50,237 nucleotides of DNA. It comes from Pannonibacter phragmitetus DSM 14782. Its GTDB lineage: Bacteria; Pseudomonadota; Alphaproteobacteria; Rhizobiales; Stappiaceae. The position numbers were made by a program, and so were the translations under genes. The DNA is taken from NCBI RefSeq assembly GCF_000382365.1, contig NZ_KB908236.1, forward strand, positions 1 to 50,237, written 5' to 3'. Within the stretch, counting starts at the first letter, position 1; each line of letters opens with the position of its first letter. This document shows positions 1-50,237 of the stretch, piece after piece. The notes under the pieces were generated by a model. That model did not search any database. It was not told the DNA's origin and saw only the letters and a program-made list of their open reading frames with translations.

Positions 1-201
1 CTCCATTCGCGGCTGCTCGATCTGGCAAAGCTCCTTGCGCCAACGGAAGAGCTGGCTGACATGGATACCGGCCCCACGGGCAATCTCCGAAAGAACCGCT
101 TCCGGCTCGAGGCAGGCTGCAACGAGCCGCTCCTTATCCTCCCGAGACCAGCGCCTGCGGCGCTCGACAGATGTGATCACTGCAATCGGCTGCTTCGTCA
201 T
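1..201 (-). CDS. tnpA: IS66-type TnpA (IS3/IS911 OrfA-like) transposase accessory protein, partial
   Basis: The reverse strand from ATG at 201 gives a protein beginning MTKQPIAVITSVERRRRW, followed by a helix-turn-helix with the motif WSREDKERLVAACLEP and then GAGIHVSQLFRWRKEL. This is the usual N-terminal DNA-binding domain of the small IS66 OrfA/TnpA protein, which binds the element ends as an accessory to the DDE transposase. The 3' part and any tnpB and tnpC lie beyond the left edge. An OrfA of the IS3 family has a similar fold, but the terminal repeat and N-terminal sequence fit IS66 better. Confidence 0.75.
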   Translation of the reverse strand, partial: MTKQPIAVITSVERRRRWSREDKERLVAACLEPEAVLSEIARGAGIHVSQLFRWRKELCQIEQPRME

Positions 202-210
202 ACGACTACT

Positions 211-227
211 CCTAGTGTTGCACTAGG
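211..227. promoter_or_regulatory. Perfect dyad in the IS leader
   Basis: CCTAGTG-TTG-CACTAGG is a 7-bp perfect inverted repeat with a 3-base loop. It lies ten bases upstream of the transposase start, where a ribosome-binding site would be expected. It could be an operator or an mRNA hairpin limiting transposase translation; the sequence alone does not decide which. Confidence 0.4.
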
Positions 228-268
228 ACTTCCGATGTTCGCCATCACCGAACAAGGCGGCACTCACC

Positions 269-592
269 GTGGGGTTACGCTTTAAATTCATCTTCCTGTT
301 TGCTTTCGCGTTTTCCTGGGATTTCGGAAATGCCTCCTCAATTCAGATTGATGGGAAGCATATGCTGCTTACCAAGCGTGCAGAATGCATGCTTGGGTCT
401 GCGTATATTGAGGTGCAGACTGCGAAGCCTGGACAAGTAAATGAAAACGAGATTGAAGGCTGTGAATTTCATAACCTCCCCAAAGAGCCGCACACAATAG
501 AAATACGAATCTTTTTCTCCTTCAAGGAAAGAAAAAATCCCGAGAAGAAAAATAAACGATATTACGCCTCGATGATCGGCAATAAATTTTGA
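269..592 (+). CDS. Small secreted protein, AT-rich, 5' end probably replaced by the IS
   Basis: This 107-residue frame is not a family I recognise. Residues 5-22 form a hydrophobic signal-like segment (FKFIFLFAFAFSWDFGNA), then a polar mature part with two Cys and a Lys-rich C-terminus. The GTG start at 269 and the first three codons lie inside the inferred IS end (boundary about 278), so the native start was probably removed by the insertion. The reading frame is distinctly AT-richer than everything downstream, consistent with horizontal origin. Expression is doubtful because no ribosome-binding site is evident before the GTG. Confidence 0.35.
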   Translation: MGLRFKFIFLFAFAFSWDFGNASSIQIDGKHMLLTKRAECMLGSAYIEVQTAKPGQVNENEIEGCEFHNLPKEPHTIEIRIFFSFKERKNPEKKNKRYYASMIGNKF

Positions 593-982
593 TCATTGCG
601 GCGGCATGATCGCCTAGCAAAGGTTGCCACAGAGGCAAAACCTTGTTGTTCAGGTTCAAAGGGGTGTGCGCCGCCAGTCGCCGGCCCACTAGCGCGCATC
701 GCAGGCCTCATCACCTCGACAATCGGCATCGTCTCGACCGAAGCGCGGGTAACGCGCGAAATGGGCAAGCAAGATGTCGCATTCACCGTGTCCTTCTGTG
801 AGCGCATCGGCTTGGGTGCAATCGGCGATCTGATGCCCCCCATTCTCAACGGGGCTCTGCGGTAGAATTCACGACGCCATTTTCAGTTTCTGTACAGGTG
901 TGTTGCCGCAGATGCCCCGACCCTACGGCCGGGGCGGGCGCCACCGAATGCAAAAGCCGCAAGCCGCTGCAGAGAGGTGTTG
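593..982. other. Gene-poor stretch, no supported gene
   Basis: Short frames are open on both strands (for example 596-865 forward and 562-849 reverse), but they mirror one another, lack ribosome-binding sites and match no family I know. The stretch may be decayed sequence between the insertion and the ugp operon. A weak stem (GCCCCG...CGGGGC near 915-937) lies beyond the end of the operon but has no U-tract on the reverse strand. Confidence 0.4.
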
Positions 983-1827
983 TTACCCTTCGGCAAACCC
1001 AAGGCATTCGCAGATCTCACCATGGACTGCCAGAGATGCGGCGGCGATCAGCGGGCCTTTCTGAACTTGTGCACCGCGATAGGGCGAGCCGTCGCCAAGC
1101 CTTGCTATACCGCCTGCCTCCTCCACCGCCAGCGCACCGGCGATATGATCCCAGGGCTGAAGGTTAGCGCTGACGTTGAAGTCGACGCGGCCCTGCGCCA
1201 GCAGGCGGTATTCGTGGCAGGAGCAGCGCAGCGAAGTCGCCCGGCCGAGTTCAGCCATGCCAGCTGCAATCCGCGGCCGGTCTTGCTTTGGAAACAGGTA
1301 CAGCGGCACGAATCCGGCAACGCCCTGCCCTGCCCTGCCGGGCCCGGCTGCACCGACAGCCGTTCCGGCTCACTGCCCGGCCGGGCAAAGAACGCACCTG
1401 CCCCGCGCTCGGCCATGACCCAGTCATCGCCGAGCGGATCGTAAAGCAGACCGAACACCGGCTCGCCGCGCCTGAGCACCGCGATGATGACGCCGAACAC
1501 CGCGAGGCCATTGGCGAAGTTCCAGGTGCCGTCGACCGGATCGCAGAGAATCGCCAGTTCCGCCTGCGGCAACGCCTCCAGCAGGCTCCGGTCGGCGGAG
1601 ACCGCCTCCTCGCCCAGGAACAGGGCCTGCGGCATCAGGCGCGCGCAGGCCTCGCGCAGGCGCTGCTTCATTTGCCGGTCCGCTTCGGTCACCAGATCAT
1701 CCGGCGCGGATTTGGCGCTGACCATGTCAGAGGACAGCCGGCGGAAGCGCGGCAGGATTTCTTCTGCCGCACCCGCGCGCACCTCGTCGATCAACCAGTC
1801 CCAGATTTTGGACGAAGGTGCCGTCAA
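983..1827 (-). pseudogene. Inositol-monophosphatase-family phosphatase, frameshifted
   Basis: The first frame, from TTG 1827, carries IMPase family motifs: GEEA (metal-binding Glu) and the core motif DPVDGTWNFANG. At 1322-1336 it runs into (GCCCT)3 and leaves frame. The family's C-terminal half continues in another frame from about 1312 to the stop at 983 (VPLYLFPKQDR, then the motif QPWDHIAGALAVEEAGG, which supplies the last metal-binding Asp). Removing one 5-base unit joins the frames cleanly through AGQGVAGFVPLYLF. The start is supported by AGGGAG seven bases upstream and by TTGA overlap with the ugpQ stop, which implies translational coupling. Last gene of the ugp operon. As read, the product should lack the C-terminal metal site; the alternatives are an assembly error or phase variation. 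Confidence 0.8.
1322..1336. repeat. Pentanucleotide tandem repeat (GCCCT)3 at the frameshift
   Basis: Three perfect GCCCT units, followed by GCC, sit exactly where the phosphatase frame breaks. A change of one unit (5 bases) restores the full-length family protein, so slipped-strand mispairing is the simplest explanation. Confidence 0.85.
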
Positions 1828-2663
1828 GCTGCCACTCCCTGCCGTTTGATCCAGGCAGAAAGCAGATCGGGAATGTCGGTCTGGAAGACAGAGACTCCGG
1901 CCTCGACCAGAACACCCCAGATCGCATCCGGTTCATGCGCCGCGCGGCTGTCGCTGAGCCCGGCCGAGCAGACGGGATCGAGCGTATTGACCCAGACCGA
2001 GGTGCCGCCCGCATTGAGCTGGCCAGCGGCAGCACGAAGGGTGTCGAGGCTGTCGAACTTCATTTCGGTCATCACCGCACCGCTTTCCAGCACGCGCGCG
2101 ACATCATCGGCCCAGGTTTCAACCGTCAGCCGCAGCATCGGCATGACCATGACGCCCGTCGTGGCCTCGATGTGGCGCAGCCGGGCAAGGTCCTCGGCAG
2201 TACGCAGCGGGAACTTGACGTTCACCCGGGCTGCGGCACCCAGCTCGGCAGCCGTTTCAGCGACCTTTTCGATCAGGTGCGGATGCTTCACATCGAGATC
2301 GAGAAAGCCGCGGCCTTCCGCCTGTGCCAAAACCTGGGCGAGGGCCGGAACCGGCTCATCCGACGCGGCTGAATCGCTGCCGCCATCGCGCTCGCGCAGC
2401 CTGAAGCTCGCCAACTCGGCCATGGTTCTGTCCGAGGCCGCGCCGGTTTCGCCGGTCATCCGCCCCAGCGTGTCATCATGCATCAGAAACAGGATCCCGT
2501 CAGCGCTCTCCTGGATATCTATCTCGACAATCTGATGCCCGGCGTCAAAGGCGCCGCGGATGGCGAGAAGGCTGTTCTCGGGACCGCTGGTCCAGGCCCC
2601 GCGATGGGCAACAATCAACGGCTGGCGGTTCTTGCGGGCGACGAAGTCACGGTAGTTCAACAA
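1824..2663 (-). CDS. ugpQ: Glycerophosphodiester phosphodiesterase (UgpQ-like)
   Basis: The 279-residue protein should hydrolyse glycerophosphodiesters to glycerol-3-phosphate plus an alcohol, probably in the cytoplasm because no signal peptide is visible. The GDPD signature is near the N-terminus: VAHRGAWTSGPENSLLA (His-Arg pair and metal Glu), then EIDIQESADG, then the second catalytic His in LMHDDTLGRMTG. Length is close to typical UgpQ. The start TTG at 2663 is chosen because AAAGGA lies seven bases upstream; the frame stays open much further upstream but overlaps ugpC. It begins 16 bases after ugpC, and its TGA overlaps the next TTG start. Position after ugpC matches ugp operons. Confidence 0.9.
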   Translation of the reverse strand: MLNYRDFVARKNRQPLIVAHRGAWTSGPENSLLAIRGAFDAGHQIVEIDIQESADGILFLMHDDTLGRMTGETGAASDRTMAELASFRLRERDGGSDSAASDEPVPALAQVLAQAEGRGFLDLDVKHPHLIEKVAETAAELGAAARVNVKFPLRTAEDLARLRHIEATTGVMVMPMLRLTVETWADDVARVLESGAVMTEMKFDSLDTLRAAAGQLNAGGTSVWVNTLDPVCSAGLSDSRAAHEPDAIWGVLVEAGVSVFQTDIPDLLSAWIKRQGVAA

Positions 2664-2679
2664 CGGAATGTCCTTTCGG

Positions 2680-3729
2680 TCAGGAGACAAGACGAGCGCC
2701 GGTTTCGGCGTCGAAGAGATGCAGGGCATGCTCGGGAATGCCGAGACCAGCATCGGCAGGCACCGGACGCCCGGCCGGAGACTGCACGGCCACCGTCTGA
2801 CCATCGGGCAGACGGAAGAACTGGACGACATGCGAGCCAAGATCTTCCCGGTGAAGCGGGACAAATGATGCCCCTCCCGCGTCCAGAACCACAGCTTCCG
2901 GCCGGACACCAGCCAGAACGGCGCCTCGGTGCGTGGAGGCGGCCAGCGGCGTGCCGTCACCAAGCCGTAGCCAGGTGCCGTCGCCCATGGCCGTGATGAG
3001 GCTCATCGGCGGATGGCCGATGAAGCTGGCAACGAAGCGCGTGGCCGGGCGGTGGTAGATGTCAGCCGGAGTTCCGATCTGTTCGACCCGGCCAGCGTTC
3101 ATGACGACAATCTGGTCGGCCAGCGTCAGCGCTTCGGCCTGGTCATGGGTGACGAAGACCGTCGTCGCACCGATGCGGCGGTGCAGGTCGGCGAGTTCCG
3201 CACGGGTTTCATGGCGCAGCAGCGCGTCGAGGTTCGACAGGGGCTCGTCAAACAGCATCACCTGCGGCGCACGCACTATGGCGCGGGCAATCGCCACCCG
3301 CTGCCTTTGACCGCCCGACAGCTCCGAAGGGCGCCGGGCAAGCAGATCGCCAAGTCCCACCACGCGGGCGGCTTCCGCAATCCGGGTCATGCGCTCGCGG
3401 CGCGGCACCCCGGCGACCTTCAGCGGATAGCCGATGTTGTCGCCCGCCGTCATGTGCGGATAGAGCGCATAGGACTGGAACACCATGGCGCAGCCACGCT
3501 CGCGCGGCGGCAGGTCCTGCACTTTCCGTCCGCCGATCTCGATCTCCCCGCCGGAGACCGCTTCCAGCCCGGCAATGAGGTTGAGCAGCGTGGACTTGCC
3601 GCAGCCGGACGGCCCCAGGATGACGGTGAAGGCGCTGGCGGTGAAGATCAGGTCGAGCGGTGGCAGCACCTCGGTCGTGCCGAAGCGCTTGGCAACCCCT
3701 TTCAGGACGATTTCAGCGGCTTGTGTCAT
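2680..3729 (-). CDS. ugpC: Ugp-type ABC transporter ATP-binding subunit
   Basis: The 349-residue ATPase energises the UgpAE permease at the inner membrane. It has, in order, Walker A GPSGCGKST, the ABC signature LSGGQRQRVAIARA, Walker B VMLFDEPLSNLDA and the H-loop VTHDQ. A C-terminal OB/TOBE-like domain follows (after about residue 240), as in MalK/UgpC. The ATG at 3729 is preceded by GGAG, and one base separates it from the ugpE stop, so the genes are likely coupled. CUT1-family ATPases of this type are similar across sugars and glycerol-phosphate; the name rests on the whole operon. Confidence 0.92.
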   Translation of the reverse strand: MTQAAEIVLKGVAKRFGTTEVLPPLDLIFTASAFTVILGPSGCGKSTLLNLIAGLEAVSGGEIEIGGRKVQDLPPRERGCAMVFQSYALYPHMTAGDNIGYPLKVAGVPRRERMTRIAEAARVVGLGDLLARRPSELSGGQRQRVAIARAIVRAPQVMLFDEPLSNLDALLRHETRAELADLHRRIGATTVFVTHDQAEALTLADQIVVMNAGRVEQIGTPADIYHRPATRFVASFIGHPPMSLITAMGDGTWLRLGDGTPLAASTHRGAVLAGVRPEAVVLDAGGASFVPLHREDLGSHVVQFFRLPDGQTVAVQSPAGRPVPADAGLGIPEHALHLFDAETGARLVS

Positions 3730-3730
3730 G

Positions 3731-4618
3731 TCATTTCTCCGAGAGGGCATACCCGCGCACGATGAAGCGTTGCAGCAGGGCAACCATGGCCAGCGGGATG
3801 GCCGAGACGACGAGCGCGCCGGCCATGATCAGCGGATAGTCCGGCACCGCCCCCGGCATGTCGTTGGCCAGCCGGGACAGGCCGACAACGGCCGTCTGCA
3901 TGTCGGGCCGCGAGGCGGCCACCAGCGGCCACAGGTACTGGGTCCAGCCGCCGAGGAACATCATTATGAACAGGGCGATGAGCGGCGCGCGCGACAGCGG
4001 CAGCAGGATGTCGAGGGCAAAACGGATTGGTCCTGCTCCGTCCATTGCGGCGGCCCGGGGCAGGTCACGCGGCATGGCAAGGAACGCCTGACGGAACAGG
4101 AAGGTGCCCGTTCCATGCGCAACCAGCGGAGCCGCCAACCCGAACCAGGTGTCCAGTACCGAGAGCCGCATCAGCGGCCCGATGCCGAACAGGTCCAGCA
4201 CGAGGTTCACCGGCATGCCGACATCGGCGGCGACCTGATAGGTGGTGATCACCCGGAGGTCGAGCGGCAGCATGATGGTGACCAGCGTCAGGGCAAACAG
4301 CGCCCCGCCCCAGCGGATCTGGAAGAACACGATCGCCAGCGCGGTCATGAAGGCGAAGAGGCACTTCAGCGTCGCGACCAGCATGGCCGCGACGAATGAA
4401 TTGACCAGCTGGCCGGGGAGCGGCGTCTTCTCGAACACCCGGTCGATGTTGGCGAGGAGCTGGTCGCCCGGCAGCCAGCTCAGGCCACCGGTCAGTACCG
4501 TTTCATAGGCCTGCGTGGCCGTGATGACCGCGACGACGAGGGGCAGCAGCACGAACCCTATGCCGAGGGCCAGAATGAGACCGGCGACGCGGTCGATGCT
4601 CTTGGTGTTCTCGACCAT
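3731..4618 (-). CDS. ugpE: Ugp-type ABC transporter permease (UgpE)
   Basis: A 295-residue inner-membrane permease with about six membrane segments, starting with a hydrophobic helix (VAGLILALGIGFVLLPLVVA). The EAA loop that contacts UgpC is visible as LPRAAAMDGAGPIRFALDIL. It is the second permease of a CUT1-type importer. The start ATG at 4618 follows the ugpA stop by one base. Substrate cannot be read from the permease itself; glycerol-3-phosphate or its diesters is inferred from ugpB and ugpQ. Confidence 0.92.
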   Translation of the reverse strand: MVENTKSIDRVAGLILALGIGFVLLPLVVAVITATQAYETVLTGGLSWLPGDQLLANIDRVFEKTPLPGQLVNSFVAAMLVATLKCLFAFMTALAIVFFQIRWGGALFALTLVTIMLPLDLRVITTYQVAADVGMPVNLVLDLFGIGPLMRLSVLDTWFGLAAPLVAHGTGTFLFRQAFLAMPRDLPRAAAMDGAGPIRFALDILLPLSRAPLIALFIMMFLGGWTQYLWPLVAASRPDMQTAVVGLSRLANDMPGAVPDYPLIMAGALVVSAIPLAMVALLQRFIVRGYALSEK

Positions 4619-4619
4619 G

Positions 4620-5501
4620 TCAGCGCTCGTATCTCACGCGGCGTTCCAGAACGAGGAACTGGAAGGCCGTCAGCATCAGGACAAAGATCATCAGAAGAGC
4701 CGTCTGAGTCGCAGCACCCGACAGGTCATACCCACGGAAGCCGTCCGAGTAGATTTTATACACTAGAAGTGTAGTAGATCCGCCCGGCCCACCTTCGGTC
4801 ATCGAGTCGATCAGGCCAAAGGCGCCGGTGACGCTTTCGGTGAATTCGAGGGCAAAGGCCAGGAACAGCTGCGGCGCGATCAGCGGCAACTGGACGTCGC
4901 GCACCCGGCGCCAGGGCCCTGCCCCATCCAGCGCCGCCGCCCTGTGCAGCACCTGCGGCACGGCCTGCAGGCCGGAGAGCAGAACGACGAAGTTGAACGG
5001 GATTCCGCCCCAGACATGGGCCACGACAATCATCGTGAAGGCGTCCGTTCCGTCGATGCGCGGGTTCCAGATCCCCGGAAACACGACATTGAGCGGTGCC
5101 AGCAGGCCCAGAAACGGGTTGAAAATGAACACGAACACAAGTCCGATCGAGGCCCCGGCCACGCCCTTCGGCCAGACGAGGATGTTGCGTGCCGGCTGGC
5201 TCAACCGGATGTGCCTGTCAGCGGCGAGCGCCAGGATCAGCGGTATGACGATGGCTAGGGACGAGCCGATCACCATGAAGACAAAGGTCAGGCGCAGCGA
5301 TCCCCAGAACTCCGGGTCGGCCAGCACTCTTGCGTAGTTCTGCAGGCCAACGAACTCCGCCCCCCCACCAAACGGACGCTCCAGCGTGAAGGACCAGTAG
5401 AACGCGAGATAGACCGGCAGATAGAAGAACAGCGCAATCAGCAGCGTCTGCGGCAGGACAAGAGCAACGGCCAGCCAGCGCTGAGGAAACAGGGCGAGCA
5501 T
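4620..5501 (-). CDS. ugpA: Ugp-type ABC transporter permease (UgpA)
   Basis: A 293-residue permease partner of UgpE with about six membrane helices and an EAA loop (HRAAALDGAGPWRRVRDVQL). The start at ATG 5501 is chosen over ATG 5543: the former has GGAAGGA six bases upstream and gives the family length, while the latter has no ribosome-binding site and would lie inside a stem-loop. Odd feature: a run of A/T-rich, rarely used codons around 4755-4780 encodes TTLLVYKIY and contains a perfect dyad nearly identical to a site upstream of ugpB. Confidence 0.92.
   Translation of the reverse strand: MLALFPQRWLAVALVLPQTLLIALFFYLPVYLAFYWSFTLERPFGGGAEFVGLQNYARVLADPEFWGSLRLTFVFMVIGSSLAIVIPLILALAADRHIRLSQPARNILVWPKGVAGASIGLVFVFIFNPFLGLLAPLNVVFPGIWNPRIDGTDAFTMIVVAHVWGGIPFNFVVLLSGLQAVPQVLHRAAALDGAGPWRRVRDVQLPLIAPQLFLAFALEFTESVTGAFGLIDSMTEGGPGGSTTLLVYKIYSDGFRGYDLSGAATQTALLMIFVLMLTAFQFLVLERRVRYER
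4759..4776. promoter_or_regulatory. Candidate operator inside ugpA
   Basis: TACACT-AGA-AGTGTA (4759-4773) is a perfect 6-3-6 dyad. The 17 bases from 4760 to 4776 match the site upstream of ugpB (reverse strand, 6916-6932) at 14 positions, including an unbroken AAGTGTAGTA. The surrounding codons are unusually AT-rich for this gene, as if DNA sequence were under selection. A second ROK-repressor site (road-block or looping) is inferred, not shown. Confidence 0.5.
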
Positions 5502-5524
5502 TGGGGATCCTTCCGGGAAAAAGA

Positions 5525-5556
5525 CCAGCCCCCTGACGCTCATGGCCCGGGGCTGG
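5525..5556 (-). promoter_or_regulatory. ugpB-ugpA intercistronic stem-loop
   Basis: CCAGCCCC and GGGGCTGG form a perfect 8-bp stem with a 16-base loop just after the ugpB stop and before the ugpA ribosome-binding site. Such hairpins commonly stabilise the upstream message or partly terminate transcription, keeping the binding protein in excess over the permease. Confidence 0.55.
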
Positions 5557-5566
5557 GCCGTCTTGC

Positions 5567-6877
5567 TTACGGCAGGGTCACGCCGGCATAGGTTGCCTGG
5601 AAGCGGCGCAGCAGCTCGTCGCCACGGGTCTTGGCGCTGTCGAGGGCTGCCTGCATCGGCTTCTCGCCGTTGAAGGCCTTCTGCGTCTCTTCCATGAAGA
5701 TATCCCGGAACTGGACAAAGAAGCCGAGCCGGATGCCGCGGCTGTATTCGTTGCCGGCCACGTCCATGGACGTGACGCCCAGCTCTGCCACCGCAAAGGC
5801 CGGATCCGAGGCCCGGCCGGTCGTCTTGATCAGGTCAAGGGCGGCCTGCGTCACCGGCACATAACCGGTCGCCTTGACGAACTCGAGCTGCGGGGCCGGG
5901 TCGCGCAGGAAGTCTAGGAAGGCGCGCGCCGCCTTGATCTGGTCCTCGCCATGCCCCTTCATCACATAGATGGAGGCACCGCCAACCAGCGTGTTGCGCC
6001 GCTCGACGCCCTCGTACATCGGCGCCAGACCCACCATCAGCTTGTCGCCGAGCGCAGCGAGATGGCTGGAATAGCCGCCCGTCGAGTTCTCGATCATGGC
6101 GCATTCGCCGGCGTTGAAGGCATCGGCGAACTTGCCGGCGCGCGTGTCGGCTGCCAGACGGACGAGCCCGTCCTTGCGCCAGCCCGCAAGGTTTTCCAGA
6201 TGCTTGGCCGGCAGGCCGGCGTTGAAGGCGTACTCCGCATCGAGACCGGCAAAGCCGTTACCCCGGGTGGCAACCGGTGCGCCGTGACGGGCCGCAAACT
6301 GCTCAAGCACGCGCCAGGGATGGCCGTCGGTGGCGAAGGGGCAGGGATGACCGGCATTGCGCAGCTTGGTCGCGACCTCGATCACGCCTTCCCAGGTGGC
6401 TGGAAGCTCACTGACGCCAACGGAGGCGAGCGCCTCTCGGTTGCCGTAGAAAATCAGCGTCGAGGCATTGTAGGGCTGCGACCAGAGCGCACCCTTCGAC
6501 GTCTCGTAATAGGAGCGCGCGCCGCCGATGTAGCTGTTCCAGTCGACGCCGGGCAGCACCTCGGAGACAGGCACCACGGCGTTCGACAGCAGCAGGTCGA
6601 GCGTGCCGGCGTCGAAGAACTGGATCAGCACCGGATGGGTGCCGGAGCGATAGGCGGCGATTGCCTTCTGCATGGCAACCTCATAGCCGCCCTGCCCGAC
6701 GCAGGTGACCTTGTGCTCGCTCTGGGCGGCATTGAAGCTGGCGCAGTTGGCCTGGATCGCTTCTTCGATCTTGCCGGTATTACCATACCAGAACTCGAAA
6801 TTGGCGGCGTTGACCGGATTGGACAGGGTGGTGCAGGCCAGCGCGCACAGCGCGGCGGCAGTGGCTCGAACAGTCAT
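5567..6877 (-). CDS. ugpB: Periplasmic solute-binding protein of the Ugp importer
   Basis: A 436-residue protein with a signal peptide (cleavage probably after PVNA, residue 24). It captures the ligand in the periplasm and delivers it to UgpAE. UgpB-like landmarks run along the chain: YGNTGK, a PYNAST-type hinge segment (SQPYNASTLIFYGN), GGASIYVMKG, KATGYVPVTQAALDL, the SRGIRLGFF ligand-site region, and the C-terminal DELLRRFQ. Length equals E. coli UgpB (438). The first-lobe residues differ from E. coli, so the ligand may be a glycerophosphodiester rather than glycerol-3-phosphate. GAGGAG lies five bases before the ATG. First gene of the operon. Confidence 0.88.
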   Translation of the reverse strand: MTVRATAAALCALACTTLSNPVNAANFEFWYGNTGKIEEAIQANCASFNAAQSEHKVTCVGQGGYEVAMQKAIAAYRSGTHPVLIQFFDAGTLDLLLSNAVVPVSEVLPGVDWNSYIGGARSYYETSKGALWSQPYNASTLIFYGNREALASVGVSELPATWEGVIEVATKLRNAGHPCPFATDGHPWRVLEQFAARHGAPVATRGNGFAGLDAEYAFNAGLPAKHLENLAGWRKDGLVRLAADTRAGKFADAFNAGECAMIENSTGGYSSHLAALGDKLMVGLAPMYEGVERRNTLVGGASIYVMKGHGEDQIKAARAFLDFLRDPAPQLEFVKATGYVPVTQAALDLIKTTGRASDPAFAVAELGVTSMDVAGNEYSRGIRLGFFVQFRDIFMEETQKAFNGEKPMQAALDSAKTRGDELLRRFQATYAGVTLP

Positions 6878-6915
6878 GACGGCTCCTCATGGGGAGGTGG
6901 TGAAGGCAGGTGAAT

Positions 6916-6933
6916 TACTACACTTTAGGTGTG
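6916..6933. promoter_or_regulatory. Candidate ROK operator between ugpB and the regulator gene
   Basis: The imperfect dyad TACACT-TTA-GGTGTG lies about 40 bases upstream of ugpB and about 60 bases upstream of the divergent ROK gene. On the reverse strand the 17-mer reads ACACCTAAAGTGTAGTA, and it recurs inside ugpA with three mismatches. The location suits repression of both promoters. A TTGTCA hexamer overlaps it as a possible ugpB -35 element. Confidence 0.5.
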
Positions 6934-6992
6934 ACAATGCCGTGACGCAGGACGCCTTTGCAGCCGGCCTGCCCTGTGCTTTAAATACGGCC

Positions 6993-8147
6993 ATGACCTA
7001 TGATCCCGTCTCCCTGATCTCGCCCCGGTTCCTGCGCTCGAGCGACCCGTGCGAGGTCGTCTCGGACAACGAGCGCGCCCTCTTGCGCCTGGCGCGGGCC
7101 TATCCGGGTCATTCCCGCTCCGAGATCGCCGCGCGCCTGCCGCTGGCGCAGCAGTCCGTGCACCGGATCATCGATGCCCTTGCCGAACGCGGCCTCATTC
7201 TGCTTGGCAGCCCGAGGCCCGGCACCGGCCGCGGTCAGCCGAGCCCGACGGTGTCTCTCAACCCGGAATTCGCCTGGACGGTCGGCCTGTCGGTCAACAC
7301 GGACCGGGCCGGCCTCTGCCTGATGCCCTTCGCCGGTCCGGCCGAGACCGTCTCCGTCGACATCGGCGGCCAGAGCCTTTCGGACAGCCTCGGCCGCATT
7401 CAGGACCGGCTGGCACAACTCCTCGACCAGCGCGGTGTCGCCGCCGAAAAGATCTTGGGGCTCAGCCTCGGCATTGCCGGGTACCGCATCGAGGGCACCA
7501 CCTACAATGCGCCGCTACCCTTGCATGACTGGTCGCTGATCGAGCTGGGGCCGCTGCTCGCGCGGCGCTTCAACTTGCCGGTCTGGGTGGAAAACGGCGC
7601 CAGCACCGCCGCCGTCGGCGAGGCGATGCTGGGCGTCGGGCGCCACGTCCAGAGCTTTGCCTATCTGTCGTTCAACTACGGCTTCGGCGGCGGGCTGATC
7701 CTGAACGGCGAGCTCTATGCCGGCTCGAACGGCAATGCGGGCGAGTTCAGCGGCATCGTCGATGTGGAGGGCGGCAAGCGGCGCCCGGCCCTGCAGTTGC
7801 TCATCGCCCGTCTTGAGGCTGAAGGCATGCATGTTCCGAGCCTGGAATGGCTGAGACGCAACTTCCGCCCCGACTGGCCTGGTGTCGAGGCCTGGGTCGA
7901 TGACGTCACGCCCTTCACCAACACGCTGCTCAACGCCATCTGGTCGGTGATCGATCCGCAGGCAATCGTGTTTGGCGGCGAAGTCCCGCGCAAACTCGCC
8001 GACATGCTGATCGAGCGAGTCACCTTCAACAACAGCCCCCGCTACGGCAACCGGCGCAGGACGCCCAAGCTGATCGTCTCCGAGCTGGAAGGCGAGGCCT
8101 CCGCCATTGGCGCCGCCGCCCTGCCCTTCAAGACCTGCATCTTCTGA
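6993..8147 (+). CDS. ROK-family transcriptional regulator
   Basis: A 384-residue regulator divergent from ugpB, so it probably controls the uptake operon in response to an intracellular ligand. A winged helix-turn-helix occupies residues about 27-85 (SRSEIAARLPLAQQSVHRIIDAL), followed by a ROK sugar-kinase-like domain. ROK landmarks are LGLSLGIAGYRIEG, VENGASTAAVGEAMLG and the FGGGLILNGELYAGSNGNAGE segment. The kinase phosphate motif is degenerate (GLSVNTDRAG) and the CxCGxxGC zinc motif is missing, so it should bind a ligand rather than phosphorylate it. ATG 6993 gives the family length; no clear ribosome-binding site precedes it. Confidence 0.85.
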   Translation: MTYDPVSLISPRFLRSSDPCEVVSDNERALLRLARAYPGHSRSEIAARLPLAQQSVHRIIDALAERGLILLGSPRPGTGRGQPSPTVSLNPEFAWTVGLSVNTDRAGLCLMPFAGPAETVSVDIGGQSLSDSLGRIQDRLAQLLDQRGVAAEKILGLSLGIAGYRIEGTTYNAPLPLHDWSLIELGPLLARRFNLPVWVENGASTAAVGEAMLGVGRHVQSFAYLSFNYGFGGGLILNGELYAGSNGNAGEFSGIVDVEGGKRRPALQLLIARLEAEGMHVPSLEWLRRNFRPDWPGVEAWVDDVTPFTNTLLNAIWSVIDPQAIVFGGEVPRKLADMLIERVTFNNSPRYGNRRRTPKLIVSELEGEASAIGAAALPFKTCIF

Positions 8148-8804
8148 CGTCAGGCCATGCAGCCCGGGCAGCGCCGCAGCGCAGGCTGCACTGACATTGG
8201 CGGCAAACAACTTGGCGATACCGATACCGGCAGGGGAGATAGGGCCGCCGAACAAGCCCGGCTGCCACACAAGACTCTCCAGATGCGTCCTTCACGGGAC
8301 CTGTGTAACTAATACCAAGGCGCTGAGATGCTGACGCATCACGCCTTGAAAATGCTCAAGCGCCGCACGGGCTTAACCAATGCTCGATGAGTCAAGCTCA
8401 TCGAGCATTGGTATAACCGGTAGGGGCAAACATCGTCTTCGAATGGGACGTGGCGTTGACGAAAGCTCTTTCCCGCAACTGGTTGTGGATGACTTATCCG
8501 GTCCATCCGGAAATGACGAAAGTCCTCGCGCCCAGGGTCCCATCCGACAAGATACCAAAGCGGTGGCAGGATCAGCATGGCCTATGGTTCGACTTCGCGC
8601 CTGATGTGCCTGCCCTTTGCATCCTGATAGTCAAAGCGAAGGTATTCGCCCCGAAAAGCCGTCTCGAACGCTGGCAGCAGGTTCCGGTCCATCGTGCCCA
8701 TACCAGACAGGTCCTGAAGTGGCGGGAGCCAGCCTATGTGAAGACAGCCTAGCTGCGCCAAACTTTGAAGTTTCAGCAGAGCTTCCGGTACGACGGGGAA
8801 TCAG
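8148..8804. other. Gene-poor stretch between the ROK gene and an unknown gene
   Basis: I support no gene here. Short frames on both strands (8339-8578 reverse, 8450-8752 forward) lack ribosome-binding sites and recognisable motifs. The stretch holds a strong hairpin (entered separately) and, just before it, AAGGCG (8318-8323) facing CGCCTT (8343-8348), a second weaker stem. It may be the remains of a decayed gene. Confidence 0.4.
8376..8412. repeat. Perfect 16-bp inverted repeat
   Basis: ACCAATGCTCGATGAG (8376-8391) and its exact complement (8397-8412) flank the 5-base loop TCAAG. No U-tract follows on either strand, so it is not a standard intrinsic terminator. It is far longer than the other dyads in this window and could be a dispersed repeat unit, a structured RNA or an IS scar. 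Confidence 0.7.
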
Positions 8805-9941
8805 TCACCCCAAATCCGCAAATCTCTCCAGAAAACGTTCTTTTCTTGCGTGAAGATCGCGAATCTCCTGAAGGCGCAGCCTGAATTCGTCAAGCGATCC
8901 GTTTTCTTCATAAATGGACCTGAGTGCACGGATTAGATTGGCGGCTGTGTCATAGCCTGACGCATTGCGCCGTTCGGCCTCTGAGTTGATTTCGTCCCAG
9001 ACATTGTACCCGTGCCGCATTAATTGATCGGCCCTGGTCCGAAAAAACCGCAGCTTCTCTTCCTCATGCCGCTTGATCTCTGCCTCTGCCTGTGCGGCCT
9101 GTTCTGCCTCACGAGCCTTGCGGAGCATCTTGGCGCGGGCACAAAGGTCACCTGCCGTTCGCGCGGCAACGGGAGAGTCTGTATTCGCAGATTTAAGGCT
9201 GTTGCGGACAAGGGCACGCAATTCGCTGACAACATGCGCATCGCCACTGACAAGGCGGACAAGAAAACCGGACTTGTCCGCATCAGGCAGCCCGGCAATA
9301 ACCTGCGCTGCGGTCTCCGAAGATACGTCCACGCCCATATAGGCGTCGTCTTCCCGTTCGGCGGCGGCTGCCACGAGATCGCAGTCAATTCCAAAAAAAT
9401 CTGCGAAAGCTTCCAGCGCATCCGTTACTGGTCCGATACCGGGCATTGGCTCCAACTGGTCCGCCGCCACAAGCCCCAGATCAACCTCCATCAGCCACAT
9501 AAGATAGAAAAGCCGCAGATCACCGGCGAGCACGTCAGCACGCAACGGAGCAAGTGCTGCCAGCCATCCCGCGCCATCCTCCCAGCCATCCAGTTCCATC
9601 TCATCAATGGAAATATCCAGAATGAGGTTTTGGCCAGCGGCACGCAGCTCTACACAATGGAGGCTTCCGGCCAACTGATCGAACCGGGCGCGGCCGGCCA
9701 GATCGGCAGGCAAACGCATCATCAGCCGGCGGGCTCCCCAGTTCGCCAGATAGAGATGCAAGTCGAACCAGCGCTCCATCATGCTATCCGGATCCCCCCG
9801 GAAGGAGCCCCATTCATAGGAGTTCGTGAAGCTGGTGGAGGAAATCCGGGCACGCGTGGACAAGGACCTCAGAGCCTCCAGATCTGTCCTGGTAAGCGGC
9901 TTGCCGACGGCCAGAAAATCATAAAACTGATACTCGCTCAT
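8805..9941 (-). CDS. Conserved protein of unknown function
   Basis: A 378-residue soluble protein starting MSEYQFYDFLAVGKPLTR, with a conserved-looking N-terminal block that includes STRARISSTSFTNSYEWG, FRGDP and LYLANWGARRLMMRLP. From memory, proteins with this N-terminus occur widely in bacteria, often beside a SWIM zinc-finger gene; no such gene is visible here. Residues about 265-310 are charged and Ala/Glu/Arg-rich (AKMLRKAREAEQAAQAEAE), probably a coiled coil, and the C-terminus is helical. No signal peptide or membrane helix is present. Function is unknown. GGTGG lies just before the ATG. Confidence 0.75.
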   Translation of the reverse strand: MSEYQFYDFLAVGKPLTRTDLEALRSLSTRARISSTSFTNSYEWGSFRGDPDSMMERWFDLHLYLANWGARRLMMRLPADLAGRARFDQLAGSLHCVELRAAGQNLILDISIDEMELDGWEDGAGWLAALAPLRADVLAGDLRLFYLMWLMEVDLGLVAADQLEPMPGIGPVTDALEAFADFFGIDCDLVAAAAEREDDAYMGVDVSSETAAQVIAGLPDADKSGFLVRLVSGDAHVVSELRALVRNSLKSANTDSPVAARTAGDLCARAKMLRKAREAEQAAQAEAEIKRHEEEKLRFFRTRADQLMRHGYNVWDEINSEAERRNASGYDTAANLIRALRSIYEENGSLDEFRLRLQEIRDLHARKERFLERFADLG

Positions 9942-10060
9942 AATCCACCCACTGCCGGGAACGGCGAACGGCTCATTTTCAATCGGGTGACATGCATCCG
10001 CAAGCCCCCGGCGCAGATCATCACTCTCACCTGACGCGGGCAGAGAGACGGCAATTCCCC

Positions 10061-10383
10061 CTACTCCGCCGCCTCACGGATTGCCGCCGTAATCCATTCA
10101 TTCAGGCTTTTGCCTGCGGCTCCAGCGGCGGTGGCGTTGTCTTCCGGCTTCAGGCGGACATTGAATTTTCCGGAGAATTTCCGGCGCGGCTCGATTCTTT
10201 TTCCAAGCACATTTCAAGATAGACGGCCAGTGACTTGCGGCCCTCTTCCATCAGATCGTGGACGCTTTCAGCATAGAAGTCTGCCCCGCCACTCAGGCCC
10301 ACGAACTCCCCCCGCAGCATCTGAAGCTCTGGGTCAAAAGTGATCACCGCCTTCTCGCCATTGATCTCGATGACATCGTTCAT
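10061..10383 (-). pseudogene. Solitary HicB-family antitoxin, frameshifted
   Basis: From ATG 10383 (GGAG eight bases upstream) the frame gives MNDVIEINGEKAVITFDPEL, then GEFVGLSGGADFYAES and SLAVYLEMCLEK, the partial-RNase-H-like HicB domain. At a run of five A (reverse strand, 10198-10202) it leaves frame and would stop after a short tail near 10150. The expected HicB C-terminus continues in the next frame: KRIEPRRKFSGKFNVRL, then GKSLNEWITAAIREAAE, a ribbon-helix-helix DNA-binding part, ending at 10061. Six A instead of five would restore about 107 residues. No hicA toxin gene lies on either side. Confidence 0.75.
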
Positions 10384-10522
10384 GGTCTTGCTCCGTGCTT
10401 GTCCAGCCATTTATGCCAGTCATTCCCGGAGACCGGCAACGGCGCCAGCTACCTGCCGCATGACGCCCTTCTCCAGGAAACATCCGCCGGCGGAAATCCG
10501 CCAGCGGCTTTTCTCGTTCCTG

Positions 10523-12046
10523 TCACCTCAGGCAGGCATCTGCCGGGACTGGCTTGCGGCTGGCGAAGGTGAGGAGCGAGAGGCCGGCGAAGCACCAGGC
10601 GGCGATGGCGCCGTAGAGCGTGACCCAGCCGGTGCCCTGTGTCAGGGCACCCCGGGCCTCCGCAAGGGAGAGGCCGTAACCGGTGGCGGCGGCGAGATTT
10701 CCGGCGGATACGGCGCCGGCAAGACTGGCCAGAACGTTGTCAGCGGGCGCCCCGTTGAAGACATTGGCCAGATGGGCGTGGACGCCGCTCCACAGGATCA
10801 GCCCCATGACCGCGATGTTGACGGCGAGCGAAATGAACCTTGCGCTCATGTCCATGCCCGAAGCCATGCCGGCCCGCTCCGGCGGCACGGCAGCGGTTGC
10901 GGTGTTGGTGACCGGCGTGTTGGTGAAGCCAAGGCCAATCCCGGCAACGGCGCAGCCGGGCAGCAGCGTCAGCCAGCCCGCCTCCCCGCTGACGACAGCC
11001 AGATGCAGCAGCAGGAACCCGGCGCCGGTCAGGAAAAGCCCAAGGGGGATGACCATGCCGGGGCCGCGGCGCAGCAGCAGCTTTTCGGCCAGCGGCGGCA
11101 CCAGGATCGTCGGCACGGTATAGGCCAGCACGGTCAGACCGGCGCTGATGGCGTCATAGTCCAACACGGCCTGAAGGTAGATCGGCAGATAGATGACGAA
11201 AGGCCAGAAGCTGAAATTCATGCCGCAGGAGCCGAGCAGCGCGCCGGAGAAGCTGCGGATCCGCAGGGCGGCAAAGTCGAACATCGGCCGGGCGATGCGC
11301 GTCTCGATCAGAACGAAGAGACCAAGGCAAACGATGCAGGCCGACAGGATGGCAAGCCCCGCAGGGTTGTCCGGCCCCGGCTGCTCCCCTTGCGTGATCA
11401 GATAGACGATGCCAAGCACCGCCAGCGACAGGGTGATCATGCCGCCAAGGTCGATCTGCACCGCGTGGGGATCGCGTGATTCCTCAACGCCCTTGAGGGC
11501 AAACAGCACGGTGAGCGCGGCAAGGCCCACATGGATGAGAAACACCCATTCCCAGCTGGCCAGCGTGATGATGCCGCCCCCGGCAATGGGGCCGAAGCCA
11601 AGGCCGATCCCGAAGATGATCCCCCACCAGCCAAAGGCCCTGCCCCGGTCTGCCCTGTCCCGGAACTGATGCGACAGCACCGCCACCTGACAGGCGAGCA
11701 TGGCGGCGGCGGCGAAGCCTTGCAGGAACCGCGCCGCTATGAGCAGGGGCGCGCTGGTGGCGAGCCCGCAGATGAGCGAGGCCGCACCGAAGACGGCGAC
11801 ACCGGCGATGAAGATGCGCTTGCGGCCGAACCGGTCGCCCAGGGCGCCCATGGCCATCAGAACCGCGCACATGGCAATGGTGTAGCCGTTCATGATCCAT
11901 TGCAGCTGGCGGAAATCCGCCGGCAGCACATGTTCGAGCGTGGGAAGAATGGAGGGAATGCTGGTGATCTCCAGCCCCAGCATGAGCGCCGAAAGACACA
12001 CGGCGGCCAGCGCGAAGCTGTTTCCGGATGAGGTGGCTGATTTCAT
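10523..12046 (-). CDS. MFS drug:H+ antiporter, DHA2 (14-helix) type
   Basis: A 507-residue inner-membrane protein with about 14 hydrophobic helices. The motif-A loop between helices 2 and 3 reads GALGDRFGRKRIFIAG, and the family motif C region is GWWGIIFGIGLGFGPIAGG. It resembles EmrB/QacA-type exporters, so proton-driven efflux of toxic compounds is the likely role; the substrate is unknown and no membrane-fusion partner is adjacent. ATG 12046 is chosen because upstream residues are non-hydrophobic and start within the divergent promoter. It is transcribed away from a LysR regulator, which probably controls it. Confidence 0.85.
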   Translation of the reverse strand: MKSATSSGNSFALAAVCLSALMLGLEITSIPSILPTLEHVLPADFRQLQWIMNGYTIAMCAVLMAMGALGDRFGRKRIFIAGVAVFGAASLICGLATSAPLLIAARFLQGFAAAAMLACQVAVLSHQFRDRADRGRAFGWWGIIFGIGLGFGPIAGGGIITLASWEWVFLIHVGLAALTVLFALKGVEESRDPHAVQIDLGGMITLSLAVLGIVYLITQGEQPGPDNPAGLAILSACIVCLGLFVLIETRIARPMFDFAALRIRSFSGALLGSCGMNFSFWPFVIYLPIYLQAVLDYDAISAGLTVLAYTVPTILVPPLAEKLLLRRGPGMVIPLGLFLTGAGFLLLHLAVVSGEAGWLTLLPGCAVAGIGLGFTNTPVTNTATAAVPPERAGMASGMDMSARFISLAVNIAVMGLILWSGVHAHLANVFNGAPADNVLASLAGAVSAGNLAAATGYGLSLAEARGALTQGTGWVTLYGAIAAWCFAGLSLLTFASRKPVPADACLR

Positions 12047-12160
12047 TGTCTGACCCTGCAGTTGAATGCCGCGCAAGCCGGTTCGTTGCCGCTGACAGCG
12101 TGCTGCCCGGCTGATCCACTGTGCGCGGCGGTAAGGTTCACTTGCAGGAATGCCGGAGCT

Positions 12161-12179
12161 ATGATCATTTGGCAATCAT
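12161..12179. promoter_or_regulatory. Candidate LysR-type operator
   Basis: ATGAT-N9-ATCAT is a dyad containing a T-N11-A core, placed 37 bases before the lysR start and 115 bases before the divergent MFS gene. This is the usual site for LysR-family autoregulation and activation of the divergent gene. It was assigned by position and symmetry only. Confidence 0.4.
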
Positions 12180-12215
12180 ATGGCCGGACATATCAGAGAT
12201 AACGGATTTGGATAG

Positions 12216-13094
12216 ATGAGCGCGCTTGAGGTCGAGGCCGTACGGGCCTTCGTGATGATCGCCGATCTTCAGAGCTTCACCCGTGCGGCGGTGGCGCTTG
12301 GCTCGACGCAAGGGGCAGTCAGCGTCAAGCTGAAGCGGCTGGAAGAGCGGCTCGGCAAGAAGCTGATCGAGCGCACGCCCCGGCAGGTGCGCCTGTCGGC
12401 ACAGGGGGAAACCTTTCTGGCGCCTGCAAGGGAGTTTCTGGCGGCCCATGAACGGGCGCTCGCGGCTCTTTCGGCCGAGCGCCGCCGCTTCCGGCTGGGC
12501 ATCGCCGCCCATGTCATGGGGCCGGAGGTGCCGGCGCTGCTGGCCCGGCTCAAGTCGCTCGACCCCTGCCTGACGGTGGAGGTGATCGTCGACAATTCCC
12601 GGGTGCTGATCGAATCCTTCGAAAATGGTGCGCTGGATGCGGTGATCGCCCGCAGCGATGATGGCCGCCGCGATGGCGAGGTGCTGGGGCCCGAGCATTT
12701 CGGCTGGTTTGCCTCCCCCAGCTTCAAGCATCACGCGGGCGAGCCCTTGCGGATCGCCAGCCATCCCTCTGTCTGCACGGTCCGCGAAGTGGCGGTGCAT
12801 CTGCTCAACGGGGCGGGCATTCCCTGGGTGGAGGTCTTTGTCGGCGGCACCACGGCCGTCATTGCGGCGCTGTCTGCCGGGCTGGCGGTGGCCGCCTTCC
12901 CCTGCCGCCTGGCGACGGCTGACATGGTGGAAGTCAGCGAAGCGCTGAACCTGCCGCCGATCCCCTCGCAGTCCATCGTGCTGCACTCTTCGCTGACCGA
13001 CGCCAGAACCCGCGAAACCCTGCGCGCCATCACGGCGGTGTTCAGCGAGCACCGCCGCAACAGCAACCGGCAGATCAGCCTTCCGGCAGCGTGA
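12216..13094 (+). CDS. LysR-family transcriptional regulator
   Basis: A 292-residue regulator. Residues about 5-65 form the winged helix-turn-helix (FVMIADLQSFTRAAVALG, then QGAVSVKLKRLEERLGKKLI), followed by the linker helix and a periplasmic-binding-protein-like effector domain (from about residue 90). It is divergent from the MFS pump, so control of efflux by a small ligand is likely. Its 3' end overlaps the convergent GNAT gene by 20 bases. Confidence 0.88.
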   Translation: MSALEVEAVRAFVMIADLQSFTRAAVALGSTQGAVSVKLKRLEERLGKKLIERTPRQVRLSAQGETFLAPAREFLAAHERALAALSAERRRFRLGIAAHVMGPEVPALLARLKSLDPCLTVEVIVDNSRVLIESFENGALDAVIARSDDGRRDGEVLGPEHFGWFASPSFKHHAGEPLRIASHPSVCTVREVAVHLLNGAGIPWVEVFVGGTTAVIAALSAGLAVAAFPCRLATADMVEVSEALNLPPIPSQSIVLHSSLTDARTRETLRAITAVFSEHRRNSNRQISLPAA

Positions 13095-13623
13095 GGCCTC
13101 TCACCCATTCCTTGTGCAGCAGGGCGAACTGGAACGTGTTCTCATAGACCGGATTGCCCGCCGCATCATTGCGGAAGCTGATGTAGTCCAGAAACAGGCC
13201 TTCCTTGCGCATGCCCAGCTTTTCGCACAGGCGCTGCGAGGCCTTGTTGTGGTCTTCCACGTAGGCATAGACCCGGCGGGCCTTGCAGGTGGTGAAGAGA
13301 TGGGTGAAGAGCGCCCGCGCCGCCTCCAGCGCATAGCCTGCGCCGCCATAAGCGGGATTGAAGTTCCAGCCCACGGACCATGTGTCCTCTTCCTGCATGG
13401 CGAAGACATCGCCGATCAGTACGCCCGTGTCCTTCAGGGTAACCGCGAGATATTCGTCATCCAGGCCGCGCTTTCCGGCCTCCGCTTCTGCGGCCTGAAG
13501 GCTCTCCAGCCGCATCGACAGGAAGCAGCTCGCCACTGGTTCGCGCAGATAGGCATAGAGCCCTTCGCCATCGCTGCTGCGGAAATTGCGGATGATCAAC
13601 CGGGCCGTTTCAATCGGCTGCAT
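13075..13623 (-). CDS. GNAT-family N-acetyltransferase (RimJ/RimL-like)
   Basis: A 182-residue acetyltransferase with the N-terminal pattern IETARLIIRNFRSSDGEGL and the acetyl-CoA region GWNFNPAYGGAGYALEAARAL, then VYAYVEDHNKASQRLCEKLG and GMRKEGLF. This is typical of RimJ/RimL-type enzymes that acetylate protein N-termini or small amines; the substrate is not identifiable. ATG 13623 has GGAG five bases upstream; the open frame extending further upstream runs into the ndk terminator. It converges with lysR. Confidence 0.82.
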   Translation of the reverse strand: MQPIETARLIIRNFRSSDGEGLYAYLREPVASCFLSMRLESLQAAEAEAGKRGLDDEYLAVTLKDTGVLIGDVFAMQEEDTWSVGWNFNPAYGGAGYALEAARALFTHLFTTCKARRVYAYVEDHNKASQRLCEKLGMRKEGLFLDYISFRNDAAGNPVYENTFQFALLHKEWVRGLTLPEG

Positions 13624-13764
13624 GAAAACTCCATGGTCAAACGTCTGTCCGGTGCCGCTGTGCCCGGCCGGGCCAGTGCAGCACCGCCCCGCAGGTGGGG
13701 CTTTGTCCGGGAAGTTCAATGACAAGAATGCCGCCAGCGCCGCTACTCGCCTGTGTGGACAAGC

Positions 13765-13796
13765 AAAAAGGCCAGCCTCTTGCGAGGCCGGCCTTT
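13765..13796 (-). terminator. Intrinsic terminator of ndk
   Basis: On the reverse strand, AAAGGCCGGCCTC and GAGGCTGGCCTTT form a long stem with a GCAA tetraloop, followed by TTTTT-type sequence (the A run at 13765-13769). It lies 27 bases past the ndk stop. Confidence 0.85.
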
Positions 13797-13822
13797 GCTC
13801 AGTTTCCGGAAATGCCGGGCTA

Positions 13823-14245
13823 TCAGCCGACGATTTCGTGACCGGCGAACCAGAAGGCGATTTCTTCGGCAGCGGTTTCCGGAGCGTCGGAGCCGTGCAC
13901 GGAGTTTTCGCCGATGGACAGGGCGAAGAGCTTGCGGATGGTGCCTTCGTCAGCGTTGGCCGGGTTGGTGGCGCCCATGACTTCGCGGTTCTTGGCAATG
14001 GCGTTCTCGCCTTCCAGAACCTGAACGATGGTCGGGCCGGAGGACATGGACTCGGTCAGTTCGCCGAAGAACGGACGGTCCTTGTGGACGGCGTAGAAGG
14101 CTTCGGCCTGACGCTGGCTCATCCACACGCGCTTGGAAGCAACGACGCGCAGGCCGGCTTCTTCGAGCTTCGCGGTGATGGCGCCGGTCAGGTTGCGCTT
14201 GGTGGCGTCCGGCTTGATCATGGAGAAAGTGCGTTCGATGGCCAT
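13823..14245 (-). CDS. ndk: Nucleoside diphosphate kinase
   Basis: A 140-residue enzyme that transfers the gamma-phosphate of ATP to nucleoside diphosphates through a phospho-histidine. It begins [17 protein letters not shown], and the catalytic His is in the signature NSVHGSD (about residue 116), followed by the conserved FW motif in [10 protein letters not shown]. Full family length. ATG 14245 is preceded by AAGGATGAG; an ATG three codons earlier (14254) is possible. Single-gene unit with its own terminator. Confidence 0.97.
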
Positions 14246-14494
14246 TGGTCTCATCCTTTAAAAATACGGGTGCCGCGCATGCGGCGGTGAAGTGTGTGAA
14301 GGCCGCCCTTTTGGAGCGGCCGCGTTGCGCTGCGCCCCATCGGCTGACGGGCGCGGAAACTTGGCCGTTCCTATAGCTTTGCCTCGCGCGCCCCGCAAGG
14401 GGGGCGGCGCGAAAGACATGGGGCCCCTGCGCAAACACGCTGGCCGCACGTTGCCCTCTTGCAATGCGGGCCAAGCTCGCCCAAAGATCCGCCC

Positions 14495-16366
14495 ATGTTG
14501 CAGATTTCAGACCTCACCTATCGCATCGGCGGCCGTCTTCTCATCGACAATGCCAGCGTCACCCTGCCCGCCCGCAGCAAGACCGGCCTCGTGGGCCGCA
14601 ATGGCGCGGGCAAATCCACCCTGTTCAAGCTGATCACCGGCGATCTGACGAGTGAGGGCGGCTCCGTCAGCGTTCCGCGCCTTGCCCGCATCGGCCAGGT
14701 GGCACAGGAAGCACCGGGCACGGAGGAAAGCCTGATCGAGGTGGTGCTGGCCGCTGACACGGAGCGCGCCTCCCTGATGGCAGAAGCGGAAACGGCGAAG
14801 GACCCGGACCGGATTGCAGCCATCCACACCCGGCTTGCCGATATTTCCGCCCACACGGCAGAGGCCCGTGCTTCCGCCATTCTGCACGGCCTTGGCTTTG
14901 ATGCAGAAGCGCAGAAGCGGCCCTGCTCGGCCTTTTCCGGCGGCTGGCGCATGCGTGTGGCGCTGGCTGCGGTGCTCTTCTCCGAGCCCGATCTGCTGCT
15001 GCTGGACGAGCCGACCAACTATCTCGATCTGGAAGGCACGCTGTGGCTGGAAAGCTACGTGGCGCGCTATCCGCATCAGGTGCTGCTGATCTCGCACGAC
15101 CGCGACCTTCTCAACAAGGCGGTGGATTCCATCGTGCATCTGGACCGGGGCAAGCTGACCTTCTACCGCGGCGGCTATGACAGCTTCGACCGGCAGCGGC
15201 GCGAAACCATGATGCTGCAGCAGAAAGCCAAGGAAAAGCAGGACGCGCAGCGCAAGCATATGCAGGCCTTCGTCGACCGGTTCCGCGCCAAGGCCACCAA
15301 GGCCCGGCAGGCCCAGTCCCGCCTGAAGATGCTGGAGAGGATGGAGCCCATCGCCGCGCTGACCGAGGAAAGCGGCCGCCCGATCCATTTCCCCGATCCG
15401 CAGGGGCGCCTGTCGCCGCCGATCCTGAAGCTCGAAAATGTCTCGGTGGGCTATGACGGCAAGCCGGTCCTGTCGCGCCTGACGCTCAACATCGACACCG
15501 ATGACCGCATCGCCCTGCTCGGCTCCAACGGCAACGGCAAGTCCACTTTCGCCAAGCTGATCTCCGGCCGTCTGGCAGCGCTCTCCGGCGAGGTGACCAG
15601 CGCCACCAAGCTGAAGATCGCCTTCTTCGCCCAGCATCAGCTGGATGAACTGCGCCCGAATGAAAGCGCCGTCCAGCATGTGCGCATGCTGATGCCGCAG
15701 GCGGCCGAAGCGCAGGTGCGCGCTCGCGTCGCCCGCTTCGGCCTGCCGACCGACCGGATGGAAACGCCGGCCAAGGATCTCTCGGGCGGTGAAAAGGCGC
15801 GGCTGCTGCTCGGCCTTGCCACTTTCGACGGGCCGAACCTGATCATCCTCGACGAGCCGACCAACCACCTCGACATTGACAGCCGCGAGGCGCTGGTTCT
15901 GGCGCTGAACGAGTTTCAGGGCGCCGTGGTGCTGATCTCGCACGACCGGCATCTGGTGGAAGCCTGCGCCGACCGGCTGTGGCTGGTGGCCGATGGCAAG
16001 GTCAGCACCTTCGACGGCGACATGGAAGACTACCGCCGCTACATCCTGCAAGGGCCGGATGCGGTGAAGAAGGCCCGCGAGGACGAGGCCAAGGCGGCCT
16101 CCGCCACGGACAAGCGGCGTGAAGCTGCCGAACGGCGCGCCCGCGAGGCACCCTTGCGCAAGAAGATCGAGGCGGCGGAAAAGGAAATGGCGCGGCTTTC
16201 CGACAAGATCGTCATGCTGGATGCCACCATGTCCGAACCGGACTTCTTCACCCGCGATCCCGAGCGGGCGGCGAAATTCGCCAAGGAGCGGGCCTATATC
16301 GAAAAGAAGCTCGTCACCACGGAAGAGGAATGGCTGCTGCTGTCAGCGGAGCTGGAAGAGGGGTGA
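14495..16366 (+). CDS. ABC-F family ATPase (Uup/YheS-like)
   Basis: A 623-residue protein with two ABC domains and no membrane segment, typical of ribosome-associated ABC-F factors. Walker A motifs are GRNGAGKST (about residue 37) and GSNGNGKST (about 350); signatures are FSGGWRMR and LSGGEKAR; Walker B motifs are LLLLDEPTNYLDLE and LIILDEPTNHLDID. The charged linker between domains (QRRETMMLQQKAKEKQDAQ) is the P-site tRNA interaction motif region. The C-terminus is an Ala/Glu/Lys-rich helical hairpin. Which ABC-F subgroup (EttA, Uup, YheS) is not certain. Confidence 0.9.
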   Translation: MLQISDLTYRIGGRLLIDNASVTLPARSKTGLVGRNGAGKSTLFKLITGDLTSEGGSVSVPRLARIGQVAQEAPGTEESLIEVVLAADTERASLMAEAETAKDPDRIAAIHTRLADISAHTAEARASAILHGLGFDAEAQKRPCSAFSGGWRMRVALAAVLFSEPDLLLLDEPTNYLDLEGTLWLESYVARYPHQVLLISHDRDLLNKAVDSIVHLDRGKLTFYRGGYDSFDRQRRETMMLQQKAKEKQDAQRKHMQAFVDRFRAKATKARQAQSRLKMLERMEPIAALTEESGRPIHFPDPQGRLSPPILKLENVSVGYDGKPVLSRLTLNIDTDDRIALLGSNGNGKSTFAKLISGRLAALSGEVTSATKLKIAFFAQHQLDELRPNESAVQHVRMLMPQAAEAQVRARVARFGLPTDRMETPAKDLSGGEKARLLLGLATFDGPNLIILDEPTNHLDIDSREALVLALNEFQGAVVLISHDRHLVEACADRLWLVADGKVSTFDGDMEDYRRYILQGPDAVKKAREDEAKAASATDKRREAAERRAREAPLRKKIEAAEKEMARLSDKIVMLDATMSEPDFFTRDPERAAKFAKERAYIEKKLVTTEEEWLLLSAELEEG

Positions 16367-16684
16367 GCGGTCTTCCGGCCGGGGTACCGTGCCCGCCGCA
16401 CAGGCTCCGGCCCATTGTTGAGATTTGAGGCTGGGGCGGATCGGCCAAACGGTGCTGAAAGCAGTCCACTCCGCAGCTTCTCACCTTGTCATCCCCGCGA
16501 AAGGCGGGGATCCAGTACCCCCGGTATTTGGCATCTCATGCGCCGGGGCTACTGGATCCCGGTCTTGCCACTCCGCGCCAAACCGGGATGACACCGGTTG
16601 GGCTATTCCTGCCTTACAGGCTTTGCCTCAGCGGCCCTGGATCGCAGAGGCGCGTCCAGAATGACGGTGGAGAGGCAAAGCCCC
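16367..16684. other. Intergenic stretch between convergent genes, mostly repeat
   Basis: The stretch lies between the ABC-F stop and the stop of the AEC permease. It contains the imperfect palindromic repeat at 16488-16592 and a related tail (about 16638-16672) resembling half of another unit. No gene or simple intrinsic terminator is apparent. Confidence 0.5.
16488..16592. repeat. Palindromic GTCATCCCCGC...CGGGATGAC intergenic repeat
   Basis: The unit opens GTCATCCCCGCGAAAGGCGG, continues GGGATCCAGTACCCC, and closes with GGGGCTACTGGATCCCGG and CCGGGATGAC. This is a long imperfect inverted repeat. Similar dispersed intergenic palindromes are common in alphaproteobacterial chromosomes and tend to sit between convergent genes, as here. 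Confidence 0.75.
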
Positions 16685-17629
16685 CTAAAGCCACCCGTGC
16701 TGGATGGCCCAGATCACGCCCGTCACCGTCACCACCGAGGCCATGGTGCCGATCATGACGAGGCTGGAGGCGCGGTTGACGTAGACCTGATACTGCTGCG
16801 CGATGACGAAAACGTTGGTCGCGGGCGGCAGGCAGGCCATCAGGACGGCGGTCGCGATCCAGACCGGATCAAAGCCGCCGACCCAGGTCAGCATCAGATA
16901 GACCAGCACCGGGTGCAGGATCAGCTTCACCGCCAGAATGACCGGCAGCTCCAGCGGCACCTTTTCGATGGGGCGCTGCGCCACCGTCACGCCCATGGCA
17001 AAGAGCGCGCAAGGGGCCGCCGCACCGCTGAGGAATTTCAGCATGGTGTCCAGTCCCTGCGGCGGCTTGAAGCCGATGAAGGCCGCGCCGACGCCTGCAA
17101 TCGTCGCCAGAATGAAGGGATGGGTGAAGACGCGCACCGCCACCTTCTTCATGGTCTGTGACAGATGCTCCTTTTCCGTTCCGGCCATGGCCATCATCAG
17201 CGGCGCGAGAATGAACATCAGCGTGTTGTCGAAGCACAGGACGAAAGCGGTCGGCACGGTGGCGGCCGGTCCCAGCACCGCCATGGTCAGACCCGGCCCC
17301 ATGTAGCCGACGTTGGAATAGGAGCCGCCGATGGCCATGATGGTGGATTCGGGGATACTGCCCTTGGTCGCCAGCACGCCGATGCAGAAGCAGATGGCAA
17401 AGACCGTGTAGGTGACAAAGGTGGTCGCGGCCACGTAGCTGAGGTCGGTCAGCTGTTCCACCGGCGTCTCCGACAGGAGGCGGAAGAACAGGGCGGGCAG
17501 CGCGATATAGATGATGAAGAAGTTCATCCACGCCATGCCGGACGGCGGAATCTTGCTGAGCTTGCCCGCTCCGAAGCCCAGAAAGATCAGGCCGAAGAAG
17601 GGAAAGGCGAGCGCAATGACATCTTGCAT
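16685..17629 (-). CDS. AEC-family (auxin efflux carrier-like) permease
   Basis: A 314-residue inner-membrane protein of about ten helices, starting MQDVIALAFPFFGLIFLG. Family landmarks include the GSYSNVGYMGPGL segment and the C-terminal half with ALFAMGVTVAQ and LMACLPPATNVFVIAQQY. AEC members carry organic acids such as malate or malonate, or amino acid derivatives; the substrate here is unknown. ATG 17629 is chosen because the helix pattern starts directly there. It is convergent with the ABC-F gene. Confidence 0.85.
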   Translation of the reverse strand: MQDVIALAFPFFGLIFLGFGAGKLSKIPPSGMAWMNFFIIYIALPALFFRLLSETPVEQLTDLSYVAATTFVTYTVFAICFCIGVLATKGSIPESTIMAIGGSYSNVGYMGPGLTMAVLGPAATVPTAFVLCFDNTLMFILAPLMMAMAGTEKEHLSQTMKKVAVRVFTHPFILATIAGVGAAFIGFKPPQGLDTMLKFLSGAAAPCALFAMGVTVAQRPIEKVPLELPVILAVKLILHPVLVYLMLTWVGGFDPVWIATAVLMACLPPATNVFVIAQQYQVYVNRASSLVMIGTMASVVTVTGVIWAIQHGWL

Positions 17630-17832
17630 GGCAGGATCCGGGACCTTTGGCCAAGACGTGGTGGGCCAAGACAGGGTGAGGATTGCGCAGTGACAGAGGA
17701 TCTGCCGCTTGCAACCGGCATGTGGCTTGGGTAATCCACGCCTAACCTGTTCGCGCCAGACGGTCAATGAACCCTCTGGCTATGTGACGCGCCAGCCGGA
17801 CACATGTGCCATCCGTGCATGCCCTGCCGGCC

Positions 17833-18741
17833 ATGATCCGGATCCGACCGCTGCCCATGACCCCGCGCTCCCCGTTCCGCACTCTCGCATTGAAGGCTGA
17901 ATGGGCCGTTCTGGCGGCTGTTGTGTTCCTGTTCCGCCTCGTGCCGGTGGACCGGGCTTCGGCCGCCATGGGCTTTCTGTGGCGCAAGCTTGCCCCGCTC
18001 AACAAGCGGCACAAAAGGGCGCTGAAGCATCTGGAGCTGGCCATGCCGGAGCTGACGGCGTCAGAACGCCGCCAGATCATCGACGGCATGTGGGACAATC
18101 TCGGCCGGGTAACCGCCGAAACCTTCCAGATCGACCGGATGATCCGGGATGAAAGCCGTTTCGAGCTGCTGGTGGATGCGCGCACCGATGCCATCCTCAA
18201 CGGCGCTGGCCCTTGCGTCTTCGTGTCGATGCATTCGGCCTGCTGGGAGCTTTGCGTGACGCCCGCCTTCCAGCGCGGCCTGCCGATGGCTGGCGTCTAT
18301 CAGGCACTGAAGAACCCCTATTCCGATGCTTTGCTGCGCAGCCTGCGCGGCACGCTCTATCCGCTCGGGCTTTATTCCAAGGGGCATCAGACGGCGCGCA
18401 AGCTGCTGTCCATCCTGCGCTCCGGCGGCGTCTTTGCCCTGATGGCGGACCTGCGCGAACGGCGCGGCGTGAAGGTGCCGTTCTTCGGGCGGGAGGCCTA
18501 TGCGACGCCCGTTCCTGCCACCCTCGCCCGCGCCTGCGGCGTGCCGATCGTCATTGGCCGCGTGGTGCGGCTGGAAGGCGCCCGCTTCCGCATCGAGGGC
18601 ATCTGCATCGATCCGGCCTCGGATGGAGACAAGGAGGCCGATATTCTGGCGACGACTGCCGCCATCCATGCCCAGTTCGAGGCATGGATCCGCGAAGTGC
18701 CGGAGCAATGGATGTGGATCCACCGCAAGTGGGCGGATTGA
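17833..18741 (+). CDS. LpxL/HtrB-like lysophospholipid (lipid A) acyltransferase
   Basis: A 302-residue acyltransferase that probably adds a secondary acyl chain to lipid A or a similar lipid at the inner membrane. It has a hydrophobic N-terminal anchor (AEWAVLAAVVFLFRLVPV), then the catalytic HX4E motif in SMHSACWELC, a KGHQTARKLLSILRSGG segment, and the LMADLRERRGVKVPFFGRE block that matches the family's D-(Q/L)-...FFG region. The start is uncertain: GTG 17806, ATG 17833 and ATG 17857 are in frame and none has a strong ribosome-binding site. Confidence 0.78.
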   Translation: MIRIRPLPMTPRSPFRTLALKAEWAVLAAVVFLFRLVPVDRASAAMGFLWRKLAPLNKRHKRALKHLELAMPELTASERRQIIDGMWDNLGRVTAETFQIDRMIRDESRFELLVDARTDAILNGAGPCVFVSMHSACWELCVTPAFQRGLPMAGVYQALKNPYSDALLRSLRGTLYPLGLYSKGHQTARKLLSILRSGGVFALMADLRERRGVKVPFFGREAYATPVPATLARACGVPIVIGRVVRLEGARFRIEGICIDPASDGDKEADILATTAAIHAQFEAWIREVPEQWMWIHRKWAD

Positions 18742-18772
18742 TCCGCTGCTTGCCCTTCCGTCTTTCGGTGAA

Positions 18773-18800
18773 TTGCTGCTCCGCACCATGATGCTATAGC
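18773..18800 (+). promoter_or_regulatory. Putative sigma70-type promoter of the CoA-ester lyase gene
   Basis: TTGCTG, a 16-base spacer and TATAGC lie about 30 bases upstream of the start codon at 18831. The -35 and -10 elements are each imperfect. Confidence 0.35.
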
Positions 18801-18830
18801 TGTGGTCCAGAAGACCGGAGGAGCCGCAGC

Positions 18831-19877
18831 ATGATGAAGACACCACGCGCCTTTTACGCCCCGCTTGCCATTGGCGCGCCGGCGCCCTTCCGCGACCTGC
18901 CGGTGCGGCTGGAGCGCATGATCCATTTCGTGCCGCCGCATCTGGAAAAGATCCGCGCCAAGATCCCGGATCTCATTTCGCAGGTGGATGTGATCCTCGG
19001 CAATCTGGAAGACGCCATCCCCGCCGATGCGAAGACGGCAGCCCGGCATGGCTTCATCGAAATGGCGAGGGCGAATGATTTCGGCAGCACTGGCTTGTGG
19101 ACCCGCGTCAACTGCCTCAACAGCCCCTGGTTTCTCGATGACATGCTGGAGATCATTCCGGCCGTGGGCCACAAGCTCGACGTGGTGATGCTGCCGAAGG
19201 TCGAAGGCCCCTGGGACATCCATTATCTCGATCAGCTGCTGGCCCAGCTCGAAGCCCGCGCGGGCCTGATGAAGCCGATCCTCATTCATGCCATTCTGGA
19301 AACGGCTGAGGGAGTGAAGAATGTGGAGGCCATCGCCACCGCCTCGCCGCGCATGCATGGCATGAGCCTCGGACCGGCGGACCTTGCCGCCTCGCGCGGC
19401 ATGAAGACGACCCGTGTCGGAGGCGGCCATCCCGGCTATGCGGTGCTGGCGGATGAGGATGGCAGCGGTGCACCCCGCGCCCGCATGCAGCAGGACCCAT
19501 GGCACTATACGGTGGCCCGCATGGTCGATGCCTGCATGTCGGCCGGCCTCAAGGCCTTCTATGGCCCCTTCGGCGACTTCTCCGATCCCGCTGCCTGCGA
19601 AGCGCAGTTCCGCAACGCCTTTCTGATGGGCTGCCTTGGGGCCTGGTCGCTGCATCCGTCTCAGGTGGACATCGCCAAGACCGTGTTCAGCCCGGACCCG
19701 GCGGAAGTTGCGTTTGCGCGCCGGATTCTGGACGCCATGCCGGACGGCAGCGGCGCCGTGATGATCGACGGCAAGATGCAGGATGATGCCACCTGGAAAC
19801 AGGCCAAGGTAATTGTTGACCTTGCACGCCTTGTTGCGGCACGCGACACCAAGTTTGCAGAGGTTTACGGACTCTAG
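18831..19877 (+). CDS. HpcH/HpaI-family CoA-ester lyase (malyl-CoA / beta-methylmalyl-CoA lyase-like)
   Basis: A 348-residue cytoplasmic aldolase that should cleave, or condense, a C4-C5 malyl-type CoA ester to glyoxylate plus acetyl- or propionyl-CoA. Landmarks are the RMIHF start of the barrel, [11 protein letters not shown] (metal-site Asp), [19 protein letters not shown], the metal-binding Glu in [24 protein letters not shown] and [24 protein letters not shown] lies seven bases before the first of two adjacent ATGs. It stands alone, so the pathway (ethylmalonyl-CoA, serine cycle or side-chain degradation) is not fixed. Confidence 0.82.
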
Positions 19878-19881
19878 ACGG

Positions 19882-19899
19882 TTCCCTATTATAAGGGAA
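19882..19899. promoter_or_regulatory. Dyad upstream of hspQ
   Basis: TTCCCT-ATTATA-AGGGAA is a perfect 6-6-6 inverted repeat directly after the lyase stop and about 80 bases before hspQ. The AT centre could serve as a -10 element for hspQ. A sigma32 (heat-shock) promoter is a possibility, but no convincing -35 was found. Confidence 0.35.
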
Positions 19900-19980
19900 A
19901 GTCTTCACCGCGCGCTGACGCCGCATCGTGCCCCTCCACACCCTGGGGCGTCTGCGCCGGTTCAAGCCACGGTGACAGTC

Positions 19981-20304
19981 ATGCGTACGGCAAAATTCAA
20001 GATCGGACAGGTCGTCCGCCACAAGGTCTATCCCTTCCGGGGGGTGATCTTCGATGTGGATCCGACCTTCTCCAACACCGAGGAATGGTGGAACGCCATT
20101 CCCGAGGATGTCCGCCCGAGCCGGGATCAGCCCTTCTATCATCTCCTCGCGGAAAACGAGGAAACCGAATACGTCGCCTATGTGTCCGAGCAGAACCTCG
20201 TGCCGGACAACACGGGCGAACCGGTGCGCCATCCGCAGATCGAGGAGATCTTCGAAGAGCAGGATGACGGCTCCTACCTGCCGCGCTCAAGCGGCCTGCA
20301 TTGA
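19981..20304 (+). CDS. hspQ: Heat-shock protein HspQ (YccV-type)
   Basis: A 107-residue small protein of the HspQ family, known in enterobacteria as a Lon specificity enhancer and hemimethylated-DNA-binding protein. Motifs are AKFKIGQVVRHKVYPFRGVI, NTEEWWNAIP, DQPFYHLLAEN and VAYVSEQNLVPD. ATG 19981 gives the family length; a GTG three codons upstream is in frame. An intrinsic terminator follows. Confidence 0.93.
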   Translation: MRTAKFKIGQVVRHKVYPFRGVIFDVDPTFSNTEEWWNAIPEDVRPSRDQPFYHLLAENEETEYVAYVSEQNLVPDNTGEPVRHPQIEEIFEEQDDGSYLPRSSGLH

Positions 20305-20353
20305 GGCAGGCCGCTTGAGCGGCCCGCTTGCGGCATCTGCAAGGCCCAAATGA

Positions 20354-20383
20354 AAACGCCGCCCGGTTTCCCGCGCGGCGTTT
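20354..20383. terminator. Intrinsic terminator between hspQ and ialB
   Basis: AAACGCCGC and GCGGCGTTT form a 9-bp GC-rich stem with a 12-base loop. A/T runs on both sides suggest use in both directions for the convergent hspQ and ialB genes. Confidence 0.8.
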
Positions 20384-20411
20384 CGTGTTCATATAAGCAT
20401 AGACCAGCCAA

Positions 20412-21035
20412 TCAGTTGCCCGACTGGGTCTGTTCCTTCTGCTTGTCGATCAGCTTCTGACGGGCTTCGTCAGCGCGGCGCTGCAGCTCGCTCTGAAGCT
20501 GTTCCTGCTTCTTCTGGATTTCGCCCACATCCATGGCGGCGCCGTCATAGATCTTGGTGAAGCCTGCAAGCGTCAGTTCCAGCGGAACCGGCTTTGCCTG
20601 CTGGTTCAGGGCGGTGATGACGAGCTTGGAGCCCTTCTTCAGCTGGGCGACGAAGGCCTCGTCAATCACGAGTTCCGAATAGCACGCATTCGGGAAGCAG
20701 ATGCCATACTTGGCTTCGGTCTGCTTGCCGGCATCGATCTGCACGCGCATGCCCGGCTGGATCAGCATGCCGGTCGGCACGGCGATGAGCAGCGTCTTGC
20801 GGGCTTCGCCACTGATTTCGCGAATCGCAACCGACGACAGGAACTGACCCGTGGCAGTCCGCAGCTCCTGCGTCACAAGGCAGATTTCCTTGTTCACGCT
20901 CGGATCGGTATTGCACACCTTGACCCAGGGGGACTCAGCCTCGGCCTGCTGCGCCGAAACAGCGGCCGTACCGCCAAGCATGGCAAGCGCAGCGACCGCA
21001 CAGCCCGCCATCCCCCTCATCAGAAAACTCTTCAT
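20412..21035 (-). CDS. Invasion-associated locus B (IalB) family periplasmic protein
   Basis: A 207-residue exported protein with a signal peptide ending about VSA-QQ. The IalB domain follows: WVKVCNTDP, CLVTQELRT, VAIREISGE, TLLIAVPTGMLIQPGMRVQID, and the Cys pair in YGICFPNACYSEL. These proteins are widespread in alphaproteobacteria; Bartonella IalB is linked to erythrocyte invasion, but a general envelope role is more likely in other genera. Odd feature: a charged C-terminal tail of about 35 residues (EIQKKQEQLQSELQRRADEA) predicted as coiled coil. ATG 21035 has AGGA eight bases upstream. Confidence 0.87.
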   Translation of the reverse strand: MKSFLMRGMAGCAVAALAMLGGTAAVSAQQAEAESPWVKVCNTDPSVNKEICLVTQELRTATGQFLSSVAIREISGEARKTLLIAVPTGMLIQPGMRVQIDAGKQTEAKYGICFPNACYSELVIDEAFVAQLKKGSKLVITALNQQAKPVPLELTLAGFTKIYDGAAMDVGEIQKKQEQLQSELQRRADEARQKLIDKQKEQTQSGN

Positions 21036-21303
21036 TCGAAACATCCTCGATTGTGCGTTCGCTCTTCCAGGCCTTGCGTTCCCCACGGCCCCGCGCGTCC
21101 AGCGGAACTGCCGCCGTTACGCTGGCCAACATCACCAGCCCCGATGCCGGAAGATTGCGGCAACAGGGTGACCCTTCACCTGCGCGGGCCCATGTTTAAC
21201 CGCATCGTGAGCGGATTTCCAGCGTCTCCGGGCACGAATGCGCGGGTGGCCACTGGTGTGTTACCATTCCGGGGACAGAATCAAGACGGACATACATCAC
21301 ACA

Positions 21304-23223
21304 ATGGCTTTTTCCCTGAAAACTGTTTCTGGAAAGACCGGACGCGCGGCGGCTTTCCGCCGGTTCGCGCTGGCTTTTCCAGTCTTTGTGCTGGCAGCGG
21401 GCGGTTTGACCTTCACGCAGGACTGCCGCGCTCAGACCCCGGGAACAGCTGCTGCGGGCGAGGAAAACCCGGCCCCGTGGGTCCATGGAATCGCAATGCA
21501 TGGTGATCCGGCCCTGCCTGCGGACTACACACATTTTCCTTATGCGAATCCCGGTGCGCCCAAGGGCGGCACTTTGACGCTGGGGGTGCAGGGCACGTTT
21601 GACAGCCTCAATTCCTTCGTGGTGCAGGGCGGCTTCACCAGCGCGCGCGGCATGAAGGAGCGGCAATTCGGGGAAAACATCATCGAAAGCCTGATGGTGC
21701 GCTCCAACGCTGAAGCTTTCTCGCTCTACGGCCACCTCGCCGAAGCCGTCCGCATGGCCGAAGACCGGTCCTGGATCGAATTCCGCCTGAACCCGAAGGC
21801 GAAGTTCTCGGACGGCAGCCCCTTCACGGTCGAAGATGTGATCTTCTCGCTCGACATCATGCGCGAGAAAGGCCGCCCTCCCTTCCGCAACTGGTATGCC
21901 GAGATCGAGAAGAGTGAAGTCACCGGTGAAAGAACCGTCCGCTTCACCTTCAAGAACAACGAGAATCGCGAATTGCCGCTGCTCATTGCGCTGGCGCCAA
22001 TGTTCTCGAAGGCCGCGACCGATCCGGCCACATTCGACAAGTCCAGCCTGAAGCCGCCGCTTGGCACCGGCCCCTATGTCTTCGCCGAGATCGTCCCCGG
22101 TCGGCGGGCCGTGTACCGGCGAAATCCGGATTACTGGGGCAAGGATCTGCCCTCCAAGCGCGGCATGGACAATTTCGACGAGATTCGCATCGAATATTAC
22201 CGCGACGAGACCACCTTGCAGGAAGCCTTCCGCAAGGGGCTGATCGATGTGCTGCCCTTCAACAATCCCTCCCGCTGGGCCAATGGCTTCGACTTCCCGG
22301 CGGCGAAGGAAGGCAAGGTGGTGCGCAAGGAGATCGTCAAGGGCATTCCGCCGGTGATCCAGGGCCTTGCCTTCAACACGCGCCGTCCGGTCTTTGCCGA
22401 CAAGCGCATGCGCAAGGCCCTGTCGATGCTGTTCGATTTCGAATGGATCAACCGCAATCTCTATGCGGGCCTTTATGACCGCACCGCAGGCTACTGGGAC
22501 AAGTCGGAGCTGTCGTCCATCGGCCATCCGGCCAGCGAACGGGAGAAGGAGCTTCTGGCCCCCTTCCCCGGCGTTGTTGACCCGGATGTGATGGCGGGCG
22601 CCTGGATACCGGCGCAGACCGATGGTTCGGGACGCGACCGGGCCGTGCTGCGCGATGCCATGGCCGTGCTGAAGGAGGCCGGATACACCCTCGACGGCCG
22701 TGTGCTCAAAGCTCCTGATGGCCAGCCGGTCAGTTTCGAGATCATGACCAAGAACGAGGACGAAGAAAAGATCGCCCTCGCCTATGCACGCAATCTGGAT
22801 GTGATCGGCATCAAGGCAAACGTGCGTACCGTGGACCCGTCCCAGTTCGAGGACCGCCGCATCAAGTTCGACTTCGACATGGTGTTCCACATGTGGAGCT
22901 CTTCTCTCTCGCCTGGCGGCGAGCAGATGGGGCGCTGGTCCATGGCCGCAGCCGACACACCCGGCTCGTTCAACATCACCGGCGCCAAGGAGCCCGCAAT
23001 TGACGCGATGATCGCCGCGATGGTCGCATCACACAGCAAGGAAGACTTCATATCGGCCGTCCGGGCGCTCGACCGTGTTCTGATTTCAGGCCGTTACGCC
23101 GTGCCCTTGTTCCATCCGCCTGCGGAATGGCTTGGACATTGGACCAGAATCACGTCACCTCAGATAGACCCGATTTACGGTTTCGAAACCACGACGTGGT
23201 GGAAAACCGAAGGCGCCAACTGA
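21304..23223 (+). CDS. ABC transporter solute-binding protein, family 5 (YejA-like)
   Basis: A 639-residue periplasmic binding protein for peptides or similar solutes. A long signal peptide (hydrophobic stretch about residues 20-36) ends near DCRA-QT. Family-5 landmarks are HFPYANPGAPKGGTLTLG, the SWIEFRLNPKAKFSDGSPFT block, GTGPYVFAEIVPGR, YYRDETTLQEAFRKGLIDV and ALSMLFDFEWINRNLYAG. The length and PKGG-type start are those of the YejA subgroup, whose E. coli system imports peptides. No yejBEF permease or ATPase genes follow; two unrelated cytoplasmic genes do, so the partners are elsewhere. Confidence 0.88.
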   Translation: MAFSLKTVSGKTGRAAAFRRFALAFPVFVLAAGGLTFTQDCRAQTPGTAAAGEENPAPWVHGIAMHGDPALPADYTHFPYANPGAPKGGTLTLGVQGTFDSLNSFVVQGGFTSARGMKERQFGENIIESLMVRSNAEAFSLYGHLAEAVRMAEDRSWIEFRLNPKAKFSDGSPFTVEDVIFSLDIMREKGRPPFRNWYAEIEKSEVTGERTVRFTFKNNENRELPLLIALAPMFSKAATDPATFDKSSLKPPLGTGPYVFAEIVPGRRAVYRRNPDYWGKDLPSKRGMDNFDEIRIEYYRDETTLQEAFRKGLIDVLPFNNPSRWANGFDFPAAKEGKVVRKEIVKGIPPVIQGLAFNTRRPVFADKRMRKALSMLFDFEWINRNLYAGLYDRTAGYWDKSELSSIGHPASEREKELLAPFPGVVDPDVMAGAWIPAQTDGSGRDRAVLRDAMAVLKEAGYTLDGRVLKAPDGQPVSFEIMTKNEDEEKIALAYARNLDVIGIKANVRTVDPSQFEDRRIKFDFDMVFHMWSSSLSPGGEQMGRWSMAAADTPGSFNITGAKEPAIDAMIAAMVASHSKEDFISAVRALDRVLISGRYAVPLFHPPAEWLGHWTRITSPQIDPIYGFETTTWWKTEGAN

Positions 23224-23245
23224 GACCCGGCAAGGGACCAGGATC

Positions 23246-24877
23246 ATGATTACAACGCCTGCAGACTCCATCGAACGCAACCGCCTCAGCGCTTTCTGGG
23301 GCCGCGTGACGCTCGACGAGATCTTCCGCAAGACGGCTGCCGCCAATCCGGACCGGCTCGCCCTCGTGGACGCGCCCGACCGTTCCTCCTGGACCGGCGG
23401 CGAGGCCCGCCAGCTGACCTACGGCCAGGCCGAGCGGGAGATCCAGAAGCTCGCCGCCTTCTACGCCGCCGTTGGCCTGTCCACAGACCATGTGATCGGC
23501 ATTCAGGCGCCGAACACGGTGGACACGGTGATTGCCTTTCTGGCCGCGCTCAGGGCCGGGCTGATCGTCTCGCCCCTGCCCCTGCACTGGCGGCAGAAGG
23601 ACGTTCTGGAAGCGCTCAACAGCCTCGGGGCCAAGGGCCTTGTGGCGGCGGACAGGCTGGAGACGCGGCAAGTGGGCCATGCCGCCCGCGATGTGGCAGC
23701 CGAGCTGTTCAGCCTGCGTTTCGTCTTTGGTCTCGGCAAGGATATTCCGGATGGATTGATCGAACTGGGCCCCGTGCTTGCAGAGATGGGCGATGACATG
23801 CCCGCCCCGCAGCTGTCACGGCCCAATTCGGCCGAACATACGGCAACGGTCACCTGGTCGCGCAATGGCGCCGAGCCGATGCCCGTGACCCGCAGCCACA
23901 ATCAGTGGATTGCCGCCGGCTTCATGCCCTATCTCGAAACACGCCTGCCGGATGGGGCCAGCATTGTTGTTCCCTATGCCTTCAGCGGCATGACGGGTGT
24001 CGGCGCCGGGATGGTGCCATGGCTCCTGTCCGGCGGCACCATGCACCTGCATCACCCCACCTCGCTGCAGCGCCTTGCGGCCCATGCCGAGGCCGTGGAA
24101 GCCGACTATGTGCTGACGCCCGGCCCGCTGGCCGAGGCGCTGGATGTGCGGCTGGGCCGCAAGTCCACCAGCATCGTTGCGTGCTGGAGCATTTCCTCGC
24201 CGCAGGCCACCACCTTCGTGCCGCGCCACCAGCTGGTGGATCTGCATGTGGCAGACGAGTTCGCGCTGGTCGCAAGGCTGCGCGGCAAATCGGCCCGCAT
24301 CCATCCCATTCCGCTTGGCAGCTTCGGCGCCCCGGCCGGAACCGATGTTTCCGCCGGTGTCCTGGAGATCAAGACGGAAGGCGGCGAGAACGGCAATCCG
24401 CACAAGCTGCTGGCCCGTGGTCCGATGGTTGCCGATGCTGGCTGGAAAACCGGACGCAAGGCCGGTCCGGGTCCACTGACTGACGCGGCCGGTTTTCTCC
24501 GGACGGGCGTTTCCGTGATCCCCGTCGAGGGCGGGCTTGCCGGGTTCGGCATTCCGGGCGAACTGGCCCCCGGCGCCGGTGCGCTGGAAGGGATCGATCA
24601 GATCTACGCCGCTTATGACGAGGTGACGGAGGCTGCCGCTTTTTTGGTGGATGATCCGATCCTGGGCGCAAAGCTCCATGCGGCCCTTGTTATGCGCCCC
24701 GGCTGCTCGCCCGATGCCCGTGCCTTCTTTGCCTGGCTCGACACCGAACGGGTTGACCTCGCCAAGGTGCCCACACGTGTGCTGATGCTGCAGGCACTCC
24801 CGAGGCTGGAGGATGGCAGTGTCGACCGGCACCGGCTGGCGGCACGGCTTCAGCGCCAGGACCGGCAGGTGGCATGA
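23246..24877 (+). CDS. Adenylate-forming (ANL) family protein, probably catalytically inactive
   Basis: A 543-residue protein with the overall layout of an acyl-CoA synthetase: an N-terminal region (LTYGQAEREIQKLAAFYAA, then IGIQAPNTVDTVIAFLAALRA) and a small C-terminal domain. Catalytic motifs are eroded. The P-loop usually reading SGTTGxPK is SRNGAEPMPV (about residues 205-214), and the C-terminal catalytic Lys of the GK motif is Ser in LEDGSVDRHRL (Ser about 525). Adenylation activity is therefore doubtful; a binding or regulatory role is more likely. It starts 22 bases after the binding-protein gene and is followed after three bases by a pseudo-receiver gene, so the two form an operon. 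Confidence 0.75.
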   Translation: MITTPADSIERNRLSAFWGRVTLDEIFRKTAAANPDRLALVDAPDRSSWTGGEARQLTYGQAEREIQKLAAFYAAVGLSTDHVIGIQAPNTVDTVIAFLAALRAGLIVSPLPLHWRQKDVLEALNSLGAKGLVAADRLETRQVGHAARDVAAELFSLRFVFGLGKDIPDGLIELGPVLAEMGDDMPAPQLSRPNSAEHTATVTWSRNGAEPMPVTRSHNQWIAAGFMPYLETRLPDGASIVVPYAFSGMTGVGAGMVPWLLSGGTMHLHHPTSLQRLAAHAEAVEADYVLTPGPLAEALDVRLGRKSTSIVACWSISSPQATTFVPRHQLVDLHVADEFALVARLRGKSARIHPIPLGSFGAPAGTDVSAGVLEIKTEGGENGNPHKLLARGPMVADAGWKTGRKAGPGPLTDAAGFLRTGVSVIPVEGGLAGFGIPGELAPGAGALEGIDQIYAAYDEVTEAAAFLVDDPILGAKLHAALVMRPGCSPDARAFFAWLDTERVDLAKVPTRVLMLQALPRLEDGSVDRHRLAARLQRQDRQVA

Positions 24878-24880
24878 TCA

Positions 24881-26053
24881 ATGGCGGCCTTTGACGGAGA
24901 TGGCGACAGCGCCCTCGTCTGGCAGGGGCCTGTATGGCGTATTGGCCCGGAGCCCGTGTTTGGGGCTGGCGCTCCCGGCTGGCCGCGTGAGCTGGACCTT
25001 CTGACGGCAAGCGATGACGAGCTGACAGAGCTGCCGGCTGCCGTGGTGGTCAGGCTGGACGAGACGCTTGCCCCACTGGCGCGCCTCGCCAGAGCCGAAA
25101 GCAAGCTGCCGGTGGAGGTGCCCGCCCTGCTTCTGTGCGGTGCCGGAAGCGCTGTTGGCCTGCCGCTGCGCCGCTCCCACGGCCTTGTGGACGCGGATAT
25201 CCCCGAATCAAGCCTTTTCCGGATGATCTGTTCGCGCCAGCGCGCCATTCTGCGCAGCGATGAGGCGCGCATCCGGCGCGCCGTCTTTGGCCGCGTGCCC
25301 AGCTACGGCTCCGCTCCGCATCAGCAGGGCGGCTCCAGCCTTCTGGTCGCCGGTCTTGGCCGCCGTTTCATCGAGCTCTTCGACGCCCGCGCAAGAAATG
25401 TGGATCTGATCGGCGCCCTGTCCGCCGACATGGCCGAGAACTACCTTTCCCAGCGCGCTTTCGATGCAGTGATCATCGAGGCCGGGATAGAGGACAGTCT
25501 CGATCTGGTCGAACGCATCCGCCGCGATGCCCGCTTCTCCCAGATCCCCGTGCTGGCCTTCGCCGAAGACCGGCAGGAAGTGGCCGCCCTGTTCGAGATG
25601 GGCGTCAATGACGTTCTGCATGGCGATCTGACGCGGGCGATGCTGTCGGCAAGGCTTGCCAGCGCCATACGCATGGGCAAGCGGCGGCGTCTGGCGGACC
25701 GGCTGCTGGCGGAAAGCCGCGTCTGGCTGCTGCGTCAGGCGGGCGAAGACGGGCTGCCGCAGCCGCTTTATCAGGCCTATCTGCGCCGCAGCGCCGATCA
25801 GGCGGCACTGCGTGGGCTGTTCCTTGACGAGATCCGCCTTTATCCCGGGGAAGATGCGGCCGGTATTCCGGTCACGCAGCTTGCGGGCGACCTTTCGGGC
25901 ACAATCCTCTCCATCGCCGATGCCACCAGCCGGGAGGAAGACCTCATCTGCTATGTGGCGGGCCGGGGACCTGTGGCTGTGCTGAAGCATGAGCAGGCCG
26001 GACCGAGCCTGAAGCGGCGCATCAATGCCATTCTTGGGTCAACCCTTTTGTAA
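24881..26053 (+). CDS. Pseudo-receiver / degenerate GGDEF protein
   Basis: A 390-residue cytoplasmic protein. Residues about 152-265 look like a response-regulator receiver (RAFDAVIIEAGIEDSLDLVE, then IPVLAFAEDRQEVAALFEMG), but the phospho-accepting Asp position is Glu (about residue 200) and the conserved Lys is absent. Residues about 315-385 resemble the end of a GGDEF domain, with AGRGP (360-364) where GGDEF is expected. The layout recalls PleD-type diguanylate cyclases but neither part should be active. The first 150 residues match nothing I know. It starts three bases after the ANL homologue, implying joint function. Confidence 0.65.
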   Translation: MAAFDGDGDSALVWQGPVWRIGPEPVFGAGAPGWPRELDLLTASDDELTELPAAVVVRLDETLAPLARLARAESKLPVEVPALLLCGAGSAVGLPLRRSHGLVDADIPESSLFRMICSRQRAILRSDEARIRRAVFGRVPSYGSAPHQQGGSSLLVAGLGRRFIELFDARARNVDLIGALSADMAENYLSQRAFDAVIIEAGIEDSLDLVERIRRDARFSQIPVLAFAEDRQEVAALFEMGVNDVLHGDLTRAMLSARLASAIRMGKRRRLADRLLAESRVWLLRQAGEDGLPQPLYQAYLRRSADQAALRGLFLDEIRLYPGEDAAGIPVTQLAGDLSGTILSIADATSREEDLICYVAGRGPVAVLKHEQAGPSLKRRINAILGSTLL

Positions 26054-26146
26054 GCAGCGCAGCGGATATCCGTCCTGGTTGCCCTTGCGTGGCTCAACAA
26101 GTCTGTCTAGCCTGACTCTACATGAGCCCGCAGCCAGGAGGCAGCC

Positions 26147-26821
26147 ATGGCGGATCAGCCGCCCCTTACCGTCGATGTCATCTCAGATGTCATGTGCCCC
26201 TGGTGCTACATTGGCAAACGCAGGCTGGAGAAAGCCATCCGGCAGGTGCCGGAGTTGAGCATCGAGGTGCGCTGGCACCCTTTCCAGCTCGATCCGTCGC
26301 TTCCGCGTGAAGGCAAGGACCGGGAGACCTATCTGAACGGGAAATTCGGAGGCCCAGCCAAGGCAGCCGCCATCTACCAGCGGGTGAGCGCAGCAGGCGC
26401 GGAAGAAGGCATCGCCTTCGCCTTCGACAGGATCCGCGTGTCTCCGAACACGCTTGACAGCCATCGCCTCATCCTCTGGTCCCGGGCGGACGGGCTGCAG
26501 GATGAAGTGGTGGAGCGGCTGTTCCGGGCCTATTTCATTGAAGGACGCGATCTGTCCAAAGCCTCGACACTGGTCGATATCTCGGCCGAAGCGGGCATGG
26601 AATCCGATCTCGTTGCCCAGCTTCTGGAAACGGACAGCGACCTTGCCAAGCTGCGCAGCCAGATCGAGCAGGCCGGCGGCATGGGTGTCACCGGCGTGCC
26701 CTTCTTCATCATCGACGGCCGCTTTGCGATTGCCGGAGCGGAAACCGCCGAAACGATCGCCGCCGCGCTTCTGCATGCCGACGCGACGCGCACAGCCGAT
26801 GAACCGGTGACGGTGAACTGA
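26147..26821 (+). CDS. DsbA/FrnE-family thioredoxin-fold oxidoreductase
   Basis: A 224-residue protein without a signal peptide, so it is cytoplasmic, unlike classical DsbA. The redox motif CPWC is at residues 17-20 (ISDVMCPWCYIGKRR). The cis-Pro loop reads GVTGVPFFII, and the family motif SPNTLDSHRLILW is present. This is the FrnE/2-hydroxychromene-isomerase-like subgroup, implicated in disulfide handling and stress in other bacteria. AGGAGG lies four bases before the ATG, a strong ribosome-binding site. An intrinsic terminator follows. Confidence 0.88.
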   Translation: MADQPPLTVDVISDVMCPWCYIGKRRLEKAIRQVPELSIEVRWHPFQLDPSLPREGKDRETYLNGKFGGPAKAAAIYQRVSAAGAEEGIAFAFDRIRVSPNTLDSHRLILWSRADGLQDEVVERLFRAYFIEGRDLSKASTLVDISAEAGMESDLVAQLLETDSDLAKLRSQIEQAGGMGVTGVPFFIIDGRFAIAGAETAETIAAALLHADATRTADEPVTVN

Positions 26822-26830
26822 CACGTAACA

Positions 26831-26867
26831 CCTGACTGCGGACCCGGTGCCGCAGTCAGGCCCTTTT
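26831..26867. terminator. Bidirectional intrinsic terminator
   Basis: CCTGACTGCGG and CCGCAGTCAGG form a perfect 11-bp stem with an 8-base loop, followed by CCCTTTT. It separates the convergent dsbA-like and ppx genes. Confidence 0.9.
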
Positions 26868-26869
26868 AC

Positions 26870-28399
26870 TCACGGCAGCGGCAGAACCTCGCCCTTGGCG
26901 CCGACCAGCTTGGCGAACTGCACCATACGCTTGCGCAGCCGCTCGCCATCCAGCATCGCCAGATCTCCCGGCAGGGTTATGGTCAGGCTGTCTTCATCCC
27001 GTTCGATCGACGTCTTGAGCAGCGAACCGGGCATTGAGGCTGAGACAAGAGAAGCCACCCGCAGCGCCGCACCCAGAATGCGGGCCCGTTCCTTCAACCG
27101 GGTCGGGGCCAGTTCGCGCAGACGCGGTGACAGGGCATCGTCAATCAGTCCCTGATGGCGGAAGAACACCGTCATTGCCAGATAGGCGCGGCCCGCATGG
27201 TCGATGCCGGCAAAGGCTGCGTTGGAAATGATGTTGAGGCTCTGCTCGCCGCGATAATCGGGGTGCGCGCGCCAGCCGATATCGGACAGAAGACAGGCTG
27301 CATGGCGCAGGCGCATCTCTTCTTCGGTTTCATCCACCCCGATCACTGGCATGAGCTGGTCGGTCCATGTGATCAGTTCCTCCGCATATTGCGGCGAACG
27401 GGCGCGCAGATGCGCCAGCTCACGGGCCGATTCCAGAAGCGGATCCTGACGGCGGATGGCAGGCGGCAGGTGCTCGTAGAGCAGCCCCTCGCGCACACCG
27501 GTGGCCGACATGACCACCCGGTCGGCCTTCATGGCCCGCAGCACCCGCTCCATCACGATGGCCCCGAAAGGCAGCAGCGCGCGGCGCTGGCGGGAGATGA
27601 CGTCAATGAAGTCCAGCGTGTTGACGTCCCGGGTGGAGACCACCCGGCAGAACTCGATCGCCTCTTCCGCCGGAATGGCATAGTTGTGCATCACATGCAG
27701 CGGATAGCCCGCCTGGAAGAGATGCAGCCGGGCCAGAGAGCGCCAGGTCCCGCCGACCGCGTAGAACGTATGCCGGGCAGTGCGGGCAGGCCAGTTGGCC
27801 TTGGCCAGCGCATCGTCCACGATCTTCTGCGCGCGCGGAATACGTCCGCCAGAGGCTTCCTGCAGGCGCAGGCCGCCCAGAGGGAAGGTCTCCCCCGCGC
27901 CCGGACCGCGGGCGCCGATGCTGACCAGCTCAAGGCTGCCGCCGCCCAGATCGCCGACGACCCCATGCGGCTTCCAGAAGCCGGCCATGATGCCCAGAGC
28001 CGAGTAATAGGCCTCTTCAGGCCCGTTGAGAATGCGCACCGTCTGGCCGGTCACACGTTCCACTTCGGCAACGAAAGCCGCGCCGTTGCTGGCATCCCGG
28101 GCGGCTGCCGTTGCCAGCACATAGACCGCCTTCACGTCCAGATGGCTGCACAGGAACCGGAACCGGCTCAGCGCCGCAAGGGCCGAAGCGGTCGATTCTT
28201 CGGCAAGTTCCCCGGTGGTGGCAATGCCCCGGCCAAGGCCTGCCAGCACCTTTTCGTTGAACAGGATTGTCGGGGAGCGCGCTTCCCGTTCATAGACGAC
28301 TAGGCGGACCGAATTCGATCCGATGTCGATCACTGCGACCGGCCCGCTGCCATTGAAACGGCCGCGGGCCGGAGGATGCTTTTCGCTTGAATCAGCCAC
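26870..28399 (-). CDS. ppx: Exopolyphosphatase / Ppx-GppA phosphatase
   Basis: A 509-residue enzyme that removes terminal phosphate from polyphosphate (or acts on pppGpp). The actin-like ATPase fold shows [15 protein letters not shown] (phosphate 1), [24 protein letters not shown] with the catalytic Glu region, and [14 protein letters not shown] (phosphate 2). The C-terminal HD-like domain carries [23 protein letters not shown] 28399 is chosen: it overlaps the end of ppk by eight bases (GTGGCTGA), giving coupling; a longer start would sit deep in ppk. Last gene of perM-hdaA-ppk-ppx. Confidence 0.92.
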
Positions 28400-30620
28400 G
28401 CTTTGGCCGCTCCATGAAGGGTTTAGGTCTGTCAGCATTGAGCGATTTGCCACGGCCCGAGAGTGAAGGGTTTGTCATGAAATACCGGTGGGCGTTGAAA
28501 GGTTCCTCGCCCGGTCCCGGAATGATGCGCTTGTGGGTGCCATCGGCCAGAATGCGCCAGCTCTGCTGATTGTCGCGCAGGTTGGCGACCATGATCTGGT
28601 CCAGCACCTGCTCATGCACCGTCGGCGTCAGCATGGGCGCAAGGATTTCCACGCGCCGGTCGATGTTGCGCGGCATCATGTCGGCCGAACCGATGTAGAC
28701 ATGCGCCTGCGGAGACGGCAGGCCATGGCCATTGCCGAAGCAGAAGATGCGGCTGTGTTCGAGGAACCGGCCGATAATGGACTTGGCGCGGATGTTCTCG
28801 GAGAGGCCCGGAATGCCGGGCCTGAGGCAGCAGATGCCGCGCACCACCAGATCGATCTGCACACCTGCCTGGCTCGCCCGGTAGAGCGCATCGATGATGC
28901 CGGCATCCACCAGCGAATTCATCTTCATCCAGATCTGCGCCGGGCGCCCTGCCCGTGCGTGTTCGATCTCGGCTTCCGTCAGTTCCATGATGCGCTTGCG
29001 CATGGTCACGGGCGAAACGGCCAGCCGCTTCAGTTCGGCAGGTTCCGCATAGCCGGTGATGTAGTTGAAGACGCGCGCCGCATCCTGACCGATTTCCGGA
29101 TCGTCGGTGAAATATGACAGATCCGTGTAGATGCGCGCCGTGATCGGGTGATAGTTGCCCGTGCCGATGTGGACATAGGTTTTCAGCTCGCCATTCTCGC
29201 GGCGCACCACCATGGAGAGCTTGGCATGGGTCTTCAGCTCGATGAAGCCGAACACCACCTGCACGCCCGCCCGCTCCAGATCGCGCGCCCAGCGGATGTT
29301 GGCTTCCTCGTCGAACCGTGCCTTCAGTTCCACCAGCGCCGTGACCGACTTGCCGGCTTCGGCAGCTTCAGCCAGAGCCTTGACGATGGGCGAGTCCTTT
29401 GAGGTCCGGTAAAGCGTCTGCTTGATGGCCACAACATCCGGGTCCTGCGCCGCCTGTCGCAGGTATTGCACCACCACATCGAAGGATTCGTATGGATGGT
29501 GGACGATGATGTCCTTCTGAACGATGGAGGCGAGGCAATCGCCGCCATGTTCGCGGATGCGCTCGGGGAAGCGCGGTGTGTAGGGTGTGAACTTCAGGTC
29601 GTCCCGGTCCATGGCGACCAGCTGGGACAGGTTGTCCAGCGCCAGCAGGCCATCCACCAGGAAAATCTCGTTGTCCGTCACGCCAAGCGCATTGGCGACG
29701 AACGCCCTGAGCGAGGCCGGGGCATTGGCATCGATCTCGAGCCGGATCACCGAGCCGCGGCGGCGGCGCTTGAGGGCGGATTCGAACAGGCGGACCAGAT
29801 CCTCCGCCTCTTCCTCGATTTCAAGATCGCTGTCACGGATGACCCGGAAGGTGCCCTTGCCGCGAATCTCGTAGCCAGGGAACAGGCGGCCGATGAAGAG
29901 CCCGATCACCTTCTCGATGGTGATGTAACGGACCTCACCCTCGCCCTGCCCCAGATCCGGCAAGCGGACGAAACGGTCGATATGGGCAGGCAGGCGGATC
30001 AGCGCCGTCATGCCGCGCCCGCCCTTCACCGGCACCAGCTCGAACACCAGCGAGAAGCCCAGATTCGGAATGAAGGGGAACGGATGCGCCGGATCGATCG
30101 CCAGCGGCGTCAGCACCGGGAAGATATGGGCGAGGAAATGGCCTTCCAGCCAGTCGCGTTCCGCCTCAGCGAGGTCCGTCGCCAGCAGAATGCGGATGCC
30201 GGCGCCGACCAGCTCCGAACGGATCTGCCGCCACAGGCGCTGCTGCTCGCTCTGCAGGCGCTGGCAGGCCGTGCCGATCTTCTCCAGCTGTTCGGCCGGT
30301 GTCAGGCCATCGTCGGAGCGCTGGCTCACATCCGCGCGCAGCTGCCCCCTGAGGCCCGCGACACGTACCATGAAAAATTCATCGAGATTGTTCGCCGAGA
30401 TCGACAGGAAGCGCAGGCGCTCCAGCAGCGGGTGATCCTTGTTGATGGATTCCTCAAGCACCCGGTGATTGAACTGCAGCCAGGAGAGTTCCCGGTTCAT
30501 GAACCGGGCCGGCGACTGCATCATCTGCTCCACCGCCGCAGGATCAACAGCATTCTGCTGAGGTACAGGCTGGGCGCCCTCTACTTGAGGTGCTGCCGGT
30601 GTCTCTTCCCTGTCAACCAA
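28392..30620 (-). CDS. ppk: Polyphosphate kinase (PPK1)
   Basis: A 742-residue kinase that makes polyphosphate from ATP through a phospho-histidine. Order: a variable Pro/Gln-rich N-terminal tail (about 1-35), the N domain ([19 protein letters not shown]), the head domain, then two phospholipase-D-like domains. The catalytic His is in KTHAK (about residue 465) and the second is in HIGTGNYHP (about 484); [14 protein letters not shown] is another family block. TTG 30620 has GGGAG seven bases upstream. It lies 26 bases after hdaA and overlaps ppx, so synthesis and breakdown of polyphosphate are co-transcribed. Confidence 0.97.
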
Positions 30621-30646
30621 AGTGCTGCTCCCGTTTCAATTTGTTC

Positions 30647-31327
30647 TCAGGCGCTGCCTGTCTGCCGCTCAAGCACCTTGCCCGCAAGGCTGCGGGTGAT
30701 GCGGCTGCCTGCGGCCAGCGCCTCGGCGTCCAGCGCGGCCACCAGACGGCCGGCAACGCCAAGCGAGCGTTCCATGCGCACGACAAGATAGTCCACCACC
30801 CCTTGGTCAATGGCAACCTGCCGGTCGGCAAAGAGCTTCACAAGGACACAGCGCAAAAGCCCGTCATCCGGCTCCAGAATTTCCACAGGTGTCGCAGCCC
30901 TGAGGCGCGAGACCAGATCCGGCAGCGTCAGCGGCCAGCTTGATGGCCAGGTGCGGCTGGTGATGAGAAGGCTTGCCCCCGCCTGCCGCGCCGCATTGAT
31001 GAGATGGAACAGCGCCGTCTCGTCAAAGCCCCGGTGGGCATCCTCGACAGCGACAGCCCCGGCAGCTACGAGATCCGCCACCTTTTCAGAGGTGAGATCA
31101 CGGGCCTGAATGACCACTGCACCCGACAGCGCCCGCCAGATTTCCACCAGATGCGTCTTGCCGCTGCCCACGGGACCAGCCAGCACGGTGACGGGCGCAG
31201 GCCAGTCAGGCCAGGACTCGATCATCTCCAGTGCGGCATGATTGGCCTCGCCTTCCAGGAAATCATCCCGGCTCAGTGCCTGCTCATGCGGCAGGATCAG
31301 GGGTAGCTGGCGCGGTGTGTCAGCCAT
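30647..31327 (-). CDS. hdaA: DnaA regulatory inactivator HdaA
   Basis: A 226-residue AAA+ protein related to the DnaA ATPase domain. With the sliding clamp it stimulates ATP hydrolysis by DnaA and prevents re-initiation of replication. The N-terminal short motif QLPLILP is the clamp-binding element of this family. Walker A is GPVGSGKTHL (about 51-60) and the DnaA-like sensor region is SLLITSRTWPSSW, followed by LVSRLRAATPVEI. It lacks a DNA-binding domain IV, as expected. It sits 20 bases after perM and 26 before ppk, a gene order I recall as common in Rhizobiales. Confidence 0.93.
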   Translation of the reverse strand: MADTPRQLPLILPHEQALSRDDFLEGEANHAALEMIESWPDWPAPVTVLAGPVGSGKTHLVEIWRALSGAVVIQARDLTSEKVADLVAAGAVAVEDAHRGFDETALFHLINAARQAGASLLITSRTWPSSWPLTLPDLVSRLRAATPVEILEPDDGLLRCVLVKLFADRQVAIDQGVVDYLVVRMERSLGVAGRLVAALDAEALAAGSRITRSLAGKVLERQTGSA

Positions 31328-31347
31328 GGTCTCTCAGGCTTTGAACT

Positions 31348-32439
31348 CTACTCGTCAGATGCTCCGGGTCCCTCCGGAACGCCCGTATCCTTGTACAGGG
31401 CACTGGCTAGGTACTGCCTCAGCGCGAAGCGCGCAAGCACGCCCACCATTGCAGCTGCCGGAACAGCCACAAGCATACCGACAAATCCAAAGAGATATCC
31501 AAAGGCAAACAGGGCAAACATCAGCCACACCGGATGCAGGCCGACACTGCTGCCCACCAGTTTCGGCTGCAGGATGTTGCCTTCCAGAAACTGCCCCACG
31601 CCAAAGACGGCGGCCACGGCGGCAATCCAGTGCCAGTCGGGCCAGAACTGCACCAGCGCCACAGACATGGAGGCAATGAAGCCGAGCGCTGCGCCGACGA
31701 AGGGAATGAAGCTGACGAGCCCGGCAGCAATGCCGATCAGCAGCCCGAAATTGAGCCCCAGCATCACCAGCGACACCGCATAGAAGAGGCCCAGCAGCAG
31801 GCAAACGGACACCTGCCCGCGCACGAAACCGGCCACGGCGCTGTCCATTTCACGTGCAAGGCCCCGGATGGTTTCCAGATGCTGGCGCGGCAGCCAGCTG
31901 TCGATGCGCTCGATCATGTTGTCCCAGTCGAGCAACATGTAGAAGGCCACCACGGGCGTAATCACGAAGAGCGAGAGGATCGACATCAGCGCCTGACCGC
32001 CGCTCCAGACGGATTTCAGCACACCGCCAATCCAGCTTGCTGCCTTGCCCATGATGTCGCCGAGGGAGGATTGCAGATCCTCGACCCGCAGGCCGCTGAA
32101 CTTGGTAATCCGGTCACCCAGCTGCTGGGTCAGCAGATCCTGAAGGGAGCGTACAAGGCCAGGCAGCTTGTCGACAAATCCCAGCATCTGATTGCCGAGA
32201 ACCGGCACCAGCAGCACCAGAACGATCACCAGAACGACGACAAACAGCAGCAGAATCATCAGCGTGGCCGCCAGCCGGCTGAGGCCCCGGCGCTCGAACC
32301 AGTCGGCCACCGGGTCCAGCAGATAGGCCAGCGCCATGCCGGCCACGAAGGGCAGCAGAACCGCGCTGAACAGCATCATGAACAGGATGAAGACCACAAG
32401 GGACAGAAGCCAGAACTGGACCTGCCGGCGTAAGGTCAT
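31348..32439 (-). CDS. AI-2E family transporter (PerM-like)
   Basis: A 363-residue membrane protein with two N-terminal helices, a periplasm-facing amphipathic region (about residues 85-150), and five to six helices in the C-terminal half, typical of the PerM/TqsA family. Landmarks include FLFVVV-type helices, the PxxxxxG segment LISFIPFVGAALGFI-like LVSFIPFVGAALG, and FLEGNILQPKLVGSSVGLHP. Family functions range from AI-2 export to Na+/H+ antiport; the substrate is not assigned. It is the first gene of the hdaA-ppk-ppx operon, divergent from purM across 231 bases. Confidence 0.9.
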   Translation of the reverse strand: MTLRRQVQFWLLSLVVFILFMMLFSAVLLPFVAGMALAYLLDPVADWFERRGLSRLAATLMILLLFVVVLVIVLVLLVPVLGNQMLGFVDKLPGLVRSLQDLLTQQLGDRITKFSGLRVEDLQSSLGDIMGKAASWIGGVLKSVWSGGQALMSILSLFVITPVVAFYMLLDWDNMIERIDSWLPRQHLETIRGLAREMDSAVAGFVRGQVSVCLLLGLFYAVSLVMLGLNFGLLIGIAAGLVSFIPFVGAALGFIASMSVALVQFWPDWHWIAAVAAVFGVGQFLEGNILQPKLVGSSVGLHPVWLMFALFAFGYLFGFVGMLVAVPAAAMVGVLARFALRQYLASALYKDTGVPEGPGASDE

Positions 32440-32670
32440 GATGCAACTCCGTTCCGCACCGCAACAATGAGCATATGAGCGCGATAGGGACAGTTTCAGG
32501 CCGCAAGGTCAAGCCGGAAGCTGCCAGCCACCTCCCTTGGCAGATGCCGTCCACGGCTCATGCAGGCGCAATTGGCGGTTTTTCGTGATGTGCAGCCTCT
32601 CAGCCGTTGCAAGGCGGCCGAAAATCGGGCATTGCGCTGGCAAACCGCAACCGGCACGGAGACTTGACCC

Positions 32671-33759
32671 ATGAGCGCGCAGGACAGCCAGGGGAAGAAC
32701 GGCCTCACCTATTCCCAGTCAGGCGTCGATATTGACGCAGGCAACGCTCTGGTCAAGCGCATCGCGCCGCTGGTCAAGGCCACCGCCCGCTCCGGCGCGG
32801 ACAGCGCCATCGGCGGCTTCGGCGGCATCTTCGACCTGAAAGCCGCAGGCTTCTCCGACCCGCTGCTGGTTGCCGCCAATGACGGCGTCGGCACCAAGCT
32901 GAAGGTCGCCATCGACACCGGCTGCCATGACACCGTGGGCATCGATCTTGTTGCCATGTGCGTCAATGATCTGGTCGTTCAGGGCGCCGAGCCGCTGTTC
33001 TTCCTCGACTATTACGCAACCGGCGCGCTGGATGTCGACACGGCAACCTCTGTTGTCGGCGGCATTGCGGAAGGCTGCAAGATCGCCGGCTGCGCGCTGA
33101 TCGGCGGCGAAACGGCGGAAATGCCGGGCATGTATGGCAAGGGCGACTATGACCTTGCAGGCTTCGCGGTTGGCGCCGTCGAGCGCGATGGCCTGCTGCC
33201 GCGCCCTGACGTTCAGGAAGGCGATGTTCTCCTCGCCCTCGCCTCTTCCGGTGTGCATTCCAACGGCTATTCGCTCGTCCGCAAGATCGTCGAGGTCTCC
33301 GGCCTCACCTATGAGAATGCGGCCCCCTTCGCGGATGGCCGCAAGCTGGGCGAAGCCCTGATGACGCCGACGCGCATCTATGTGAAGCCGCTGCTGGCGG
33401 CACTCAAGGCCACCTCCGGCATCAAGGCGCTGGCCCATATCACCGGCGGCGGCCTGCCGGAAAACCTGCCGCGCGTGCTGCCGAAGGGCACCAATGCGCG
33501 CATCGATCTGTCCGCCGTTTCCGTTCCCCCGGTCTTCGGCTGGCTCGCCGCCACCGGCAATGTCGCCGAAAAGGAAATGCTGCGCACCTTCAACTGCGGC
33601 GCCGGCATGGTCGTGGTCGTTTCTGCTGACAGCGTTGAGGCCGTGAAGGCAGCCCTTGAAGCCGAAGGCGAGACCGTTGCCATCATCGGCCGAATGGAAG
33701 CCGGTGCCGAAGGCGAAAGCGAAGTCGTCTTCGACAATCACCTCAGCATTTTCGCATGA
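32671..33759 (+). CDS. purM: Phosphoribosylformylglycinamidine cyclo-ligase (AIR synthetase)
   Basis: A 362-residue enzyme of step five in purine synthesis, closing the imidazole ring with ATP to form aminoimidazole ribotide. PurM landmarks are [85 protein letters not shown] and [18 protein letters not shown] lies nine bases before the ATG. It overlaps purN by four bases (ATGA). Confidence 0.97.
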
Positions 33760-34418
33760 CCGTGAGCCGAAAGCGCACCGCCGTTCTGATTTCGGGCCGG
33801 GGCAGCAACATGCTGTCGCTGATCGAGGCTGCGAAGGACCCTGCCTATCCGGCAGAGATCGTCCTCGTTGTCTCAAACCGGCCGGATGCAGGCGGCATTG
33901 CCCGGGCGGAGAGCTTTGGCATTCCGGCCAAGGTTCTCGATCACAAGACCTTTGGCCGTGACCGGGAAGCCTTCGAGCGCGCGCTGGACGCCATGCTGGT
34001 GGCAGAAGGCATCGAACTGGTGGTGCTCGCCGGTTTCATGCGGCTGATGACGCCCTGGTTCGTGGAGCGCTGGAACGGGCGGATGATCAACATCCACCCT
34101 GCCCTGCTGCCGTCCTTCAAGGGCCTTCACACCCACGAGCGTGCGCTGGAAGCGGGCGTGCGCCTGCATGGCGCGACCGTGCATTTCGTCTCGCCCGGCA
34201 TGGACGAAGGCGCCATCATTGCGCAGGGCGCCGTACCCGTGCTGTCCGGCGACACACCAGAAGCACTGGGCGCAAGGGTGCTGACCGTCGAGCACCAGAT
34301 CTATCCGCAGGCGCTGGCGCTGGTTGCCTCCGGTCAGATGCAGCTGGAAGATGGCAAGGCCGTCTGCCGCGCTGCGGCTGAGAATGCCGAAGGCCGCCTC
34401 ATAGCGCCGCGCTGGTAG
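33756..34418 (+). CDS. purN: Phosphoribosylglycinamide formyltransferase
   Basis: A 220-residue enzyme of step three in purine synthesis, which formylates GAR with 10-formyl-tetrahydrofolate. The N-terminal nucleotide site is [14 protein letters not shown]. Catalytic residues sit in [18 protein letters not shown] (Asn and His) and [13 protein letters not shown] (Asp). The start overlaps the purM stop. It ends three bases from the stop of the convergent amidase, with no terminator between. Confidence 0.97.
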
Positions 34419-34421
34419 TCG

Positions 34422-35846
34422 TCACAACTCCAGCCCGCCCGTCCCGATCCCCGCCGCTTCCTCATAGGCCAGCGCAAATTCCAGTGTCTGCCGGTCCGCC
34501 CGTGGCGCGCCGATGAGCTGCACGCCGGCCGGCAATCCGCCTGACCCAAAACCTGCAGGGACGGCAGCCACGGGGAGGCCCGCCAGCGTCGGGCCAATGA
34601 CCACTTCCATCCAGCGGTGATAGGTGTCCATCGTCCGCCCTCCGATCTCACTGGGCCAGGGCAGATTGACATCGAAGGGAAACACCTGCGCTGACGGCAG
34701 GATCAGGAAGTCGTAAGTCTCGAACATGCGCCGCATCACGCCGTGCCAGCTGGTGCGCACCACGGAAGCGGTGTGAATGTCTGCCGCGCTCTTGCTCAGG
34801 GCCTGCTCGAATTCGTAATGCATCTGGGCGTTGAGCTTCGAGCGTGCCTCCGGCTTGTCGTAGAACCCGCGCAGGCCATGAGCGACGGAGAAGCTGCGCA
34901 AGGTCAGCCAGCAGTCCCACAGCTTTGCAAAGTCGAATGGCGGCGTCACCTCCACCACCTCGCAGCCCATGGCGGACAGCACATCCAGCGCCTTTCGGCA
35001 GACCTCAAGCACGCCCGGCTCAAACGGCAGATAGCCGCCCATATCCCCCAGCCAGGCAACCTTTCTGCCCGTGAGATTGGCAGCTCCGCGCAAGCTCAGG
35101 TCTTCATCGGCGAGCGACAGCGGGTCAACCGGATCATATCCGGCCTGCGTTTCCAGAAGACGCGCCATGTCGGCCACCGTGCGCCCCATGGGGCCGTTGA
35201 TTCCAAGCTGGCTGAAGAACAGATCCGGGCTCTTGCCGTTCGGCACCCGGCCAAAGCTGGGGCGGAAACCGTAGACATTGTTGAACCCGGCCGGATTGCG
35301 CAGCGAGCCCATCATGTCGGAGCCATCGGCCACCGGCAGCAGCCTTGCGGCCAGGGCCGCAGCCGCGCCGCCGCTGGAGCCCCCGGCACTGCGCGCCGGA
35401 TCATGCGGATTGCGTGTCGCCCCATGCACCGGATTGCGGGTGTGTGAGCCCAGCCCGAACTCGGGCGTATTGGTCTTGCCAATGAAAATGGCCCCCGCCG
35501 CCCGCACCCGCGCCACATGGATGGAATCAGCCGGGGACACATAGCCGGGGAACAGGGGCGAGCCCCATGAGCATGGCAGGCCCTTCACCTCCGCCAGATC
35601 CTTCACCGCCTGCGGCATTCCGTGCATCCAGCCGCGCGAGTGCCCGTCCGCCAGCTCCCGGTCGCACGCGCGCGCCTCTTCCAGCAGTTCTCTTGCAGGC
35701 CGCAGATAAATGAGCGCGTTGATCAGCGGATTGATCCGCCCGATCCGCTCCAGATAGGCCTCCATCACGGAAACGCAGGAGATCTGCCGTTGATGGATGG
35801 CAGCGGAAAGCTGGACGGCGGAAAGCGTTGTAATGCTGGTCTGCAT
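34422..35846 (-). CDS. Amidase signature-family amidase
   Basis: A 474-residue cytoplasmic amide hydrolase with the Ser-cisSer-Lys triad: Lys82 in AVKDLAEVKG, the cis-Ser in GGSSGG (Ser157) and the nucleophile in DMMGSLRNPA (Ser181). The remaining AS fold is present, including GPMGRTVADMARLLE and AGLPVAAVPAGF. DMMGS replaces the more common D(T/I/M)GGS, a small deviation. The substrate is unknown. ATG 35846 is chosen because the longer frame is non-conserved leader. It is divergent from the four NHLP precursor genes; amidases often accompany nitrile hydratase genes, which makes the pairing notable. Confidence 0.9.
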   Translation of the reverse strand: MQTSITTLSAVQLSAAIHQRQISCVSVMEAYLERIGRINPLINALIYLRPARELLEEARACDRELADGHSRGWMHGMPQAVKDLAEVKGLPCSWGSPLFPGYVSPADSIHVARVRAAGAIFIGKTNTPEFGLGSHTRNPVHGATRNPHDPARSAGGSSGGAAAALAARLLPVADGSDMMGSLRNPAGFNNVYGFRPSFGRVPNGKSPDLFFSQLGINGPMGRTVADMARLLETQAGYDPVDPLSLADEDLSLRGAANLTGRKVAWLGDMGGYLPFEPGVLEVCRKALDVLSAMGCEVVEVTPPFDFAKLWDCWLTLRSFSVAHGLRGFYDKPEARSKLNAQMHYEFEQALSKSAADIHTASVVRTSWHGVMRRMFETYDFLILPSAQVFPFDVNLPWPSEIGGRTMDTYHRWMEVVIGPTLAGLPVAAVPAGFGSGGLPAGVQLIGAPRADRQTLEFALAYEEAAGIGTGGLEL

Positions 35847-36214
35847 GATGGTTCGGCGGCTCCTGATGCGTTGTGCGCCTGCGCGGGGGCAGCCAATCGT
35901 CGTCCATTCCGGCGGCACTTGTCGAGGCCATGATTGCGGCAAAAAACCGGCAAGCGAACTGCGGCAGGATTTGGAACTTTTCAGGTCCAATCACCATCAG
36001 CCGTCAGCCATGCAATAGAAAAGAAACATCAGGAACAGGGCACGCCGCATGTAACGCGTGACCGGATTTTCCGGAATTTCTTTTCATCTCCTGATACTTC
36101 TGCGAGTTCCGCAGATATTCAGGCGGACACTACGAACTTTCGAACCTAAATGCTTGTCTGCTGTGTCAGCATCGAACGCTGGCAGCTGCAAGCGGAAAGA
36201 TAAAGGCCATTCAC
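35847..36214. promoter_or_regulatory. Divergent control region between amidase and NHLP genes
   Basis: These 368 bases should hold promoters for both the amidase and the precursor operon. I see a short hairpin TCTGCG-AGTTC-CGCAGA (36099-36115) and CCGG-ATTTT-CCGG (36062-36074), but no convincing -35/-10 pair. No gene is supported here. The region is somewhat AT-richer than its surroundings. Confidence 0.45.
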
Positions 36215-36559
36215 ATGACCAGTTCAACAGACCCGATGGCTCGCGTCCGCCTGCATGTTGAGGAAGCGCTGCTGGCGAAGGCTGGCGAAGATGCCGCCTT
36301 CCGCGCCCTTCTGCTGAGCGATCCGCGCGCTGCCCTGAAGCAGCTGCTTGGCGTGGACCCGATCCCCTCGCTCAAGATCCGCGTCATCGAGGAACAGGCT
36401 GGCGAGGTCACCCTCGTCCTGCCCCGCGCGATTTCGCAGAACGATCTGCCGGAAGAATTGCCGGATGAGCTTCTCGATTTTGCCTCTGGCGGCAATGCCA
36501 AGGAGTGCTGGTGGAAGTTCAACCAGTGGGCCTACAAGCAGGACTGGCTGCCCAAATAA
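36215..36559 (+). CDS. NHLP-type RiPP precursor 1
   Basis: A 114-residue precursor with a nitrile-hydratase-alpha-like leader: AFRALLLSDPRAALKQLLG, then IPSLKIRVIEEQAGEVTLVL and PEELPDELLDFASGG. This is the LLxDPxAALxxLLG...LKIxVVEE...LVLP...ELxDExLxxxxGG pattern of the NHLP leader family. The core after Gly-Gly (92-93) is 21 residues, with one Cys at 98 (NAKECWWKFNQWAYKQDW) and four Trp. The leader has an extra three residues before PDELLD relative to the other three. No signal peptide. First of four tandem genes. Whether the core is modified and excreted is inferred from the family. Confidence 0.85.
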   Translation: MTSSTDPMARVRLHVEEALLAKAGEDAAFRALLLSDPRAALKQLLGVDPIPSLKIRVIEEQAGEVTLVLPRAISQNDLPEELPDELLDFASGGNAKECWWKFNQWAYKQDWLPK

Positions 36560-36582
36560 CGCAATCCGGCAAGGAGAACAGC

Positions 36583-36918
36583 ATGTCTCATCTCACAGAC
36601 ACCATGGCATCCGCCCGCGCCCACATCGAGGCTGCGCTGATCGAAAAGGCCACGTCTGACGCAGCCTTCTGCGAGCTGCTGAAGAGCAATCCGCATGCCG
36701 CCCTGCGTGAGCTGCTCGGCAATGATCCGATCCCGTCGCTGAAGATCACCGTGGTGGAAGAGCGGGCTGGCGAAGTCACGCTCGTTCTGCCCCGCAAGAT
36801 CGCTCAGGACGAGCTGCCGGACGAGCTGCTTGATTACGCCTCAGGCGGTAACGCGCAGGAATGCTGGAACCAGTTCAAGAACGACTGGCTCTTCGGCCGG
36901 TTCGACAAGAAGAAGTAA
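36583..36918 (+). CDS. NHLP-type RiPP precursor 2
   Basis: A 111-residue paralogue of precursor 1. The leader carries ELLKSNPHAALRELLGNDPI, PSLKITVVEERAGEVTLVLP and DELPDELLDYASGG. The 22-residue core after Gly-Gly (88-89) is NAQECWNQFKNDWLFGRFDK plus two Lys, with Cys at 94, the same offset from GG as in its neighbours. The leader has one additional Cys (residue 30). AGGAG lies upstream of ATG 36583. It starts 23 bases after precursor 1. Confidence 0.85.
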   Translation: MSHLTDTMASARAHIEAALIEKATSDAAFCELLKSNPHAALRELLGNDPIPSLKITVVEERAGEVTLVLPRKIAQDELPDELLDYASGGNAQECWNQFKNDWLFGRFDKKK

Positions 36919-36950
36919 CCACTTATCACTTGATCAGAAAGGACATTCAG

Positions 36951-37283
36951 ATGACGTCCATGACAGATGCCGTTGCCGGCGCCCGTGCCCACATCGAGGC
37001 TGCGCTCGTTGCCAGGGCGACCTCCGACACGGCCTTCCGCGAGCTGCTGAAGAGCAACCCGCATGCCGCTATCCGCGAGATGTTCGGCAGTGATCCGATC
37101 CCCTCGATGAAGATCAGCGTCGTCGAGGAAGAGGCCGGCGAAGTGCTTCTCGTGCTGCCGCGCTCCATCGCCGAAGACGAGCTGCCGGATGAGCTGCTCG
37201 ATTATGCCTCCGGTGGCAGCCTCGACAAGTGCCTGCGTGACATCGGCTTCTTCACGCCGATCGAAGGCCGCGGCCTGTTCTGA
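36951..37283 (+). CDS. NHLP-type RiPP precursor 3
   Basis: A 110-residue paralogue. Its leader is almost the same as that of precursor 2 over ARAHIEAAL, ELLKSNPHAA and DPIPSMKISVVEE, and ends DELPDELLDYASGG (Gly-Gly 88-89). The 21-residue core is unrelated to the first two except for the Cys (94): SLDKCLRDIGFFTPIEGRGL. ATG 36951 follows AAAGGA. Leader-conserved, core-divergent paralogues are the usual mark of a RiPP precursor family sharing one maturation system. Confidence 0.85.
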   Translation: MTSMTDAVAGARAHIEAALVARATSDTAFRELLKSNPHAAIREMFGSDPIPSMKISVVEEEAGEVLLVLPRSIAEDELPDELLDYASGGSLDKCLRDIGFFTPIEGRGLF

Positions 37284-37294
37284 GGATGACAATC

Positions 37295-37636
37295 ATGAGC
37301 GAAATCATTGCCTATCCATTCGAAAAGGCCCGCGCCCTGCTGGAGGCCGAACTTCGGAGCAAGGCACAGTCAGACACAGCCTTCCGAGCTGCGCTTCTGA
37401 GCGATCCGCACGCAGCACTCCTGGATCTGCTCGGCACGGATCCGGTGCCCAGCCTTGCGATCCGCGTTCTGGAAGAAGCCGCAGGAGAGATCGTGCTGGT
37501 GCTGCCGCGCAGGATCGAAGCAGATGAACTGCCGGACGAGCTGCTCGATTACGCCTCCGGCGGCGCCTACAAAGGCTGCAAGGGCGACGGCTGGACCCAG
37601 GACAAGCTGAGCCGCATCGGCATCGATCCTTTTTGA
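37295..37636 (+). CDS. NHLP-type RiPP precursor 4
   Basis: A 113-residue paralogue with the most divergent leader: SEIIAYPFEKARALLEAEL, then AALLSDPHAALLDLLGTDPV, PSLAIRVLEEAAGEIVLVLP and DELPDELLDYASGG (Gly-Gly 89-90). The 23-residue core has one Cys (95), keeping the GG-X4-C spacing: AYKGCKGDGWTQDKLSRIG. ATG 37295 is preferred because GAGGA lies eight bases upstream; ATG 37286 is in frame. The ribosome-binding site overlaps the precursor 3 stop. A terminator follows. Confidence 0.83.
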   Translation: MSEIIAYPFEKARALLEAELRSKAQSDTAFRAALLSDPHAALLDLLGTDPVPSLAIRVLEEAAGEIVLVLPRRIEADELPDELLDYASGGAYKGCKGDGWTQDKLSRIGIDPF

Positions 37637-37652
37637 TCAGATCATTTGCATG

Positions 37653-37679
37653 GAGGCCGGGAGTTCCCCGGCCTCTTTT
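37653..37679. terminator. Intrinsic terminator after the precursor operon
   Basis: GAGGCCGGG and CCCGGCCTC form a 9-bp stem with a 5-base loop, followed by TTTT. It can also serve the convergent cbiM gene (stop at 37692). Confidence 0.85.
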
Positions 37680-37691
37680 CATGCCAAAGGT

Positions 37692-38372
37692 TCAGCCCGC
37701 CACATGAAGCCTTGCGTTGAACAGCGGGCTCCGGCTGAGGTGCTTCAGAGCCTTTGCGCCCGCCAGCACGCCGAGATCCACCAGCGGCTCCAGAATGATC
37801 ACGGTCATATAGGCCGCACCGAAGCTGGCCACGTCCGCCAGGTTCTCCGCAGAAAAGCCGTGGCCGTAGATGGCCCAGAAGGCCACCCAGGCAACAATGC
37901 CGCCCTGATAGGCGGTGGAAAGCGCCAGCGCCTGCGAGTACTTCAAGTCCACATAAGGCGTCGACGGCGCAATGATTCGCTTTGCCAGCAGGCTGATGCC
38001 AAAGAGCGGCACCAGCAGCGTGGTGACATTCATGCCATACTGCGGCAGGTCGAAGGGTGCAAAGAACAGCCCCTGCATCAGCAGACCGGCCGCCAGACCG
38101 ATGGCAGCAGCCCCTGCCCCGAACAGCAGCAGCAGGGTCGAGCCGAGAATCAGATGCACCTCGGACACGCCCACGGGGTGATGCGGCAGCACCTCGAAGA
38201 AGCAGAACACGAGCGCAGCCGTCATGATGCTGCGCAGGAGAAGCGGAATGGCACCGCCATTGGTCCGCAGATCGTCAATTGCGAGTTTTGCCGCAAGCCC
38301 GAAAGCCGCTGCCGCCGTGCCGTAACTCAGGATGATCTTCGCGCCTTCAACGACGCCTTCCTCGATATGCAT
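37692..38372 (-). CDS. cbiM: CbiM-type cobalt-transport membrane protein
   Basis: A 226-residue membrane protein with about six helices, starting MHIEEGVVEGAKIILSYG. The N-terminal Met-His is the metal ligand in the CbiM/NikM family, and VSEVHLILGSTLLLLFGAGAA matches the family's central block. It should be the substrate-specific part of an ECF-type Co2+ (possibly Ni2+) importer. The partner cbiN/Q/O genes are not present, so it may act alone or with distant partners. AAAGGA lies six bases before ATG 38372. A cobalamin riboswitch in the leader supports cobalt and B12 supply as its role. Confidence 0.85.
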   Translation of the reverse strand: MHIEEGVVEGAKIILSYGTAAAAFGLAAKLAIDDLRTNGGAIPLLLRSIMTAALVFCFFEVLPHHPVGVSEVHLILGSTLLLLFGAGAAAIGLAAGLLMQGLFFAPFDLPQYGMNVTTLLVPLFGISLLAKRIIAPSTPYVDLKYSQALALSTAYQGGIVAWVAFWAIYGHGFSAENLADVASFGAAYMTVIILEPLVDLGVLAGAKALKHLSRSPLFNARLHVAG

Positions 38373-38436
38373 GCTCGTTCCTTTCTGCGCCCGCCGCGCA
38401 TGGGACTGGGTGGGGCTTTGCGCCCGGTCATGTGAT

Positions 38437-38612
38437 GGACAGGTATCCTGGCTCACGGTTCACCGCTTCGCCTGCCTTCCCAGCCTGTGGGCCAGTGGCA
38501 TCGGGGCGTCGCTCGCCGTTTACAGTTGCGGGGGCAGCCGGGGAATCAGGCCTTGCCTCACATGCAAGCCCTTCACCCCGTTCCCTGATTTTTGCCGCAG
38601 CAGACCTCGTCT
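38437..38612 (-). ncRNA. Cobalamin riboswitch
   Basis: The leader of cbiM contains, in order on the reverse strand, GGGAACGGGGTGAAGGGC, the conserved core GGCTGCCCCCGCAACTGTAA, GATGCCACTG, GGCTGGGAAGGC, and the B12-box sequence GAGCCAGGATACCTGTCC. These are the hallmark elements of the AdoCbl riboswitch class. The B12 box ends about 65 bases before the cbiM start. High B12 should reduce expression of the transporter. Confidence 0.95.
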
Positions 38613-38909
38613 GTGCGGCCCATCAGCGGCACTCTAGCTCACACGGAAACAATGCCAAAGCATTTGTGCGGGCTTGCAAGGCTTCCACACACCGGCAAAA
38701 AGTATGAGCCTGCGGCGTCAAAGCGCCCTGAAATTGCCCGCTTTGACAGATCATTTCACAAAGCCGTTATGCCGGAGTAGTTTAACCTGCCTCACGGACG
38801 GTCATGTTCCGGCCAAAGACCTGTGTGTGACGCAGGTCACGGACCCGGATGGCAAGGTTGGGACATGGTTCCGGCGGTTTAGATTTCAGTTCTCAATCTG
38901 GAGCTTCAA

Positions 38910-40070
38910 ATGCGATCCTTTCTGATGCGCGGTGTCAGCGCTTCTGTCATGACTCTGGTGCTGGCCCACGGCGCACTGGCCTTCGAAGCGACCGGCAATG
39001 ACATTGCCGATGCTTTCCTGACCCGTCTTGAAGCCGGGGAAGTGAAGGTCGTGTCGGTCGGCGGCGTATCGGAGGATGGCAGCGAGGTCACCATCGAAGA
39101 CGTTGCCCTCGAAGGCAAGACGCCGGAGGACGGCGCGGGCTCCATTGGCGTCATCACGCTGACCAACGGTGAGGTGCAGGCTGACGGCACCATGACGCTC
39201 GACGGGCTCGCCCTCGAGGAAGCCTATCTGGAAGACAAGACGGGCACGGCCGTTTCCGTCGCATCCTTTGTTGCCAGTGAAGTGGTCCTGCCCCCGGCCG
39301 ACGGCTCCAAGGCCTTCGAGGATGTGGCCGATTACAAGAGCATCGAGGCCGAAGGCATCGAGATTACGGAAGGCGACACCACAAAGGCGCGCCTGGAATC
39401 GGCCTATGCCGCCATCAACAGCCGCGAAGACAAACTGCCGACCGCAGGCGAACTGAGCCTTTCCGGCCTGACCATGGCCGTTTCGGAGATGGATGCTTCC
39501 TCGGCAAAGCAGCTGACCGATCTTGGCTATGAGACCATCAGCGCCGATCTGACGACCGACTTCAAGTGGGACCCGGTGACTGGGATTCTGGACCTGCAGA
39601 AGCTGGACATCACCGCTGCCGATATGGGTGGTGTTGCCCTGGCCGTGCAGATCGGCGGCTTCACCAAGGAAGTGGCCGAAAAGCTCTCCGCCGCCAAGGA
39701 CAACAGCGACGAAGCCATGGCCATCCTTCAGGGGCTGACCGTCAACTCCATGCGCCTGCGTTTCGACAACGGCTCCATCGTTGACCGTCTGCTGGACCAG
39801 CAGGCCAAGGCTGCCGGTTCGGATCGCACTGCTGTCGTGGGCCAGCTCAAGACCGGCCTGCCGATGATGCTCGCCCTGCTGCAGAACCCGGAGTTCCAGG
39901 CCAAGGTGGCGACGGCTGCAGCCGAGTTCCTCGACAACCCCGTGTCGCTGCAGGCTGACGCCAAGCCGTCTGCACCGGTCTCCATCGCGCAGATCTTCGG
40001 AACGGCCGTGATGGCACCGCAGGGCCTGCCGCAGATCCTCGGGATCGACGTAACTGCCAACAAGAAGTAA
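38910..40070 (+). CDS. Secreted protein of unknown family, paralogue A
   Basis: A 386-residue protein with a signal peptide (cleavage after ALA, about residue 24), so periplasmic or envelope-associated. Most of it is repetitive beta-rich sequence. Acidic, low in Cys, no transmembrane helix after the signal. I recognise no family. The C-terminal half is homologous to the next gene: WDPVTGILDLQKLDITAAD, GFTKEV, and the end motif PVSIAQIFG...APQGLPQILG. GGAG lies six bases before the ATG. A stem-loop separates it from its paralogue, with which it is probably co-transcribed. Confidence 0.75.
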   Translation: MRSFLMRGVSASVMTLVLAHGALAFEATGNDIADAFLTRLEAGEVKVVSVGGVSEDGSEVTIEDVALEGKTPEDGAGSIGVITLTNGEVQADGTMTLDGLALEEAYLEDKTGTAVSVASFVASEVVLPPADGSKAFEDVADYKSIEAEGIEITEGDTTKARLESAYAAINSREDKLPTAGELSLSGLTMAVSEMDASSAKQLTDLGYETISADLTTDFKWDPVTGILDLQKLDITAADMGGVALAVQIGGFTKEVAEKLSAAKDNSDEAMAILQGLTVNSMRLRFDNGSIVDRLLDQQAKAAGSDRTAVVGQLKTGLPMMLALLQNPEFQAKVATAAAEFLDNPVSLQADAKPSAPVSIAQIFGTAVMAPQGLPQILGIDVTANKK

Positions 40071-40075
40071 GCGCC

Positions 40076-40117
40076 GTCCGAGGTTCCTGCATCCTGCGAT
40101 GGAACCTTGGACCGGAC
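40076..40117 (+). promoter_or_regulatory. Intercistronic stem-loop between the paralogues
   Basis: AGGTTCC (40081-40087) and GGAACCT (40101-40107) form a perfect 7-bp stem, extended by GTCC/GGAC with a bulge. No U-tract follows, so it is more likely a message-stability or attenuation element than a full terminator. Confidence 0.5.
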
Positions 40118-40195
40118 GCTGAATTCTGAACCAGCCAGCGCGGCGGTTTGACTGAACTGCCGCGCTTTGCATTTTCACAAAAAGGAGGCCAAGCC

Positions 40196-42367
40196 TTGTT
40201 GCCGAACCCGATCTTCACCCGCTTCAGCGCCCGCACTGCCACGGTGGTGCTGGTCATGTCGCTGCCCTCGCACGCTTTTGCCAACCAGGCCAGCGTGCTG
40301 GTGGACCGCTGGATGGCGGATTTCACCAGCATGGGGGCTTCCGTAGCCAGCTACGAACGCGCCGAAGATGGTGCAACCGGCAACGATGTCACGATCCACG
40401 GGGTCAAGATCGAGTTCGCGATTCCGCTGCCTGGCGGCGAGGACAAGCTGGACGTGAAGCTGGACATTGACGCCGTTTCCTTCGAGGGTCTGACTGAGAC
40501 GGACAAGGGCTACGAGGCCGCCAAGATTTCCGTGCCGGGAACTGCCCGTGCAGACATCGAGATCCCCGGCAAGTATTTTGACACCGCCAGCACCGGCCAG
40601 ACGATGCTTGAGATCCCCGGCCCCGAAGACGAGACCGCAGATGCACCGGCCGAAGGCGAGTCTGGCGAAACGCAGGAAAGTGCCGAAGCTCCCGAGGCCG
40701 CCGCACCGGAGGCAAAGCCTGCCGAACCGGTGAAGATCACCCTCAGCCAGACCGGCTATGAGGCTGAAGGCATGGCCTGGAGCCGCATCCCTGATGTGCC
40801 GGAAGATCCGCAGCGCCCGGTGACGCGTTACTTCGACATTGCCCGCACCCTGCTGGACGGCAAGGGCGACCGCTATCACATCGAGACGATGACACTGGAG
40901 ATGACCGGCCCGGACGGCATGAACCAGAAGACCGTCTACGAAGACTATGCGATGACCGGGTACAAGGACTTCCGGATCGGCGAGTATTCGGTCGGCAAGA
41001 CGGTCCAGACCCAGGACTTCATGCCCCTTGAACCCGGCGGCCAGATGGCCCAGATGACCATGACAATCGGCAAGCAGGTGGTGAAGGACATCGACTTCAT
41101 GCCGCTGCTGACCCTGATCGGCCAGGGCTCCGACCCAAGCCGCTTGACCATCATGGGCAGCCAGACAGTTGAAGAGATGACCGTCAACGTCGCCGGCGTC
41201 GACGTCAAGATCGACAGCATCACCGCCGACCCCATGAGCATCACCAAGGCGGAAGTTCTTCCCATCTGGCCGTATATTGACCAGCTGGCGCTTGATGAAT
41301 CTGCTGCCGGCACCGACGCGGCCGGTGAGGCTGCCGTTGCATCGCTTCGGTTCTTCAAGGCCGATGGCATGGCGGTCAATGGCGTCAGCTTCACTGCCCC
41401 CAGCGTCAGCGGCGCTCTCGACAAGTTCGAGATGAAGGACATCAGCAGCGAAGGCCTCGGCCTCTTTGCCTTTGACGGCTTCAAGCTGGACACCGATCAG
41501 GGCGCGCAGTCCGTCTCTGTCAATCTGGGGCGCATTGCGGTCGGCGACATCGACTTCCCCCTGATGGACGCACTGATCCGCACCACACAGCTCAGCTCGC
41601 ACGGGGTGGAACCTTCGGTTCAGGACATCCTCGACGCCCGTCCGATCATCGGTCTGGCAGAAGTGCTGAATGTTTCGGTCAAGGCCGCTGCACTGGGTGA
41701 CGGCCCGATCGAGCTTGAAACCTACCGCCAGACGGAAACGAAGCACATCAACCGCATTCCGACCGAGGCTGGCCTCGTGATCAAGGGTCTGCGCTTCCCG
41801 GTGGCGATTGTTCCGGATCCGCAGTTCCAGGACCTCGCCTCGCGTCTCAACATCTCCGAAGTGGTCATCGACCAGAACTTCGAGATGAACTGGGATGAAG
41901 CCACGGGTGATCTGACGCTGAAGGACCTGAGCCTTGAGATGAAGGACGGCGGCAAGATCCACATGACCTTCACCATCGGCGGGATCCCGAAGGACGTCTT
42001 CGAGAACCCGGAACTGGCGCAGATGGCGCTGGCAACCGCCAGCATCAAGTCCGGCCGCATCGAAGCGGAAAACCTCGCCGTTCTCTCCGCTTTCATCGGT
42101 GCGCAGGCTGACCAGTCCGGCCTGACCCAGGAAGAGCTCGCCGCAGGTCTGGTCGACATGATGGCACAGGACATGGGCCCGCTCACCGGCACCCGCTTCG
42201 GCGAGGAACTGCTGGAGGCAGCCCGCACCTTCGCGGCCGATCCGAAGAACCTCGTAATCGAAATGGCCCCGAAGGCACCGGTCCCGGTCACCCAGCTTTT
42301 GGGCGCAGGCGCCACCGCTCCGCAGACCCTTCCGGACCTGCTGGGCGCAAGCGCCACGGCAGAGTAA
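40196..42367 (+). CDS. Secreted protein of unknown family, paralogue B
   Basis: A 723-residue exported protein. The TTG start at 40196 is chosen because GGAGG lies seven bases upstream; the signal peptide then runs to about HAFA-NQ (residue 29). It has an acidic Ala/Pro/Glu linker (about residues 143-180) and long beta-rich segments. The C-terminal 170 residues parallel paralogue A: NWDEATGDLTLKDLSLEMKD, the IGGIPKDV motif, and the final PVPVTQLLG...APQTLPDLLG. No Cys-rich motif, active site or membrane helix is visible. Function is unknown; a structural or binding role in the envelope is a guess. Confidence 0.75.
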   Translation: MLPNPIFTRFSARTATVVLVMSLPSHAFANQASVLVDRWMADFTSMGASVASYERAEDGATGNDVTIHGVKIEFAIPLPGGEDKLDVKLDIDAVSFEGLTETDKGYEAAKISVPGTARADIEIPGKYFDTASTGQTMLEIPGPEDETADAPAEGESGETQESAEAPEAAAPEAKPAEPVKITLSQTGYEAEGMAWSRIPDVPEDPQRPVTRYFDIARTLLDGKGDRYHIETMTLEMTGPDGMNQKTVYEDYAMTGYKDFRIGEYSVGKTVQTQDFMPLEPGGQMAQMTMTIGKQVVKDIDFMPLLTLIGQGSDPSRLTIMGSQTVEEMTVNVAGVDVKIDSITADPMSITKAEVLPIWPYIDQLALDESAAGTDAAGEAAVASLRFFKADGMAVNGVSFTAPSVSGALDKFEMKDISSEGLGLFAFDGFKLDTDQGAQSVSVNLGRIAVGDIDFPLMDALIRTTQLSSHGVEPSVQDILDARPIIGLAEVLNVSVKAAALGDGPIELETYRQTETKHINRIPTEAGLVIKGLRFPVAIVPDPQFQDLASRLNISEVVIDQNFEMNWDEATGDLTLKDLSLEMKDGGKIHMTFTIGGIPKDVFENPELAQMALATASIKSGRIEAENLAVLSAFIGAQADQSGLTQEELAAGLVDMMAQDMGPLTGTRFGEELLEAARTFAADPKNLVIEMAPKAPVPVTQLLGAGATAPQTLPDLLGASATAE

Positions 42368-42426
42368 TCCCCCTTCCCCGGCAAGCCACGCTCGCCGGGA
42401 AGAGAAGACCTGAAACAGCAAACAAG

Positions 42427-42457
42427 AACGCCGGGCAGATCCCTCTGCCCGGCGTTT
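42427..42457. terminator. Bidirectional intrinsic terminator
   Basis: AACGCCGGGCAGA and TCTGCCCGGCGTT make a perfect 13-bp stem with a CCC-type loop, followed by TTT. It lies between paralogue B and the convergent ABC exporter gene. Confidence 0.9.
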
Positions 42458-42519
42458 TCTGTCTTCCGGCTGCGCTGTATCAATTCCCGGCAATGCAGGC
42501 TCCTTGAAAGAAGCCCGCA

Positions 42520-44292
42520 TCACCCCTTCGCCGTCTCCCGGAACTGCAGATCGTAGAGCCTGCGATAAACACCGTCATGGGCCAGAAGCGCTTCATGCGT
42601 GCCGGTTTCCACCACGCGGCCCCGGTCGAACACGGCGATGCAATCCGCATCGCGCACGGTGGAAAGCCGGTGGGCGATGACGAGCGTGGTGCGGCCCTGC
42701 ATCAGCCGCTTCAGCGCGCCCTGCACCTTGGCTTCCGATTCCGCGTCAAGTGCCGAAGTCGCCTCATCCAGCAGGAGGATCGGCGCATCGCGCAACATGG
42801 CACGGGCAATGGCAATGCGCTGGCGCTGGCCACCGGAAAGCCGTCCACCGCCTTCGCCAACGAACGTGTCGTAACCCTGTTCCATCGCTTCGATGAACTC
42901 ATGGGCATTGGCATCCACAGCCGCACGGATGATATCCGCGTCCCCGGCGCCGGGGCGGCCAAGGGCGATGTTGTCGCGGATGGAGAGGTCGAAGAGGAAG
43001 GTATCCTGCGTCACCAGCGCGATCTGGTCGCGCAGGGAGGCGAGCGTCACCTGCCGGATGTCCTGACCGTCGATCAGAATGCGGCCCGTGCGGATGTCGT
43101 AGAACCGCTCCAGCAGCGAGAAGGTGGTGGACTTGCCGGCCCCTGACGAGCCGACCAGAGCGGTCACCTTGCCGGCTTCCGCAATCAGATCGAGGCCGTT
43201 CAGTACAGGCTTGTCACCATAGGTGAAATGCACGCCTTCAAACCGGACCTCGCCCTTGCCGGTCTTCAGCTCAACGGCATCCGGCGCATCCTCGAAGGCG
43301 GGCGGGCGGTCCAGCATCTCGAACATGAGACGCACGCCGACCAGATTGGAGCTGAGGTTCACATGCAGGCGGGCGAGGCGCTTCACCGGTTCATAGGCGA
43401 GCAGCAGCGCCGTGATGAAAGAGAAGAAGCCGCCGGGGTCCTTGCCCTGCTCGATAACGCTGAAACCGCCATAAAGGATGACCATGGCAATGGCGAAACC
43501 GCCAAGCGTTTCCATCAACGGCGAAGTGCGGGCCGTCAGCGCGGCAATGCGGTTGGCCCGGCGTTCCACATCACTGACCGCCTTGTCCATCTCGGCACGC
43601 ATCCGGTCCTCGACGCGGAAGGCCTTGACCACACGCACACCGATGGCGGTTTCCTGCACGGCAGAGACGATCTTGGTGGTCGAAACGAACTGTGACTTGG
43701 CGTGCTTGCGCACCCGGCGCACCAGCAGCGACACGCCGAAAACGGCCGGCGGCATGATCAGCAGCGCAATGGCGCTGAGGCCGGGGTCCTGAATGACCAT
43801 GACGGCGACGAGGCCCACAACGCTCAGGAGGTCGCGGCCGAGCGACAGAACCACCATGTCCAGCACGCTGCGGGCAGCCTGTGCATTGTGCGAAAGCCGT
43901 GTCGCCAGATCGCCCAGCGGTGTGCGGTCGAAAAAGGCCATGTCCTGCCGGGTGATGGTGCGGAACAGGCGGCGCTGGCAATCGGCGACAATGGCATTGC
44001 CGATCCGGCTCATCGTCACCTGCTGACCGTAGGTCGAGATGCCCTTGACCGCAAAGATCGCCATCACCGTAAAGGCAATCAGCCGGACCATGGACTGGTC
44101 GCGGTTGACGAAGACCTCGTTGATCACGTCACGCATGATCCAGGCACTGGCCGCGGTCGAGCCCGCAACAAGGCCCATGAACAGGAAGGACAGCAGATAA
44201 CCCGGCACATGGGCGCGGGCATTTTCGGAAACGAGACGCCGGATCACCTCATAGGTGCCATCCGGGTCCTGAAACCAGGTCTTGACGCTCAC
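42520..44292 (-). CDS. MsbA-like ABC exporter (fused membrane and ATPase domains)
   Basis: A 590-residue half-transporter that should work as a homodimer. Six membrane helices (residues about 30-320) precede the ATPase domain: Walker A GSSGAGKST, Q-loop VTQDTFLFD, signature LSGGQRQRIAIARA, Walker B ILLLDEATSALD and switch His in VIAHRLS. It is close to the MsbA/lipid-flippase and multidrug exporter group; lipid A core or phospholipid flipping is possible but not shown. ATG 44292 fits the N-terminal cytoplasmic elbow helix. No partner half-transporter is adjacent. Confidence 0.88.
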   Translation of the reverse strand: MSVKTWFQDPDGTYEVIRRLVSENARAHVPGYLLSFLFMGLVAGSTAASAWIMRDVINEVFVNRDQSMVRLIAFTVMAIFAVKGISTYGQQVTMSRIGNAIVADCQRRLFRTITRQDMAFFDRTPLGDLATRLSHNAQAARSVLDMVVLSLGRDLLSVVGLVAVMVIQDPGLSAIALLIMPPAVFGVSLLVRRVRKHAKSQFVSTTKIVSAVQETAIGVRVVKAFRVEDRMRAEMDKAVSDVERRANRIAALTARTSPLMETLGGFAIAMVILYGGFSVIEQGKDPGGFFSFITALLLAYEPVKRLARLHVNLSSNLVGVRLMFEMLDRPPAFEDAPDAVELKTGKGEVRFEGVHFTYGDKPVLNGLDLIAEAGKVTALVGSSGAGKSTTFSLLERFYDIRTGRILIDGQDIRQVTLASLRDQIALVTQDTFLFDLSIRDNIALGRPGAGDADIIRAAVDANAHEFIEAMEQGYDTFVGEGGGRLSGGQRQRIAIARAMLRDAPILLLDEATSALDAESEAKVQGALKRLMQGRTTLVIAHRLSTVRDADCIAVFDRGRVVETGTHEALLAHDGVYRRLYDLQFRETAKG

Positions 44293-44356
44293 GTTTCACG
44301 CCTCTGGTCTGCGGCGGCCTGCGCCCTTGGTACAAGGATCACCGCCGGGTAATACG

Positions 44357-44384
44357 GCTGCGCCCGCTTTTGGGCGGGCGCAGC
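44357..44384 (-). terminator. Stem-loop after aspS
   Basis: GCTGCGCCCGC and GCGGGCGCAGC form a perfect 11-bp stem with a 6-base loop, six bases past the aspS stop. There is no U-tract after it on the reverse strand, so termination may be inefficient. Confidence 0.55.
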
Positions 44385-44390
44385 ATCAGA

Positions 44391-46172
44391 TCACTTGGCC
44401 GGGAGGTTAAGCCGCAGATGCAGCTCCCGCAGCTGTTCGTTGCTGGGCGGCGTCGGCGCGCCCATCAACAGGTCCTGCGCTTGCTGGTTCATCGGGAACA
44501 GCGACACCTCACGCAGGTTCTTCGCCCCGACCAGCAGCATGATGATGCGGTCCACACCAGCGGCCATGCCGCCATGGGGCGGTGCGCCATACTGGAAGGC
44601 GCGGTAGAGGCCGCCGAAGCGCTCTTCCACATCCGCAGCGCTCAGGCCAACCTTCTCGAAGGCCTTGACCATCAGCTCCGGCGACTGGTTACGGATCGAG
44701 CCGGACGCAATCTCGAAGCCATTGCAGACCATGTCATACTGATAGGCCTTGATGGTCAGCGGGTCCTGGTTCTCCAGCGCCTCCATGCCGCCCTGCGGCA
44801 TCGAGAAGGGGTTATGGGCGAAGTCGAGCTTCTTCTCGTCCTCGTTCCACTCATAGAACGGGAAGTCGACAATCCAGCACAGCTCGAACCGGTCACGGTC
44901 CACGAGGTTCAGATCCTCGCCCGCGCGGGTGCGTGCTTCGCCGGCAAACTTGTAGAACTTCGCCGGATCACCCGCGACGAAGAAGGCGGCATCACCGTCC
45001 TCAAGGCCGAGCTGCTGGCGGATCGCTTCAGTGCGCTCCTCGCCGATGTTCTTGGCAATGGGGCCAGCGCCTTCCAGCACATCGCCTTCCTTGCGCCAGA
45101 AGATGTAGCCGAGGCCCGGCTGGCCCTGTCCCTGCGCCCAGGAGTTCATCCGGTCACAGAAGGCGCGGCTGCCGCCGGTCTTGGCCGGAATGGCCCAGAC
45201 CTGGTTGCGCTCGTCTTCCAGCATGCGGGCGAAGATCTTGAAGCCGGAACTGCGGAAGTGATCGGACACTTCCTGCATGACGATCGGGTTGCGCAGGTCC
45301 GGCTTGTCGGAGCCGAACATGCGGATCGAATCGTCATAGGCGATGCGGCGGAAGGTCTGCGTCACCGGCTTGCCTTCGGCAAATTCCTCGAAGATGCCGC
45401 GGATCACCGGTTCCATGGTGGTCCACACGTCTTCCTGCGTGACGAAGCTCATCTCGAGGTCGAGCTGGTAGAATTCACCCGGCAGACGGTCAGCGCGCGG
45501 GTCCTCGTCGCGGAAGCAGGGAGCGATCTGGAAATAGCGGTCGAAGCCCGCCATCATCAGCAGCTGCTTGTACTGCTGCGGCGCCTGAGGCAGCGCGTAG
45601 AAAGTGCCCGGGTGGATGCGGCTCGGCACCAGGAAGTCACGCGCGCCTTCCGGCGAGGAGGCGGTGAGGATCGGCGTCGAATATTCGGTAAAGCCGCCCT
45701 TGGTCATCTCGCGGCGCATAGCGGCGATGATCTGGGTGCGCTTGACGATGTTCTTGTGCAGCGTGTCGCGGCGCAGATCGAGGAAGCGGTAGGTCAGGCG
45801 GACGTCTTCGGGATACTCCTGCTCGCCGAACACCGGCAGCGGCAGCTCCTTGGCAGCGCCCAGCACTTCCATGTCGCGGATGAACAGCTCGATCTCGCCG
45901 GTCGGCAGGCCTGCATTCACCGTCTCTGCCGTGCGGGCCTTCACCTCGCCGTCGATGCGGATGCACCATTCGGAGCGGACGGTTTCGGCCAGCTTGAAGG
46001 CGGCGCTGTCCGGGTCAACCACGCACTGGGTGATGCCGTAATGGTCACGCAGGTCGATGAAAAGAAGCCCGCCATGATCGCGCACACGGTGGACCCAGCC
46101 CGACAGGCGAACGGTTTCCCCAACGTGGCTCGCGCGCAATTGGCCGCAAGTGTGGCTCCGGTAGCGGTGCAT
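44391..46172 (-). CDS. aspS: Aspartyl-tRNA synthetase
   Basis: A 593-residue class II synthetase of the bacterial type. The N-terminal OB-fold anticodon-binding domain ([20 protein letters not shown], then [12 protein letters not shown]) is followed by the catalytic core with motif 2 [10 protein letters not shown] and motif 3 [17 protein letters not shown] insertion domain lies between, as in bacterial AspRS. ATG 46172 starts at the conserved [10 protein letters not shown]; an upstream in-frame extension has no family similarity. In organisms lacking AsnRS this enzyme can be non-discriminating, which the sequence does not decide here. Confidence 0.97.
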
Positions 46173-46543
46173 GCAGTCCTCGACAATCTCGGCAATGAAC
46201 AAGGGGCGCGCCCCGCAAAAGGGCACGCAATCGTGCGAGCGACAAGCCACGTTGTGCCGCCAAAGTCAAGACGCAGGCGGGTTTCCTCCCCCGTTCCAGC
46301 CCTTCCGGGGCATGCCGCGTTAGAGCCTTGCGCGCCAACCGATCACTTTCCGTGAAGTGTCCATTCACCTCGTGAACTGTTTTCACCGGCAAACGCAGAG
46401 TACAACGGGAGACTAGGGAATTGCAGGCGGCCTGCGGCCTTTGAGTCGGGCCCGGCACCGCCGCACACAGAACTGACCAGAGGTCCAAGAGCGCAGCAAC
46501 AAGGCGCCGGCCCGCAATCGCAACGCGCCTTCCAGAGAAACCG
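46173..46543. other. Divergent intergenic region, aspS / MFS permease
   Basis: These 371 bases should contain both promoters. No tRNA or riboswitch was recognised. A TTTCCGTGAAGTGTCCATTC segment near 46345 has no obvious symmetric operator. No small gene with a ribosome-binding site is supported. Confidence 0.4.
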
Positions 46544-47782
46544 ATGTCAACGATCCGCCCGCTCATTCCCCTGCTCGCCACCGCCGGCATTCTCATCGGC
46601 GGCAACGGGCTGCAGGGAACCTTCATCTCGCTGCGCGCGCTGGAGGAAGGCTTTTCGCCGCAGACCATCGGCGTCATCGGCACAGGCTACAATATCGGCT
46701 TCGCCATCGGCTGCATCTATATCACCCGGATCATCCGGGCCATCGGCCACATCCGCGCCTTCTGCGCCCTGGCCGCGATTGCCGCCGCCGCTTCCATGCT
46801 GATGCTGCTCTATATCGCGCCCCTGCCCTGGTTCCTGATGCGCCTCGTTCAGGGTCTGTGCATCGCCGGACTGTTTGCCGTGGTGGAAAGCTGGCTCAAT
46901 GCGCGCGTCACCAATGCCAACCGCGCCCGCACGCTTTCCATCTACCGCTTTGTCGATCTGGGCGCGGTAACCTTGGGCCAGTACATCATCCCGGCGGTCG
47001 GCGTCAGCGGCTTCGAACTGTTCGTCATCATCGCCATGACGCTGACGCTCTCGCTGGTGCCGATCTCCCTTACCGACCGCACCAGCCCGGCGGTGCCCGA
47101 GCATGTGCGCTTCGATGTGCGGGTGCTGTGGCGCGTGTCACCGCTGGCGACCATCGGCTGCATCGTTGTCGGCTTCACCAACGCCAGCTTCCGCTCGCTT
47201 GGCCCCGTCTATGCGGACGGGATCGGCATGACGGTCACCTCCATCGCCACCTTCATGAGCGCGGGCATCTTTGCCGGTGTGGTGCTGCAATATCCGCTTG
47301 GGCATTACTCCGACAAACTGGACCGGCGGCTGATCATCCTCATCGCCACCTTCGGCGCCTTCATCTCCGGCATTTTCCTGGCGCAGATTGCGGGAGAAAG
47401 CGTCTGGCTCAATTATCTGGGCATCTTCGCTTTCGGCGCCTTTGCCATGCCGCTCTATTCCCTGTGCTCGGCCCACGCCAATGACCACGCGGCCCCCGGC
47501 CAGCATGCGCTTGTCTCGGCCGGAACCCTGTTCTTCTGGTCGGTCGGGGCCATTGCCGGACCGCTCTTTGCCTCGATGCTGATGGGCCGTTACGGGCCGC
47601 ATTCCCTCTTCTGGTACACTGCCGCCGTGCAGGGGCTGTTCATGATCTATACGGTGATGCGGATGTTGCAGCGCGAAGGCGTTCCGGCAGAAGGCCGCCG
47701 CAGCCGCTTCCGCTCCCTCCTGCGCACCTCCGCCTTCTTCGCCAAACTGGCCGGATCTGGAAGCGCAAAGGAAAAGCCGTGA
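46544..47782 (+). CDS. MFS transporter (YcaD-like)
   Basis: A 412-residue, 12-helix inner-membrane permease. It starts PLIPLLATAGILIGGNGLQG, and the inter-helix loop between halves holds a charged RTSPAVPEHVRFDVRVLW segment. The second-half motif-A-like loop is YPLGHYSDKLDRRLIILIA. The YcaD/CynX-like subgroup is poorly characterised, and no substrate can be assigned. AGAG lies eight bases before ATG 46544. It is divergent from aspS and convergent with the ParA-like gene. Confidence 0.85.
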   Translation: MSTIRPLIPLLATAGILIGGNGLQGTFISLRALEEGFSPQTIGVIGTGYNIGFAIGCIYITRIIRAIGHIRAFCALAAIAAAASMLMLLYIAPLPWFLMRLVQGLCIAGLFAVVESWLNARVTNANRARTLSIYRFVDLGAVTLGQYIIPAVGVSGFELFVIIAMTLTLSLVPISLTDRTSPAVPEHVRFDVRVLWRVSPLATIGCIVVGFTNASFRSLGPVYADGIGMTVTSIATFMSAGIFAGVVLQYPLGHYSDKLDRRLIILIATFGAFISGIFLAQIAGESVWLNYLGIFAFGAFAMPLYSLCSAHANDHAAPGQHALVSAGTLFFWSVGAIAGPLFASMLMGRYGPHSLFWYTAAVQGLFMIYTVMRMLQREGVPAEGRRSRFRSLLRTSAFFAKLAGSGSAKEKP

Positions 47783-47803
47783 GAACGCATTGCGGCTGGG
47801 ATA

Positions 47804-48421
47804 TCAATCCAGCGCCTGAATGAGCGGATGCCATTGCGCCAGAACGTCAGCCGGGGCTGCCGGCGGATCGAAGACGCAGGTTCCGCTGGCAGCATGGCGG
47901 GCATAGATCACCCGGTCGGCAATTTCGGTCAGCAGCGGATAGCCTGACTCCTGCGCCTGTTGCTGCAGCAGAAGCTGATCAGCCCGGCTGCGGCGGACCC
48001 GGTTGGCCACGACGAGAATTTCCGCCTTGCCCTTGCGGATCCGTTTCATCTCCGCGAGCCGTTTCAGGAACGCAGCCGTCGCGTCCCAGTCGAAGGCCGA
48101 CGGCATCAGCGGCACGACGATGTCATCGGCCTCCGCCACCAGTTCCTTTGCCTTCTCGCCGCGCAGGCCGCCGGGACCGTCGATGAAGACAAAGCCATGG
48201 CTGAAGGACGGCATGTCATGCTCTCCCTTGCTCCAGTCGAGCCCATGGATCACCGGCAGGCCTTGCGGCCGCCGCTTCAGCCAGCCCAGCGACGAGCGCT
48301 GCCGGTCGGCATCAGCGAGAAACACCCGCTCGCCCCTTGCCGCAAAAGCGGCAGCAAGCGTGGTGGCTAGCGTGGTCTTGCCGCAGCCGCCCTTGCTGTT
48401 GACGATGAGAATCCTGCGCAT
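47804..48421 (-). CDS. ParA-family ATPase (orphan)
   Basis: A 205-residue deviant-Walker ATPase. The P-loop is KGGCGKTT (residues 10-17), with a LADADRQRSS loop and a Walker B-like FIDGPGG. It binds ATP and is expected to dimerise; ParA relatives position plasmids, chromosomes or protein cargo. No ParB-like gene or parS-type repeats are next to it, so it is an orphan and its cargo is unknown. GGAGGA lies seven bases before ATG 48421. It is divergent from rnd and lies at the end of the MFS gene. Confidence 0.88.
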   Translation of the reverse strand: MRRILIVNSKGGCGKTTLATTLAAAFAARGERVFLADADRQRSSLGWLKRRPQGLPVIHGLDWSKGEHDMPSFSHGFVFIDGPGGLRGEKAKELVAEADDIVVPLMPSAFDWDATAAFLKRLAEMKRIRKGKAEILVVANRVRRSRADQLLLQQQAQESGYPLLTEIADRVIYARHAASGTCVFDPPAAPADVLAQWHPLIQALD

Positions 48422-48550
48422 GAAGCTGTCCTCCGGAACCTGAGCTTTGCGCAGGTGTTTCCTTCATGCAACCTCGCCGGCGCACATTACAAGAGGCTGA
48501 CGGTTTCATGGCGACAAGATGGCAAGTCTGCGGTATAGACCAGAGTTACC

Positions 48551-49726
48551 ATGAATCTGATCACGACCACATCTGACCTCGCCGACGCCTGCAAGCGCCT
48601 TGCCGCCCATGATTACGTGACTGTGGACACGGAATTCCTGCGCGAGACGACCTTCTGGCCGAAGCTCTGCGTTATCCAGCTGGCTGGCCCGGATGATGCC
48701 TTCATCGTCGACGCACTGGCCACCGGGCTCGACCTTGCGCCCTTCTTCGAGCTGATGCGCGATCAGGCTGTCATCAAGGTCTTCCACGCCGCCCGGCAGG
48801 ATATCGAGATCGTCTATCATCTCGGCGGCCTGATCCCGACGCCCCTCTTCGACACTCAGGTCGCAGCAATGGTCTGCGGCTTTGGCGACTCGGTCTCCTA
48901 TGACCAGCTGGTGCAGCGCATCACCGGTGCGCGCATCGACAAGTCCTCCCGCTTCACTGACTGGGCCCGCAGGCCCCTGACACAGAAGCAGCTGGAATAT
49001 GCGCTGGCGGACGTCACCTACCTGCGCGATGTCTATCTGTTCCTCAAGGCCAATCTGGCCGAACAGAACCGCATCAGCTGGGTGGGCGACGAGATGCAGG
49101 TACTGCTGTCGGAAGGCACCTACCGCACTGAGCCGGAAGATGCATGGCAGCGGCTGAAAATGCGCGTGCGCAAGCCGATCGAGCTGGCTGTACTGATGGA
49201 AGTCGCCGCCTGGCGCGAGCGTGAAGCCCAGTCCCGCGACGTGCCTCGCTCCCGCGTGCTCAAGGACGATGCCATCTACGAGATTGCCGCCCAGCAGCCG
49301 GTGAATGCAGATGCCCTCAGCCGCCTGCGCACCATTCCGCGCGGCTTTGAACGCTCCAAACAGGCAGAGGACATCCTCAAGGCCGTCAACGCTGCCATGA
49401 GCCTGCCCAAGGAGAAGCTTCCGAAGCTGCCCAAGGGCCGTCAGGCGCCCGATGGCTCTGCCGCCGCAGTGGATCTTCTGAAGGTCCTGCTGAAGCTCGT
49501 CAGCGAACAGCAGGGCGTCGCCGCCAAGGTGATCGCCACGGTGGAGGATCTGGAGCAGATCGCCGCCGATGATCAGGCCGATGTGCCTGCGCTGGAAGGC
49601 TGGCGCCGCGAAATGTTCGGCGAGATGGCCCTGAAGCTCAAGCGCGGTGAAATCGCCCTCGCCTTCGACGGCCGCCAGGTCGTGGCGCTGGAGCAGCCCG
49701 CCAAGTCCAAGGCCGCCGCGGAGTAA
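48551..49726 (+). CDS. rnd: Ribonuclease D
   Basis: A 391-residue 3'-5' exonuclease that trims tRNA and other small RNA ends. The DEDD exonuclease motifs are visible: VDTEFLRE (Exo I), [12 protein letters not shown] (Exo II) and [13 protein letters not shown] (Exo III, DEDDy type with the catalytic Tyr). The HRDC domain follows (about residues 205-290, with [18 protein letters not shown]), then a helical C-terminus. Full length for the family. The start at ATG 48551 gives the family N-terminus; no clear ribosome-binding site precedes it. A terminator follows. Confidence 0.95.
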
Positions 49727-49749
49727 TCCGGCTGGCAGTATGACTATTG

Positions 49750-49784
49750 AAAAGCCCCCGGCGCCGCGAGGTTCCGGGGGTTTT
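49750..49784 (+). terminator. Intrinsic terminator of rnd
   Basis: AAAAGCCCCCGG and CCGGGGGTTTT form a stem with an outer A-U extension and a 12-base loop, followed by GTTTTG. It lies 23 bases past the rnd stop. Confidence 0.88.
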
Positions 49785-50061
49785 GTTTTGATTGCAAAGC
49801 TCTGCACCTTACCGGAGGCTGCATTGCGAATATTCCGGACAGTGATCAGGTCGCGGCTTGAAAGCAGTACGCCCATCACAGGCCCCGGCACGGCGGCCGG
49901 GGCGGCGCGGAGAGCGGGTTTTCTTTTGAGATACCCAACCGCTGCAGTACGCATTTTCAGGAGGCACTGAGCAGCCTCCCCACTGCGCCGTCCCGGCCTT
50001 GTGCCCATACGCGCTAACTTATTTTGTTGCGACGATTTTTGCTTTGTGATTCTGAGTTTGC
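49785..50061. other. Intergenic stretch before the IS
   Basis: No gene is supported. Mixed GC- and AT-rich segments and a short stem (GGAGGC...GCCTCC near 49961-49979) are present. Towards 50020 the sequence turns AT-rich (TAACTTATTTTGTTGCGACG), which probably marks the left end of the insertion sequence. Confidence 0.4.
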
Positions 50062-50237
50062 ATGAGACCCGAATCACTTCTGACTGATGACTGGCGAGGC
50101 GTTGTCGAGCGGCTTGGCGGCACCGATTTTCTTGAGCAGAGCGCGTCGCAGACCGGTGCCTTGCGGCGGCGGCGGTCGTTTTCGAGTGCGGTGGATCTGC
50201 TGCGGCTCATTCTGGGCTATTGCCTTGGCGATCATGG
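50062..50237 (+). CDS. IS4-type transposase, N-terminus (partial)
   Basis: From ATG 50062 the frame stays open to the window end (58 codons). It begins MRPESLLTDDWRGVVERLGG and continues FLEQSASQTGALRRRRSF and AVDLLRLILGYCLGDH, the N-terminal helical domain seen in IS4-family DDE transposases. The catalytic domain lies beyond the right edge. It is unrelated to the IS66-type element at the left edge. Confidence 0.75.
   Translation, partial: MRPESLLTDDWRGVVERLGGTDFLEQSASQTGALRRRRSFSSAVDLLRLILGYCLGDH

Follow-up and report, generated by a model that had tools for sequence, protein, structure and literature searches.

Single-cysteine NHLP precursors in a detached array of Pannonibacter phragmitetus and a probable selidamide-like GNAT pathway elsewhere in the genome

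In the prochlorosin system, one LanM serves many dispersed precursors. Haft, Basu and Mitchell described in 2010 how a remote enzyme can serve many NHLP precursors (PMC2887384). This natural combinatorial biosynthesis, for example in Pelotomaculum and Azospirillum B510, involves genomes with many paralogous precursors whose short cores vary after a GG junction, and one remote enzyme for all of them, with links to YcaO or LanM. The NHLP-Burk precursors of the TOMM type (TIGR03795) are linked to YcaO and carry a Cys at the very end. The selidamides (phaeornamide, kamptornamide, and the nostolysamides) are GNAT-acylated RiPPs that feature an NHLP or Nif11 leader, a GG junction, a GNAT maturase, and a dual-function ABC exporter. 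Their defining modification is a fatty acyl group on Lys or ornithine.

Here we describe a four-gene array from Pannonibacter phragmitetus DSM 14782, located in a window of 50,237 nt (contig NZ_KB908236.1, positions 1-50,237). As with prochlorosins, its precursors appear to be dispersed and served by a central locus, but the genome encodes no LANC_like protein and a single Cys permits at most one thioether ring. The Pelotomaculum and Azospirillum systems likewise have many paralogous precursors with short variable cores, whereas the Pannonibacter system combines GNATs with exactly one Cys. Leader similarity to the NHLP-Burk precursors is distant and far below the cut-off, and their terminal Cys is unlike the arrangement in the array. 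The four selidamide hallmarks listed above all have predicted counterparts in the Pannonibacter system. Unlike the selidamide systems, it has no lanthionine synthetase and no arginase that we could find (a weak test), and it has two duplicated GNATs, scattered precursors, and a one-Cys core. By analogy, the Pannonibacter system would work like selidamides in its parts list, with the GNAT acting in trans of the array.

An initial annotation had described four tandem NHLP-type precursors at positions 36215-37636, and both the open reading frames and their matches to TIGR03793 bear this out. All lie on the forward strand: precursor 1 at 36215..36559 (114 aa; core NAKECWWKFNQWAYKQDWLPK at 36494-36556), precursor 2 at 36583..36918 (111 aa; core NAQECWNQFKNDWLFGRFDKKK at 36850-36915), precursor 3 at 36951..37283 (110 aa; core SLDKCLRDIGFFTPIEGRGLF at 37218-37280), and precursor 4 at 37286..37636 (116 aa, or 113 aa from the ATG at 37295; core AYKGCKGDGWTQDKLSRIGIDPF at 37565-37633). 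Gaps of only 23, 32, and 2 bases give the array the appearance of one operon. Directly in the sequence 3′ of the array, a terminator-like hairpin can be read at 37653..37679 on the same strand (GAGGCCGG, a loop, and CCGGCCTC, then TTTT); with only four T, it is absent from the output of a consensus terminator scan, which returned 3 terminator-like sites versus 2.1 expected. The corresponding promoter scan returned 1 promoter-like site, within the array but on the opposite strand, versus 0.5 expected, and an Rfam scan found no family inside or near the array. The neighboring genes, which include purM, purN, an amidase gene, and a gene for a CbiM-like transporter, are apparently unrelated. The gene for this cobalt transporter (37692-38456) has a Cobalamin riboswitch (Rfam RF00174, 98.7 bits) on its 5′ side, at 38420-38639 on the reverse strand.

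All four proteins match TIGR03793 with E values of 8.5e-14 to 2.9e-12. Their scores are 51.2, 47.3, 49.5, and 46.3 bits, such that one exceeds the curated cut-off of 50.9 bits and three fall below it at 46.3-49.5. When aligned, they are identical at most leader positions as far as the GG, and the leader ends in ELPDELLD. The alignment also confirms the reported core lengths (21, 22, 21, and 23 residues) with one Cys each, in every case five residues past the GG. The cores had been said to diverge completely, which holds between paralogues but not between orthologues: compared position by position with the array of Pannonibacter indicus, the cores differ at 4 nonsynonymous and 7 synonymous codons in 86, and the leaders at 31 nonsynonymous and 55 synonymous codons in 361. 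The features expected of TIGR03793 precursors are present, namely a leader profile match, a GG followed by a paralogue-variable core, and an NHLM C39 exporter in the genome. On these sequence features, the four genes are assigned to the NHLP family as precursors, with predicted cleavage at the GG.

The window had been reported to carry no maturation genes, and this observation stands for the LanM, YcaO, and C39 classes. None of the 11 neighboring proteins scanned is a LanM, YcaO, or C39 protein, genome-wide LANC_like and YcaO searches gave no match on the array contig, and the sole exporter-type match there is an MsbA-like ABC protein without a C39 part (42556-44157). Processing in trans, as initially proposed, is most likely, but the pathway is elsewhere rather than absent. 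TIGR03793 finds 12 matches over seven loci of this genome, those on contigs C18 and C2 being weak. One of the seven, on contig C8, encodes two precursors, two GNAT acyltransferase-like proteins (GNATa and GNATb), a response regulator, a hybrid histidine kinase, a NodT outer-membrane channel, a cNMP-binding protein, and a protein without a Pfam match that we read from its sequence as winged-helix-like. Also at C8 is the C39-peptidase exporter that the initial annotation had proposed to look for in the rest of the genome. It comprises an HlyD protein (TIGR03794, 303 bits; cut-off 156), ABC1 with a C39 peptidase (TIGR03796, 969 bits; cut-off 853), and ABC2 (TIGR03797, 707 bits; cut-off 709). Such an NHLM C39 exporter occurs in 16/16 genomes searched. 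It is probable that the modifying and export enzymes of the array are those encoded at C8.

Two further small loci of the same genome (L126 5202-10663 on C6, L127, and L014 9607-10928 on C2) also pair a GNAT with a precursor. The one on C6 additionally has two ABC proteins, and the C2 core GAQQCAISLVGSKLRT has one Cys and likewise reads GG-X4-C. A LanM route for the array is ruled out by the lack of any LANC_like protein in this genome and the four other Pannonibacter genomes (0/5), in agreement with the view that the cores do not follow a lanthipeptide pattern. Among the 11 other precursor-bearing genomes, LANC_like proteins are present in two, Rhizobium RU36D and Azospirillum. RU36D carries an additional NHLM exporter locus, apart from the first, that includes a LANC_like match (L128, G061:C25).

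Relatives of the array show a regularity in the number of Cys residues. From the fetched loci, which do not amount to a whole-genome census, we collected 75 distinct precursors at E <= 1e-20. Weaker leader matches were dropped before Cys was counted, including those on C18 and C2 (the latter with one Cys) and several without Cys (L063, L066, L126, L127, L067:426-653). The seven array genomes (five Pannonibacter and two Rhizobium) were separated from ten others after the cores had been seen. Exactly one Cys occurs in 52/52 ELPDELLD-type cores of the array genomes, in keeping with the one-Cys system first suspected from the array. Cys is also the sole residue present in every core, both among the 51 recovered with a first pattern and among the 52 recovered with a relaxed one. 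In contrast, no Cys occurs in 11/11 ELPDELLD-type cores from the ten other genomes, where the GNAT set also differs; homologues without the Cys, which had been named as grounds for refuting the proposal, do occur outside the array genomes. Furthermore, Cys is missing from 12/12 Pannonibacter cores with other NHLP leaders, and the last 88 residues of the leaders contain 1 Cys in 4571.

The position of the Cys is far less constrained. The invariant GG-X4-C junction noted for the array is true of its four members, but among collected relatives the Cys lies anywhere from core residue 5 to 27, with X4 spacing in only 20/52 cores (one of which follows GGG and can be read as X5). The Cys is within 8 residues of the GG in 26/52 cores, has at most 5 residues after it in 22/52, and satisfies neither description in 4/52. 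Thus, the conserved feature is the number of Cys residues rather than their position. The cores form 11 families at 45% identity, and one Cys in all 11 arose in 3 of 20000 residue shuffles, a figure that ignores deeper ancestry. With 6-9 one-Cys precursors per array genome in the fetched loci, exactly one Cys per peptide, wherever it is placed, suggests a candidate one-cysteine chemistry. The Cys-free relatives carry KP in 9/11 tails, and the residue after a C-terminal Cys is P in 10/22 and K in 9/22, which together hint at a Lys-to-Cys swap between the two branches. Elsewhere in the collection, a core of the form [TIV]SFSAF[IV]LYG... with a Lys-rich tail is near-identical in Pleomorphomonas, Azospirillum, Novispirillum, Rhizobium, and an Azonexus MAG (L077-L085), which is more conservation than expected of a RiPP core. 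In another genus of the family, three NHLP precursors stand in tandem and have long, hydrophobic cores devoid of Cys (L063 9031-10272, G034:C28).

The candidate GNATs score weakly against Pfam, with GNATb below the cut-off, and a PDB sequence search gave weak matches to GNAT proteins, mostly covering only the N-terminal acetyl-CoA region. A tandem GNAT fold is predicted for P. indicus GNATa, and the selidamide enzyme NpuN is also a tandem GNAT. The P-loop of GNATb lacks its conserved Gly in P. phragmitetus (RRQHLA; L009 11843-12817) and P. indicus (RRRHLA; L074 5768-6742), whereas four other aligned GNATb proteins keep it (L067, L068, L069, L076). The GNAT profile was built partly from genomes that it then matches. 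In a tree of 34 GNATs, GNATa and GNATb are sister clades of seven genomes each, jointly supported at 100/99. The GNATs adjoining Cys-free precursors are sister to this pair, though less firmly (85/83 at the joint fork). The one-Cys trait thus falls on the branch that carries the GNAT pair, and their association is one evolutionary coincidence, not seven.

Gene order in sister species also ties the array to these enzymes. Each of the five Pannonibacter genomes yields 11-13 matches to the TIGR03793 leader profile, including a few that resemble nitrile hydratase more than precursors. Three of these genomes (G001, G002, and G003) have arrays of 8, 8, and 7 precursors, respectively, immediately next to the genes for the two GNATs, the regulator, and the kinase. 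These longer arrays include counterparts of two (G001) or three (G002 and G003) of the four core types, and the SLDKCLRDIGFF type is found only in P. phragmitetus and P. indicus. In the latter two species, the four-gene array sits between the amidase and CbiM genes, and the GNATs, regulator, and kinase stay with two (P. phragmitetus) or one (P. indicus) other precursors, apart from the array. When the amidase protein was searched against sister species, a match at E 1e-100 was obtained only in P. indicus. From this synteny we infer that the array first stood next to the GNATs and moved away in the line leading to these two species. A chemosensory set (MCP, CheA, CheB, CheR, and DUF3307) separates the array side from the exporter in G001, G002, G003, and Rhizobium RU36D (L122 3127-10597, L123 11667-19531, L124 2324-10115, L125 12084-19804), as assigned by Pfam for the G002 genes and G001 CheA and by gene order and sequence starts for the rest. 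It is absent at the corresponding place of C8 and of the Rhizobium MAG locus.

A comparison of upstream regions revealed a 22-nt promoter box (TTGGAACTTTTCAGGTCCAATC) at 35971..35992 on the forward strand, once in the window, that is common to the array, the C8 GNAT/precursor intergenic region, and the arrays of sister species. The pattern was drawn partly from the window site, whose exact match is by construction. Allowing at most one mismatch, there are 12 matches, four of which repeat a place already counted, leaving eight distinct places; every one lies upstream of either an array or a C8-type precursor/GNATa pair. No box with 2-4 mismatches occurs in 1,025,611 bases of fetched loci, which were chosen around precursors and partly overlap. 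A matrix from the eight boxes finds a site of a quality reached by <0.5% of random 300-mers in 9/15 other precursor operons of the array genomes, several of the nine being mutual orthologues and some gene starts being estimated, and in 0/7 operons tested in other genomes. The six operons without a good box are one on C24, its P. indicus and G001 orthologues, the RU36D array (which has a weak box just beyond the 300 bases), and those on C2 and C6. We infer that the box ties the array to the C8 locus and has a regulatory role.

These observations make it rather likely that the array belongs to a dispersed, co-regulated NHLP pathway of the selidamide kind, with GNAT acylation in trans and C39 cleavage coupled to export. 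The leader would be recognized by the two tandem-GNAT acyltransferases from C8, which, judging from fold, gene neighborhood, and analogy with selidamides, may acylate the core. Family membership suggests that the C39 peptidase of the NHLM exporter cuts after the GG and that the ABC1/ABC2/HlyD/NodT machine secretes the peptide. Transcription of the array and C8 would be coupled by the shared box, whose probable reader at C8 is either the conserved response regulator or the winged-helix-like protein, and the two-component system may drive the regulon. Points that weigh against this reading are the weak Pfam scores of the GNATs, the GNATb P-loop without its Gly, the single YcaO of each Pannonibacter genome that could act in trans, the partly self-matching GNAT profile, the six operons with no good box, and the only partial correspondence of core types with the longer arrays. 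The peptides would then act outside the cell, perhaps as lipopeptides or as disulfide-linked peptides, and acylation, a disulfide, or a free thiol are candidate fates for the single Cys.

The most serious competitor fits most of this GNAT pathway and differs only on the Cys, which would escape enzymatic modification and form an intermolecular disulfide or anchor the exported peptide to a partner, with the GNATs acting on Lys or a different amine, or serving other precursors. A lone Cys, wherever it is placed, suffices for dimerization or anchoring, Lys is present in 49/52 cores, and known selidamide GNATs acylate Lys or ornithine (PMC9505594, PMC13060382). We consider this a plausible reading that falls somewhat short of even favor, given the 3/52 cores with no Lys, the branch shared by the one-Cys rule and the GNATa/GNATb duplication, and the lack of any UPF0489 peptide arginase match in the Pannonibacter genomes (0/5), a result of little weight in that no control genome gave a match either. 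That shared branch makes Cys acylation a possible reading in turn. Perhaps GNAT duplication moved the acyl acceptor from the C-terminal Lys of a KP-type tail to a single free-position Cys, yielding ribosomal thioester lipopeptides made as sets under one regulon, but this proposal is tentative and on balance doubtful.

A YcaO cyclodehydratase could be an alternative in-trans enzyme, turning the single Cys into a thiazoline. The LanM and YcaO searches suggested by the initial annotation recovered no LANC_like protein but did recover one YcaO, as in each of the five Pannonibacter genomes and in the Rhizobium MAG (G062), and NHLP leaders are known YcaO substrates (PMC12455567, PMC2887384). However, this YcaO is encoded on C18 (L013 7650-10016), with a weak NHLP-leader match and a further small open reading frame as its neighbors, and RU36D has a one-Cys array with no YcaO match, making a YcaO route improbable. 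Still less credible is a decaying remnant that has been detached from its pathway and makes nothing. Such decay might be imagined from the separation of array and GNATs in only P. phragmitetus and P. indicus among five Pannonibacter, but the frames are open, core differences between the two species are few, and both keep the promoter box. It is equally far-fetched that the full-length proteins fold stably and have a function unrelated to RiPPs. The leaders do resemble nitrile hydratase alpha, with a score below the cut-off, but a folded leader is normal for NHLP (PMC12455567), and the GG junction, paralogue-variable tails, and exporter in every genome searched speak against this role. A predicted structure of one precursor, of low confidence (mean pLDDT 59.6, tail lowest), does not help with this question.

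We know of no described RiPP class in which exactly one Cys at a free position shares its branch with an acyltransferase duplication. A literature search that had most subscription papers outside its reach found no account of a strict single Cys with a duplicated acyltransferase. Novelty lies in the strictly single Cys, the GNAT duplication, and the regulon; that many NHLP precursors can share a remote enzyme was described already in 2010. Seemingly orphaned precursors are connected here with a specific pair of enzymes, an exporter, and a promoter box, and as a result their chemistry can be tested by co-expressing a precursor with two small enzymes. If the thioester proposal were true, the home cluster of a thioester lipopeptide regulon would, in some species, hold its own chemosensory pathway. 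More broadly, the array serves as a warning that cluster-based RiPP mining overlooks precursors relocated from their enzymes.
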